Positions 1-52,612 of a stretch of DNA of 52,612 nucleotides are shown piece by piece. The notes under the pieces were generated by a model. That model saw nothing but the letters and a program-made list of their open reading frames with translations, was not told where the DNA came from and made no database searches. Position numbers and translations under genes: made by a program. The DNA comes from Gemmatimonadota bacterium (GTDB lineage Bacteria > Gemmatimonadota > Gemmatimonadetes > Longimicrobiales > Gaopeijiaceae), in the NCBI GenBank assembly GCA_022564055.1, contig JADFMD010000011.1, positions 1 to 52,612 of the forward strand. Direction: 5' to 3'. How positions within the stretch are numbered: position 1 is the first letter of the stretch; the number at the start of each line of letters is the position of its first letter.

Positions 1-71
1 TTTCTATGCCCCGACCGCTACCGGCGGTAGGGCGTCGGCGAAAAGCCCAGGCCATCGGCCCGGGCCTCTGA

Positions 72-145
72 TAGCGGAGGAGGGACTCGAACCCCCGACC
101 CGCGGATTATGATTCCGCTGCTCTAACCAGCTGAGCTACTCCGCC
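72..145 (-). tRNA. tRNA with CAU anticodon (elongator Met, or Ile2)
   Basis: The minus strand folds into a full cloverleaf of 74 nt. The acceptor is GGCGGAG/CTCCGCT with discriminator A, the D arm reads GCTC...GAGC, and the anticodon stem GCGGA/TCCGC carries loop ATCATAA (anticodon CAU). The variable region is GGGTC and the T arm is GGGGG-TTCGAGT-CCCTC. CCA is not encoded. The anticodon stem lacks the three consecutive G-C pairs of an initiator, so this is elongator Met or an Ile2 tRNA whose C34 becomes lysidine. I favour Met from the overall resemblance. Position 1-72 is a G-U wobble rather than G-C. Confidence 0.93.
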
Positions 146-163
146 GTGCTGCTCAAGCCTCCA

Positions 164-192
164 AAACTCCCAAGAGTATCGGGGGGTGTCAA
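164..192 (-). promoter_or_regulatory. possible tRNA promoter
   Basis: On the minus strand a perfect -35 hexamer TTGACA (187-192) lies about 42 bases upstream of the tRNA 5' end. The element at the right distance for a -10 (GAGTTT, 17-base spacer) is weak, so only the -35 box is convincing. Confidence 0.3.
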
Positions 193-283
193 TGGAGCCA
201 TCCCTTCCTTCCGGGGGTAGATTAATGGAGCGTATCGAACGCGTGTCAGCCACTGATCCCCCTGAATTCGAAGGTGGTGCATC

Positions 284-1285
284 ATGGAATTCGGTTCCCT
301 GTTAGGCGTGGCCGCCATCATCGGAGGCGTGGCTCTGCTCACGAGCCTGCGAATCCTGATGGAGTATCAGCGCGGCGTCGTATTCAGGCTCGGGAGGCTC
401 ACGCGGGCCAAGGGACCCGGACTCATCTTCTTGGTGCCGTTCGGGATCGAGCGCATGAAAAAGATGGACCTCCGAATCGTAGCGCTCGACATTCCTTCGC
501 AGGATACGATCACTAAGGACAACGTCAGCGTGAAGGTCAACGCGGTCGTGTATTTCCGCGTCACCGACCCGTCCAAGGCCGTCGTAGAAATTGAAGACTA
601 TTACTTCGCGACCAGCCAGCTCGCGCAAACCACGTTGCGCAGCGTCATCGGGCAGTCGGAGTTGGATGACCTCCTCATCGAACGCGACCAGGTCAATCGG
701 GTGATCCGCGACATAATCGACGAGGGGACCAATCCGTGGGGCATCGAGGTCACGGCCGTGGAGGTCAAGGACATCGATCTCCCGCAGGAGATGAAGCGAG
801 CGATGGCGAGGCAGGCCGAAGCGGAACGGGAAAGGCGGGGCAAGGTCATCGCCGCGGCCGGAGAGGCGCAGGCGGCCATAAAACTCGCCGAGGCGGCCAA
901 GATGATGCAGGACTACCCAGTGGCCATCCAGTTACGATTTCTCCAGACGGCAGTGGAGATCGCCGCTGAGAACAATTCGACAACCATATTCCCGATTCCC
1001 ATGGACCTCTTCACGCCGATCCTGGAAGCCGGTGAGCGGTTCAAGGCGCTGAGCCGAGGAGCGGGGTCTGCCGGAGCTGGCTCCGACGCGCCCGAAGCAG
1101 AAGCGGCGGGTGACACGCTCCCCGCAGGCGGCGACCAGGAGCTCCCGGCTGGCATCGACCCGGCGATGCTCACCGATGCGGCCAAAGCCCTTTTGGGAAT
1201 CGGTAGCGGCGCGCCCTCGTCGAGCGAGGAGGGCGTCCCCGCGACCGGGGGAGGTGCACCGAGCGACGGAGAGGGAAACGACTAG
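284..1285 (+). CDS. slipin / stomatin-like SPFH (band 7) membrane protein
   Basis: The protein has 333 residues. An N-terminal hydrophobic segment (about residues 5-24) is followed by the band-7/SPFH domain, recognisable by [22 protein letters not shown] and a long charged helix rich in [19 protein letters not shown]. Prokaryotic slipins are membrane-anchored oligomers linked to membrane microdomains and to quality control with NfeD-type proteases, but no nfeD is adjacent here. The C-terminal roughly 90 residues are Gly/Ala/Ser/Glu-rich and probably disordered. The start is supported by AAGGTGG (271-277) seven bases upstream. The gene is one of only two on the plus strand, and its stop lies one base from the stop of convergent ftsB. 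Confidence 0.92.
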
Positions 1286-1286
1286 A

Positions 1287-1592
1287 TCAGCGACACTTCG
1301 AATTTTGAGCGCGGACGGAGTCGGCGGGTTGGGTGATGCGGTAAAGGACCTCTCCCGATCGAATCATCCCATACCGCTCTCTTGCCAACCTCTCGATGGT
1401 CGCTGAGTCCGACTGCAAAGCCTCCGCCCACGCCCGCAGACAGTCGTTGGTCTGCTCCAAATCCACGAGCCTCTTCTCCATCTCGATTCTCTCGGCTCGA
1501 ACGCGTCTGACCTCGAACAAAGAGTACTCTCCACCGAACAACGCGAAGTAGAGGGCAAGCCCGATCAGCACGGGGAGAATGAGCCGCTTCAC
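1287..1592 (-). CDS. ftsB: FtsB/DivIC-type septum formation initiator
   Basis: This 101-residue protein starts with GTG. One N-terminal membrane segment (about residues 4-20) is followed by a coiled coil (residues 26-60) and a short conserved tail with RLARERYGMIRSGEVLYRI, the usual FtsB/DivIC architecture. Such proteins bridge FtsL and FtsQ/DivIB in the divisome on the periplasmic side. It lies 16 bases downstream of eno, an order seen in many bacteria, and is probably co-transcribed with it. The gene is convergent with the slipin gene with no room for a terminator. Confidence 0.85.
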   Translation of the reverse strand: MKRLILPVLIGLALYFALFGGEYSLFEVRRVRAERIEMEKRLVDLEQTNDCLRAWAEALQSDSATIERLARERYGMIRSGEVLYRITQPADSVRAQNSKCR

Positions 1593-1608
1593 GAGATCCG
1601 TCGGGTTC

Positions 1609-2937
<1,329 letters not shown>

Positions 2938-2951
2938 TCAGTCGCTGTGGC

Positions 2952-3173
2952 TCAGGACGGGTTCGAACTGGACCTCATTGGCTCAGAAACATCGTCCAAT
3001 GGCGGTTCTCCCGGTAGGCGGGAGGTCCGTCCCTCACCGCCCCGTAACCGAGCGACGGCTGCGCGGACCAGATCGCGAAGCCTGTCGCGGTCGAAATGCC
3101 GCATTCCCTCCACTGAAACGGGCTCACCGACACGAACCGTGATGGCTCCCCAGGACGAAACCCCAGGCTGACC
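2952..3173 (-). pseudogene. plsC-like C-terminal remnant directly after thiL
   Basis: Immediately after the thiL TGA, in the same frame, 73 further codons are open. They read ...WGAITVRVGEPVSVEGM followed by RHFDRDRLRDLVRAAVARL, which resembles the C-terminal end of 1-acylglycerol-3-phosphate acyltransferases (a V.VGEP strand followed by an amphipathic helix). There is no start codon, and the catalytic HxxxxD and EGTR motifs are absent because the N-terminal two thirds are missing. The simplest reading is that a plsC gene between thiL and eno was deleted, leaving its tail. Family assignment rests on the motif alone. Confidence 0.45.
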
Positions 3174-4175
3174 TCAACACGAGCCCTTGCGGGCGGAAAA
3201 GTGGTCGAAACCCATGGGGAGTTCGTTCTGCCCCTCAGGCGCACCCACCACCACGACCCCTGTGCCCTCCTCCACCTGGCCGACGCGGGTCAGTTCGATC
3301 CCGAAACGCTCTCGAAAATCGTCCACGCACGGGCCGATCACCCCGGGCGGTGATACAAAGCAGAGTTCGTAGTCCTCCCCGCCCGACATCGCCAAGGCAG
3401 GCGCGTCCTCCTCCGGCAGATCGGGGTGGGCCGGGATGAGGCGCAGATCGAGTACGATTCGCACGTCGGACGCCGCCGCCAGGTGTCGGGCGTCGCCGGC
3501 CAAGCCGTCCGAAAGGTCGATCATGGCCCGTACTTGGGTCCGGTCGACCAACCAACGCGCCTCTTTGACCCGGGCCGTAGGCCGGACGAAGGCCGCCCGC
3601 AGGCTGGGAGCGGGCTCGCCACCGTCCCGCCAGGCGCGCACCGCCCCAGCGCTGGCTCCGAGCACGCCGGTAACCCAAAGCTCGTCGCCGACACGCGCGC
3701 CACTTCGCGTGACGGGCTCCTCGGCCTCCCCGACGACCGTGACATCGATGATGATTGGTCCCGGAGAAGCGGTCAGGTCGCCGCCCACCAAGGGCACACC
3801 GAGCTCGCTCAGGGCCGCCTTGATCCCGTCCCCGAGTTGGGAGAGGACGGCCTGAGCCTCCTCGGGAGCCACAGCCAACGAGATCAGCACCGCGACGGGG
3901 GCGGCCGCCATGGCCGCCAGATCGCTCGCCGCGCCCGTGACGGCACGCTCGCCGACCTCGGCGAACGTCACCCAGCTCCGGCGAAAATGCACGTCCTCGA
4001 CGCTCAGATCGGTGCTCATCACCAACCGCCTCCCGTCGACGACCGCTGCGTCATCGCCGGCACCCAACCACACCCCACGCCCCTGCGCGACCCCGGTGCC
4101 CGCGTGGGTGTCGGCCGCCGGGTTCACCTTCTCCAAAAGATCCCGTATCAGCTCGAATTCCCCGACGATGGTCAC
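3174..4175 (-). CDS. thiL: thiamine-monophosphate kinase
   Basis: ThiL phosphorylates thiamine monophosphate to the active cofactor thiamine diphosphate using ATP. The chosen start is the GTG at 4175, whose GTGA overlaps the stop of the upstream repair-enzyme gene and gives 333 residues, the usual size. A longer in-frame start at 4253 would add 26 unrelated residues inside the neighbour. Motifs are the N-terminal FELIRDLL, the metal/nucleotide loop GAGDDAAVV, STDLSVEDVHF, AASDLAAMAA, the MIDLSDGLAGD helix and the terminal GFDHF. The C-terminus appears complete despite the remnant that follows. Confidence 0.96.
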   Translation of the reverse strand: MTIVGEFELIRDLLEKVNPAADTHAGTGVAQGRGVWLGAGDDAAVVDGRRLVMSTDLSVEDVHFRRSWVTFAEVGERAVTGAASDLAAMAAAPVAVLISLAVAPEEAQAVLSQLGDGIKAALSELGVPLVGGDLTASPGPIIIDVTVVGEAEEPVTRSGARVGDELWVTGVLGASAGAVRAWRDGGEPAPSLRAAFVRPTARVKEARWLVDRTQVRAMIDLSDGLAGDARHLAAASDVRIVLDLRLIPAHPDLPEEDAPALAMSGGEDYELCFVSPPGVIGPCVDDFRERFGIELTRVGQVEEGTGVVVVGAPEGQNELPMGFDHFSARKGSC

Positions 4176-5764
4176 CTCGCCGGATCCTGGTCGAAAATCA
4201 CGAAGGGACAGTCGAGGTCGCTTTCTCCAGGCCCCTCCTCGGTACCCACCCATGGGAGCTGTTCGATCACATCCGAGGGAGTCAGACTGGCACCCAAGTT
4301 GGCGCGTGCCGCTGCGCGGCCGGTGCCGTACAGTGCTAGCGCGCCGGCCTCATCCGGCGGAACGCCCTGCGCCAAGAGGGACGCGGCGACGCCGGTGAGG
4401 ACGTCACCCATACCCCCGGACGCCAGGTCGGACGAGCCCACGGTATCCACGAGACAGGTGCCCTCCGGAGGAGTCACGATCGACGGGAGGCCCTTGAGCA
4501 GGACCACAGCTCCAGTGGTCCCGGCCAACTCTCGGGCCGCGCCTATCCGGTCCTGCTCGATGGCCTCCCGCCCGAGCCCGGATAACCGCTTCATCTCCCC
4601 CAGATGGGGCGTCACGAGGACGGGGCGGTCGGCCGCCCACTCCGCCACCCCCGGCCCCTCCCCCGAGGCCGCCAGGTTGAGTGCGTCGGCATCGAGAACG
4701 GTGGGAAGACCCTTCGACACCTCGAGCACGGCGGTCAAAAGCTCACCCGCCTCAGCTCCGGTCCCAAGACCCGGACCCACCCCCATGGCCTGGGACGCGG
4801 CGGCGGCCTCGCGCACCGCATCGACATCCTCGGCCGGGACAAAAATCGCCTCCGGAATGGACTCCTGAATTATCGAGCGGTTTTCAGACGACGAAACCAC
4901 ACGCAACAGACCGACACCGGAGCGCAGCGCGGCTCGGGCAGCCATCACGGCAGCTCCCGCCATCCCCGGCTGGCCGGCCACAAGTAAGAGGGCACCCACG
5001 CTGTTTTTGTGCGCATCGGGTGCACGCCTCGGCCAGGTCTCGGATGCCCATGCCGGCGTGGCGGCGGCGGCACCGAAGCCCTTGTTCGGCACGGGTGGAA
5101 AGCCGATCTCCACTGCGATCAAGCGTCCGACCCTCGCCCGGCCGGGTTGGAGCAACGTGCCTAACTTGGGCCATCCGAAGGCGACCGTAACATCCGCGTC
5201 GACCACCTCTCCGGCGATCTGGCCCGTATCGCCGTTTACTCCGGACGGTGTATCGAGCGCGAGCACGGGCCGCTCGCATCGGTTGATCGCACGGATAGCT
5301 CGGGCTTGGCGGTCCCGGGGCGCTCCGCGGATGCCGGTGCCGAAAATACCGTCCACGATGACGGAGGCGGCACGCAGCGCGGCGTCCACAGGTCCGGAAT
5401 CCGGTCCGAGACCATCATCCTCTTCAAAGGGGATAGGCCAGCCACGAAGGAGATCCTTGTGATCCCGGTCGGCGACGAGGACCGCTCTTACCGGGCGCCC
5501 CCACGCCTGCAGGGTTCGAAGCATCACGAGGGCATCTCCACCATTGTTTCCGGCGCCGATGAGCGCGAGTGCCTCTCCCTGAGGATACAGCCGATCGAGG
5601 ATTTCGGCGGCGGACCGCCCCGCGGACTCCATGAGCGCGGCCTGCGGGACTCCCTGGCCTTCGATTACGGCCCGGTCGAAGGCGGCGGCCTCGGTGGCGG
5701 TGGGCGCCCAGATTCGCGAACGTGCGAAGGGCCGCAGCGGAGTGGGGCTCATGCCGGGGTCCAC
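4172..5764 (-). CDS. nnr: bifunctional NAD(P)H-hydrate epimerase / ADP-dependent dehydratase
   Basis: This enzyme repairs damaged NADHX and NADPHX. The N-terminal half (about residues 1-225) is the YjeF_N epimerase, with GAGNNGGDALVMLRTLQAWG, IVDGIFGTG and ALDTPSGVNGDTG. The C-terminal half is the ribokinase-like dehydratase, with KNSVGALLLVAGQPGMAGAA, VLDADALNL, TPHLGEMKRL, VLLKG and DLASGGMGDVLTG. At 530 residues it matches the fused form. The start is ATG 5764, with an alternative ATG four codons in. It is translationally coupled to thiL through GTGA. Confidence 0.96.
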   Translation of the reverse strand: MDPGMSPTPLRPFARSRIWAPTATEAAAFDRAVIEGQGVPQAALMESAGRSAAEILDRLYPQGEALALIGAGNNGGDALVMLRTLQAWGRPVRAVLVADRDHKDLLRGWPIPFEEDDGLGPDSGPVDAALRAASVIVDGIFGTGIRGAPRDRQARAIRAINRCERPVLALDTPSGVNGDTGQIAGEVVDADVTVAFGWPKLGTLLQPGRARVGRLIAVEIGFPPVPNKGFGAAAATPAWASETWPRRAPDAHKNSVGALLLVAGQPGMAGAAVMAARAALRSGVGLLRVVSSSENRSIIQESIPEAIFVPAEDVDAVREAAAASQAMGVGPGLGTGAEAGELLTAVLEVSKGLPTVLDADALNLAASGEGPGVAEWAADRPVLVTPHLGEMKRLSGLGREAIEQDRIGAARELAGTTGAVVLLKGLPSIVTPPEGTCLVDTVGSSDLASGGMGDVLTGVAASLLAQGVPPDEAGALALYGTGRAAARANLGASLTPSDVIEQLPWVGTEEGPGESDLDCPFVIFDQDPAR

Positions 5765-5779
5765 ACCGGAAGAGCCGGC

Positions 5780-5974
5780 CTACTTGTAGCTTTCGCCGAT
5801 ACTTCGACCGAGCGAAATCTCCCCATTGTCGATCCGGATGTTGAACCCACACTCAGGGTTGGAGCACACCCAGGCCTTGTAGCGGATGGCGGCGCCATCA
5901 CGCCCATAGTCGGAAAGCGGAAGCAAGATCCCCGGCTCGCACTTCAGACACTTAGGAAATCCAGTTTCGTCCAT
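5780..5974 (-). CDS. small zinc-ribbon protein of unknown function
   Basis: A 64-residue protein with two Cys pairs, C9-x2-C12 and C37-x4-C42, arranged like a zinc ribbon or rubredoxin-like knuckle. Between them lies a hydrophilic segment, and the motif around the second pair reads WVCSNPECGFNIRI. I do not recognise a named family. The gene sits 15 bases upstream of the NAD(P)HX repair gene and 47 bases downstream of the Minf_1886-type gene on the same strand, so it is probably co-transcribed with them. The regular cysteine spacing and third-position GC bias support a real gene. Confidence 0.72.
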   Translation of the reverse strand: MDETGFPKCLKCEPGILLPLSDYGRDGAAIRYKAWVCSNPECGFNIRIDNGEISLGRSIGESYK

Positions 5975-6021
5975 TTCTCAGCCCTTCTCCCCCTGCGTGA
6001 CGTTTTTCGATTCCAAAGACG

Positions 6022-6402
6022 TCAGATCCCTGGACTCCATGGATAATTCTGCTCGAACACCTCTTCGAAATCAAAGACGCCCTGAAAATCTTCTGGGGAA
6101 TCCCCCTCCTGCCGGATAAGGACACCGCACTCCACCAGAGCGAAAACGATGTCGCCCAGGTCCTCAGTGGAGTGAATCCCCCAATGCTGAAGCACCGTTC
6201 TGGACAAGGGTCCAAAACGGCTCAACGCGAGGCGGCGGACACCGTCCGACAGTTCCTGCCCAGTGATATGCCGTGGCTCCTCCAGTCCTTGCATGACCTC
6301 GTGGAGGGCCGAAAGCAAAAAAAGATATGCCTTCCCGTGGAACCGCGGGTTTTTTTCCTGGAGCTGATCCAGAACGTCTTCGGCAAACTGAATTTCGCTC
6401 AT
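6022..6402 (-). CDS. Minf_1886 family protein
   Basis: A 126-residue acidic soluble protein. The pattern FAEDVLDQLQEKNPRFHGKA, then LFLLSALHEVM, HITGQELSDG, RTVLQHWGIHSTEDLGDIVF and a C-terminal YPW matches the conserved Minf_1886 family, named after a Methylacidiphilum protein and found in several phyla including Planctomycetota, Verrucomicrobiota and Gemmatimonadota. Its function is unknown. No membrane segment or signal peptide is visible. It lies between glyA and the small zinc-ribbon gene in a minus-strand run. Confidence 0.82.
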   Translation of the reverse strand: MSEIQFAEDVLDQLQEKNPRFHGKAYLFLLSALHEVMQGLEEPRHITGQELSDGVRRLALSRFGPLSRTVLQHWGIHSTEDLGDIVFALVECGVLIRQEGDSPEDFQGVFDFEEVFEQNYPWSPGI

Positions 6403-6418
6403 ACGGGAATCTCACCCA

Positions 6419-6433
6419 CGCGAGATCCTCGCG
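6419..6433. other. short perfect hairpin in the glyA / Minf_1886 gap
   Basis: CGCGAG-ATC-CTCGCG is a perfect 6-bp inverted repeat with a three-base loop, placed 17 bases upstream of the Minf_1886 start on the minus strand. There is no T-run, so it is not a classical terminator. It may affect translation or mark part of the duplicated tract at 6431-6480. Confidence 0.4.
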
Positions 6434-6472
6434 CCAGACTACCCATGTCCAGCTCGCGAGTTTCGCACCAGA

Positions 6473-7732
6473 CTACACACGTCCGACCAACTCCTCATAC
6501 AGCGGAAAAGCCGCGCACAACGTCTCGACTTCGGCACGCGTTTTCGAAATCACGGTCTCGTCTGACGCATCGGTCAGCACGGCTGAGATCCAATCCGCGA
6601 TCTGGTGCATGTCCGGCTCACGGAGGCCCCTCGTGGTCACGGCCGGGGTGCCGATCCGGAGGCCCGACGTGACGAAAGGCGACCGGGTTTCCCCTGGAAC
6701 CGTGTTCTTGTTGACCGTTATTCCCGCACGTTCGAGCGTGTGCTCCGCCTCCTTGCCCGTGAGTTCCGCGTGGCTCCCACGGAGATCGACCATGAGCAAA
6801 TGGGTGTCCGTGCCCCCGCTGACCACGGAAAACCCGTGCTCGACCAACCGCTCCGCAAGCGCCTTCGCGTTGGCGATGATCTGGCCCTGGTAGATCTTGA
6901 AATCGGGCTGAAGAGCTTCTTTGAACGAGACGGCCTTGGCCGCAATGATGTGCATCAAGGGCCCACCCTGCAGCCCCGGGAAGACGGCCTTGTCCACCGC
7001 TTTCGCATGCTCCTCCTTACACAGGATCATCCCGCCCCTCGGGCCGCGGAGCGTCTTATGGGTCGTGGTCGTGACGATGTCGGCGTGGGGGACCGGGCTG
7101 GGATGGAGCCCCGCGGCCACGAGCCCCGCGATGTGCGCCATATCGACCATGAGATAGGCGCCTGCCTCCCGAGCGATGTCGCCAAACGCCTCGAAATCGA
7201 TAATTCGGGAATAGGCGCTGGCGCCGGCCACGATCATCTTCGGTCGGGCCTTCAACGCCTTCTCACGAAGAAGGTCGTAGTCGATGCGGGCATCCGACTC
7301 CCGCACTCCGTACGACACTACCTCGTAGAGTTGGCCGCTGAAGTTTACGGGCGACCCGTGAGTCAGATGGCCACCGTGACTCAGATCCATCCCGAGGATC
7401 GTGTCACCCGGTGTGAGCAACGCGAAGTAGGCGGCCATGTTGGCCTGGGCACCCGAGTGCGGCTGAACGTTGGCATGGTCGGCCGAGAAGAGCTGTGTGG
7501 CCCGAACGCGCGCCAGCTCCTCCGCTTCATCGACGAACTCACACCCACCGTAATAACGCCTCCCGGGAAGCCCCTCGGCGTACTTGTTGGTCATGACCGA
7601 GCCCATGGCTTCGAGGACCGCCCGAGACACGAAATTCTCGCTGGCAATGAGTTCGAGCTGTGAGCCTTGGCGTGCCGCTTCGCGGCGGATCGCCTCGAAA
7701 ATATCGGGGTCGGTATTTCGCAAATGATCCAT
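6473..7732 (-). CDS. glyA: serine hydroxymethyltransferase
   Basis: GlyA interconverts serine and glycine with tetrahydrofolate and PLP, the main source of one-carbon units. Motifs are [20 protein letters not shown], the [18 protein letters not shown] block, [35 protein letters not shown] and the PLP-lysine segment [17 protein letters not shown] chose ATG 7732 (419 residues) because [12 protein letters not shown] aligns with the usual family start. A TTG at 7747 would add five residues. A stop-region duplication follows the gene. Confidence 0.97.
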
Positions 7733-7808
7733 TAGAAGGCTGTTCAAGGATTACAGTGGGCCGCCACACGTGTTCGCGCGCGGGTACCCGGGATGCCACG
7801 GTCCCAGA

Positions 7809-7837
7809 CCCATAAGGAAATATCGAATCGGCGTCAA
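7809..7837 (-). promoter_or_regulatory. putative promoter upstream of glyA
   Basis: On the minus strand TTGACG (7832-7837) and TATGGG (7809-7814) are separated by 17 bases, and the gene starts about 75 bases downstream. The -35 is good and the -10 weak. It lies just past the putative leucine dehydrogenase terminator, which fits a new transcription unit. Confidence 0.35.
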
Positions 7838-7842
7838 TACGG

Positions 7843-7878
7843 AAAAAAAGGGCCGCGTCAGCTACCCATCGCGCACCC
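7843..7878 (-). terminator. possible Rho-independent terminator after leucine dehydrogenase
   Basis: On the minus strand GGG-TG-CGCG and CGCG-G-CCC can pair with a small internal loop around a 12-base hairpin loop, followed directly by a run of seven T (7843-7849). The stem spans the leucine dehydrogenase stop codon. Confidence 0.5.
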
Positions 7879-8911
7879 GTCGCGCCTCGGCAATGCGCCG
7901 GCGAGCCAGGCTGTCCGCAGCCTGGCTGGTCGGGATATCTTCTAGCAAAGCCTTCCCGAAAACCTGGAGGAGGCATTCGTAGATACCCCTCGCTTTTTCC
8001 ATGCTCTGCTCGGCCGTCCAGCCCTCCAGTTCCCCGTAAACGCTGCAGATGCCCCCCGCGCTGATCACGTAGTCCGGCGCATAGACGATGCCCTTCTCGT
8101 GAAGCGCCTCGCCGTGACGCGGCTCGGCCAACTGGTTGTTGGCGGAACCCGCAACGATGTCGACCTTCAGCGTGTCGAGCGTGTCGTCGTTGATCACGGC
8201 ACCCAGGGCACACGGGGAGAAGATGTCGGCATCGATCCCGTACACGTCGTCGGGCGCCACCGCGGTCGCACCGAAATCAGCTACTGCCTTCCGGACCCGC
8301 TCGTCCTCGATATCGGCCACGCTCAAGCGGGCACCCTCCTCGGCCAGGTACTTGCAAAGGTGATACCCCACACTTCCCAGCCCCTGAACGATTACGTGCC
8401 GGCCCTCGAGAGATTCTTCACCGTAGCGGAAGCGAGCGCACGCCTTGAGGCCCTGACACACGCCGAAGGCGGTAATCGGTCCTGGATCGCCGGACCGTCC
8501 CTTCAGGCCGGTCACCCACTGGGTCTCCTTGCGGAGGTATTCCATGTCATCGACGGACGTCCCGACATCGGCCGCGGTGATATAGCGGCCTCCCAGGGAT
8601 TCGATGGCTCGTCCGTGGGCTCGGAAGATCGCCTCACGCTCCGTCGTGTGGTTATCACCGATGATGACCGATTTCCCTCCACCGAGGGCGAGACCCGTGA
8701 TGGCCGCTTTGTAGGTCATGCCCCGCGCGAGGCGCAGCACATCGGTAATCGCCTCCGCCTCCGACGCGTAGTTCCAGAACCTTGTGCCGCCCAGCGCGGG
8801 ACCGAGCGTGGTGTCGTGGATGGCTATGATCCCGCGATATCCGCTGGCCACATCACTCCAGAACACCAGCTGGTCGTGCTCCTTCGTCGCCATCGCCTCG
8901 AAAATTTCCAC
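7862..8911 (-). CDS. leucine dehydrogenase (Glu/Leu/Phe/Val dehydrogenase family)
   Basis: This NAD-dependent enzyme oxidatively deaminates branched-chain amino acids to 2-oxo acids. It has 349 residues from a GTG start. Lys68 in ARGMTYKAAI and Lys80 in ALGGGKS correspond to the substrate-binding and catalytic lysines of leucine dehydrogenases. ADVGTSVDDM, the dinucleotide loop GLGSVGYHLC and the ANNQLAEPRHG segment are also present. The short form and the motifs favour leucine/valine over glutamate as substrate, though exact specificity cannot be read. It follows hbd by 100 bases containing two hairpins, and a likely terminator overlaps its stop. Confidence 0.9.
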   Translation of the reverse strand: MEIFEAMATKEHDQLVFWSDVASGYRGIIAIHDTTLGPALGGTRFWNYASEAEAITDVLRLARGMTYKAAITGLALGGGKSVIIGDNHTTEREAIFRAHGRAIESLGGRYITAADVGTSVDDMEYLRKETQWVTGLKGRSGDPGPITAFGVCQGLKACARFRYGEESLEGRHVIVQGLGSVGYHLCKYLAEEGARLSVADIEDERVRKAVADFGATAVAPDDVYGIDADIFSPCALGAVINDDTLDTLKVDIVAGSANNQLAEPRHGEALHEKGIVYAPDYVISAGGICSVYGELEGWTAEQSMEKARGIYECLLQVFGKALLEDIPTSQAADSLARRRIAEARRVRDG

Positions 8912-8958
8912 TGGCCTCTCGATTTCTCCCCTAGCTGTACTTTTTCAACAGCCTTCTT

Positions 8959-8981
8959 GTGAGGTGCCCCTTGGCCCTCAC
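8959..8981. other. stem-loop between hbd and leucine dehydrogenase
   Basis: GTGAGG and CCTCAC flank an inner GGC/GCC pairing, giving a nine-pair stem with one bulged base and a four-base loop. No T-run follows on either strand, so it looks more like an mRNA processing or stability element than a terminator. A second small hairpin (GCTGT...ACAGC) lies just beside it. Confidence 0.4.
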
Positions 8982-9011
8982 CCTCGGCTGCTCGCCCGTC
9001 GTCATACCGGA

Positions 9012-9869
9012 TCAGTCCGTATACGTGTAGAAGCCGCGCCCCGTCTTGCGTCCCAGCCAACCCGCGGCGACGTATTTTCGCAGGAGCGGGCAGGGGCGGT
9101 ACCGGTCGTCCCCCAAATCCCGATGCAGGACCTCCATGATGCTGAGGCAGATGTCCAGCCCGATCAGGTCCGCCAACGCCAGCGGTCCCATCGGGTGGTT
9201 CATCCCGAGCTTCATGACCGAATCGATCGCCTCCACGTCGGCCACGCCCTCCATCAACGCGAACACCGCCTCGTTGATCATGGGTCCCAGGATTCGATTC
9301 GAGACGAAACCAGGGAAGTCGTTGACCTCCACCGGAGTCTTCCCCAGATCCCTGGAAAAATCCATGACGGACTCGGTCGTGGCGTCACTCGTGGCCAGTC
9401 CGCGAATCACCTCGATCAGCACCATCATCGGTACGGGATTCATGAAGTGCATGCCGATAACCCGGTCGGGGCGCCCGGTCTCCGCCGCAATGGCGGTGAT
9501 CGAGATGGAAGATGTGTTGCTGGCCAGAATCGCCTCGGCGGAGGCGATGGCGTCGAGTCGCCGGAAAAGCTCGTACTTGATGTCCACCTTTTCAGGCACG
9601 GCCTCAATGATCAACTGCGCATCGGCGGTGGCGGCTTCCAGATCCGTCATGGGCTGGATCCGCTCGAGCGCCTCCTCCCGCCCGGACTGGGAAATGATCT
9701 CCTTCTTCACCTGCCGGTCCAGATTCTTCGAGATCGTCGCGAGTGCCTGGTCCAGAACGTCCTGTGACACGTCGGTGATCCGCACCTCTCGCCCACCCAG
9801 CGCGCAAACGTGGGCGATCCCGTTTCCCATGGTCCCGCCGCCCACCACGGTTACGATCTTGATGTCCAT
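9012..9869 (-). CDS. hbd: 3-hydroxybutyryl-CoA dehydrogenase
   Basis: The enzyme reduces acetoacetyl-CoA to 3-hydroxybutyryl-CoA, or runs in reverse, with NAD(P)H. The protein has 285 residues, typical for the stand-alone form. The N-terminal Rossmann loop is [16 protein letters not shown], the [15 protein letters not shown] segment holds the catalytic His, and [11 protein letters not shown] and the C-terminal [16 protein letters not shown] helices complete the fold. It lies 20 bases downstream of the thiolase gene, so the two steps from acetyl-CoA are encoded together in a cluster headed by rex. Confidence 0.95.
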
Positions 9870-9889
9870 GATCTCCGGGGAACCCGTAC

Positions 9890-11101
9890 TCAGGTGCGGC
9901 GGATCGAGAGCGCTACGGCATTACCTCCGCCGAGACAGAGGGTCGCGAGGCCGGTCTCCACATCCCGGTCCTCCATGGCACCGAGTAGGGTCACCAAGAT
10001 GCGTGCCCCGGACGCACCGATCGGATGTCCGAGGGCCACCGCGCCACCATGGACGTTCACCCGCTCAGGATCCATCTCCAGGCCCCTCATGTCCGCCAGG
10101 GCCTGCACCGCGAACGCTTCGTTCAACTCGACCAGGCCATAGTCCCCGACGCCCGTGTCTTCCTTTTCCATCAGCTTCTTGACGGCCGCGATCGGGGCGA
10201 AAAACAGATCTTGGGGGTCGGCTCCGGCCGCCGTATAGGCAGAAATCTCCGCACGGACCGGTATTCCCTGCGCCTGAGCGAACTCGAGGGAAGCGACCAC
10301 GATGGCCGCCGCCCCATCGTTGAGTCCGGGGGCATTTCCCGCGGTCACCACGAGCTCCTCGATATCATCCGGGGCGTCGGCCCCAAAAGCGGGACGCAGC
10401 TTCCCGAGCGCCTCCAGCGACGTGTCGCGCCGGGGGCTCTCGTCGGAATCGACCACGGTGGTGCCCCGACGTGTGTCGATCGACACCGAAACGATCTCCT
10501 GCTCGAACTTGCCTCCGTCCATGGCGGCGACCGCCAGGCGGTGAGAGCGAAGTGCGAACTCATCGGCGTCGGTCCTCGAAATCCCCGCCTTCGCAGCGGT
10601 ATACTCGGCGTGACCGCCCATGTGGCAATTGCCGAACGCACACCATAGGCCGTCCAACACCAAGCCGTCCTGGAGCGTTTGGTCGCCCAACTTTACACCG
10701 GATCGAAGACCCCGGACGTAGTGAGGCACGTTCGACATCGACTCCATCCCCCCGGCTACGACCACCTGAGCGTCACCGGCCCGTACCGCCTGAGCCGCGA
10801 GCATCACGGCCTTCAAACCCGATCCGCAGACCTTGTTGACCGTCAGGGCGGGAACGGTCGCCGGAACGCCGCCGGAAATCGCGGCCTGCCGCGCCGGGGC
10901 CTGGCCCTCGCCCGCCACGACCACGTTGCCCATGATGACCTCGTCGACGCTGGCCGGATCGACCCCAGATCGCTCCAACGCCGCCCGGATCGCTATTCCC
11001 CCTAGCTCGGGGGCGGCCAGCGGGGACAGACCGCCGAGAAAGCGGCCGATCGGAGTACGGGCTCCTCCGAGGATTACCGGGGTTCTCGCCTTTTCACCCA
11101 T
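9890..11101 (-). CDS. acetyl-CoA acetyltransferase (thiolase II)
   Basis: Thiolase condenses two acetyl-CoA to acetoacetyl-CoA, or cleaves it in the degradative direction. The 403-residue protein has the nucleophile Cys92 in [12 protein letters not shown], the His359 region [16 protein letters not shown] and Cys389 in [13 protein letters not shown], so the catalytic set is complete. Pairing with hbd suggests 4-carbon CoA metabolism (hydroxybutyrate storage, butyryl-CoA or fatty-acid oxidation). No phaC or crotonase gene is present to decide. It lies 59 bases downstream of the exonuclease gene. Confidence 0.95.
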
Positions 11102-11160
11102 GACCGAACGTCTTGTAGTGGAGTCCCATCCCGCCGGTACAGCGGTGACAGCGACATAAT

Positions 11161-12006
11161 CTAGTCGGTGTCGGGAGTGGCGCCCAAGAAGGACAACTGC
11201 TGGCCCTGCCGAGGTCGCGAACGCCGCCCACGCTTCCTGAGAAATGATCTGAGGGCATGGAGGTCGGAGAGTCCCCGCCGGTTCGCCTCATCTAGGAGCC
11301 GGATAAGAACACGCGCCGTGGCCAAGGCGTCTCCGTACGCGCGGTGCCGATCCGGAACGTCGATCCCAAAGTGCCGGGTAATCGCGTCGAGATTTCGGCG
11401 CCGCAAACGAGGGATGAGCCGGCGCGCCATCTGAACGGTGCATAAACGCTCGACGTCGGGGGCCTCACCGATGGCTTCTATGAGCTGCTGACTGACGAAG
11501 CCCCAGTCGAAGCGCACATTATGCGCCACGAAAATGCGGCCCTCCAGCCGCTCCAGAACCGCAGCTGCGATGTGATCGAAAAAGGGCGCTGACGAAACCA
11601 TGCCATCGCTGATACCGGTCAGCTCCTCGATGTGGGAAGGGATCGTTCTGCCCGGATTTACCAGCGACCGATACTCATCCTCCACGACACCGCCACGTAC
11701 CTCGTAGATGGCGATGTCCGTCAGGCGATGGCCGCGCCCAAAGCTCCCACCCGTCGTTTCGACGTCCACCACGGCGTAACGCAACTCGGAGAGCGGAGTA
11801 CCCGGGCCCGGACCCGCCATGGACCAAACGCCTTCACCATCGACCTGGAATCGTGGGTCGGCACCCAAGAGCGTAAAAACCGCGGCGGATGCGGCCCCCG
11901 GATTTCCGGCGAGCCCCAGAGCCTCATGGGCGAGAGCAACCGTATGTATGGGCCCCTTCTCGAGAACCGAAGCGGCCCGGTGAATCAGAGTTCGGTCTGG
12001 GCTCAC
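11161..12006 (-). CDS. DnaQ-like 3'-5' exonuclease (DEDDh family)
   Basis: The protein has 281 residues and starts with GTG in a GTGA overlap with rex. The N-terminal about 70 residues form a small helical/winged extension of unknown role. The exonuclease domain follows, with motif I VVDVETTG, motif II FVAHNVRFDWGFV and motif III HRAYGDALATARVL, giving the DEDDh catalytic set. It is related to the Pol III epsilon proofreading subunit, but the extra N-terminus and basic C-terminal tail (LRKRGRRSRPRQ) mean it could act in repair or RNA turnover instead. Translational coupling to rex is notable. Confidence 0.85.
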   Translation of the reverse strand: MSPDRTLIHRAASVLEKGPIHTVALAHEALGLAGNPGAASAAVFTLLGADPRFQVDGEGVWSMAGPGPGTPLSELRYAVVDVETTGGSFGRGHRLTDIAIYEVRGGVVEDEYRSLVNPGRTIPSHIEELTGISDGMVSSAPFFDHIAAAVLERLEGRIFVAHNVRFDWGFVSQQLIEAIGEAPDVERLCTVQMARRLIPRLRRRNLDAITRHFGIDVPDRHRAYGDALATARVLIRLLDEANRRGLSDLHALRSFLRKRGRRSRPRQGQQLSFLGATPDTD

Positions 12007-12644
12007 GCCTCTTCGTCTTCCTGGCTCAGGGCGAAGGACAAGGCTTCCAGTTCCATCACCATGTTCACATCCTTCACGGCGACTCTCTCAGGGACCTTCA
12101 GCTTCGTGGGCGCGAAGTTGAGAATACCCCTGACGCCCGCCTCCTCGACGTACTCCATGACGGACGGCACGGCCTCCACTGGAATCGCAAGAATCACGAT
12201 CTCGACGCCTTGGTCCTTAGCGACCGATACGAACTGGCTGATATCCCTCACTCGCAGCCCGCCCCATCTCTCACCCACCTTGGATGGGTCGGAGTCGAAG
12301 ATAGCCACCACATCATAGCTGCGCTCGGCGAACCCCCCGTACTCCACGAGCGCCGACCCAATGCGTCCGGCGCCCACGAGAGCGACACGCCAGCGACGGT
12401 CGAGTCCCAGAATTTTCTTGAGCCTCTCGGACAGATCCGCTACATCGTAGCCGAGTCCACGCTTTCCAAAGGACCCGAACAGAGAGAGATCCTTCCGGAC
12501 CTGGGCAGCCGTAGTCGCGCTCCGGCCCGACATCTCTTCGCTGGACACCGTCTTTTGATCCTCACGCTCCAGGTCCTCCAGAATCCGAAGGTAGAGAGAG
12601 AGACGGTGGACCGCCGATTCTGAAATTTTCCTCGAGATGGACAA
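12003..12644 (-). CDS. rex: redox-sensing transcriptional repressor Rex
   Basis: Rex binds DNA when NADH is low and is released by NADH. The 213-residue protein has an N-terminal winged helix (SESAVHRLSLYLRILEDLE, then SGRSATTAAQVRKDLSLFG and GKRGLGYDV) and a Rossmann domain with VALVGAGRIGSALVEYGGF and a C-terminal domain-swap helix. The start is TTG at 12644, supported by family alignment and a GGGG stretch upstream. A perfect Rex operator lies 33-50 bases upstream, so autoregulation is likely. The gene heads a cluster with the exonuclease, thiolase and hbd. Confidence 0.95.
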   Translation of the reverse strand: MSISRKISESAVHRLSLYLRILEDLEREDQKTVSSEEMSGRSATTAAQVRKDLSLFGSFGKRGLGYDVADLSERLKKILGLDRRWRVALVGAGRIGSALVEYGGFAERSYDVVAIFDSDPSKVGERWGGLRVRDISQFVSVAKDQGVEIVILAIPVEAVPSVMEYVEEAGVRGILNFAPTKLKVPERVAVKDVNMVMELEALSFALSQEDEEA

Positions 12645-12676
12645 CTATAACCCCGTTTTTCCAACCGCACGCGGCT

Positions 12677-12694
12677 TTGTGAAAATCTTCACAA
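12677..12694 (-). promoter_or_regulatory. Rex operator
   Basis: The sequence TTGTGAAAATCTTCACAA is a perfect inverted repeat (TTGTGAA - 4 - TTCACAA), identical to the known Rex consensus. It sits immediately downstream of the putative -10 box of the rex promoter, a position suited to steric repression, and 32 bases before the TTG start. Confidence 0.9.
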
Positions 12695-12723
12695 TATTAG
12701 TGGGAGTGGAACGTGTGCGCCAA
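12694..12723 (-). promoter_or_regulatory. putative rex promoter
   Basis: On the minus strand TTGGCG (12718-12723) and TAATAT (12694-12699) are separated by 18 bases, and the Rex operator shares the last base of the -10 box. It is located between the rsmA stop and rex. Confidence 0.5.
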
Positions 12724-12724
12724 T

Positions 12725-13525
12725 TCAAGCCGTCCTGGTGATGAATTCGGACAGTCGCACGAACTCTTCCGGAGACAGCGTTTCCGGCCTGCGCGTAAGA
12801 TCCCATCCTGTTTCTCGCGAGAGGTCGTCCAAACGAGTCCGAGAGATTCTCAGCGCCTCGTGGTCACGGAGGATCTTCTGTATCTGTTTTCTCCGCCATT
12901 CGAAGGCAGCCCGGGTGAGCACCCTGAGTGACCGTTCCTCGTCAGCGGAAAGAGGGGGAGGCGCGAATGGAGTGATCCGCACCACTGCGGAGTCCACCCC
13001 CGGGACGGGCCGGAAAGCGGCTCGCGGCACCTGAAGGACTCGCTCCACGGATGCGACGCACCGAACACCGACCGTAAGAGCCCCATAATCGCCGGTGCCA
13101 GGCTCAGCAGTGAGTCGGTCGGCCACCTCGCGCTGTACCATCAGAATGATGTCCCGGGGGCGGGGGAGTTCCAGCAGTTTAAAGATGATCGGCGCTGTGA
13201 TGTTGTAAGGGATGTTTCCCACGACGAGCAGGGCCGTAGGATCCTGGACTACCGCGCCGTAATCCAATTTCAGGAAATCCTGATGGAGGATCTCCACGTC
13301 GGGGCGGCTACCCCACTCTTCCCTGAGCGCCTCCACCAGCCGGTCGTCCAACTCTACGAGCACCAGATGCCCGGCCCGGCCCACCAAGTGCCGTGTGAGC
13401 GCGCCGCGGCCCGAGCCGATCTCCAACACGGTGTCCGACCGCGAACAGTGGAGCGCCTCGACAATTTTCTTTTGAAGCGCAACATCCACGAGGAAGTTTT
13501 GCCCGAGAGATTTTTTCGCCCGCAT
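12725..13525 (-). CDS. rsmA: 16S rRNA dimethyladenosine transferase
   Basis: RsmA (KsgA) dimethylates two adjacent adenines in helix 45 of 16S rRNA late in 30S assembly. The 266-residue protein starts MRAKKSLGQNFLVD, typical of the family. SAM motif I is VLEIGSGRGALTRHL, the acidic loop is LVLVELDD, and the catalytic motif IV is VVGNIPYNITAPI. A C-terminal helical domain follows. The gene lies 23 bases downstream of the SpoIIE-type phosphatase, and its stop is next to the rex promoter. Confidence 0.96.
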   Translation of the reverse strand: MRAKKSLGQNFLVDVALQKKIVEALHCSRSDTVLEIGSGRGALTRHLVGRAGHLVLVELDDRLVEALREEWGSRPDVEILHQDFLKLDYGAVVQDPTALLVVGNIPYNITAPIIFKLLELPRPRDIILMVQREVADRLTAEPGTGDYGALTVGVRCVASVERVLQVPRAAFRPVPGVDSAVVRITPFAPPPLSADEERSLRVLTRAAFEWRRKQIQKILRDHEALRISRTRLDDLSRETGWDLTRRPETLSPEEFVRLSEFITRTA

Positions 13526-13548
13526 CAGCTGAGGCCGCCGTGCCCCGA

Positions 13549-15126
13549 TCAGGTTCGGAGGACCACCGCGGTTCGGTCGTCTGCCGGAACGTAGGGGGTG
13601 GCGGCTTCGGCGAGGTCGAACAGGACTTCCACGATGTGATCGGGGTCGGCCTTCCGCTCTTTTTTCACGACCTCGAGGACCGCGGCCTCCCCACTCCCAG
13701 GCTCGGGTGTCGCGAGCGTGTCGGACAGGCCATCGGTGAAGAGGACCAGGAGGTCGCCGCCGTCCCAGGACATCCGGCCCTCACCGTACGAATCGGGACC
13801 GGCAAATCCCATAGGGGGGTCGGTGGCCGCAAGCCGCTCGGAATCGCCGTTGGATCGGAACACCCAGGCGTGTGGATGGCCGGCGTTCGAGTACCGAAGC
13901 TCCCCGGCGGTCGGATCGATCACGACATAGCAGAGGCTTACGAACATCTCCGTGGTTTCGAGCTCGCCGCTCAGGGCATCGTCGAGCTTACGTAGCACCT
14001 CCGCCGGGTCGGGAGACTCCTGGGCATAGATGCTCGCGGCGCTCAAGCACAGCGCCATGATCAGCGCAGCCGGGAAACCGTGAGTCGAGACATCCCCGAT
14101 CATCACGCCGATCTTTCCCGATGGTAACTTGAAAAGATGGAAGAAGTCCCCGCCGACCTGCTCCGCGGAAACCACGCGGGCTGCAACATTCGCCCGGTCG
14201 AATGCCTCGGGTGAGGGCAGAAGCTTCATCTGGAGATTGTGCGCCAACTCCATTTCGTGACTCATTCTTTCCTGCGCGAGGCTTTCCTGAATGAGCCGGT
14301 TGTTTTCGAGCGCCGCACCTACCTGACTCGCGATCGCCGAGAGAAGCTTCTTGTCGCTCGTGGTGAAGGGCTCTCCGGTCACGCGGCCGAAGAGGTCGAT
14401 CACGCCTACGATTCTGGATTCCCCCGACCGTCGGCTATAGCTGATGGGAACCGAGATGTCGGTCGTGGCGCCGCCCGAGGGAGACTCGCCTCCGTCCCCT
14501 CGCCCACCGATCCGGGAACGTCCCTCCTGGAAGACCTGGGACGTGACCAAGTCCGGGGTTTGGTCCACGAGTGGGTCACTGGAACCTGGACCCACCGAGG
14601 CTGTGAGACGAAGCAGATCTTGGCCGCGGTCGTAGACCCAGAGAGCCCCACTCTCCGCCCCGAGCACTTCACAGACCTCGCTCAGGATGTCGTCGGTGGC
14701 TTCCTCGAGAATGAGTATCGAACCGAGCGTTTCGCTGATCGAGTACAGCAGATTGATTTCCTCATAACGCTCCGACAACTCACGTGTGAAGAAATCCACC
14801 TCCTGCATGAGTTCGAGGACCCGCTCGACGGCCGACTGTACAAAGGAAACGAAGCCCTCCAACACCAAACTCCCGGGTGAGCACAGCTCGAGTTGAAATG
14901 CAGGCCCACCTTTTGGGGACAGGCAGCGGAACAGGCTGTCCGGCAACGGCTCTCGGTGCCCGTCGGGCGCGCCATTCTCCAGAGCCGGATAGACGTGAGC
15001 CGTGCGTTTGCCATCCTCTCCGAGGCTCCAAAGGTGAAACTCCAGGCCGAGCTGACTCCTGAACTCGTCGAGGGCCTCCTGAACCGGAAGCGGAAGGACA
15101 GCGGGAGTCACGTTTTTCCCACTCAT
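13549..15126 (-). CDS. GAF-domain SpoIIE-type protein serine phosphatase (RsbU-like)
   Basis: The 525-residue protein has three parts. The N-terminal about 125 residues are unassigned, a GAF-like sensor spans about 130-290 (LLYSISETLGSILILEEATD through FTTSDKKLLSAIASQVGAAL), and a PP2C/SpoIIE domain fills the rest. The last part shows QMKLLPSPEAF, VGGDFFHLF, MIGDVSTHGFPAALIM, LFTDGLSD and a final DDRTAVVL, with the metal-binding Asp residues present. Such enzymes dephosphorylate STAS anti-anti-sigma factors. Its ATG overlaps the upstream kinase stop. No signal peptide or membrane segment is visible, so it should act in the cytoplasm. Confidence 0.9.
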   Translation of the reverse strand: MSGKNVTPAVLPLPVQEALDEFRSQLGLEFHLWSLGEDGKRTAHVYPALENGAPDGHREPLPDSLFRCLSPKGGPAFQLELCSPGSLVLEGFVSFVQSAVERVLELMQEVDFFTRELSERYEEINLLYSISETLGSILILEEATDDILSEVCEVLGAESGALWVYDRGQDLLRLTASVGPGSSDPLVDQTPDLVTSQVFQEGRSRIGGRGDGGESPSGGATTDISVPISYSRRSGESRIVGVIDLFGRVTGEPFTTSDKKLLSAIASQVGAALENNRLIQESLAQERMSHEMELAHNLQMKLLPSPEAFDRANVAARVVSAEQVGGDFFHLFKLPSGKIGVMIGDVSTHGFPAALIMALCLSAASIYAQESPDPAEVLRKLDDALSGELETTEMFVSLCYVVIDPTAGELRYSNAGHPHAWVFRSNGDSERLAATDPPMGFAGPDSYGEGRMSWDGGDLLVLFTDGLSDTLATPEPGSGEAAVLEVVKKERKADPDHIVEVLFDLAEAATPYVPADDRTAVVLRT

Positions 15127-15548
15127 TTGTCAGCTTCTCCCTCGAGCCGCAGCACCAGGGTCACGGAATTCCCCTGCTCATTGAAATGGACTTCATCCAT
15201 CAGCGCCTTCATCAAGAAAATCCCCCTGCCCCCAGACTTGGAGATGTTGCCCGGGAGGGTTGGATCGGGGACCGTCGTGGGATCGAAGCCTTCGCCCTGG
15301 TCGGTGACCCGCACCGCAATCTCTTCCACCCTTACCGTGACTTCGATACGGACACGCTTGTTGGGGTCGCTGTTATTGCCATAGAGCATGGCGTTGGAGA
15401 GAGCCTCGGTGAGGCCGACGCGAAAGTTCAGATTGAAGCGACGCGCATAATCACAGCAAGTGGAACAGTGCCGCATGACATAATCCACGGCGTGCTCGAT
15501 CGAACGAATGTCGTTCGGCAACTCGAGAATGAGTTCCTGATCCACCAA
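15123..15548 (-). CDS. RsbW-like anti-sigma factor / serine kinase
   Basis: A 141-residue GHKL (HATPase_c_2) protein. The N box is VGLTEALSNAMLYGN, the G1 box VTDQGEGFDP and the G2 region KSGGRGIFLMKALMDEV. This is the single-domain kinase form that phosphorylates a STAS protein and binds a sigma factor. It is placed between the STAS gene and the phosphatase, so the three make a complete partner-switching set without an adjacent sigma factor. The ATGA overlap with the phosphatase suggests coupled translation. Confidence 0.9.
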   Translation of the reverse strand: MVDQELILELPNDIRSIEHAVDYVMRHCSTCCDYARRFNLNFRVGLTEALSNAMLYGNNSDPNKRVRIEVTVRVEEIAVRVTDQGEGFDPTTVPDPTLPGNISKSGGRGIFLMKALMDEVHFNEQGNSVTLVLRLEGEADK

Positions 15549-15576
15549 CTATCCTCCGCTGGAACCCTCCGGCGTT

Positions 15577-15909
15577 CTAGAGCCCCTCCAGCGCCTCTTC
15601 CCGCGTATCGGCGATAGTGAAGAGCGTGTCCAGTTTCGTGAGCTCGAACAAGGTTCTCAGGTCCTCGTTGAGGCTGGCGAGTCGAAGCTCACCCTCCTGC
15701 TCCCGAATCTTCTTGGAGAGAGAAACCAACACGCCCAAGCCCGATGAGTCGATGTAGCCGGTATCAGAAAAATTAACGACGAACCTGCGTTCCCCCTTCT
15801 CAAGCTCATCGAGAATCTTCTGCTTCAGCTCTTGGCGATTTCCGACGATGAGCTGCCCTTCCACATCGATGACCGTCACGTCGCCCAGTTTGCTCACCTG
15901 AAATCCCAT
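15577..15909 (-). CDS. STAS-domain anti-anti-sigma factor
   Basis: This is the switch protein of the module. When dephosphorylated it sequesters the RsbW-like kinase and frees its partner. The start is ATG 15909, preceded by GGAGG four bases upstream, which gives 110 residues. An upstream start at 15990 would add a non-homologous stretch. The phospho-acceptor serine region is FSDTGYIDSSGLGVLVSL (Ser55/Ser56). The gene is the first of the module, with a possible promoter 60-90 bases upstream. Confidence 0.93.
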   Translation of the reverse strand: MGFQVSKLGDVTVIDVEGQLIVGNRQELKQKILDELEKGERRFVVNFSDTGYIDSSGLGVLVSLSKKIREQEGELRLASLNEDLRTLFELTKLDTLFTIADTREEALEGL

Positions 15910-15968
15910 GAGTCCTCCATTTGGGTTGGGCGCCCAGCACGATAGGTGTGCGTACCGGACGGGTGAAA

Positions 15969-15998
15969 ACGATAAGAGAAACCGCCCCACTGAGGCAA
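15969..15998 (-). promoter_or_regulatory. possible promoter of the partner-switching module
   Basis: On the minus strand TTGCCT (15993-15998) and TATCGT (15969-15974) are 18 bases apart, 60 bases upstream of the STAS start. Both boxes match four of six consensus bases. An AACGAT...ATCGTT inverted repeat lies just upstream of it. Confidence 0.3.
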
Positions 15999-16083
15999 TA
16001 CTAACGATTTCGTATCTTCACATCGTTCAGTCCCGCCGGCACGCGTTCGAGGCCGAAATCCACGGCTTTCGGGCTCGGGAGAC

Positions 16084-16584
16084 TCACCCCGCCGAACGCC
16101 GCTGTAGCCGCCGCAACACCGGTTCGGAAACGAACCGGGAGACGTCGCCTCCAAGACGGGAGACCTCACGGACGAGCGACGCGGAAAGAAACGAATATTG
16201 CTGATTTGGGGTGAGGAATACGGTTTCGGACCCACTCCACAACTCCCGGTTCATCTGGGCCATCTCAAATTCGTACTCGTAATCGGAAACAGCCCGCAAG
16301 CCCCGCACAACGAAATGGGCACCGATCTCCTGGGCGAGGTCGACAAGGAGGCCTTCGAACTTGACCGCCTCGATTCGGTCATCGTCCTCGAAGACCTCCT
16401 GGACCATTTCCAGCCGCTCCTCGACGCTGAAGAGGCCGCCCTTCGCCTGGGAGACCGTGTGAGCGACCGCAACGACTAGTCGATCCGCGATGCGCAAGGA
16501 CCGTCGAGCCACGTCCTCATGCCCCTTGGTGATCGGATCGAACGAGCCCGGATAGATGGCGACTACCGGATGAACTCGTGTCAT
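16084..16584 (-). CDS. coaD: phosphopantetheine adenylyltransferase
   Basis: CoaD transfers AMP to 4'-phosphopantetheine in coenzyme A synthesis. The 166-residue protein begins with VVAIYPGSFDPITKGHEDVA, holding the nucleotidyltransferase TxGH motif. It also has FVVRGLRAVSDYEYEFEMAQ and the C-terminal SFLSASLVREVSRLGGDVS signature. The start ATG overlaps the rsmD stop by four bases, the usual rsmD-coaD pairing. The 174 bases downstream hold the next unit's promoter. Confidence 0.97.
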   Translation of the reverse strand: MTRVHPVVAIYPGSFDPITKGHEDVARRSLRIADRLVVAVAHTVSQAKGGLFSVEERLEMVQEVFEDDDRIEAVKFEGLLVDLAQEIGAHFVVRGLRAVSDYEYEFEMAQMNRELWSGSETVFLTPNQQYSFLSASLVREVSRLGGDVSRFVSEPVLRRLQRRSAG

Positions 16585-17123
16585 GTTTTCGCCTCGACGA
16601 TGGAAATGAGTGTGTCTCCATAGCTCCGCTGACGGAGCCCAGGAGGGTCGGGAGTCGCATCCGTTTTACGATGCTCGACCCAAAGCTGGGAGGCAAACGG
16701 AACCACCCCGAAGGCCTCGATCAAGCGTTCCGCAAATCCCTTTCCGTACGGCGGATCGGCAAGAGCGAGGTCGAAGGCTCCAGCCTCGAGGTGTCTCACG
16801 TACTCCATAGCATCTCCACCGCAGATCTCCACTTCGGACTCCGCACCGAGCAACTCCGCGTTGTCTCGTATCCCCTTCAAAGCGCCCCGGGACCGTTCGA
16901 CGAACACCACCCTCTCGGCTCCCCGGCTCAACGCCTCGAAGCCCAACGCCCCCGAGCCCGCGAACAGGTCCAACACCGTGGCGCCCTCCAGGTCCGCACC
17001 CAACGCCGCCATCCAGGATTCCCTCACCCGATCCGAGGTGGGCCGGACGTCCCGCCCGCGAAGCGCCTTGAGGCGACGCCCCCGCCATCGACCCGCGATG
17101 ATTCTCAAGCTACGCTCCCGCAT
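16581..17123 (-). CDS. rsmD: 16S rRNA (guanine(966)-N2)-methyltransferase
   Basis: RsmD methylates G966 of 16S rRNA. I chose ATG 17123, giving 180 residues and a 14-base overlap with recJ, because MRERSLRIIAGRWRGRRL matches the family start. The longer frame to 17195 is non-homologous. Motifs are RPTSDRVRESWM, SAM motif I VLDLFAGSGALGFEALSRGA and the catalytic DPPYG. It is coupled to coaD downstream by ATGA. Confidence 0.95.
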   Translation of the reverse strand: MRERSLRIIAGRWRGRRLKALRGRDVRPTSDRVRESWMAALGADLEGATVLDLFAGSGALGFEALSRGAERVVFVERSRGALKGIRDNAELLGAESEVEICGGDAMEYVRHLEAGAFDLALADPPYGKGFAERLIEAFGVVPFASQLWVEHRKTDATPDPPGLRQRSYGDTLISIVEAKT

Positions 17124-18891
17124 CCGCTGACAGGGGACGAGCCTCGGGAGATCCCTTCGACTCGGAGCGGCGTACGTCGAGGAGGTGCGCCTCAACCTGC
17201 CGGCGCCCTTTGAAGACGCCGAGTTTCAGCTTGAACACGACGTCCACCGGACCCATTCCGAGGCTCTCGGGGGGAACTCGGGCGACCAGGCCGAATCCGA
17301 TGGCGTCCACGCTATGATTGGCTTGCGTGATGTGGAGCTTCAGGTGGCCCTTCCCCACCTCCGTGGCCGGGCGGATCAGATCCACCTGGCGTGCGAGGAA
17401 CACCGGCGTTGGATTTCCCATTCCGAACGGCCCGAGGTAAGAGAGCATGTGCGCAAGCCGCTCGGTCATGGCTGCGAGAGGGATCTGGAGTTCGGGTCGG
17501 AGGACCGGGCGGGGCTGCTCCCCTCCCAGGCGCTCTCGGACCTCGGCGTTGAAGGCAACCCGGAAGCGGTCGATGCGATCCGTGGCGATATCCATGCCCG
17601 CCGCCGCGCGGTGCCCGCCAAAGCGACCCAAGTGCTCCCGGCAGGCATGGACGGCACCGAAAAGATCGAACCCGGGAATCGATCGCGCACTACCCCGCCC
17701 TAGCGCCTCAGAAACAGCGACCAGGACTGTGGGGCGATGGATCCGTTCGACAATCCTCGAGGCGACGATCCCGATCACCCCAGGATGCCACCCCTTCCCC
17801 TCGAGCACGACGCCGAAGTCCTGGGCGGGGTCGAACGAACGCTCCAGCTGCTCGAGGGCGTCTTCCAACATCCGCGCTTCTGCCTCACGCCTCAGCTCGT
17901 TCGCGTCTTCGAGACGGTCGGCCAGCGCCGAGATGCGCGCCAAATCCTCCGACATCAGCAACTCGAGTGCGGTCATCGCTTCCGCCATTCTTCCCGCGGC
18001 GTTGATTCGCGGTGCGATGCGGAACGCAACCTGCCCGGCATCGATCGGTCCGTCGCCGAGTCCGGCTCGCACCATGAGGGCCCTCAAGCCAGGCAGCTCC
18101 GTCCGAGCCATCGCCTTGAGGCCGTAGCGTACCAAGGTGCGGTTCTCCTGATTCAGAGGCACTACGTCGGCAATCGTAGCGAGCGCGACGAGATCCAGGG
18201 ACGAGTACAGCTCCTCCGGGTCGATTCCTTCTTCTTTGACCAGGGATTCGCACAGGCGATACGCCACACCGGTCCCGCAGAGGCCCTTGTTCGGATATCC
18301 GCAGTCGACACGATTCGGATTGACGACGGCTAGCGCCGGTGGCAACGTCTCCGCCGGGGTATGGTGATCCGTGATAATCACGTCGAGGCCGGCGGCGTTC
18401 GCATCCGCCACGGCATCATGGGCCCGAATCCCGGAGTCGACCGTGAGGATCAAGCCCGCTCCGGCTTCCTTCGCCGCGCCGATCCCGGCCGCACCCAGGT
18501 CATAGCCGTCCCGCAAACGGTGGGGCACAAAGGGAATCGCCTTCCCTCCGATCCTGCGGATCCACCTGGTCAGGAGGGTGGCACCCGCGATCCCATCCAC
18601 GTCGTAATCACCATGCACGAGAATGGTTTCTCCGCGTCGCACCGCGTCGAGTACCCTTTCAGTGGCTCGAGCCATCCCTGCGAGCTCTTGGGGGCCGTCC
18701 AGCTCCGACAGGAGAGGCCGTAGGTAAGCCTTCGCGCGAACAGGGTCCGCCAGATCCCGTCGCACCAATAGCGCACATAGGACTTCGGGAAGGGAAAGCG
18801 CCTCCTGGAGTGACCGTACGGCGCCGGGGGGTACCTCGCCGGGTTCCTCCCACCGGGGCTTCACCCCAGGGATCGCCGATGAGGGGCTCAC
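17110..18891 (-). CDS. recJ: single-stranded-DNA-specific exonuclease RecJ
   Basis: RecJ degrades single-stranded DNA 5' to 3' in recombination and mismatch or base-excision repair. The 593-residue protein has the DHH phosphoesterase motifs ILVHGDYDVDGIAGATLL, VDSGIRAHDA and VIITDHHTPAE, then the DHHA1 segment with GRGSARSIPGFDLFGA and FGGHRAAAGM, and a C-terminal OB-fold. Length and motif order are normal. It overlaps rsmD by 14 bases. Confidence 0.97.
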   Translation of the reverse strand: MSPSSAIPGVKPRWEEPGEVPPGAVRSLQEALSLPEVLCALLVRRDLADPVRAKAYLRPLLSELDGPQELAGMARATERVLDAVRRGETILVHGDYDVDGIAGATLLTRWIRRIGGKAIPFVPHRLRDGYDLGAAGIGAAKEAGAGLILTVDSGIRAHDAVADANAAGLDVIITDHHTPAETLPPALAVVNPNRVDCGYPNKGLCGTGVAYRLCESLVKEEGIDPEELYSSLDLVALATIADVVPLNQENRTLVRYGLKAMARTELPGLRALMVRAGLGDGPIDAGQVAFRIAPRINAAGRMAEAMTALELLMSEDLARISALADRLEDANELRREAEARMLEDALEQLERSFDPAQDFGVVLEGKGWHPGVIGIVASRIVERIHRPTVLVAVSEALGRGSARSIPGFDLFGAVHACREHLGRFGGHRAAAGMDIATDRIDRFRVAFNAEVRERLGGEQPRPVLRPELQIPLAAMTERLAHMLSYLGPFGMGNPTPVFLARQVDLIRPATEVGKGHLKLHITQANHSVDAIGFGLVARVPPESLGMGPVDVVFKLKLGVFKGRRQVEAHLLDVRRSESKGSPEARPLSADAGA

Positions 18892-18932
18892 GACCCTCTC
18901 CTCACGTCAGCGACTCACCGAAGCGGCAATGC

Positions 18933-20387
18933 CTATGCGTCGGCGTTCGGTTCTTGCGGCTCCGACTCCTCGGCACCGAGCCGCTCGGCAACGACTTCGG
19001 CGTCGGCATCCTCCCCAGGATCGGGCTCCTCCTTTTCGGCCTGCTCGCTATCGGCCTGCTCGCTATCGGCCGGCCGGCTATCGGTCGGCTCGCTTTCGGT
19101 TTCCTCGTCCGGCGGCTCCTCATCCGGCGGCTCCTCATCCGGCCGCTCCTCGGAAGATGCATCGTCGGTGATGGAAACCTCCACGGAGACCTCGCCGGCG
19201 GGAACGTCGTCAGCGGCGCCATTTTCGGCCGTCGGTTCCGCCACACGCGCTTCGTCCGGGATGGCATCCTCGACGGGCGCCGCTTTGTCCGGAACATGTT
19301 CAGCGGCGACATCCTCGAACACCAAGCCGTCGGCCTGAGCATGGTCCGGGGCTGCCCCCTCGCCCGCCGACGCCTCGGCAGGTGCATCGTCGGAAGCGAT
19401 ATCGGCGAAAACCAGCTCCTTGCTGGGGACCTCGCTCGCGGCGGCCTCCTCGATCTGGGCCTCCTCGGACTGGGCCTCCTCGGTGGCCTTCGCGGCGGCC
19501 GAGGCCTCTTGGGCGATGGCCCCTTCTGCCTCTTCAAGTTGGGCGATAGCCTCTTCTGCCTCTTCAAGAGCTATCGCCTCGGCGACGATAGCCCGCTCCA
19601 GGTCTCGCTCCTCGGTCGAATGCTTGAGTGCTTGCTCGATCCTTTCTCCCTCTTCCTTGGCCCGAGCCAGCCCCTCCGCGGATTCGGGTGTGAGGATCAC
19701 TCCACAACCCTCACACCGAAACATCGTATCGGTGTGACGTATCTGGTTCTGAATCTGGAGCGGAACCATGTTGTAGCAGTTGCCGCAAGCACCGTCGTGA
19801 GTGAGCTCAGCGAGCGCCACATCTCTGGCCCCCGCCATGATACTGTCGTAGACCCGCCTCTCGCCCGGGTCGATCCCTGCCGCGAAGGCCTCTCGGTCGG
19901 TCTCAAGCGTTTCGAGCTTGTCCTTCGTGGCCTGTTGTTCCTGTACCAGTTCCTCGCGGCGGGGCCCCACTTCGGTCACGGCTCCCTGGTAGGCCCCTTC
20001 CTCCTCTTCGTATCGATCCTCCAACCGCTTGATCTGGTCCAGGAGGCTCAGGGCCTCCTGTTCCTCACTCTCGAGAGCCCGCCTGACCATCTCCAGTTCG
20101 GCGTGCACCGCCGCCTCCTCCCGCACGTTCCGGACCGCCTCCATGCGTTCTTTGAGTTTGGCTAACCGAACCTGCCGCTCTTCGATAGTCAGCTCGAGCC
20201 TGTTTTCCTCGAGCCTGATCTCGGTGAGTCGCTTGTCGAGAGCCTGTACCTCCTGCTCCAGCCGGAGCACCGGCGCGTCGACCTCCTCCAGGAGGGACTC
20301 GAAGCTCTCGGTCGCCGTCCGAACGGCGACGATCTCCTGATCCAGCGTCTGCAGCTCCTTCAGGGATGTCCGTGTCTGTGGTGTCAT
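18933..20387 (-). CDS. coiled-coil zinc-ribbon protein with a long acidic tail
   Basis: The 484-residue protein opens with a long antiparallel coiled coil (about residues 5-170), followed by a C4 zinc ribbon with C201-x2-C204 and C225-x2-C228. This is the architecture of the CT398/YP-type zinc-ribbon family, whose members are usually about 240 residues long. Here about 245 further residues follow, almost all Ala, Glu, Asp, Pro and Ser, with pentapeptide repeats of DEEPP and DSEQA type. The tail is predicted to be disordered. The function is unknown, with nucleic-acid or flagellar-type chaperone roles suggested for relatives. It lies 36 bases downstream of dnaG. Confidence 0.85.
   Translation of the reverse strand: MTPQTRTSLKELQTLDQEIVAVRTATESFESLLEEVDAPVLRLEQEVQALDKRLTEIRLEENRLELTIEERQVRLAKLKERMEAVRNVREEAAVHAELEMVRRALESEEQEALSLLDQIKRLEDRYEEEEGAYQGAVTEVGPRREELVQEQQATKDKLETLETDREAFAAGIDPGERRVYDSIMAGARDVALAELTHDGACGNCYNMVPLQIQNQIRHTDTMFRCEGCGVILTPESAEGLARAKEEGERIEQALKHSTEERDLERAIVAEAIALEEAEEAIAQLEEAEGAIAQEASAAAKATEEAQSEEAQIEEAAASEVPSKELVFADIASDDAPAEASAGEGAAPDHAQADGLVFEDVAAEHVPDKAAPVEDAIPDEARVAEPTAENGAADDVPAGEVSVEVSITDDASSEERPDEEPPDEEPPDEETESEPTDSRPADSEQADSEQAEKEEPDPGEDADAEVVAERLGAEESEPQEPNADA
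19038..19155 (-). repeat. 15-bp in-frame repeats encoding an acidic pentapeptide tail
   Basis: Four 15-bp units at 19038-19097 (two exact copies of GGCCTGCTCGCTATC, then two diverged) and three at 19111-19155 (two exact copies of GGCGGCTCCTCATCC, one diverged). The 15-bp period keeps frame, giving repeated DSEQA and DEEPP pentapeptides on the minus strand. Confidence 0.85.
19523..19568 (-). repeat. 30-bp-spaced duplication in the same gene
   Basis: The 16-mer CTTCTGCCTCTTCAAG occurs at 19523-19538 and again at 19553-19568, a 30-bp (10-codon) period. It encodes the repeated LEEAE(E/G)AIAQ helix segments at the start of the acidic tail. Confidence 0.75.
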
Positions 20388-20423
20388 GAAACGCTCTTTG
20401 CTCGCGTGGCCCTAATAACGGCC

Positions 20424-22226
20424 CTATAGGTGATTGTTCTTGAGTGCTCTGCGTACGGTCGGTGACCAATCCTGCCCCAACCCCCTGCGCTCCTTGCTGA
20501 GCCGGTCTTTCTCGCCGAGGAGTTGGGTCTCCTGCTGCTCGTCCAAGGTATTCTGTAGGAGATGGTCCACCGCGTCGAGCCTCTCCTGCAACAAAGTACT
20601 GAGGATCTTGCTCAACGATTCCTCGAAAACCCGCTGGGATCGGCCGAGTTCCGCGGGATCGGCCAGCAGCACCTCCAGTACGCGGGCGGCCTCAGGAACC
20701 ATTTTCTCCGGCGGGTGCGTCAACTCATGGTCCGCCAAGAGCGACTCGAAGATGGCGCGATACCGGACATCCACGAAGTCTGGAGGTCCGAGGCGCTCGC
20801 CAACGCGCTCGATCCAATCACGGTCCTTGATCATGAGAAGCAGCAACTCGCGCTCGGGGCCCATCTCAGGCACGGAGGGTCGGGAGAGACGGCGGTGTTC
20901 GCGGCCGCGCACTGCACGCTGCGGCGTGGGCGGGGGCGCGACCCGCGCCAACTCGGCCTCCAACGTGTCCCGACGTACCCCGGTACGATCCGAAACCTTC
21001 TTGATGTAGATGTCCCGCATGGCGGGATCCTGGACGGCACGCAGTGTCGGAAGCAGCCGGTCGATGGCGGCCCGTATGTGCTCGATGCTCCTGAATTGAT
21101 CGCGCTCCTCCAGAATCTGGAGCTTTCGGTCGAGGACGTCGACGGCCCCGTCGATGTGGCCTTGGAGCGCTTCGGCACCCTCGGAGTGAACGATGTTGTC
21201 GGGATCTTCTCCCGGTGGGAGCGTAACAACGCACGGGTGCACGCCTCCGGACAGAAGCAGATCGGCGGCTCGGAAGGTCGCCTTGAGACCGGCCGCGTCA
21301 CTATCGAAAAGGAGGTGAGCCCTCGATGTAAAGCGGCGGAGAAGGGCCACCTGGCCTGGAGTTACAGCAGTTCCGAGCGGAGCGACCACATTTTCGAATC
21401 CGGCAGCCGCAAGGGACACGACATCCATGTACCCCTCAACCACGAGCGCCGTCTCCCTCCGGCGAATCGTGTTCTTCGCCCAGCTCAACCCGTAGAGGAT
21501 TTCCCCTTTGTGGTAGACCGGAGACTCGGGGGAGTTGACGTATTTGGGCGATCCCTCCCTTCCGGGCCCCAACACCCGGCCACCAAATCCCACCACCTTC
21601 CCGGAGAGACTCTCGATCGGAAAGATGAGCCGGCCACGGAAACGGTCATAGGGATCCTTTCGCTTTTCACTGCGGGTAACGAGGCCCGCTTCGAGCAGGA
21701 CCTCTTCTCCGATTCCGTGGTGTGACGCCGCCTCGTGAAGTCCCCGCCACGCGTCGGGTGCGTAGCCGAGGCCAAAACGTTCGGCTGTCTCTCGGCCGAT
21801 ACCTCGCTCCTGCAGATAATCCATGGCCGAGCGTCCGGTCGTCTCATCCCAGAGCGAGTTCTGGAAAAACATGCGAGCGAATGCGTTGGCTTCGTGGAGG
21901 TGACGATAGGGATCCTCCCCGGTCTGGCCCCGGTTCACCTCTCGGATCTCTACTCCGCTACTGCCCGCCACGTGCTTGACGGCATCCACGAAGCTGAGGC
22001 CGAGCCGCTTCATCAGGAACGCGAAGACGTCACCGGACTCACCACACCCGAAGCAATTGTAGAATCCCTTCTCCGGGACCACATAAAAACTCGGTGTTTT
22101 TTCATCGTGGAAAGGGCAGCAAGCCTTGTAGTCCTTCCCCGACTTCTTGAGCGGTACGATGTCTCCGATCACCTGAACAATGTCGGCGCGGGAGCGAACC
22201 TCCTCGACCTGATCGTCCGGGATCAT
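20424..22226 (-). CDS. dnaG: DNA primase
   Basis: DnaG makes RNA primers for replication. The 600-residue protein has the CHC2 zinc finger (CCPFHDEKTPSF and FYNCFGCGESGD, ligands near Cys37, His40, Cys58 and Cys61). The catalytic core follows with YLQERGIGRETAERFGLGYA, FPIESLSGKVVGFGGRVLG, the Toprim motif LVVEGYMDVVSLAAAG and SRAHLLFDSDAAGLKAT. A helical C-terminal helicase-interaction region closes the protein. The start is ATG 22226, overlapping the stop of the mutS2-like minigene by ATGA. Confidence 0.97.
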   Translation of the reverse strand: MIPDDQVEEVRSRADIVQVIGDIVPLKKSGKDYKACCPFHDEKTPSFYVVPEKGFYNCFGCGESGDVFAFLMKRLGLSFVDAVKHVAGSSGVEIREVNRGQTGEDPYRHLHEANAFARMFFQNSLWDETTGRSAMDYLQERGIGRETAERFGLGYAPDAWRGLHEAASHHGIGEEVLLEAGLVTRSEKRKDPYDRFRGRLIFPIESLSGKVVGFGGRVLGPGREGSPKYVNSPESPVYHKGEILYGLSWAKNTIRRRETALVVEGYMDVVSLAAAGFENVVAPLGTAVTPGQVALLRRFTSRAHLLFDSDAAGLKATFRAADLLLSGGVHPCVVTLPPGEDPDNIVHSEGAEALQGHIDGAVDVLDRKLQILEERDQFRSIEHIRAAIDRLLPTLRAVQDPAMRDIYIKKVSDRTGVRRDTLEAELARVAPPPTPQRAVRGREHRRLSRPSVPEMGPERELLLLMIKDRDWIERVGERLGPPDFVDVRYRAIFESLLADHELTHPPEKMVPEAARVLEVLLADPAELGRSQRVFEESLSKILSTLLQERLDAVDHLLQNTLDEQQETQLLGEKDRLSKERRGLGQDWSPTVRRALKNNHL

Positions 22227-22342
22227 CCGAAGCTCCCCACGGTTACGCCGGCCCCACGCTCGGCACGCCCGCCGACCCTGAACGCCGACACCTGTCCGAG
22301 GACTCGATGGAACTCCAGCACGGTGAGGGCGTGCTCGCTCAT
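22223..22342 (-). pseudogene. mutS2 deletion scar (39-codon minigene)
   Basis: This short frame reads MSEHALTVLEFHRVLGQVSAF and then RVGGRAERGAGVTVGSFG. The first part resembles the N-terminus of MutS2, where LEFHKV is typical. The second resembles the MutS2 C-terminal end, which typically closes with GG.GVTVVxL. About 700 residues that would lie between them, including the ATPase and Smr domains, are absent. The frame stays open across the junction and ends in an ATGA overlap with dnaG, 31 bases after yqeY. The simplest explanation is an internal in-frame deletion of mutS2. The assignment rests on motif resemblance. Confidence 0.55.
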
Positions 22343-22373
22343 CCCGCGGGGGCGTGGGAGAGCTGTTCCGAAC

Positions 22374-22811
22374 TCACTTGAGAACTTCCCGCACGATGCG
22401 GTTCGCTTCTTTTCCATCGAACCGTCCTCGAATCTCCGGCATGATTCGGCTCATCACGGCACCCATTTCGGTGGCACCGGAATCGATCGCTTCCCGGACC
22501 AGTGCCTGGACCTCGCCCTCGGAGAGAGCGGGTGGAAGGTACACCTGGAGTAGGGTGGCCTCCTCGGTTTCCTTCTCGGCCAACTCCGGACGCCCTGCCT
22601 CCAGCATCTGTTCCGCCGCGTCACGCCGCTGCTTGATCGCCTTCACCACGATGACCTGAATCCCCTCGTCATCCAGGTCTTCCCCGACCTCGATCTCTCG
22701 ATTGCGCACCTCCGACAGGAGCGTGGTGAGGACCACCGTGCCCAACCGATTTCGCGCCTTGCGGACCACGACGAGGTCACTTCGGAGCCTCGCTTTCAGA
22801 TCTTCCGCCAT
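22374..22811 (-). CDS. GatB/YqeY domain-containing protein
   Basis: The 145-residue protein from ATG 22811 starts MAEDLKARLRSDLVVVRKAR and continues through NREIEVGEDLDDEGIQVIVV, IKQRRDAAEQML and the C-terminal EMGAVMSRIMPEI, with a final NRIVREVL helix. This is the YqeY/Aim41 family, related to the tail domain of the GatB amidotransferase subunit. Its molecular role is not established. A longer frame to 22916 is rejected as non-homologous. It is followed by the mutS2-like scar and dnaG, a common order. Confidence 0.93.
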   Translation of the reverse strand: MAEDLKARLRSDLVVVRKARNRLGTVVLTTLLSEVRNREIEVGEDLDDEGIQVIVVKAIKQRRDAAEQMLEAGRPELAEKETEEATLLQVYLPPALSEGEVQALVREAIDSGATEMGAVMSRIMPEIRGRFDGKEANRIVREVLK

Positions 22812-22927
22812 GGCTGAGAAGCTATCCAAGAAGGTCCCATCCAGCCATGGGGCCGCCACCGCTCTAGCCCTATTCTCGGGACAGGTTTGAGGGCTCGCTG
22901 CCACCCTTCCCAGCACCCGAGGAGATC

Positions 22928-23320
22928 ATGAAGACCATACCCGATCTTGCGAGGGAGATCCTGAGTCGTTCGCCCACTCCCGCGCTTCCACTCCCTGGCC
23001 TCGTCGAGGCGATCGAGGAGGAGACCACCGGGCACCTCCCCAGTCCCGCACGGATCCTGACCGAGATTCGGTCGCGCCCCGACCTTTTTCGCGTTCTCGA
23101 TCCCGTGATCGGACCTTGGCGTCGCGCAAAGGCGGAGCCAGGCGGCCCCCCCCCGTGGAGCCCCGCAACTTGGGTTCTCGGCCTCGATCCCAACACCCGA
23201 GCGAGTTCGCCAGTTTCGGCTCGCACCTCGGAAAGTCTTCGGTGCCTGGGAAGGAGGGTCGACGAGAATTCGGCGATGGCCGTGGCACGTTGGCTTCTAC
23301 TGATCCAGAGGTGTACCTAG
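22928..23320 (+). CDS. hypothetical protein, possible helix-turn-helix N-terminus
   Basis: The second plus-strand gene in the window, of 130 residues. GAGGAGATC precedes the ATG as a ribosome binding site, and third positions are GC-rich as in the neighbours. The first 60 residues (MKTIPDLAREILSR, then LPGLVEAIEEE and ARILTEIRSRPDLFRVL) look like a small helical, winged-helix or HARE-like fold. The rest is Pro/Arg-rich with a short C-terminal helix. I recognise no family. It diverges from yqeY and converges on prmA. Confidence 0.6.
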   Translation: MKTIPDLAREILSRSPTPALPLPGLVEAIEEETTGHLPSPARILTEIRSRPDLFRVLDPVIGPWRRAKAEPGGPPPWSPATWVLGLDPNTRASSPVSARTSESLRCLGRRVDENSAMAVARWLLLIQRCT

Positions 23321-23356
23321 TGTGGTGTCGAAGGGTGGTGCCGAAAAAAGCTGCGG

Positions 23357-24253
23357 TCAGTCGATGGGCCGGGTGAACCAGCCCGTACGCCAATCCCCCT
23401 CGGCATCGACATCCTCGAGCTTGAAACTCAGGAGGGCCGCAGACCGGAGCACTCCAGACCACTCCTCCTCCATGATCCCACTCAAGATCAGCCATCCTCC
23501 AGAAGTCAGAGCACCGGCGAAGCCCTCGAGAAGCGGCACCAGAACCCCGGCCTGAATGTTGGCCAAAATACCATCGAGGGGTGCCAGCCCCTCTAGCCAA
23601 GCCGGGGTCACGGATGCGCGCTGGATTTCGATGGAGTCGGCGACGCCATTGAGAGCCGCATTCTCTCGGGAGGCTTCACACGCGTACGGGTCGATATCCA
23701 CGGCCAGGACATGACGCGCACCCAGGCGGACAGCGGAAATCGCGAGAATGGCCGAACCGCATCCCGCGTCGAGAAGGCGCTCGCCGGGGGATAGGGCCCT
23801 GACCATCAGCCTGAGAGCCCCCCGTGTCGTTTCGTGTTCGGCGGTGCCGAACGCCATGCCGGGGTCGATGGTGACCACGACGACACCCTCGGGAGCCTCG
23901 GCCTCGCACCAGCTGGGGGTCACGACCAAACGGTCGTTGATCGTCCTGGGTCCCAGCCCCTGCCTCCATAGGACGGACCATTCCCGCTGGTCCTGCCAGT
24001 GCCAACTCAGCCTGAGGTCGTCGAGTCCCGTGGCCTCGCGAAGCCTGTCTTGGACCCGACTCACAAACGCTTTCGGATCGGCGGGAGGGGGTAAATAGGT
24101 GATCAGTCGACCCTCCAACTCCTGGACTCCCGTTGCACCGAGGTCGAGCAGTGGCTCCACCAGCAGTTCCGCCGCCATAGGTGCGTAGGAATCGACCGAA
24201 AGAGCCAACCAACGGTCGGGGGTGGCGTCGGAGGTGTGGGAGCCGCCGATCAC
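23357..24253 (-). CDS. prmA: ribosomal protein L11 methyltransferase
   Basis: PrmA methylates the N-terminus and lysines of ribosomal protein L11. The 298-residue protein starts with GTG in a GTGA overlap with dnaJ. It has an N-terminal substrate-binding domain, the [14 protein letters not shown] linker, [23 protein letters not shown] motif [21 protein letters not shown] and [17 protein letters not shown]. The family NILA motif reads NIQA. Coupling to dnaJ is common in Firmicutes as well. Confidence 0.94.
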
Positions 24254-25413
24254 GCCTGGGTGAACGCCTCTTTGACCCGGGACCAGATGCTTCGGCCCGA
24301 ATCTCCACGGATTTTCTCGGGTGGCGGGTCCTCCAGGTCACGAAGCGTACGAATCGCCTCTTCCTGTTCGGGCGTCAGCCGGTCCGGCGTCCAAACCAGA
24401 ATCCGTACCAGCTGGTCGCCTCTACCGCGCCCATGAAGCTCTGGGAGCCCCTGCCCTCGGAGACGCAAAATATCCCCGCTCTGGATACCCTTCGGGATGG
24501 TCAGTCTGACCGTCCCATCCACGGTCGGCACCTCGGCCTCATCCCCCAGTGCCGCCTGCGAGAAGGTGATGGGCAGCTCGTACCGCAGGTGCGGACCGTC
24601 GCGCACGAACCGCGCGTCCTCCTCGACCTCGATCAGCACCAGGACGTCCCCCCGTGGACCACCCCGTGGCCCAACGTTACCCTCGGCACGCATCGTGATG
24701 AAGTTCTCGGACGTCACGCCGGGGGGAATCTCGACCTTGATGGCCCGTTCGGAGCGGGCCCGTCCTTCACCGTGGCAAACGAGGCAGGGCCTTTCGATGA
24801 CACGACCCTCGCCCCCGCAGGCGCGGCAGGGAACGACGCTGATGAACTGGCCGAACACCGTTCGCTGCGCCTGACGCACTTCCCCCGCCCCTCCACACGT
24901 GGCGCAGAGCGTCGGTTTGGCTCCGTCGGCACTCCCGCTTCCCGAGCAACGCTCACAGGAGTCCAGGATCGCCACCTTCAGCGTTTTCACCACGCCCGTG
25001 ACCACCTCATGAAGCGAAACGCCCACCCTGACCTTGATGGTCTGGCCCTGGGGCGCCGAGCGAGGTCCGCCTCGCTGTTGCCTTCCGCCAAAAAGGTCGT
25101 CGAGCCCCCCGAACCCTCCGAAGTCCCTCATGAAGACCTCGAGCGCGTCAGAGAAGTCGAAACCTCCGAATCCACCTGTGCCAGCGGCACCCCGACTCAG
25201 TCCCTGGTCCCCGTACCGGTCGTAAATCGAGCGCTTCTCGGAATCACTGAGGATCTGGTAGGCCTCGGTCACCTGCTTGAACTGCTCCTCGGTCTTCTTG
25301 GATCCTTTGTTCCGATCGGGATGGTATTTCAGGGCGAGCTTGCGGTACGCCTTCTTGATATCGTCCGTGCTGGCGCCCTTCGAGACACCCAGCAACTCAT
25401 AGTAGTCGGCCAT
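24250..25413 (-). CDS. dnaJ: chaperone DnaJ (Hsp40)
   Basis: DnaJ stimulates the DnaK ATPase and delivers clients. The 387-residue protein has the J domain with YHPDRN (HPD loop), a Gly/Phe-rich linker ([15 protein letters not shown] through [10 protein letters not shown]), and four zinc-finger repeats [24 protein letters not shown] and CLVCHGEG. The C-terminal substrate domains follow. It is 22 bases downstream of hrcA. No grpE or dnaK lies between or beside them. Confidence 0.97.
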
Positions 25414-25435
25414 TTACCTCCGCGAGAATCCGGGT

Positions 25436-26509
25436 CTAGTCTCGGAGAACACTGTTGACGAGCGTCGACGTATAGTCGACGATCGCGATCACCTTTTCGT
25501 ACGGCATCCGAGTGGGCCCGATCACGCCGATCACACCCTTGAGACGTCCAACCCGGTATTCCGCCGTAACCAGCGTGAAATCGGCCAGAGCCTCTTCCGG
25601 GTTTTCGCTGCCGATGGTGATCTTCAGGCCGCCCTTGTGCTCCCGGTTTCCCAGAACGTCGGCGAGCAGAGTCCTCTGTTCCGTCAGTTCGATGAGCCCT
25701 TTGAGTCGTTCTCCGGTGTTGAATTCCGGCTGAGCAGCCAGGACGCTCGTTTGGCCCAGATGGACCTCACTTCCTTCCAGTGGCGTCCAGTCGAACAGCT
25801 CGGAACTCGACTGAATAAAGATATTGAGGAGCTCGTCGGCCTCTCCTCGAGCGCCGAGCGCGGTGTCCCTCAGTCGGTCCGGCAGCGTTTCCCTTATTGC
25901 ATGGAGGGTGAGGCCCGAGAGCCGCTCATTGAGAACCTGTGCCACGCTGGCGAGGACTTCCGGCTGGACCTCGCCGGGTAGATCCACGTAGACGGTGTGG
26001 ACCAGCCCGCTTTTGATGGACATCACCATCAGGATCTTCGCACTCGAGACCTGGATCAGCTCGAGTCGCTCGAGAATGGCATCCTCCAGATTCGGAGCGA
26101 TGGCCACGCCCAGCTCCCTCGAAAGTAGGCTGAGGGCCCGGATCGCACGCTGGACGAGTCGTTCGACAGCCGAAGATCCACCGATCTCGATTTCCTGGGC
26201 GAGGTGTTCACGCTCGACCTCCGTAAGCGGCTGGGGCCGCATGATCCGGTCTACGTAAAAACGGTAGGCCTGGTCCGTCGGGATGCGTCCGGCGGAGGTA
26301 TGACGATGGAAAAGATATCCCTTGGCCTCGAGGTCGCTCATCGTATTCCGCACGGTGGCTGGCGAAACACCGAGATCGAATTTCTTTGCCAGCGTTCGAC
26401 TGCCAGCCGGCTCTGCGGAATCCACGTACGAGCGGAGCACGGCCTCGAGCACCTGCTGCTCCCGGCTCGAGAGATCCTGACCAATGGTTTGGAGGTTTTC
26501 GGGCTTCAT
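25436..26509 (-). CDS. hrcA: heat-inducible transcription repressor HrcA
   Basis: HrcA represses heat-shock genes at CIRCE elements and needs GroEL for activity. The 357-residue protein has the N-terminal winged helix (SSREQQVLEAVLRSYVDSAE, SRTLAKKFDLGVSPATVRNT and LEAKGYLFHRHTSAGRIPTD) followed by GAF-like and dimerisation parts ending in GVIGVIGPTRMPYEKVI. I found no TTAGCACTC-type CIRCE copy in this 3 kb. The upstream gap to hemW is only 34 bases. Confidence 0.96.
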   Translation of the reverse strand: MKPENLQTIGQDLSSREQQVLEAVLRSYVDSAEPAGSRTLAKKFDLGVSPATVRNTMSDLEAKGYLFHRHTSAGRIPTDQAYRFYVDRIMRPQPLTEVEREHLAQEIEIGGSSAVERLVQRAIRALSLLSRELGVAIAPNLEDAILERLELIQVSSAKILMVMSIKSGLVHTVYVDLPGEVQPEVLASVAQVLNERLSGLTLHAIRETLPDRLRDTALGARGEADELLNIFIQSSSELFDWTPLEGSEVHLGQTSVLAAQPEFNTGERLKGLIELTEQRTLLADVLGNREHKGGLKITIGSENPEEALADFTLVTAEYRVGRLKGVIGVIGPTRMPYEKVIAIVDYTSTLVNSVLRD

Positions 26510-26543
26510 ATTTAAAAATATCGAGAAACGGCCTCAGTGGCGA

Positions 26544-27731
26544 TCACCCTTCGAGATCTCCCTCTAATTCGACGGTGAGGCGGTCCATGACCAGCCATCC
26601 CCTCGGCGTGAGTCGCAAGACATTCCCTTCGGCCACCGCCAACGAACTCTTCTCCCAACGCGCCGCCCGGTTTCTGGCTGAGGAGGGCAGATCCTGCAAG
26701 GAGATCCCCCGCGTCGTTCTCAGTCCAAGCCAAATCCGCTCGAGCCGGACCTTGCCCACGTCGAGCTTCTCCTCGTCCTCCAGCGGAGGGCCCGGGCCCT
26801 CGGTGCCAACCCGGTAGGCGTCCCATTCTCGAGTGTTCCATCTGCGGACTGGATGCCGGTAGCTGTGCGCACCGTTTCCCAACCCGAGATACGGTTCTCC
26901 CGACCAGTAGACCGAGTTGTGCCGCGAGGTGAACCCCGGTCGAGCAAAGTTGGACACCTCATACGCCTCATACCCCGCCTCAGCCAGCCGATCCACCGCC
27001 AAGAGGTACTCCTCCTCGTACTGCTCCCCATCGGAGAGGTTTTCACGGCCCTCGGCCACCGCACGACCCAAAGGTGTGGCCGACTCGGCGGTCAGGCCGT
27101 ACAGGCTGACATGATCGGGTTCGAGGGCGAGCGCCTCGTCCAGGTCGCTCGCCCAGTCCCGCTCCAGATGAGCCGGTAGGCCGAAGATCAGATCGACACT
27201 GAGGTTGCTGAAACCCTCCTCTCTCGCGACCCGGACCGCCGACCGCGCTCCGTCCGCTCCATGCAACCGCCCCATCCACTGCAGGGTTGGCGCGTGAAAG
27301 CTCTGAATCCCAAGGCTGATCCGATTGACGCCAGCGCTCCTCCAACCGTTCGCTACCTCTTGAGTGAAACTTTCCGGGTTCGCCTCCGCGGTCCACTCGA
27401 GATCGGAGTTCCGGAGGCGCTCCTCCCCGATGACGGGCAGGAGGCCCTCCATCGCCTGCGCACCGAGAAGCGAAGGCGTCCCACCACCGATATACAGGGT
27501 ATCGAGCGTATCGTCCAAGACGAACATGCCCTCTCTCTCCAGGGAGCGAATCTCCGCGGTCAGGGCGCCCAGCCACACATCACAATCCGCCGACGCGACG
27601 CTGACGGCGAAGTCACAGTAAAAGCAGCGGCGTGCACAGAAGGGGGCATGCACGTAAACGGATCGGATGGCGCCGGGTTTCGCGGGGGGGTCGAGGACCC
27701 TGACCGCGTGCGGTGCCGACGGATTCCTCAA
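26544..27731 (-). CDS. hemW: HemW-type radical SAM protein
   Basis: HemW is a heme chaperone related to coproporphyrinogen III dehydrogenase HemN. The 395-residue protein has the radical SAM cluster ligands C32-x3-C36-x2-C39 in FCARRCFYCDF, YIGGGTPSLL, EANPESFT, INRISLGIQSF, SVDLIFGLPAH, DHVSLYGL and the C-terminal winged-helix domain. The extra N-terminal cysteine of true HemN is absent, so HemW is preferred. It overlaps dprA at its start by four bases. Confidence 0.93.
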   Translation of the reverse strand: MRNPSAPHAVRVLDPPAKPGAIRSVYVHAPFCARRCFYCDFAVSVASADCDVWLGALTAEIRSLEREGMFVLDDTLDTLYIGGGTPSLLGAQAMEGLLPVIGEERLRNSDLEWTAEANPESFTQEVANGWRSAGVNRISLGIQSFHAPTLQWMGRLHGADGARSAVRVAREEGFSNLSVDLIFGLPAHLERDWASDLDEALALEPDHVSLYGLTAESATPLGRAVAEGRENLSDGEQYEEEYLLAVDRLAEAGYEAYEVSNFARPGFTSRHNSVYWSGEPYLGLGNGAHSYRHPVRRWNTREWDAYRVGTEGPGPPLEDEEKLDVGKVRLERIWLGLRTTRGISLQDLPSSARNRAARWEKSSLAVAEGNVLRLTPRGWLVMDRLTVELEGDLEG

Positions 27732-28876
27732 GACGCCCGGCGAAATCGCATTCCCGACTCCTGAACCACGAGTCCCCCCAACTGAAGGATCGTGAGCGCC
27801 GCGAGGACACGGGCCGACTGCAGATCCGCGCCCGACGCGAGGTCATCGATCCCGAGCGACCGCTCGCTCAAGGCGAGCCACACGCGCCGCTCTTCGTCAT
27901 CGAGGCCAGCCGGCACCACTTCCCGAGCCACGGAGGAGGACCCTGGCGCCGGCCGGAAATCCGCCGATGTCCCGCACACCAGGCCGAGGTCCCGCCCGAA
28001 CTCCTCCGGCGAAGTGATCACCTGTGCTCCTTGGCGGATCAACATGTTACAACCCCGACTCTGTGGAGCGTCGAGTGCGCCCGGCACCGCGTACACATCA
28101 CGGCCCAGATCGAGTGCATGCTCGACCGTAATCAGGGCGCCGCTCTTCTCCGCCGCTTCCACCACCACAACCGCACTGCCCAACGCAGCCAGAATCCTGT
28201 TCCTTCTAGGAAAGTGGTGCGCACGGGCCGGTTCTCCGGGCAGGAACTCCGAAAGGAGAAGCCCCTCACGGGCGACGCGCTCGCCGAGGCGACGATGGGA
28301 GGCCGGCTGAATCAAGTCGACGCCAGAGCCGAGCACCGCGATCGTGTCGCCACCCGCCGCCAGGGCACCGCGGTGCGAAGCGCCGTCGATGCCGAGCGCC
28401 AAGCCGCTCACGACGGTAATCCCCCGAAGCGCCATCTGCGCCGCCAGAGCCTCCGCACTTCTGCGTCCGTACCCCGTGGACCGGCGGGATCCGACGATGG
28501 TCACCGAGGGCCTCCCCAGCAATTCCAGCCGCCCCCGCGCGAACAAAATGGGCGGCGGATCGACCAGATGGCCCAGCTTTTCCGGATATCCCTCATCGGT
28601 CCAAAGGAGAACCTCGATCTCGTGCGTGCGGCAGCGATCCAGGGCATCGCGCACACGGCGGTCGAGAGCGGGTGATGCCAGCGCACCACCGCACTCCTTC
28701 TGCGCTACAGCGTCGAGCTCCCGCGGGCTGGCATCCAGCGCGCTCCAGCCGGATCCGAATCGCTCGAGGATGCGCCAGAGGCCCCGCGTCCCCACGCCAG
28801 GCACGCTGCTGAGCCGTAGGACCGACTCGATTTCACGGACTCGCTCCGAGGAGCTCAAAGTCAGGGTGAATCCCAA
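27728..28876 (-). CDS. dprA: DNA-processing protein DprA
   Basis: DprA protects incoming single-stranded DNA and loads RecA during natural transformation. The 382-residue protein has an N-terminal SAM-like/HhH part (SVPGVGTRGLWRILERFG), the extended Rossmann core with VTIVGSRRSTGYGRRSAEAL, SGLALGIDGASHRGAL, IAVLGSGVD, SEFLPG and FPRRNRILAALGSAVVVVEA, and a C-terminal winged helix. It overlaps obgE upstream by 16 bases and hemW downstream by four. No other competence gene is nearby. Confidence 0.95.
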   Translation of the reverse strand: MGFTLTLSSSERVREIESVLRLSSVPGVGTRGLWRILERFGSGWSALDASPRELDAVAQKECGGALASPALDRRVRDALDRCRTHEIEVLLWTDEGYPEKLGHLVDPPPILFARGRLELLGRPSVTIVGSRRSTGYGRRSAEALAAQMALRGITVVSGLALGIDGASHRGALAAGGDTIAVLGSGVDLIQPASHRRLGERVAREGLLLSEFLPGEPARAHHFPRRNRILAALGSAVVVVEAAEKSGALITVEHALDLGRDVYAVPGALDAPQSRGCNMLIRQGAQVITSPEEFGRDLGLVCGTSADFRPAPGSSSVAREVVPAGLDDEERRVWLALSERSLGIDDLASGADLQSARVLAALTILQLGGLVVQESGMRFRRAS

Positions 28877-29892
28877 TCTTCGTCCCCCGTATCACCGGCT
28901 TCTTCGTCGATGACCGCTCTAAGCCTCATCCACAGCGCCTCCAGGAGCTCCGAGAGCCCTGTCCGCGCCACCGAGGACACCACGAAGACCCCCCAAGCCT
29001 TCGGAGCGTCCAAGGTCGGAGGATCGTCCTCAGGCCCAAGGAGGTCGGCCTTCGTAAGAACCACGCAGTGCGGTGTAGCCTCCAACTCCTCCGAGTAGGA
29101 CGAGAGCTCTTCACGTAACTCCCGATAGACCCGAGCCGGATCGGGTGCGTCGACCGGAACCAAAACGGCCAGCGTGCGGGTCCGCTCTATATGGCGGAGA
29201 AACTGGAGGCCCAGTCCCTTTCCCTCATGAGCACCCTCGACGATACCTGGGATGTCCGCCATCGCGAAGCTACGGAAATCGGGCAACTCCACGATTCCAA
29301 GGTTGGGAGCCAGCGTCGTGAACGGGTAGTCCGCCACCTTCGGCCGCGCCTTCGATACGGCCGCCAGAAACGTCGATTTTCCTGCGTTTGGCTCCCCGAC
29401 GAGCCCTACGTCGGCGATCAACTTGAGCTCCACCTCCACGCGCCGCTCCTCGCCGGGCCGCCCGGACTCCCACCGGATGGGGGTCTGATTGGTGGATGTC
29501 ACGAAGTGCACGTTCCCACGGCCACCTCGACCCCCCTGGGCGATCACGATACGGTCGCCGGGCTCGAGCAATTCTCCGAGAACCACCTCCGTATCGGCGT
29601 CCTTGATCAAGGTACCCGGTGGGACGGGAACGATCAGATCGTCGCCGCTCCTGCCCGTCTTGTTTTTTCCCGAACCATGAAGCCCACGTTCGGCCCGGTG
29701 ATGCTGCCGGTAACGTAGGTCCAAAAGGGTGGAGAGCTGGGCGTCGGCGACCATGACTACGCTCCCGCCGTTTCCGCCGTCGCCTCCGGCAGGGCCTCCG
29801 CGCGGCACGCCCTTTTCTCTCCGATAAGCTTCGGAGCCAGCGCCCCCCGCCCCGCCATAGACATTGATGATCACGCGATCGACGAACATCAT
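28861..29892 (-). CDS. obgE: GTPase ObgE/CgtA
   Basis: Obg binds the 50S subunit and couples ribosome assembly to nutrient state. The 343-residue protein starts with the glycine-rich Obg fold (GAGGAGSEAYRREKGVPRGG and GGDGGNGGSVV). The G domain follows with G1 GEPNAGKST, G2 YPFTTL, G3 DIPGIVEGA and G4 LTKAD. The C-terminus ends soon after the G domain, so the short form without the OCT domain is present. rplU and rpmA, its usual upstream partners, are not here. Confidence 0.96.
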   Translation of the reverse strand: MMFVDRVIINVYGGAGGAGSEAYRREKGVPRGGPAGGDGGNGGSVVMVADAQLSTLLDLRYRQHHRAERGLHGSGKNKTGRSGDDLIVPVPPGTLIKDADTEVVLGELLEPGDRIVIAQGGRGGRGNVHFVTSTNQTPIRWESGRPGEERRVEVELKLIADVGLVGEPNAGKSTFLAAVSKARPKVADYPFTTLAPNLGIVELPDFRSFAMADIPGIVEGAHEGKGLGLQFLRHIERTRTLAVLVPVDAPDPARVYRELREELSSYSEELEATPHCVVLTKADLLGPEDDPPTLDAPKAWGVFVVSSVARTGLSELLEALWMRLRAVIDEEAGDTGDEDWDSP

Positions 29893-29929
29893 CCGGCGTA
29901 GCCCCTCCTCAAAGCACGGTCACCGTCGG

Positions 29930-30913
29930 TCATGCGGGCCTCTCCAGCCGAAAATCAGCTCGGATGATCCCAACGTTCTCGCCAAGAGTATTCGTGACGT
30001 CAGGCCTCCGAAATGTGCTCAACGATTCACTTTCAATTCCATCGAGCACTCCCATTTGGTCGAGCACGCTGAGCACCGCCACGGGAGTCGCCCGCCCTCC
30101 ACCGTCCTCCACCTTGACCGCCATCCCAAAGCTACCGTCGGTAGCCCCCACCGCGAACACACCCTCCGCCCCCGTTTTTCCGAAGAGACGCTCGCCGGCC
30201 GCGCGGCCGAGAGCGGTCCCGAATCGACCAGTTCCCGCGACCAGGAACGGGTGCGCGCACATGGCCGCCACGATCTGCTTGGGGGGGCCATCCGCCCCGC
30301 CGAGCCGGGCGAAAGCCCCCGCCAACCGAACGAGCGGTGTGGCGAACGAAACGACCCCGCACCCATCCTTTCCTAGCCCAATTTCACCCTCCTCGAGGTT
30401 CGTCCACCGACCCATTTCCGCAACCATGCGGAGCTGAACGGGGTGGTCCCGATGGACGTACCCCTGGGTCGGCCATCCATGGGCCACCGCCAATGCCAAC
30501 ATCCCAGCATGTTTTCCCGAGCAGTTATTGTGGATCGATGTCGCAGAGCCGCCTGCCCGCAGCAGGGCATTCGCCGCCGCCCGGTCCAGCGGATCATGGG
30601 GACCGCATTCCAGCGCACTTTCATCGAGGCCCGCCTTCGCAAGGATCGACCGGGCCAAGGCCTCGTGCTCCGGCTCACCGTTATGCGAGGCACAACACAG
30701 CGCCAACTCCTCGGTAGTCAAAGCGAACCGTTCGGTTACCTCATCTTCGACCAAGGGGACGGCCTGAAACGGTTTGGCGGCAGAGCGATGGAAAATAATC
30801 CGCTCGGCGTCTCCCACGCTGGCCGTAAGGCGCCCCACCGAGTCCACGACCGCGACATGCACTCGGTGGGCCGACTCCGCCAACCCCGCTCGCTCGACGA
30901 CCACAGAGCTCAT
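29930..30913 (-). CDS. L-asparaginase II family protein
   Basis: A 327-residue protein of the Asparaginase_II family (the type distinct from EcA and plant-type enzymes), which hydrolyses asparagine to aspartate and ammonia. Recognisable blocks are FHRSAAKPFQAVPLVED, CCASHNGEPEHE, NNCSGKHAGMLALAVAHGWP, YVHRDHPVQ, IGLGKDGCGVVSFATPL and the C-terminal region with NVGIIRADFRL. No signal peptide is visible, so it should act in the cytoplasm. It is 37 bases upstream of obgE in the same direction. Physiological substrate is inferred from the family. Confidence 0.85.
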   Translation of the reverse strand: MSSVVVERAGLAESAHRVHVAVVDSVGRLTASVGDAERIIFHRSAAKPFQAVPLVEDEVTERFALTTEELALCCASHNGEPEHEALARSILAKAGLDESALECGPHDPLDRAAANALLRAGGSATSIHNNCSGKHAGMLALAVAHGWPTQGYVHRDHPVQLRMVAEMGRWTNLEEGEIGLGKDGCGVVSFATPLVRLAGAFARLGGADGPPKQIVAAMCAHPFLVAGTGRFGTALGRAAGERLFGKTGAEGVFAVGATDGSFGMAVKVEDGGGRATPVAVLSVLDQMGVLDGIESESLSTFRRPDVTNTLGENVGIIRADFRLERPA

Positions 30914-30939
30914 CGCCGGACCTCTCGAACGTCAGAGTT

Positions 30940-30968
30940 CACTACCGGATTCGCCTACACTACCGGAT
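30940..30968. repeat. 11-bp direct repeat in the asparaginase / protease gap
   Basis: CACTACCGGAT occurs at 30940-30950 and again at 30958-30968, an 18-bp period (start to start). It lies in the 84-base gap between ctpA and the asparaginase gene. It could be a binding site or a small duplication. Confidence 0.5.
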
Positions 30969-30997
30969 GGTGTGGGGCACCCGAAGGGTTCCTTGGG

Positions 30998-32698
30998 TCA
31001 GTTCAGGCCCAGGACATCGGGCGTGGATGCACCCACACCCGTCGCGGTCTCGATCGGGTTCGCGGCGGCAGCCAAGCTAAAGAGGGCCTCGGGTGTATCC
31101 GCCTGCTTCAAGATCTCGATCGCATTCTTGAGCTGCCTGTCGACGCCGCGGGTGTGGTGAAAAGCCCCCTCTTCACCCCACGCTTGAAGAGCGATCTGAC
31201 GCTCTAGTTGATGCGTCACGTAACGTACGGCGGTCACGAAGTCGGTTTCGCTGAGCATGATCTCGTGCTCATCGATGAGCGTCCGATAGAACCGATCCAG
31301 ATCCGCAGGAGTGAGAGCGAAACCGGTTTCCAGATTGGGGTGATCCCGGACATACAAGACGGAGTGGTCGAACGACGCAGTGGCGAACGCGCCTGCGGAG
31401 CGGAAGAGGCGCTGGACCGCGCCCTGTTCCCGCGCTGACAGAGTGTCGGGCAGCACTACGAGATCGGGCGTGATGCCTCCGCCGCCGTGCAGCGTGCGCC
31501 CGCCAAAAGACTCCACGGTCGGGCCTTTTACCGAAGCCTCCTTGAGGACCCGCTCCCCCCCCAGTCCCAACGCCGAGCTCTGGCCCGCTCCGTTCTCCGC
31601 CTCCTCATCGTGGGCGATCTGAATGGAGCGCCCCACGGGCGTGTACCAACGCGCCGTCGTAAGCCTGAGAATATTCCCACCGCTCAACCGAAACAGCGTC
31701 TGTACCGAACCCTTCCCGTACGTCCGGGTCCCCAACACCAGAGCGCGGTCGTGATCCTGAAGCGCACCGGCAACGATCTCGGAAGCACTCGCGCTGCTCT
31801 GGTTCACCAGAACGACCACCGGAACGTGGGGAACCATCTCCGGGTGCACCCCACTGAAGTTCTGGTTCTGCCCGGAAGCTCGCCCACGGGTCTCCAGGAT
31901 AGCGGCTCCGTTGGGGAGGAAGAGGTCCGCAACACCCACACCCTCGTCGAGCAGCCCGCCTGGGTTGTCCCTGAGATCCAAAATCAGGGAGGTCATTCCC
32001 TGTTCCTGGAGTCGCTCGATCGCCTCCCGCACCTCCGCCCCCGAGGTCTCACTGAAAATCCGGAGCGGGATGTACCCCACACCCTCGTCCACCATCGTTG
32101 CGAATGGAACGGAAAGAAGCTCGATCACCGCACGAGTCAACGTGAACGGAATCGACTCGTCCACACCCGGCCGATGGATGAGCAAGCTCACGTCGGTCCC
32201 GGGACTTCCCCTCAGAAGACTGGCTGCTTGGTCGGTCTCCCAATCCTCGGCGGACGCGCCCTCCACCTCTATGATCTGGTCACCGGCTCGTATCCCGGCC
32301 CGCAACGCGGGTCCCCCCGGGAGCGGCGTGATCACGGTCACCCACCCGTCGCGATTCAGGATCTCGAGGCCCACACCTCCGTAGTCCGCGTCGGCCCCGC
32401 TCCGAAACCGGAATCCATCCCACGTTTTGGCGTCGATAAAAGACGTGTGGGGGTCGTTCAACTCCGAGAGCACGCCCTCGATAGCCGCCCCGACCAGTCC
32501 CGACCGGTCGATCGGATCGACGTACTGCTCCGTGACGTGATCCAGGACTTCCTGGAATAGCCTCGCCTGGAGGTAAACGTTGGCCTCCTGCTCAACCCCG
32601 CGTTGCAGAAACCAACCGCCGGTGATGAGCGCGACCACGAGCACGACCGGCGGCCCCCAAGCCGATCGGTTACCCCTCACGTCATTGTCTTCGGACAT
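30998..32698 (-). CDS. S41 family C-terminal processing peptidase
   Basis: A CtpA/Prc-like serine protease, anchored by one N-terminal membrane segment (GPPVVLVVALITGGWFLQ), that trims periplasmic or membrane proteins. It has an N-terminal helical part, a PDZ domain (GVGLEILNRDGWVTVITPLP, AGIRAGDQIIEVEG), and the S41 core with LILDLRDNPGGLLDE, the nucleophile region VNQSSASASEIVAGALQD and the lysine in TRTYGKGSVQT. I chose ATG 32698 (566 residues). A GTG at 32728 would add ten residues. The C-terminal about 150 residues form an extra helical region. Confidence 0.92.
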   Translation of the reverse strand: MSEDNDVRGNRSAWGPPVVLVVALITGGWFLQRGVEQEANVYLQARLFQEVLDHVTEQYVDPIDRSGLVGAAIEGVLSELNDPHTSFIDAKTWDGFRFRSGADADYGGVGLEILNRDGWVTVITPLPGGPALRAGIRAGDQIIEVEGASAEDWETDQAASLLRGSPGTDVSLLIHRPGVDESIPFTLTRAVIELLSVPFATMVDEGVGYIPLRIFSETSGAEVREAIERLQEQGMTSLILDLRDNPGGLLDEGVGVADLFLPNGAAILETRGRASGQNQNFSGVHPEMVPHVPVVVLVNQSSASASEIVAGALQDHDRALVLGTRTYGKGSVQTLFRLSGGNILRLTTARWYTPVGRSIQIAHDEEAENGAGQSSALGLGGERVLKEASVKGPTVESFGGRTLHGGGGITPDLVVLPDTLSAREQGAVQRLFRSAGAFATASFDHSVLYVRDHPNLETGFALTPADLDRFYRTLIDEHEIMLSETDFVTAVRYVTHQLERQIALQAWGEEGAFHHTRGVDRQLKNAIEILKQADTPEALFSLAAAANPIETATGVGASTPDVLGLN

Positions 32699-32751
32699 CG
32701 CTCCATCCGTTTTATCGAACGCGGCCACCTTCAGCCCATTTTCAAAAAGAA

Positions 32752-33423
32752 CTAATCCCCAAGGTTAGCGAAAGTTTCCGGTAACTCCAGGCGCAAAACT
32801 TCACGCACTCTCGTGTGGACATCGAGTGGGGTTCCCAGGGCATCGATCAACCGAATGCTCCCGTCCGTAGCCGCAAGTTCGCGATACCCCCTCCCGACGG
32901 CGTCCAGAAACTCCTCACCGGACCCTTCGAGGCGATCGTCTCGCTTTCCGGCCGCTTTCTGCCGGGCTCTGCCCTCCTCTACAGGTAAATCGAGCACCAG
33001 ATAGATATCGGGCGCCAGTCCGCCGGAGGCGAACCGGTCCATCCTACGAACCTCTTCGAGATCGAGTCCCCGCCCATATCCCTGATAGGCGTAGGTCGAC
33101 AAGGAAAAGCGGTCAGCGATCAGAAGCTCGCCCCGTTCCAGGACCGGCAAGGCGACCTCCTTCACGAACGCCGTACGAGCAGCCAAATAAAGGAGGAGCT
33201 CGGTCTCGGGCCGAATCGAAAGTTCAGGCCGGTCCTGCACCACGTTCCGGATCGCCTCTCCCACCTCGGTGCCGCCAGGCTCTCGGGTCAGCGTGAACGG
33301 GACTCCGCAGGCTTCCAACCACTCCCCCAACATCCGGGCTTGGGTGCTCTTGCCCGCGCCTTCGACACCTTCCAGTACCACGAACCGTCCCCGGGTCGAC
33401 TCCCCTTCCGGTCGTTCCGTCAC
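32752..33423 (-). CDS. tmk: thymidylate kinase
   Basis: Tmk phosphorylates dTMP to dTDP. The 223-residue protein starts with GTG and has the P-loop VVLEGVEGAGKSTQARML, the TREPGGTEVGEAIR loop, the DRF motif LLIADRFSLSTYAYQGYGR and DLPVEEGRARQK in the lid. It lies 12 bases downstream of ino1 and ahead of ctpA in the same direction. Confidence 0.96.
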   Translation of the reverse strand: MTERPEGESTRGRFVVLEGVEGAGKSTQARMLGEWLEACGVPFTLTREPGGTEVGEAIRNVVQDRPELSIRPETELLLYLAARTAFVKEVALPVLERGELLIADRFSLSTYAYQGYGRGLDLEEVRRMDRFASGGLAPDIYLVLDLPVEEGRARQKAAGKRDDRLEGSGEEFLDAVGRGYRELAATDGSIRLIDALGTPLDVHTRVREVLRLELPETFANLGD

Positions 33424-33435
33424 GCCAATTTCCCT

Positions 33436-34773
33436 TTACTCGTAATACTCACGGCCCAGATGCGTGATCTGCTCTTCTCCGGCAAGCCACCGGAGGGTGT
33501 TCTTGAGCTTCCAGTTTTGGATGAAGAGATCATGCTCGGGCTGGAGACCCGGCGCGCACTGCGGATTCTTGAAGTAAAAGGAAAGCCACTCCTGGATTCC
33601 CCCCAGTCCGGCGCGGCCCGCAAGGTCCATGAACAAGGCCAAATCGAGCACGAGCGGGGCGGCGAGGATCGAGTCCTTGCATAAGAAATCGACCTTTATC
33701 TGCATCTTGTATCCCAGCCACCCGAAGATGTCGATGTTGTCCCAACCCTCTTTATCGTCTCCGCGGGGCGGGTAGTAGTTGATGCGGACCTTGTGATAGA
33801 GGTCCCCATACAGCTCCGGGTAAAGCTCCGGCTGTAGAATGTGATCGAGCGCCCCCAGCTTCGACTCCTCCTTGGTCTTGAAGCTGGCCGGATCATCCAG
33901 CACGGCGCCGTCACGGTTGCCGAGGATGTTCGTGCTGAACCAACCGTGGATGCCGAGCATACGCGCCTTGAAACCCGGGGCCAGGATGGTCTTCATGAAT
34001 GTCTGCCCGGTCTTGAAATCCTTCCCGCAGATGGGAACGCCGTGCTCCTTGGCATAGTCCTCGAACGCCGGGAAGTCAGCCGAAAGATTTGGGGCTCCGT
34101 TAGCGTACGGGAGGCCCTCCATCAACGCGGCATAGGCGTAGAGCATGCTCGGAGCGATCGAGGGATCATTCTGCTCCATGGCCTTCTCGAAAGACTCGAC
34201 CGTCTCATGGGTCGGACCCGGGCGGAGAAATATTTCCGTGGAACCGCACCAGACCATTACCAGGCGGTCGCAGTTGTTCTGCGCCTTGAAGTTTCGGATA
34301 TCCTCGCGAAGCGCCTCCGCGATTTCCCGTTTGTTGGCCCCGGTTTTCTTGTTGGGACCGTCCAGACGCGTCACGTACTTCGTGTCGAACGCGGCGGGCA
34401 TGGGGGAGATGGCCGACAGATCTTCTTTGATAGGATCGAGATGTTTGGCGCTCAACACACCGGCGTTCACAGCACTCTCATAGGCGTTGTCCGGGATCGG
34501 ATCCCAACCGCCGAATACGATGTCGTCGAGCCCCACCAACGGGATGAAGTCCTTGATGAGCGGCGTGCGGTTCTCGGTACGCTGACCCAGCCGAATCCTG
34601 TTCATCTGCGTGAGGCTCCCGACGGGCGTGGCCAACCCCTTCCGCGCGAGCATGACCCCCGCAATGGTCGTGGTGGCTACGGCACCCATGCCTGGCAACA
34701 GCACACCGAGGCGTCCCTCCGCCGGGCGAATCTCCGGACTGTCGATCACAGTTTTAGCTCCTTGGTCGATCAT
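33436..34773 (-). CDS. ino1: inositol-3-phosphate synthase (MIPS)
   Basis: MIPS converts glucose 6-phosphate to myo-inositol 1(3)-phosphate using NAD internally. The 445-residue protein has the Rossmann loop VLLPGMGAVATTTIAGVMLA, PLVGLDDIVFGGWDPIPDNA, the GSTEIF segment, SMLYAYAALMEGLPYANGAP, GKDFKTGQTFMKT and LGNRDGAVLDDP blocks characteristic of the family. Its ATG directly follows the stop of a 35-residue ORF, and a CDP-alcohol phosphotransferase gene is just upstream. Together they suggest synthesis of an inositol phospholipid. Confidence 0.95.
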   Translation of the reverse strand: MIDQGAKTVIDSPEIRPAEGRLGVLLPGMGAVATTTIAGVMLARKGLATPVGSLTQMNRIRLGQRTENRTPLIKDFIPLVGLDDIVFGGWDPIPDNAYESAVNAGVLSAKHLDPIKEDLSAISPMPAAFDTKYVTRLDGPNKKTGANKREIAEALREDIRNFKAQNNCDRLVMVWCGSTEIFLRPGPTHETVESFEKAMEQNDPSIAPSMLYAYAALMEGLPYANGAPNLSADFPAFEDYAKEHGVPICGKDFKTGQTFMKTILAPGFKARMLGIHGWFSTNILGNRDGAVLDDPASFKTKEESKLGALDHILQPELYPELYGDLYHKVRINYYPPRGDDKEGWDNIDIFGWLGYKMQIKVDFLCKDSILAAPLVLDLALFMDLAGRAGLGGIQEWLSFYFKNPQCAPGLQPEHDLFIQNWKLKNTLRWLAGEEQITHLGREYYE

Positions 34774-34881
34774 TTAGTTGATGCTCGAATCATCCCACGG
34801 CGGCGTCAGAAGGTCATCGTCGGCCATCCATACCTTGTAGTACGGTTCGTGACCCCGCGATGTTCCCTCGATGGCAGTCAT
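34774..34881 (-). CDS. small ORF of 35 residues abutting ino1
   Basis: The frame begins with ATG at 34881, preceded by GTGGGGTG, and its TAA is immediately followed by the ino1 ATG. The peptide begins MTAIEGTSRGHEPYYKVWMA and ends DDDLLTPPWDDSSIN. It is strongly acidic toward the C-terminus and has no signal or membrane segment. It could be a real microprotein, a translational leader for ino1, or the end of a lost gene. I recognise no family. Confidence 0.45.
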   Translation of the reverse strand: MTAIEGTSRGHEPYYKVWMADDDLLTPPWDDSSIN

Positions 34882-34910
34882 CACCCCACATGGTTCAGCG
34901 CGCGCGCGGT

Positions 34911-35543
34911 TTACTCGTCGAGAGGTACACCGGCCGCTTGTCGATGGACCCAAATAATTCGATGGATCGCGGTCGTATTGGTGAGGACGGCGAAAATCAC
35001 GATGATTCCGCTGAGCACGAGGCCGTCCCAGCTCAGGCCGAATATCAGCGAACCCAGCCCGAGGAGGACGATTCGCTCGGCTCTTTGCATGAGGCCAACG
35101 GAGCAGTCGAGTCCGAGCGTTTCCGCTCTCGCACGGGAATAGCTGATCATGAGCGAGCCCGCCATGGCCAGGGCAATCATGTAGATCATGCCGATGTTCA
35201 GAAGCGACATCTCATACTGGTTGTAGAGCGAGATGAGTCCGATGTAAATCGTGACTTCGCTCATCCGGTCGAGCACGGAATCATAGAAAGCGCCAAACTT
35301 GGACTGAAGACCACTGAGCCGAGCCACTCGACCGTCGAAAATATCGTGGGCTCCCCCCAGAAGAACCAAGAACCCGGCGGTGCGTACGTGGTCGATTCCG
35401 TACATCAAACCGGCGAGGATGGTGACGGCGAAGCCACTCGTCGTAATGAGATTCGGATGTACCCCTCGCCGCACCAGCCAACGGGTGATGGGGTCGATGA
35501 TCGGATACACCCGACCTTGAAGATCACTCAGGTTCCAACTCAT
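34911..35543 (-). CDS. CDP-alcohol phosphotransferase (phosphatidylinositol-type synthase)
   Basis: An integral membrane enzyme of 210 residues with about six hydrophobic segments. The signature D-x2-D-G-x2-A-R-x8-G-x3-D-x3-D is complete in DIFDGRVAR ... GAFYDSVLD. Family members attach alcohols to CDP-diacylglycerol. Adjacency to ino1 (29-base gap plus the 35-residue ORF) makes inositol phosphate the most likely acceptor, as in phosphatidylinositol-phosphate synthases. Glycerol 3-phosphate (PgsA) cannot be excluded from sequence alone. Confidence 0.88.
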   Translation of the reverse strand: MSWNLSDLQGRVYPIIDPITRWLVRRGVHPNLITTSGFAVTILAGLMYGIDHVRTAGFLVLLGGAHDIFDGRVARLSGLQSKFGAFYDSVLDRMSEVTIYIGLISLYNQYEMSLLNIGMIYMIALAMAGSLMISYSRARAETLGLDCSVGLMQRAERIVLLGLGSLIFGLSWDGLVLSGIIVIFAVLTNTTAIHRIIWVHRQAAGVPLDE

Positions 35544-35564
35544 ATGTCAAACATCCATCACTTC

Positions 35565-35921
35565 CTAGGGCAAGATGATCCGGCTCTCGCCACCCTCGGC
35601 GATCCCCTCTTGGATCGTTTGGTTCACCTTGTACAGAACCTTGTCGAAGTTCGCCTGTGCCGACACGAGGCGTTGGTAGCCGGCGCTCACCTGGAGGCGC
35701 TCTAGGGCCCCTTCATAGCCGGACTTCACCTCTTCGGTAGGCTCGTTGCCCGCCCTTAGGGCGGCGTCTATCTGGCCTTCGAGTGCCTCCAGCTCCGTAC
35801 GCATTTCGGCCAACTCCCTATCGTCCGCGGTACCCGAGACCGTTCGCTTGAGTGTCTGGTATTCCTCAGTCCGTGCGAGGGCCTTGCCCAGATCCCTGGC
35901 CATTTCGTTCATTCGGGTCAT
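35565..35921 (-). CDS. YlbF family protein
   Basis: A 118-residue all-helical protein: MARDLGKALARTEEYQTLKR, RTELEALEGQIDAALRAG, an ERLQVSAGYQRLVSAQANFD segment and a C-terminal helix. This matches the YlbF/YmcA (Com_YlbF) family. In Bacillus the family members form a complex that modulates RNase Y and competence or biofilm genes; whether the same holds here is unknown. It lies 15 bases downstream of prmC and 21 bases upstream of the CDP-alcohol phosphotransferase gene. Confidence 0.8.
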   Translation of the reverse strand: MTRMNEMARDLGKALARTEEYQTLKRTVSGTADDRELAEMRTELEALEGQIDAALRAGNEPTEEVKSGYEGALERLQVSAGYQRLVSAQANFDKVLYKVNQTIQEGIAEGGESRIILP

Positions 35922-35936
35922 CGCCCTTCCTGGAGC

Positions 35937-36917
35937 TTATTGATGATCATGTTGCGCCCGACCGACTGGCTCACTTGCTTGGGTGGCCCCTCGCTGGGCG
36001 ATCACGAACCGGGGGCGCCCCGTCAGGTCGGGGCGAATTCGGACGCCGGCGAACGCCTCGGTCGCGTGCAGCAGGGTCGTGATGCGCTCCGCTTGCCCGA
36101 GGCCACATTCGAGCGCCAGCAAGCCGCCTGCCACGAGGTGGTCCGCTGCTCCGGCCACCAGCTGTCGGATAAAGTCCAAACCATCCTCCCCTGCGAACAA
36201 CGCCTCCGAAGGCTCCCAGTCGCGAACCTCGGGTTCGAGCTCGCACTTTTCCCCCTCGGCTATGTACGGAAGATTCGACACGATGACGTCAAACCGTTCC
36301 CCCTCCTCCAGAGACTCGAACAGCGAGCCCGCACGGAACTCCACGAGACCGTTCACGTCGTGTCTTTCCGCATTTTCCGCCGCCACGGAAAGGGCGTCTG
36401 GTGAGGAGTCTGTCGCGACCACCCTGGTGCACACTCCCTCCACCGCGAGCGAAAGCGCCACGGCGCCCGTCCCGGTCCCCACATCCCACACATATCCAAG
36501 GCCTCTTCCCTGGGCCGAAGCCCAGTCCAACACCTCCTGGACCAGCATTTCCGTCTCCGGACGAGGGATGAGTACCCTGGGGTCCGTCTTCAGCTCGAGT
36601 TGCCGAAACGCCGTGCGACCGATGATGTACTGGAGCGGTTCGCGGCCGGCGCGGCGGCGGAGAAGCGGCTTGAAGGCCTCCAGCTCCTCGGGGCTCAGCG
36701 GGCGATCATACTGTAGGTAGAGCTGGAGGCGGTCGACACCCAACGCCGCCGAGAGGAGCCACTCCGCATCCAGCCGCCCAGCCTCCACACCCTTTTCCGT
36801 GAGGTAATCCGCGCTCCACAGGATCATTCGGAGGATCGTCCACGAATCCCCCGGACTCGACGCGGCGGCCTCGGAATCGCTCTTCTCCAACTCGGCCAGC
36901 CTCCCGACGCCTCTCAC
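35937..36917 (-). CDS. prmC: peptide chain release factor N5-glutamine methyltransferase
   Basis: PrmC (HemK) methylates the Gln of the GGQ motif in release factors. The 326-residue protein starts with GTG in a GTGA overlap with prfA, its substrate gene. It has REPLQYIIGRTAFRQLEL, RVLIPRPETEMLVQEVLD, SAM motif I VWDVGTGTGAVALSLAVEG and the catalytic loop. That loop reads SNLPYI (residues 214-219) instead of the near-universal NPPY. The change is in the sequence itself (CTT codon at residue 216). The rest of the protein is normal. Confidence 0.93.
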   Translation of the reverse strand: MRGVGRLAELEKSDSEAAASSPGDSWTILRMILWSADYLTEKGVEAGRLDAEWLLSAALGVDRLQLYLQYDRPLSPEELEAFKPLLRRRAGREPLQYIIGRTAFRQLELKTDPRVLIPRPETEMLVQEVLDWASAQGRGLGYVWDVGTGTGAVALSLAVEGVCTRVVATDSSPDALSVAAENAERHDVNGLVEFRAGSLFESLEEGERFDVIVSNLPYIAEGEKCELEPEVRDWEPSEALFAGEDGLDFIRQLVAGAADHLVAGGLLALECGLGQAERITTLLHATEAFAGVRIRPDLTGRPRFVIAQRGATQASEPVGRAQHDHQ

Positions 36918-38014
36918 TCCGCGTCGCCCTGGAGCCGTTCTTCCTGATCAGCCAGCCGGAGGGCCTCGATCAGTTCGTTCAGAGCTCCATCCAACACCTC
37001 GTCGAGATTGTGGACCGTGAGCTTGATCCGGTGGTCGGTGACCCGGCTCTGGGGGAAGTTGTAGGTCCGGATCTTTGCGGAGCGGTCACCCGTTCCGACT
37101 TGAGCCCTCCGCTGACGGGAGCGGTCGGCTTCCTGCTCTGCGATCCTCTGATCCAGGAGGCGGCTTCGGAGCACCTTGAGGGCTTTGGCCTTGTTCTTGT
37201 GCTGAGACTTCTCATCCTGGCACGACACCACGAGTCCGCTCGGAATATGGGTGATGCGCACCGCGGAGTCCGTCGTGTTCACGGACTGGCCACCCGGACC
37301 AGAGGACCGAAACACATCATAACGCAGATCCTTGGGATCGATTGAGAGGTCCACCTCGTCGGCCTCGGGCAACACGGCCACCGTCGCCGCCGAGGTGTGG
37401 ATTCTGCCCTGGCTCTCCGTCTCCGGCACCCGTTGAACACGGTGAACCCCCGACTCGTAACGGAGACGTCCGTAGACGCCTTTGCCCCGTATGGTAAAGA
37501 TGACTTCCTTGATGGACCCCGGAATCCCCTCGGAGAGGCTCATCAACTCGATGGTCCAGCCCTCTCGCTCGGTCACCCGCTGATACATTCGGAAGAGATC
37601 CTTCGCAAACATTCCGGCCTCATCTCCCCCTGTTCCTGCACGGATCTCGACCACGGCGGCGCGATCGTCCAGAGGATCCTTGGGGATGAGGAGGAGGCGG
37701 GCCGCGGCGCCCAGCGACTCGATACGAGCCTCCAGAGAAACGACTTCTTCCCCGGCCATTTCACGGAGCTCCTGGTCGGAGGCGTCGTGCAACAGCTCCA
37801 CCGCACCCTCGTACTCCTCCACGAGGCCGAGAAGCTCGTCGGCTGCACGGACCACAGGCTCGAGCTCGGCCCGCTCCTGCCCAAGGACCTTGAGGCGATC
37901 GAGGTTCTGGACGAGGTCCGGGCTGGCCAGCGAATCGTTCACGCCCTGGAAACGCTGCTGCACCTCGCGGAGACGTTCGAGGAGCTGCGGATCGGCCCCT
38001 GCGGGGTTACTCAT
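36914..38014 (-). CDS. prfA: peptide chain release factor 1
   Basis: RF1 reads UAA and UAG stop codons and triggers peptide release. The 366-residue protein has the codon-recognition tripeptide PET in RVPETESQGRIHTSAATVAV and the catalytic GGQ in SSGPGGQSVNTTDSAVRITH. Normal length. It is 24 bases downstream of rpmE and overlaps prmC by four bases, an order common in bacteria. Confidence 0.98.
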   Translation of the reverse strand: MSNPAGADPQLLERLREVQQRFQGVNDSLASPDLVQNLDRLKVLGQERAELEPVVRAADELLGLVEEYEGAVELLHDASDQELREMAGEEVVSLEARIESLGAAARLLLIPKDPLDDRAAVVEIRAGTGGDEAGMFAKDLFRMYQRVTEREGWTIELMSLSEGIPGSIKEVIFTIRGKGVYGRLRYESGVHRVQRVPETESQGRIHTSAATVAVLPEADEVDLSIDPKDLRYDVFRSSGPGGQSVNTTDSAVRITHIPSGLVVSCQDEKSQHKNKAKALKVLRSRLLDQRIAEQEADRSRQRRAQVGTGDRSAKIRTYNFPQSRVTDHRIKLTVHNLDEVLDGALNELIEALRLADQEERLQGDAE

Positions 38015-38038
38015 ACGTGAATCGGGCCTTGGCCCGGC

Positions 38039-38245
38039 CTAAGAACTGACTTTGTCGTACTTCTTCCTGAAGCGCTCAACCCGGCCGGCGGTGTCCACCA
38101 AGCGCTGTTTACCCGTATAGAACGGATGGCACACGGAGCAGATGTCCGTGTGAACAGCCGGCTGCGTGGCCATCGTCTCAAACTTATGGCCGCAAGCACA
38201 GGTGACCGTAGCCGACACATAGTCGGGGTGGATACCCTTTTTCAT
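38039..38245 (-). CDS. rpmE: 50S ribosomal protein L31 (zinc-binding form)
   Basis: The 68-residue protein begins [20 protein letters not shown] and continues [23 protein letters not shown]. Four Cys (16, 18, 37, 40) show the zinc-containing C+ form, not the zinc-independent paralogue. It has its own promoter and a long hairpin leader directly upstream, and heads the prfA-prmC-ylbF run. Confidence 0.97.
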
Positions 38246-38265
38246 GACCTATCTCCGGAATCAAC

Positions 38266-38317
38266 GAAGAGTGGGCTACGGTTTCTGTGCGATGCAGAAG
38301 CCTGGAGCCCACTCTTC
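38266..38317 (-). ncRNA. structured leader hairpin of rpmE
   Basis: GAAGAGTGGGCT (38266-38277) and AGCCCACTCTTC (38306-38317) are a perfect 12-bp inverted repeat. The 28 bases between can add an inner stem (GGTTTCTG with CAGAAGCC, one G-U pair) around a seven-base loop. The hairpin starts a few bases after the predicted transcription start and ends 20 bases before the rpmE ATG. No U-run follows, so it is not a terminator. It may be an L31 autoregulatory leader of a kind known in other phyla. Confidence 0.6.
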
Positions 38318-38327
38318 AGCCGCGGGG

Positions 38328-38356
38328 AATATAAAAATTGCCGGAGGTGAGTTCAA
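38328..38356 (-). promoter_or_regulatory. promoter of rpmE
   Basis: On the minus strand TTGAAC (38351-38356) and TATATT (38328-38333) are separated by exactly 17 bases. The -35 box overlaps the lnt stop codon. Transcription would start near 38321, just before the hairpin leader. This is the best-formed promoter in the window. Confidence 0.65.
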
Positions 38357-39990
38357 GCGGGGCGACGCCAAGGAAGTGGAATTACCAAGAGACCCAGCGT
38401 GAGAAGCAAAGCCGTCCATCCGGCGACATCCCCGGTGCGGGTATACAGGGTCAAAACGTCACTCGTGTACATCGTCTCGCTATGGACGACCGCCTCAAAC
38501 AGATCGGTCCGTCCGTAGACACGTCCAAGTGGATCGACGAACAGTGAAAACCCCGTGTTGGCAGCCCTCGCGATCCCCACCCGCTGCTCGATCGCCCTCA
38601 TGACCAGATGGGCCGGGTGCTGCCAGAAAGCCGATGTCCTGGTATACCAAGGCTCCCTACCAAACCACCCGTCGTTGGTGAGGTTCAGGAAGAAGTCCGC
38701 CCCTTCGAGCCGAAACCGGCGGGCGTGGCTGGCAAAGATGGATTCGTTACAGATGAGAATGGCGAAGCGGGCGCCCGCCCCCATGGTTCCGAGAGGCCAA
38801 TCCGCTCCTCTCCCATAGGAGTCGACCTCGGCGCCTCCATCCATCCAGGCACCCGGGCGGAACGGAAGCCCCTCAACCAAGGGCACAAGCCGGTGTTTGT
38901 CGTACCTGAAACCCGCGAGCCGGCCATCGCGTCCCGTCAGAAACGCCGAGTTCAGCGGGATCAGATTACCCTCACTGGTAACGCGTTGACCGATCCCTCC
39001 GAAAACCACCGGGGCGCTCCACTGCTCCGCGACCTCCCGGACGCGCTCCCACAGGGCGCGTTCGGTTTCGATCGGTCCAAAGAACGTCACCTCCGGCCAC
39101 ACCACCAGGTCCGGCGAAAACTCCCCGCCCTCGGGAAGGAGGCGCGTCAACGAGGCGACGGTGCTGTCGTTGCTCCGGCTCCCGTCCAGCCTCACCTGCG
39201 CCGCAATGTTCGGCTGCACCACGGCGACCTCGCCGACAGCTCTGAGGGGAATAGTGCGGGCCCTCCAGTAACCGAAGGCCGCGGGCACAGCCAACACGAG
39301 CGCGAACGCCGCCGCCCAACGTGCGAACATTCGACCGGCATCGCGTGCCCGAGCCGCTCGTACTGCTTCAGCGATCAGCCCGTTGAGCAGTGCAAGCCAC
39401 AGCGTGATCCCGCGCGCACCCACCAGCTCGGCTGCACCCACGAGTTCAGGGTACCCGGTGAGGGACGTTCCGAGACCCAACCACGGAAAGGCCATGCCCC
39501 CCGGAGCGTGCGCTCGCGCCCACTCGAGCGCCGTCCACGTCACTGGAAGCGCCAACCAAAGAGGAATTCCACCGTGATGGGTCAGACGGCGGAGCGACCA
39601 AGTGAAGCAACCGGCGCCAAGCGCCAACACGGCCACCACCGTCAGGTAGGCGGGGACGGCCCACCAAGTGAAGGCAGCCAGAGCGAAAGGCATCCAGTAG
39701 AGGAGCAGCCCGAAGTAGAGCATGCCAAACCACACGCCGCCCCGGAAAACCCGTCCGGAGACCTCCCTTTCGGAGGCTTCACGCTCCCAAGCCTGTATTC
39801 CTGGCCCGTTTCTTCCCAGAGCCCCCCGTCCGTCATTCTGGTCGGTCACCCATACCGCCAGCGGGACGAGCGCGACGAACGACGGAATCAGAAGATGGAA
39901 GGGGGGGAACGCGATGACCGCCAAGAGGGCCGATACCGTCGGAAGTAGCCGGTCGCCGCGCTCCGGGATCACACTATTGCGGGCGGCCAC
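38353..39990 (-). CDS. lnt: apolipoprotein N-acyltransferase
   Basis: Lnt adds the third acyl chain to diacylated lipoproteins in the inner membrane. The 545-residue protein has about seven hydrophobic segments in the first 235 residues. The nitrilase-like domain follows, with the catalytic Glu in LVVWPEVTFFG, Lys in FRYDKHRLVPLVEGLPF and Cys in AILICNESIFASHARRF, and a final membrane helix. The catalytic set is complete. It overlaps the Lnb-like gene by 22 bases. Confidence 0.95.
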   Translation of the reverse strand: MAARNSVIPERGDRLLPTVSALLAVIAFPPFHLLIPSFVALVPLAVWVTDQNDGRGALGRNGPGIQAWEREASEREVSGRVFRGGVWFGMLYFGLLLYWMPFALAAFTWWAVPAYLTVVAVLALGAGCFTWSLRRLTHHGGIPLWLALPVTWTALEWARAHAPGGMAFPWLGLGTSLTGYPELVGAAELVGARGITLWLALLNGLIAEAVRAARARDAGRMFARWAAAFALVLAVPAAFGYWRARTIPLRAVGEVAVVQPNIAAQVRLDGSRSNDSTVASLTRLLPEGGEFSPDLVVWPEVTFFGPIETERALWERVREVAEQWSAPVVFGGIGQRVTSEGNLIPLNSAFLTGRDGRLAGFRYDKHRLVPLVEGLPFRPGAWMDGGAEVDSYGRGADWPLGTMGAGARFAILICNESIFASHARRFRLEGADFFLNLTNDGWFGREPWYTRTSAFWQHPAHLVMRAIEQRVGIARAANTGFSLFVDPLGRVYGRTDLFEAVVHSETMYTSDVLTLYTRTGDVAGWTALLLTLGLLVIPLPWRRPA

Positions 39991-41264
39991 GCTCGCAGCA
40001 CACCCCAGGTAAGTCCCGCGTGGGCTGGAAGGAGGACCGCCAGAACCTCACCGTTGACCTGATCGAAACCCGGGAGCAGCTGAAGAAAGAATCCGGCGAA
40101 CGCCAAGCCGACTACCACTTTTGCGACCGTACCCACCTGCCTTCCGGCCGAAGAGCCGATCCGGTGCCCCTTCCGGTTGAGCACCTCACGAATCAGCAGC
40201 ACCCCCAGGACCAGTGAGATGGGGTTCGACTGGAAAGCGTTCTCGTTCAACGCCCAGAAAATGTGGTCCGTGAGAAACCACGACAGCAGCAATGCCGTGC
40301 CCAGCAACCCCACTCCAGTACTCCATGCCGCTCCCAACAGCGCAAGGGCCCAGCGGCCCCATCGCTTTCCTTCGCCCGCGGCCCACCCCAAACCGGCGAA
40401 AAACGCTCCCAGGGCAGCGCCGAACAGAAGCAAGGGAACCAGGAAATCGGGGGCGGCCAACGGCGTTGGGTCACGCACGGCTTCGACGACCCGTACCGCC
40501 TCGCCGAGGAGCGGAGCCGACTCTCCCTCCGTGTCCACGATCCGGATGCCATCCAGATGCTCCTTGAGACGCAACGGAAGAAACATCTCATCCCAGGCGG
40601 AAATCGGCTCATCACCACGATTCCCGACAACGAATTGGATTCCGGCGTAAGCAGCTGGCGCGGACTGGAGCAATCGGGCCGTGTGCCACCGATAGGTCGT
40701 CCCCGTATCGGTCTCCCCGGTGGCCGCACGGATCTGTCCACCGAGGACACCGTCAAGCACGTCCCGCACTCGGGTGGAGCAGTTGTCCCGAAAGTAGTCG
40801 TAGCGATAATAGCGGTTTGCCTCCGTATCCAGTCCCTGCACTACCGCCTGAAGCTCGAGACGCTCCCCGGGTGTGAGATTTACCGTCTGAAGCCATACGT
40901 CGCGGTTTTCCCGACGGTACACGGCGAGCCACGTCGAGGTCGGGAAGCCCCGCATGGAGTACCGCATCCGGCCTCGCGCCAACCGGGAAATGAAGTCGGA
41001 GTCATTGAAGTCGAAGATTCCCCAGTTGTACGCGACCTCCGTTTGGGCTCGATCATCGCGAATGACGAGCGCATTGTGGCTGAACCGCTCCCAAATAGCG
41101 TCCCCGGGGCCGATCGTCATGAGGGAGATCTGGAGGTGGGAGCCGGGCGGGGCGTCCGACTCGACGTTCCGCGGTGCGCCACTCGTCGTAGTGCCCTGGG
41201 CCCTGAGCGGACCGGGACCGAAGGCCGTCGCCCACACGACAAGTGCCAGGCAGGGGACTCGCAA
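39969..41264 (-). CDS. DUF4105/Lnb-type protein (possible lipoprotein N-acyltransferase)
   Basis: The 431-residue protein starts with TTG 41264, seven bases after a GAGG, and has a signal peptide ending in LRAQG. The periplasmic domain contains ISLMTIGPGDAIWERFSHNA, YNWGIFDF and the cysteine segment YRYDYFRDNCSTRVRDVL, typical of DUF4105 (Lnb_N), a family with a conserved H/N/C set. Four or more hydrophobic helices follow (from about residue 275). Lnb is a recently described alternative lipoprotein N-acyltransferase. The gene immediately precedes lnt and overlaps it, which is unusual. A longer frame to 41441 is rejected as it overlaps the upstream gene. Confidence 0.85.
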   Translation of the reverse strand: MRVPCLALVVWATAFGPGPLRAQGTTTSGAPRNVESDAPPGSHLQISLMTIGPGDAIWERFSHNALVIRDDRAQTEVAYNWGIFDFNDSDFISRLARGRMRYSMRGFPTSTWLAVYRRENRDVWLQTVNLTPGERLELQAVVQGLDTEANRYYRYDYFRDNCSTRVRDVLDGVLGGQIRAATGETDTGTTYRWHTARLLQSAPAAYAGIQFVVGNRGDEPISAWDEMFLPLRLKEHLDGIRIVDTEGESAPLLGEAVRVVEAVRDPTPLAAPDFLVPLLLFGAALGAFFAGLGWAAGEGKRWGRWALALLGAAWSTGVGLLGTALLLSWFLTDHIFWALNENAFQSNPISLVLGVLLIREVLNRKGHRIGSSAGRQVGTVAKVVVGLAFAGFFLQLLPGFDQVNGEVLAVLLPAHAGLTWGVLRAWPPAIV

Positions 41265-41265
41265 C

Positions 41266-42291
41266 TCAGTCCTCGCCAAGTTGGATCTCCCGGCCCTCCC
41301 TCGCTGATTGATACGCCGCCGCGATGACCTCCATGAGGTGGACCTGCTCGACGGGGACAGGGAGATCGGTTTTGCCAAGAACCGCACGCACGAATTGATC
41401 CAGAAGGCGCCGATATGCGTTCTGGTATCGGTTCTCGCCACCCCTCGTCCTCGGTTGGCGCGGCGTCACGTCCACAGGCTGCCCCCCCAAACGTTTGTGG
41501 ATGTCCAGCGGGGGTAGGGCGCCTGAACCCTCGGTGCCCATCACGCGAGCACGGTGCCGGTCCGCCTCGGCAAAGAGGTTCCAGCTCACCTCGACGCTGA
41601 ACGCGATACCGGACTCCGATACCGCGAACACCGTAGCGGCCTCCTCGACCTCGCCATCCCCATCCCGAAAGACGGCCGTCACGCGCTTGATCCGAGGATA
41701 GTCCACCAGCCAAAATGCGAGATCCAGGATCGGGACACCCAAATCCATGAGCGCCCCTCCGCCCGCCTCTTCCTGGTTCTGCCGCCACGTGGAACGTACG
41801 GCAGGCATCCGCGTGAGCGAGTTGGCCCGCACGGCATAGATATCGCCCAATTCTCCCCCGGCAACGAAGGCTCCCAAAGCCCCGACGTCCGGGCGGAATC
41901 GATGAATCATTCCGACAGCGAGATGCCGCCCCGCTGCCTCCGCAGCGTCCAGAACCCTTCTTACACCTTTTGCCGTCAGGGCCAAAGGTCTCTCGACCAA
42001 GACGTGTTTGCCATGCTCAAAGGCCTCGACCGCCATCGACTCGTGAAGATAATTCGGCGTGCAGATCACCGCGGCCTGGACCTCGTCGTGCGAAAGGATC
42101 TCCTCGTTGGACAGGACCCGCGGCACCTCGAAACGGGTGGCGAGCGCCTCCGCCTTCGCGCGGTCCAGATCGGAAACGGCGATAACCTCTACGTCGGGTC
42201 GCTCCGAAAACATAGGCAGGTGAACAACCTGCGTGACCGCGCCAACGCCCAGTATCCCGACGCTGACAGGCTGGCGTTTCCGTTCGGACAT
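41266..42291 (-). CDS. Gfo/Idh/MocA family oxidoreductase
   Basis: The 341-residue protein from ATG 42291 has the N-terminal Rossmann motif VGILGVGAVTQVVHLPMF, ADL-type linker VSDLDRAKAEALA, CTPNYLHESMAVEAFEHGKH and the EKP-type motif VERPLAL (Lys replaced by Arg), typical of NAD(P)-dependent sugar or inositol dehydrogenases. The substrate cannot be read from sequence. A 435-codon frame reaching 42573 includes non-homologous residues and is not used. The TGATG overlap couples it to the upstream barrel gene. Confidence 0.88.
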   Translation of the reverse strand: MSERKRQPVSVGILGVGAVTQVVHLPMFSERPDVEVIAVSDLDRAKAEALATRFEVPRVLSNEEILSHDEVQAAVICTPNYLHESMAVEAFEHGKHVLVERPLALTAKGVRRVLDAAEAAGRHLAVGMIHRFRPDVGALGAFVAGGELGDIYAVRANSLTRMPAVRSTWRQNQEEAGGGALMDLGVPILDLAFWLVDYPRIKRVTAVFRDGDGEVEEAATVFAVSESGIAFSVEVSWNLFAEADRHRARVMGTEGSGALPPLDIHKRLGGQPVDVTPRQPRTRGGENRYQNAYRRLLDQFVRAVLGKTDLPVPVEQVHLMEVIAAAYQSAREGREIQLGED

Positions 42292-43010
42292 CACCGGTCC
42301 TCCCCCGCGACCAACCCTCCCCAGATCAATGTCACCCCTCCCCGGAACTCGACGTAGTTGAGATCGCCGAGTATTTCGACCTTGGATCCTCCATGGATAC
42401 GGATACGATCGGTGATCGGGAATTCCAAGCTCGTGTGGAGGTTGAAGCCGGCGGCGACCGAGTCGAGCAGATCCTCGACGAAGGTCCCGTCGATAAGGGT
42501 ACCGGAGCCGTCGAGGAAGTGCGCGGACAACCCCACGCCGGTTGAGAAGAAAAATTTCAAGGGCACCGCCCATACGTAATGGCCGTCCAGGCTCATCACG
42601 ATGTCCCGACGGTCGATAACGCCCAGTTCGAACCCGCCTGGGGGAACGGTGCCTCCCTGGTCCGCGGTGAGCGTGGCGAGCCGTGCCTCGAACTGCTCCA
42701 CCTCGGTGTCGGCCAGCGTGGATTTCCAGTATGTCACGCCGGGCATGATCCTGAAACCGGGACCGAGGAAGCCCAGGTCGAATCGAACTCCCAGGGTGCG
42801 CGTATCCTCGACGTTGTCGGCGTAAAGATACCCAACGTCAAAGGAGATACCTCGAAACGAGAGATTTTCGTAATCGTAGTCGGCAAGGTCCTGCGCCCCT
42901 GCTTCGTAGGGTGCCAGCGACGTCGCGATCACGCCAGCAACCGTCGCCGCGATCACGGCCCTCACCGTCCTCCCCGTCCTCATCGCGCTCGCACACCTCA
43001 TCCTCCGCAC
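42291..43010 (-). CDS. predicted outer-membrane beta-barrel protein
   Basis: The 239-residue protein starts with GTG, four bases after AAGGAGGTGAG, the strongest ribosome binding site in the window (near 43012-43021). A signal peptide (hydrophobic run AVIAATVAGVIATSLAP ending in AGAQ) is followed by alternating hydrophobic strands such as GISFDVGYLYADN, GVRFDLGFLGPGFRI and VEFRGGVTLIWGG. No named family is recognised. The barrel prediction rests on signal peptide and strand pattern. Confidence 0.7.
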   Translation of the reverse strand: MRRMRCASAMRTGRTVRAVIAATVAGVIATSLAPYEAGAQDLADYDYENLSFRGISFDVGYLYADNVEDTRTLGVRFDLGFLGPGFRIMPGVTYWKSTLADTEVEQFEARLATLTADQGGTVPPGGFELGVIDRRDIVMSLDGHYVWAVPLKFFFSTGVGLSAHFLDGSGTLIDGTFVEDLLDSVAAGFNLHTSLEFPITDRIRIHGGSKVEILGDLNYVEFRGGVTLIWGGLVAGEDR

Positions 43011-43067
43011 CTCACCTCCTTTTCAAGAATCTCATCTTCCAAATTCTCATCCGCATTTTGCCGTTCG

Positions 43068-44351
43068 TCACGCAATCTCTAGCACCGCGGCCCTCACGAC
43101 CTCGAGGGTCTCGTCGATGACGCCGGGCGTGTGCGCCGTGGAGACGAAGCCGGCTTCGAAGGGAGAGGGGGCAAGAAACACACCTCGATCGAGACACGCC
43201 CGGTGGAAGGCCCGAAACCGGTCGAGGTCTGCTAGCTGAGCCTCCTCGAAGGAACGGACCGGCCCCTCACTGAAAAACACACCCCACATCGATCCGACGG
43301 AACATCCGGAAGCCCGGATCCCCGCTTCGGTCAGGGCCGACACGATGCCGCCCGACAGCCGTTCGGCGGCCTGGGCCAAATGCTCGAACGGATCCTCCTC
43401 TACGAGGTAGCGGAGCTGCGCGTTTCCAGCGGCTGTCGCCAGTGGATTTCCCGACAGCGTGCCGGCCTGGTACACCGGGCCGGCAGGCGCCATCCGCTCC
43501 ATGAGGTCCCGGCGCCCCCCGAAGGCCCCGATGGGCAGCCCGCCCCCAATGACCTTGCCCAATGTCGTGAGGTCGGGCTCGATCCCATAACGCTCCTGGG
43601 CGCCCCCGGCGGCCACCCGGAAACCGGTCATGACTTCATCGAATACCAAGAGCGCCCCGTGCCGCTCGGTAATGGCACGCAGACCCTCCAGAAAGCCTTC
43701 CACGGGTAGGATAAGACCCGAATTTCCGACCACTGGCTCGACAAAAATGCTGGAGATTTCCTCGCCCCTCGTCTCGAACAACCTCTCGACCGCGTCGAGG
43801 TCGTTGAACGGAAGCACCAGGGTCTCGGCGGCAACCGTTTCGGAGACGCCCGGAGAATCGGGGAGTCCCAACGTAGCGACCCCACTCCCGGCTGCGACGA
43901 GAAAGGCATCGGCATGCCCGTGGTAGCAACCCGTGAACTTGAGCACCAAGACACGGCCAGTGGCCGCCCGAGCGAGCCGGAGTGCCGTCATGGTCGCCTC
44001 CGTCCCGCTGTTGACGAGGCGGACCATCTCTACGCTCGGCACCATTCCAACGATCCGTTCCGCCATCTCCACCTCGGCCGCGGTGGGGGCGCCGTACGAT
44101 GTACCCCGACCGACCTGCCGCTTCACCGCCTCGGTGACCACGGGATGCGCATGGCCAAGGATGAGGGGACCCCAGCTCAACACGTAGTCCGTATAGCGGC
44201 GCCCCTCGGTGTCGTACAGGTAGGCGCCCTCCGCACGGGCCACGAAAAAGGGGTCACCGCCCACCGAGCGGAAGGAGCGTACCGGAGAATTCACCCCTCC
44301 GGGGATCAGGGCCTGGGCCCGAGCCCACAACCCCTTCGTTCGTTCGCTCAT
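43068..44351 (-). CDS. hemL: glutamate-1-semialdehyde 2,1-aminomutase
   Basis: HemL converts glutamate 1-semialdehyde to 5-aminolevulinate in tetrapyrrole synthesis, with PLP. The 427-residue protein has IPGGVNSPVRSFRSVGGDPF, YVLSWGPLILGHAHP, VNSGTEATMTALRLARA, FTGCYHGHADAFLVAAGSGV, LVFDEVMTGFRVAAGGAQE and the PLP-lysine region TLGKVIGGGLPIGAFGG. Length and motifs are normal. It overlaps rimO by four bases. Its upstream partners for the C5 pathway are not in the window. Confidence 0.97.
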   Translation of the reverse strand: MSERTKGLWARAQALIPGGVNSPVRSFRSVGGDPFFVARAEGAYLYDTEGRRYTDYVLSWGPLILGHAHPVVTEAVKRQVGRGTSYGAPTAAEVEMAERIVGMVPSVEMVRLVNSGTEATMTALRLARAATGRVLVLKFTGCYHGHADAFLVAAGSGVATLGLPDSPGVSETVAAETLVLPFNDLDAVERLFETRGEEISSIFVEPVVGNSGLILPVEGFLEGLRAITERHGALLVFDEVMTGFRVAAGGAQERYGIEPDLTTLGKVIGGGLPIGAFGGRRDLMERMAPAGPVYQAGTLSGNPLATAAGNAQLRYLVEEDPFEHLAQAAERLSGGIVSALTEAGIRASGCSVGSMWGVFFSEGPVRSFEEAQLADLDRFRAFHRACLDRGVFLAPSPFEAGFVSTAHTPGVIDETLEVVRAAVLEIA

Positions 44352-45829
44352 TCGCTCCCCACTACATGCGCAATCAGGTCGTACTCTTCCGCATCATCGA
44401 TTTCCAGCGTCACAAACTGGCCGGGCGCCAGCCCATCGTAAGGATGAACGTGGGTGACACCGTCGACGTCGAGCGCCTGGCCGACCGTCCGCGCGACCCC
44501 CACCGGCCGTCCACCTGCAGCCGCCTCAAACGGGCCGGGGTCGTTCAGAACCTCATCCACCAGCGCCGGAAATCTCCGGCCGATCAGCGCCTCGTTTCGT
44601 TCGGAGGAGATAATGCGCTGAACGTCCATGAGTTCCTCGAGGCGTTCCCGCTTCAGCGAATCCGGGATCTGGTCAGGCATGTCCGCAGCGGGCGTGCCAT
44701 CCTCCACCGAGTATGTGAACGCCCCCACCCGGTCAAAACGAAGCTCTTCCAGAAAATCGAGCATGTCGTGGAAATCGTCCTCCGACTCCCCCGGAAATCC
44801 GACGATCACCGTCGTTCGGAGCGTCAGGTCGGGAACCGCCTCCCGGATCCACGACACGCGCTCCCGTATGAGCTCCTGCCGTTCCGGTCTCCGCATCGCT
44901 TTGAGAATCCGGTCGCTTCCGTGTTGGAGCGGCATATCCAGATAGGGGAGGAGCACCTTCTCGCGCGCCATCAAATCGACCGTCTCACGGGTAATGCCCG
45001 ACGGATACATGTAAAACAGGCGAAGCCACGCCACATCCGTATCGGCGATCAAGGCCCGCAGCAAATCGGGGAGGAGGGGCGCTGAACGGTCCTTTCTGCG
45101 CAGGTCCCGTCCATACCAGGTCGTGTCCTGGGAGATGATGTTCAACTCTTTCACGCCCTGCCTTACCAAAGCCTGAGCCTCGCTCACCAAATCGGGGAGC
45201 GGCGCGGAACGGTGCAGCCCACGGAAGCTCGGAATGGCGCAGAACGAACACGTGTGGTCACAGCCCTCGCTGATCTTGAGGAAGGACGTGTGCGGCGTCT
45301 CGGTGGAAAGGATACGCAGAGGCCGTTCCATCGTCGGCACGTTCTCCCATACCTCCGGGAGAAAGCCGCGACGACGGAGTTCCGGTATCAGAGAGGCCAT
45401 CTCCGAAAGGCCCAGAAAGAGGTCCACCTCCGGCATCTCGGCGCTGAGCTCCTTCTTATACCGTTGGACCATACATCCCACCGCGACCACCGCCCGAACA
45501 CGGCCCTCCTTCTTGAGTCGGCACGCCTCCAGGATGGTCTCGATCGACTGCTCCTTGGCCGACTCGATGAACCCGCAGGTGTTCACCACCACCACGTCCG
45601 CACGGCTGATGTCGGAGGACACGCGAGCGCCGTGTCCTACCAACGTCGCCAACATTTTTTCTGAATCGACGGTGTTCTTGTCGCACCCCAGCGTCACGAG
45701 CCCGACCTGAGGCCCGTCGGCGGGGCCAATCGGATCGATCGACAAGCGAACGGCTTCCACATCTCGCGCCACATCGGATCGGATCGGGTCGGGAGCCAGG
45801 GGAAATACGGGCAGAAACCTTGTGCTCAT
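44348..45829 (-). CDS. rimO: ribosomal protein S12 methylthiotransferase
   Basis: RimO adds a methylthio group to an Asp of ribosomal protein S12. The 493-residue protein from ATG 45829 has the MTTase N-terminal cysteines in VTLGCDKNTVDSEKML, VNTCGFIESAKEQS and AVGCMVQRYKKEL, the radical SAM motif KISEGCDHTCSFCAIPSFRG, the MPLQHGSDRILKAMRRP block and a C-terminal TRAM domain. A 555-codon frame to 46015 is not used because it runs into lolA. The ATGA overlap with lolA suggests coupling. Confidence 0.95.
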   Translation of the reverse strand: MSTRFLPVFPLAPDPIRSDVARDVEAVRLSIDPIGPADGPQVGLVTLGCDKNTVDSEKMLATLVGHGARVSSDISRADVVVVNTCGFIESAKEQSIETILEACRLKKEGRVRAVVAVGCMVQRYKKELSAEMPEVDLFLGLSEMASLIPELRRRGFLPEVWENVPTMERPLRILSTETPHTSFLKISEGCDHTCSFCAIPSFRGLHRSAPLPDLVSEAQALVRQGVKELNIISQDTTWYGRDLRRKDRSAPLLPDLLRALIADTDVAWLRLFYMYPSGITRETVDLMAREKVLLPYLDMPLQHGSDRILKAMRRPERQELIRERVSWIREAVPDLTLRTTVIVGFPGESEDDFHDMLDFLEELRFDRVGAFTYSVEDGTPAADMPDQIPDSLKRERLEELMDVQRIISSERNEALIGRRFPALVDEVLNDPGPFEAAAGGRPVGVARTVGQALDVDGVTHVHPYDGLAPGQFVTLEIDDAEEYDLIAHVVGSE

Positions 45830-46536
45830 CTCGAGCTCACCCCCGCACCTTCGGGTGCCGTCATCACCCGCGCGCCTCGGGGTGGCACAAAGCGGAATTC
45901 TTCGTCTGGGATCGGGAGGTTCACGCGGATCTCCGTGAGCCGGATCCTTCGGATCGTCTCGTTCGTTTCGTGGATGTCCAAACCCGTGATCAAATAGCTG
46001 TCGACATCGAACCAAACGACCGCGGATCGAAAGTTCGCGGGGCGCGAGCCAGAGACCTCCCTCGGCGTCAAGGTGATCTTATGTGAGGTACCGTCGCCCA
46101 TCGGCTCTCGGCCCTCATGCACGGCATCGAACCGCCCGCGCGGATCTTCCAGAAAGCTCCGGTAGAAGTTGAACCCGCCCCCGGAGCCTGCCGCCGAAAA
46201 ACGCATCACCTGCATGTCGTCCATACTGGGATAGAAGGTCCAGAGGAACTCCCCGTCCCCCACCACCAGATCCCCCTCCGGGTCGCTGAAGCGCATGGAA
46301 AAACGGTCCGGTCGCCTTTGGCAGACCGTGCCCTCCCCCGAACGGGTCTGGCTCAGGAGAGTGATCTCGATCACCTGCCGAAAGTGGGCGCAGAGGGTCT
46401 CGAGACGGTAGTAACGGTCGCTAGCCTCGTATAGCACCTGGTAGGCCTGGCCGTCCTGGCCGTGGAGCGCCTGCGGCGCCGCTCCGAGGGAGACCAGCAG
46501 CAGGGGAATGATCAGGATGGGGAACGGCTCGTTCAT
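45826..46536 (-). CDS. lolA: LolA-like outer-membrane lipoprotein carrier
   Basis: A secreted protein of 236 residues from ATG 46536, chosen because MNEPFPILIIPLLLVSLGAA is a clear signal peptide ending near ALHGQ. The rest reads LETLCAHFRQVIEITLLSQ, ERPDRFSMRFSDPEG, VGDGEFLWTFYPSMDD and the C-terminal TEIRVNLPIPDEEFRFVPP, the LolA/LolB fold. It likely ferries lipoproteins to the outer membrane. An overlapping start at 46605 is possible but lacks the signal peptide start. No LolB is present. Confidence 0.88.
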   Translation of the reverse strand: MNEPFPILIIPLLLVSLGAAPQALHGQDGQAYQVLYEASDRYYRLETLCAHFRQVIEITLLSQTRSGEGTVCQRRPDRFSMRFSDPEGDLVVGDGEFLWTFYPSMDDMQVMRFSAAGSGGGFNFYRSFLEDPRGRFDAVHEGREPMGDGTSHKITLTPREVSGSRPANFRSAVVWFDVDSYLITGLDIHETNETIRRIRLTEIRVNLPIPDEEFRFVPPRGARVMTAPEGAGVSSR

Positions 46537-46601
46537 ACGCGGTCCATACACGATGCGCCACAAGCCCGTTCCGAGGGAGGACTGGCCTGGACCGGGCGCC
46601 A

Positions 46602-48995
46602 TCACATTCCCCGGTTCGCGCAGATCGACTCCAGCTCGTCGAGGCCGACGAGCACTTCCCTCGCCTTCGAGCCCTCGGAGGGGCCCAAAATGCCGGCGTC
46701 ATGTAGTTGATCCACGATCCGGGCGGCTCGCCCGTACCCGATCTTGAGCTTTCGCTGGAGCAGCGATGTCGAGCCCTGCTTCTGGTGGACACACACCTCG
46801 CCGGCCGCGTGGAAGAGGTCATCCCACTCCGCAGCGCCTACGGCCCCGACCGCCATCTCGACCTCCTTCTCATGGGCCCGCATCTGTTGGAGAATGTCCG
46901 ATTCATGCGCCGCTTCAGTCTCGTCCAGCGCCCTGTTCTGAAGCTCGATCTGATCCCGGTACCAGGCCATCATCCGATCGGTCTCCGCCGTCGAGATGTA
47001 GGCGCCCTGGATCCGGACGGGTTCGCTCGTGCCCGGTGGCAGGAAGAGCATATCGCCGTTGCCGAGCAGGCTGTCGGCGCCGTTCTGGTCGAGGATGGTG
47101 CGTGAATCGGTCTTCGACGCTACGCGGAAAGCGATCCGGCAGGGAAAATTCGCCTTGATCAAGCCGGTAATCACGTTCACGCTCGGCCGCTGCGTAGCTA
47201 CGATCAGGTGGATTCCGATGGCCCTGGCCTTTTGGGCCAAATGGGTGAGTGGCTTCTCCACCTCGCTCTGTACGGTCATCATGAGGTCCGCCAGCTCGTC
47301 GACGACCACCACGATGTAAGGCAGAATCCCGTCGCGGTAGATCCACCGATCCGGATCATCGTCGGCACCCTTCGGCTCGACCCGCCGGAGCGTCCCACCC
47401 TCCTTTACCCGTTCGTTGAACTCGCCGATCGAGCGCACGCCGTTCGCGTTCAACAGGATATAGCGGCGATCCATCTCCAGGACCGCCCATTTGAGGAGCC
47501 CCGCGGCATCTCGAGGGTCGGTTACCACCTTGTGGCGGAGGTGCGGCAACAACCGGTACGTGGAGAGCTCCACCATCTTGGGATCGACCATCAGGAGCCT
47601 CAACGTCTTGGGCGTGTGGCGGTAGATCAAGCTGGTGATGATGGTGTTGAGGCAGATCGACTTCCCGGACCCCGTAGCGCCAGCGATGAGGATGTGGGGC
47701 ATGTCGTGGAGATCTGCCACGTACGGCTGCCCCCTGAGATCCTTGCCGAGCGCCAACGGGAGCTCGGCGCGGCTGCGTTGGTAGGTCGGTGAGTCGAGGA
47801 TGTCACGGAGGCGGACCACCTCGGGGTGGGGGTTCGGGATTTCTACCCCGACGGCGCCCTTTCCGGGAATCGGTGCCACGATCCGGATACTCTGGGCCTT
47901 CATCGCCAGGGCGAGGTCGGCGTCCAGGTTCGCGATCTTGTTCACCTTCACCCCCGGCGCGGGGATGACCTCATACTGCGTGACCACGGGCCCCGTCGTG
48001 CGTCCGCCTAATTCACCTTCGACGTTGAAGGTCCGAAGCTTTTCGATCAGAACCTCGCCCAGGGCGTCGAGCTCCCGCTCCATGTCATGACGGTGTTCGT
48101 CATCCGCCGCCGACATGAACTCCATCGGCGGAAGCCCCGTTTCGGAGACCGTGCCTTCCGCAAACGGGTCGGGGAGCGGGCGCCCGGCGTCACCGAGCAG
48201 GCCGTCATCGTCTCTAGCGCCCCCGTCGCCCAGGTCCCTCTCCCCGTCTCCGCCCCCCTTTTCGTCCTGACCGACCGCCGCCAGATCTCCCTCGAAGGGC
48301 TCCCCCTCCACATTATCGTGGGCGTCGGTACCGGCATCCCTGGTGTCGTCCTCCGCTTCGGACACTCCATCACCCTCGAGGAGATCCATCGGCGGCGTTT
48401 GCTCCAGCCGATCCCTCGAGCGCTGGTCCCACCAGGCCTTGAGTCTTTCCGCCAATACGAAGAGGCGACGAGTTCCGCGTGCCATCACCCCAGTCCCTTG
48501 CGCCAGGCCGTGGGCCAAGGACCGAAGCGGATTCCACCCCAAGGTGCCCACGGATAGCATCACGAGGAGAAGCAGAACGACAAGGGACGCTCCAAAAACA
48601 CCGAACGCCATCAGGAGCGGAGGACCGGCCAGTTCACCCCATCGGCCTACGGTCTCCCCGTCCTGGCCGAGGATCCTGAGACCGACGGGCACGATCAGGA
48701 GAAGGCCTCCCATGAGAATCGAGAGACGGGCTGTCCTCCCCACGGAAAGCCACTCGCTCGCCCGGAGCCCACCAAAGAAGAGGAGGCCGGGCACGAAAAA
48801 CGCCGCCACCCCTACCAGCGTATAGAGCACACGCCGCACCACTTCTCCGACCACACCCACCATATTCCCCGACGGAAACCATTCCCCGCCCCTCGGGCCA
48901 AGCACCGATACGGGGATGAGGGCGGCAAGAAGAAAGAGCGCCAGCGCCAACAAGCCGGTGGCCATGACGTCTCGCTGCTGCTTCTTAGACAGCAT
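46602..48995 (-). CDS. ftsK: DNA translocase FtsK
   Basis: FtsK pumps chromosome dimers through the division septum and coordinates XerCD. The protein has 797 residues from ATG 48995 (an upstream GTG at 49010 would add five). Four N-terminal membrane segments (residues 10-150) are followed by an acidic linker (about 205-300) and the motor, with Walker A GATGSGKSICLN, Walker B region YIVVVVDELADLMM, and a C-terminal gamma winged helix (STSLLQRKLKIGYGRAARIV). The gamma domain would read KOPS sites. Confidence 0.96.
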   Translation of the reverse strand: MLSKKQQRDVMATGLLALALFLLAALIPVSVLGPRGGEWFPSGNMVGVVGEVVRRVLYTLVGVAAFFVPGLLFFGGLRASEWLSVGRTARLSILMGGLLLIVPVGLRILGQDGETVGRWGELAGPPLLMAFGVFGASLVVLLLLVMLSVGTLGWNPLRSLAHGLAQGTGVMARGTRRLFVLAERLKAWWDQRSRDRLEQTPPMDLLEGDGVSEAEDDTRDAGTDAHDNVEGEPFEGDLAAVGQDEKGGGDGERDLGDGGARDDDGLLGDAGRPLPDPFAEGTVSETGLPPMEFMSAADDEHRHDMERELDALGEVLIEKLRTFNVEGELGGRTTGPVVTQYEVIPAPGVKVNKIANLDADLALAMKAQSIRIVAPIPGKGAVGVEIPNPHPEVVRLRDILDSPTYQRSRAELPLALGKDLRGQPYVADLHDMPHILIAGATGSGKSICLNTIITSLIYRHTPKTLRLLMVDPKMVELSTYRLLPHLRHKVVTDPRDAAGLLKWAVLEMDRRYILLNANGVRSIGEFNERVKEGGTLRRVEPKGADDDPDRWIYRDGILPYIVVVVDELADLMMTVQSEVEKPLTHLAQKARAIGIHLIVATQRPSVNVITGLIKANFPCRIAFRVASKTDSRTILDQNGADSLLGNGDMLFLPPGTSEPVRIQGAYISTAETDRMMAWYRDQIELQNRALDETEAAHESDILQQMRAHEKEVEMAVGAVGAAEWDDLFHAAGEVCVHQKQGSTSLLQRKLKIGYGRAARIVDQLHDAGILGPSEGSKAREVLVGLDELESICANRGM

Positions 48996-49025
48996 CAGGA
49001 TGCACCCCACTTCATCAGCAGGCCT

Positions 49026-49772
49026 CTAAGCTGTGGGCCCGGAGGACCCCGCGTCCAGGGAAGGCAGCTGGATGACCCGGTCGTCCATCTCAGGTACTAC
49101 GGAGTGGCGATCGATTTCGGCGCAGATATCGAGATCCTCCCGGAATCCGTTCTCGATCAGTTGCTGGCCCGTCGAGGTGGACGCGAGGAAATGGGCGTTG
49201 ACGCGGAAGGTCAGTGCCATCTCAACGGCGCCCATCGCGGCGTCGTTGAGTTCGACGTCTGTCCCGGCCGCCGTCCGGATACGCTGCACCAGGGCTCCCG
49301 CACAGACCGCGTCGTCGAGAGAGAATTGCCCCTCTTTACCGGCGCAAACCACGACGATCGATGCGGCCTCCATCACCTCCGCCGCGACCGCACCAAGATT
49401 CATGAAGCTGCAAGCCAGGACCCTCACGGCATCTTCGACCAGGAAGAAGGCACGGGTTCCATTCGTGGTGCTCATGACCAACCGCTTTCCCGCCACCCGC
49501 TCGGCCGAGAATTCCCGGGGAGAATTCCCGAGGTCGAATCCCTCGATGATGAGCCCGCGCGCCTCACCGCACAGAATCGTGTCCTCCCGCCCGAGAGAAG
49601 ACGCCAACCTGATCGCCTCCTCGGTCGAGGGAACCGGAAAGACGCCCTGGGCGCCATTGGCCAGCGCCTCCACGATCGAGCTCGTCGCACGGAGGACATC
49701 GATCACCACGACCGTGCTCCCCGTCCTGTCGGCCAGTGAGGCCGCCGGCTCGAAATGGACGTCGATCTTCAT
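49026..49772 (-). CDS. comB: ComB-like 2-phosphosulfolactate phosphatase
   Basis: A 248-residue protein with [54 protein letters not shown] and [15 protein letters not shown], typical of the ComB family. Named members hydrolyse 2-phosphosulfolactate in coenzyme M synthesis, but the family is broad in bacteria without that pathway, so the substrate here is uncertain. It overlaps accC by four bases. Confidence 0.85.
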
Positions 49773-51127
49773 CGGTCGCCGCGGCGCTCGCCTAGGAAAC
49801 GCTCCACGAACCCGGTGTCCACCCCACCGGCCACGAACTGCTCATCGCGCGTAATTTCGGAGAGGAACGGAATCGTGGTGCTGATGCCCTCGATCACAAA
49901 GAACTCGAGCGCATGGCGGGCACGTACGATGGTCTCTTCCCGATCCCTGCCGCTGACGATCAACTTGGCCAATAGAGAATCATAGTAAGGGGGTACCTGA
50001 TAACCGGCGTACAGATGCGTGTCGAGCCGGACACCGGGTCCGCCCGGAGGATGGAAGGTCGTGATCAGGCCCGGCGACGGTGCGAAATCCCGTAAAGCGT
50101 CTTCGGCATTCACGCGAAATTCTATGGCGTGCCCCCGCACCTTGGGAATCTCACTGGGGAACGACAAAGGCTCGCCGGCGGCCACGCGAATCTGCTCCTT
50201 CACGAGATCGAGTCCCGTCGTGACCTCCGTGACCGGATGCTCCACCTGGATCCTCGTGTTCATTTCGATAAAATAGAACGATCCATCGGTATCGACGAGA
50301 AATTCGACCGTGCCGGCTCCCACGTAATCGATCCCTTCCGCCGCCCGCACAGCAGCTTCTCCCATCTTCTCACGCAGGTCCGGCGTCAGCGCCGGCGAGG
50401 GAGCCTCTTCAATCAGCTTTTGATGTCTGCGTTGGATGGAGCAATCTCGCTCACCGAGGTGGACCACCCTGCCATGCCGGTCCCCGAACACCTGGAACTC
50501 GACGTGCTTCGGTCGGACGATGCATTTCTCGAGGTAGACGTCCGAATCATCGAATGCTGCTTGGGCCTCGCTCTGGGCCGCCTGGAACTGCCGGAGAAAG
50601 CTCTTCTTATCGGAGGCGACCCGCATTCCCTTCCCTCCCCCACCGGAAGAGGCCTTGATCATAACCGGAAAGCCGATCTCCGCCGCGGCCTTCTCGGCCT
50701 CGTCGGGATCCGATATGACACCGTCCGATCCCGGCACCGTGGGCACCCCGAGGTCCATCATGGTCCGACGCGCCGTCGCCTTGTCGCCCATCGCACGAAT
50801 CTGATCGGGATTCGGGCCCACGAACACGATGTCCGTACGGTCACAGATTTCACTGAACTCGGCGTTCTCCGCCAAGAAGCCGTACCCCGGGTGGATGGCC
50901 TCGGCTCCCGTCACCTCCGCGGCCGAAATGATCTGCGGAATGTTCAGGTAGCTGTCCTTCGCCGGTGGCGGTCCGATGCAGACGTCCTCATCCGAGAAGC
51001 GGACATGGAGCGACTCGCGGTCCGCCTCCGAGTACACCGCCACCGTCTTCACGCCGAGTTCGTGGCACGCCCGAATGATCCGCAGGGCAATCTCACCGCG
51101 ATTGGCGATCAGCAGCTTCTTGAACAC
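49769..51127 (-). CDS. accC: biotin carboxylase subunit of acetyl-CoA carboxylase
   Basis: AccC carboxylates biotin on AccB with ATP and bicarbonate for fatty-acid synthesis. The 452-residue protein has the ATP-grasp fold: [22 protein letters not shown], the [16 protein letters not shown] block, the glycine loop [27 protein letters not shown] and the signature [14 protein letters not shown] with active-site Arg. Order accB-accC is standard, with a 41-base gap. Confidence 0.97.
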
Positions 51128-51168
51128 TCAGCGCACCTCGAGACGCCCTGATGGCCCCTGGGCCTCAG

Positions 51169-51651
51169 TCACGGAGAAACGCGAAACAGCACCTGCCCGA
51201 ACTCCACCGGTTCGCCACTTTCGACACAGATCTCGCGAATTACGCCGGAAACCTCACTTTCCAGCTCATTCATAAGCTTCATGGCCTCGATGATGCAGAG
51301 CGTTTCACCCGGTGAAACGGTGGTGCCCAAATCCACGTACGCCGGAGCGTCCGGAGCCGGAGCCCGGTAGAAGGTGCCGACCATGGGAGACTTGACCTCC
51401 AACAGGCCGGACGCCGTGGAGGCGTCCTCGGAATCCGGAGCGTGCCCCTCATGCGCGGCGGTAGCCGCGCCGCCGGGATCCAGTCCCGCCGATGGTACAG
51501 GGACGGTCTGCAGGGCCGAAAAGGTGCCAGGATCGAAAGAGGGAGTTCTTGCGAGCCGGATGCGGGTGCCTCCTCGCTCGATCTCGATTTCTTCCAGCCC
51601 GCTTTCGTCGAGCGCCTTGATGAGGCTTTTGATGAAGTCCAGATCCATCAT
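51169..51651 (-). CDS. accB: biotin carboxyl carrier protein
   Basis: AccB is the biotinylated carrier of acetyl-CoA carboxylase. The 160-residue protein has an N-terminal helical part (IKSLIKALDESGLEEIEIER), a Pro/Ala-rich linker and the C-terminal biotinyl domain with KSPMVGTFYRAPAPDAPAYV and the acceptor Lys125 in EAMKLMNELES. The ATGA overlap with efp links it to translation genes. Confidence 0.97.
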   Translation of the reverse strand: MMDLDFIKSLIKALDESGLEEIEIERGGTRIRLARTPSFDPGTFSALQTVPVPSAGLDPGGAATAAHEGHAPDSEDASTASGLLEVKSPMVGTFYRAPAPDAPAYVDLGTTVSPGETLCIIEAMKLMNELESEVSGVIREICVESGEPVEFGQVLFRVSP

Positions 51652-52214
51652 GACGACGCTCGGGTCAAATACTTCTCTTCCCGGCGGTCCACTTTGACCA
51701 CTTCTCCTTCTTCGATAAACAGCGGCACCTGAATCACGGCGCCGGTTTCCAGCGTGGCTGGTTTCGTGCCCCCCTGGGCCGTGTCACCCTTGAATCCGGG
51801 GTCGGTCTGGGTGACCACCAACTCCACGAACTGAGGTAGCTCGACACTGATGACCGTGCCGTCGTGGACCAGACCCTCGCACTCCATGTTCTCCTTCAGG
51901 TACCTGAGCTGGTCTTCACCGAGCAGGTCTCCAGAGATCGGAATCATCTCATAGGTCTGCTGGTCCATGAAGTGGTAGAGCTGCCCGTCCGAATAACTGT
52001 AGGTTACGGGTCGTCGCTCCAGCCGCACGTCGGTCACCTTCTCCCCCGCGCGATACGTCCTGTCCACCACCGCCCCGGTAAGGACGTTCTTGAGCTTCGT
52101 CCGGACGAAGGCACCGCCCTTACCAGGCTTTACGTGTTGGAAGTAGACGATGGTCCAGAGCTGGCCATCGATCTCCAGCACCAAGCCGTTACGAAAATCA
52201 GCGGTCGAGGCCAT
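51648..52214 (-). CDS. efp: elongation factor P
   Basis: EF-P relieves ribosome stalling at polyproline. The 188-residue protein has the three-domain fold and the modified-loop sequence VKPGKGGAFVRTKLKN, with Lys32 at the tip as the probable modified residue. Other blocks are NVLTGAVVDRTYRAGEKV, YHFMDQQTYEMIPI and PLFIEEGEVVKVD. It lies 32 bases downstream of aroQ and overlaps accB by four bases, the common aroQ-efp-accB-accC order. Confidence 0.97.
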   Translation of the reverse strand: MASTADFRNGLVLEIDGQLWTIVYFQHVKPGKGGAFVRTKLKNVLTGAVVDRTYRAGEKVTDVRLERRPVTYSYSDGQLYHFMDQQTYEMIPISGDLLGEDQLRYLKENMECEGLVHDGTVISVELPQFVELVVTQTDPGFKGDTAQGGTKPATLETGAVIQVPLFIEEGEVVKVDRREEKYLTRASS

Positions 52215-52246
52215 TACACCCTGTCAGTCGATGAGAATCGGGAAGG

Positions 52247-52612
52247 CTACTCGCCGGTGATTCGAGCTACGAGCCCTCTGAGCGCTAGAAGATAGCCCTG
52301 AGACCCGAAACCTAGAACCACCCCTGCGGCCACCGGCGAGAGATAGGAATGGCGCCGGAAACGCTCACGGGCAGTCGTGTTGGAAAGGTGGACCTCCACG
52401 AACGGGAGCCCCAGGCCCACGAGTCCGTCGCGCAGAGCCACGCTCGTGTGGGTCAGCCCCCCGGGATTGATCACGAAGCCGTCGACCCGCTGGCTGGCCT
52501 CTTCCAGGAAGTCGAGAATGGCTCCCTCCGAGTTGGACTGGAAGGTCTCGACCTCGACCCCCAACTCGTAGCCCAGTGATTCCCCGGCACCGTTGCTGTC
52601 GTCCAACGTATC
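52247..52612 (-). CDS. aroQ: 3-dehydroquinate dehydratase type II (partial)
   Basis: AroQ dehydrates 3-dehydroquinate in the shikimate pathway. The frame runs off the window end, so only the C-terminal about 121 residues are visible; the true start, with the catalytic Tyr region, is outside. Present are GVEVETFQSNSEGAILDFL, FVINPGGLTHTSVALRDGL, the catalytic His in FVEVHLSNTTARERFR and the final SYLSPVAAGVVLGFGSQGY. The TTG at 52606 is not the real start. Confidence 0.93.
   Translation of the reverse strand, partial: DTLDDSNGAGESLGYELGVEVETFQSNSEGAILDFLEEASQRVDGFVINPGGLTHTSVALRDGLVGLGLPFVEVHLSNTTARERFRRHSYLSPVAAGVVLGFGSQGYLLALRGLVARITGE

Follow-up and report, generated by a model that had tools for sequence, protein, structure and literature searches.

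The window, i.e. the whole stretch of DNA analysed here, comprises bases 1–52612 of contig C103 in genome G000, a fragmented bin of 3.38 Mb in 259 contigs with a completeness of 87.26%; the named relatives that match its DnaG are Gemmatimonadota metagenome bins. Genes yqeY and dnaG flank a short frame (22342–22223) that translates to MSEHALTVLEFHRVLGQVSAFRVGGRAERGAGVTVGSFG* and whose stop codon overlaps the start of dnaG (Table 1). Read mechanically, the longest frame here starts at 22417 and has 64 codons; the start at 22342 was picked by homology. Divergent from yqeY is a 130-aa frame (22928–23320, forward strand), which relatives conserve, again on the strand opposite yqeY (71–73% identity in the congeners). 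A CdsZ-like zinc-ribbon coiled-coil protein is encoded at 18933–20387 on the reverse strand; its C-terminal tail is long, acidic and rich in repeats (PPDEEPPDEE...).

Table 1. Features of the yqeY–dnaG region, in window coordinates.
Feature	Coordinates	Strand	Evidence
yqeY, upstream gene, 146 aa	22374..22814	-	PF09424 YqeY, 114 bits
mutS2 remnant frame, 39 codons + TGA	22223..22342	-	Frame reading, congener comparison, genome search
N-terminal half of scar, MutS2 codons 1–18	22289..22342	-	14/18 residues identical to G002; 49.4 bits on the family profile
Deletion junction GTG (Val), common to both ends	22289..22291	-	Compared with G002, lacks 751 codons (2253 bp)
C-terminal half of scar, last 21 MutS2 codons, EGG changed to ERG	22226..22288	-	Profile and codon comparison
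ATGA, remnant stop overlapping dnaG start	22223..22226	-	Sequence; likewise in 36/52 mutS2–dnaG pairs of relatives
dnaG, DNA primase, intact, 600 aa	20424..22226	-	TIGR01391, 438 bits

The first-pass annotation had read the short frame as the N- and C-terminus of MutS2 joined by an internal in-frame deletion, and comparison of the yqeY–dnaG interval with close relatives bears this out. In the congener G002, whose DnaG is 87% identical, a complete mutS2 of 790 codons lies between yqeY and dnaG with a 4-base overlap with dnaG; a second congener, G003, has mutS2 in the same place up to the end of its contig. The G002 protein begins MSEHALTVLDFYRALEQV... (its start is also given as MSEHALTVLDFYRALEQVADRATS) and ends ...VSEFRVGGRAEGGAGVTVATLR*, and the scar keeps both terminal sequences as well as the yqeY–mutS2–dnaG order. 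When G002 MutS2 was searched against all of G000 the only matches were MutS1 on contig C111 and the two scar halves, with C103:22286–22342 corresponding to residues 1–19 (74%) and C103:22232–22294 to residues 768–788 (76%). These BLAST matches are weak (E values of 0.2 and 3.9, neither significant alone), and it is the position profiles built from relatives that settle the matter. The N-terminal half scores 49.4 bits on its profile, its best shuffle 12.0, and the next-best score among about 105,000 six-frame window positions is 1.4; the C-terminal half scores 36.9 bits, compared with 13.6 for the best of 50,000 shuffles, though all but one of the 45 intact MutS2 C-termini score higher. We regard the profile matches of both halves to MutS2 as decisive.

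Little of the protein is left. Pfam and NCBIfam searches of the 39-aa remnant peptide gave zero matches, the peptide being too short. The MutS domain V ATPase (PF00488), which scores 118 bits in G002 MutS2, has no match in the remnant, the KOW/MSSS domain (PF20297) was found nowhere in assembled G000, and the C-terminal Smr domain (PF01713) is not retained in the scar beyond the last 21 MutS2 codons; the only frame in G000 to match Smr has 137 aa and lies apart, on contig C143. The remnant matches MutS2 (MutSB; TIGR01069; B. subtilis MutS2) over its first 18 codons and its last 21, and in its place between yqeY and dnaG, but it lacks 751 codons, and with them the complete ATPase and KOW and all but the end of Smr, and cannot act as MutS2.

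The codon arithmetic is exact (39 + 751 = 790). The breakpoints fall at Val18 and Val769 of G002 MutS2, and GTG is present at both (CAGGTGGCGG and CGCGTGTCCG); only these three bases are common to the two G002 breakpoints, no long repeat is evident, and the scar junction reads CAGGTGTCGG. We consider it very probable that a natural, single, in-frame deletion removed the middle of MutS2 and left the 39-codon remnant. The 2253 bp between the two GTG codons would have been lost after the split from G002, most likely through short-homology slippage or end joining, either of which fits a short common sequence in a region with no long repeat. Such a loss would have taken out the clamp, the lever, the ATPase, KOW and almost the whole of Smr; the in-frame join would have produced a 39-codon frame that still overlaps dnaG at the ancestral ATGA, and the cell would have been left without MutS2. 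The first-pass annotation had proposed such a loss, and the searches agree with it: a MutS2 model search of the assembled genome (87% complete) found no MutS2, and the whole-genome search found no intact mutS2 elsewhere. The remnant peptide contains no domain and is probably without function of its own. A DnaG tree pairs G000 with G002 as sisters (100/98) and places G003 next, a grouping that points to a recent loss, separate from that in G033 and genus g14 described below. Counting against a deletion is that most complete losses in the family are in reduced genomes (~2 Mb), whereas G000 is not clearly reduced. As an event this is ordinary gene decay, with no difference in kind from other cases in which a bacterial gene has lost its middle in frame, keeping its start and end codons and showing short homology at the junction; what sets it apart is which gene was hit and how many parallel losses accompany it.

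We surveyed 121 genomes of the family to which G000 belongs, and MutS2 scores above the curated cut-off in 101 of them, with the order yqeY–mutS2–dnaG wherever a single contig carries all three genes. Judged on contigs that hold both yqeY and dnaG, mutS2 is entirely absent from G033, where 13 bases separate the two flanking genes, from three species of genus g14 (~107–110 bases) and from G030 (163 bases). Two further genomes, G010 (L081) and G028 (L078), have a MutS2 that ends after KOW, with Smr alone missing and the 4-nt dnaG overlap kept. G000, G002 and G003 lie apart from the clade of G033 and g14 in the DnaG tree, and by this placement the losses in G000, in G033 plus g14, and in G030 are three separate events. 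On the sequence comparisons there are at least three separate complete losses, and the partial forms (the two Smr-only losses and genus g24, below) add three more. Loci with mutS2 cut by contig ends (G003, G029, G073 and G140) were not scored as losses, and eight genomes with contig ends or undecidable fragmented bins (G001, G005, G021, G061, G063, G105, G132 and G144) were set aside. G034 (L082) was also not counted, its locus being rearranged with both yqeY and mutS2 missing before dnaG; by eye, a HIT-family gene precedes dnaG there. The literature searched contained no paper on MutS2 in Gemmatimonadota or on loss of mutS2 beside dnaG.

Genus g24 presents a different form of reduction. In its five species (L077 and L195–L198) a Smr-bearing frame of 172–178 aa stands in place of MutS2 between yqeY and dnaG, and KOW/MSSS is above the model cut-off in four of the five. 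All five frames have DLH as the Smr motif. Among MutS2 rows, the motif pattern could be located in 46; 45 of these have DLR or DVR, and the remaining one (G006) has DLR in a second pattern. The DxH motif is tied to mRNA cleavage (PMC10897456). With their MSSS/KOW and Smr domains and their DLH and GxG motifs, the g24 frames are like the KOW-SMR proteins of the Bacteroidetes type (PMC10897456) and SmrB, but they match best the C-termini of MutS2 from the clade to which they belong in the tree (G120, G134 and G091), and they look to have been derived from MutS2 in place. The scar in the window differs from KOW-SMR proteins and SmrB in having no KOW and retaining only the last part of Smr. The likely start of the g24 frame (V-N/S-E-Q) resembles the first codons of MutS2.

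The first-pass annotation also drew attention to the open frame and retained ATGA overlap, and both are confirmed. A 4-nt mutS2–dnaG overlap is found in 36 of the 52 pairs read in relatives, a count that includes partial forms; judged from these pairs, the overlap in the scar is the ancestral state. Its geometry makes coupling to dnaG through the remnant possible, and the remnant, if translated, may go on delivering ribosomes to the start of dnaG. An additional rather than alternative reading to the deletion is that selection now maintains the 39-codon frame as a leader peptide that feeds dnaG by termination–reinitiation at ATGA. The open frame and the intact ATGA are consistent with this, as is the retention of the 4-nt overlap in all four partly deleted lineages (G000, g24, G010 and G028), but a feature already so common among mutS2–dnaG pairs would be there anyway, and the complete losses in G033, g14 and G030 leave 13, ~107 or 163 bases before dnaG with no overlapping frame, so such a frame is not required. 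Nor do the initiation signals favor it: the ribosome-binding site ahead of the remnant start is weak (-2.2), and the ribosome-binding energy before dnaG in G000 (-7.0 kcal/mol, about 14th of 62 rows) is unremarkable. We consider selection as a leader peptide unlikely. We also rejected the proposal that the scar created a strong new ribosome-binding site for dnaG, that in G000 not being exceptional among relatives.

An assembly artefact or chimera, in which mutS2 is complete in the true genome and 2253 bp of it were dropped during assembly, could give the same picture, as the first-pass annotation cautioned. The contig comes from a fragmented bin, the congeners retain mutS2, and the join is seen in a single assembly, so to this extent the caution stands; but the ends of the junction in G002 have only GTG in common, and with no long repeat evident, assembly collapse lacks an evident cause. 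In addition, the join is in frame (a chance of 1 in 3), the contig extends 22 and 30 kb past the junction, and no stray mutS2 fragment is present on any other G000 contig. The remnant has also changed in sequence. EGG is invariant in 45/45 MutS2 and 5/5 KOW-Smr relatives, but the scar has ERG instead, a change that suggests a genuine, somewhat aged deletion and not an assembly error. Compared with G002, the scar has 10 nonsynonymous and 7 synonymous codon changes in just 39 codons, against 77 and 158 for dnaG in the same pair (p = 0.036), a hint of relaxed constraint; relative to MutS2 of G002 and G003 the nonsynonymous excess is not significant (p = 0.13). Together with the low profile score of the C-terminal half, these changes lean towards decay following a real deletion, and we regard an artefact as very improbable. 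That MutS2 was relocated rather than lost, with a copy in the unassembled 13% of the genome, is compatible with the completeness of G000, but relatives with all three genes on one contig have mutS2 between yqeY and dnaG, our tables show mutS2 and dnaG as neighbors in almost every genome with the gene, and the scar is evidence that the copy at this site was destroyed, making relocation very improbable.

MutS2 is a DNA protein as well as a ribosome-rescue factor, and RqcH is its partner in ribosome quality control (RQC). In B. subtilis, MutS2 binds collided ribosomes via KOW and SMR and splits them via its ATPase, feeding RqcH (PMC10897456), and across bacteria 97% of RqcH-bearing genomes have MutS2 (PMC11633108). 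With a profile built for the family, RqcH is detected in G000 (on contig C108), G030 and G010 and in part in G028, where a weak PF05833 search had wrongly suggested absence and the profile recovered a fragment at the edge of a contig. With the same profile RqcH (NFACT) is undetected in the genomes of G033, g14 and g24, including G016, G092 and G093; these are also the lineages in which the MutS2 ATPase is gone. Only three genomes with MutS2 lack RqcH, all of them multi-contig bins. By genome count the link between the two losses is strong, RqcH being absent from 9 of the 11 with MutS2 loss or reduction and from 3 of the 101 with MutS2 (p = 2e-9); counted by lineages, co-loss is seen in 2 of 4. 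The link is thus no more than suggestive and may reflect genome reduction in general. We tentatively propose, as somewhat less likely than not, that g24 has exchanged RQC splitting of collided ribosomes for SmrB-like mRNA cleavage and lost RqcH as well, that G000 keeps RqcH without the splitter, and that the locus forms a natural deletion series.

G000 represents a single-step loss of MutS2 with RqcH kept, a combination found in only ~3% of RqcH-bearing genomes (PMC11633108), and it points either to another ribosome splitter or to a dispensable RQC step. Evidently dnaG tolerates losing the gene that overlaps its start. The scar, the in-place losses, and the Smr-less and KOW-Smr forms constitute a natural mutant set bearing on which MutS2 domains matter, and in this family the same locus records the graded and repeated loss of a ribosome-rescue factor.
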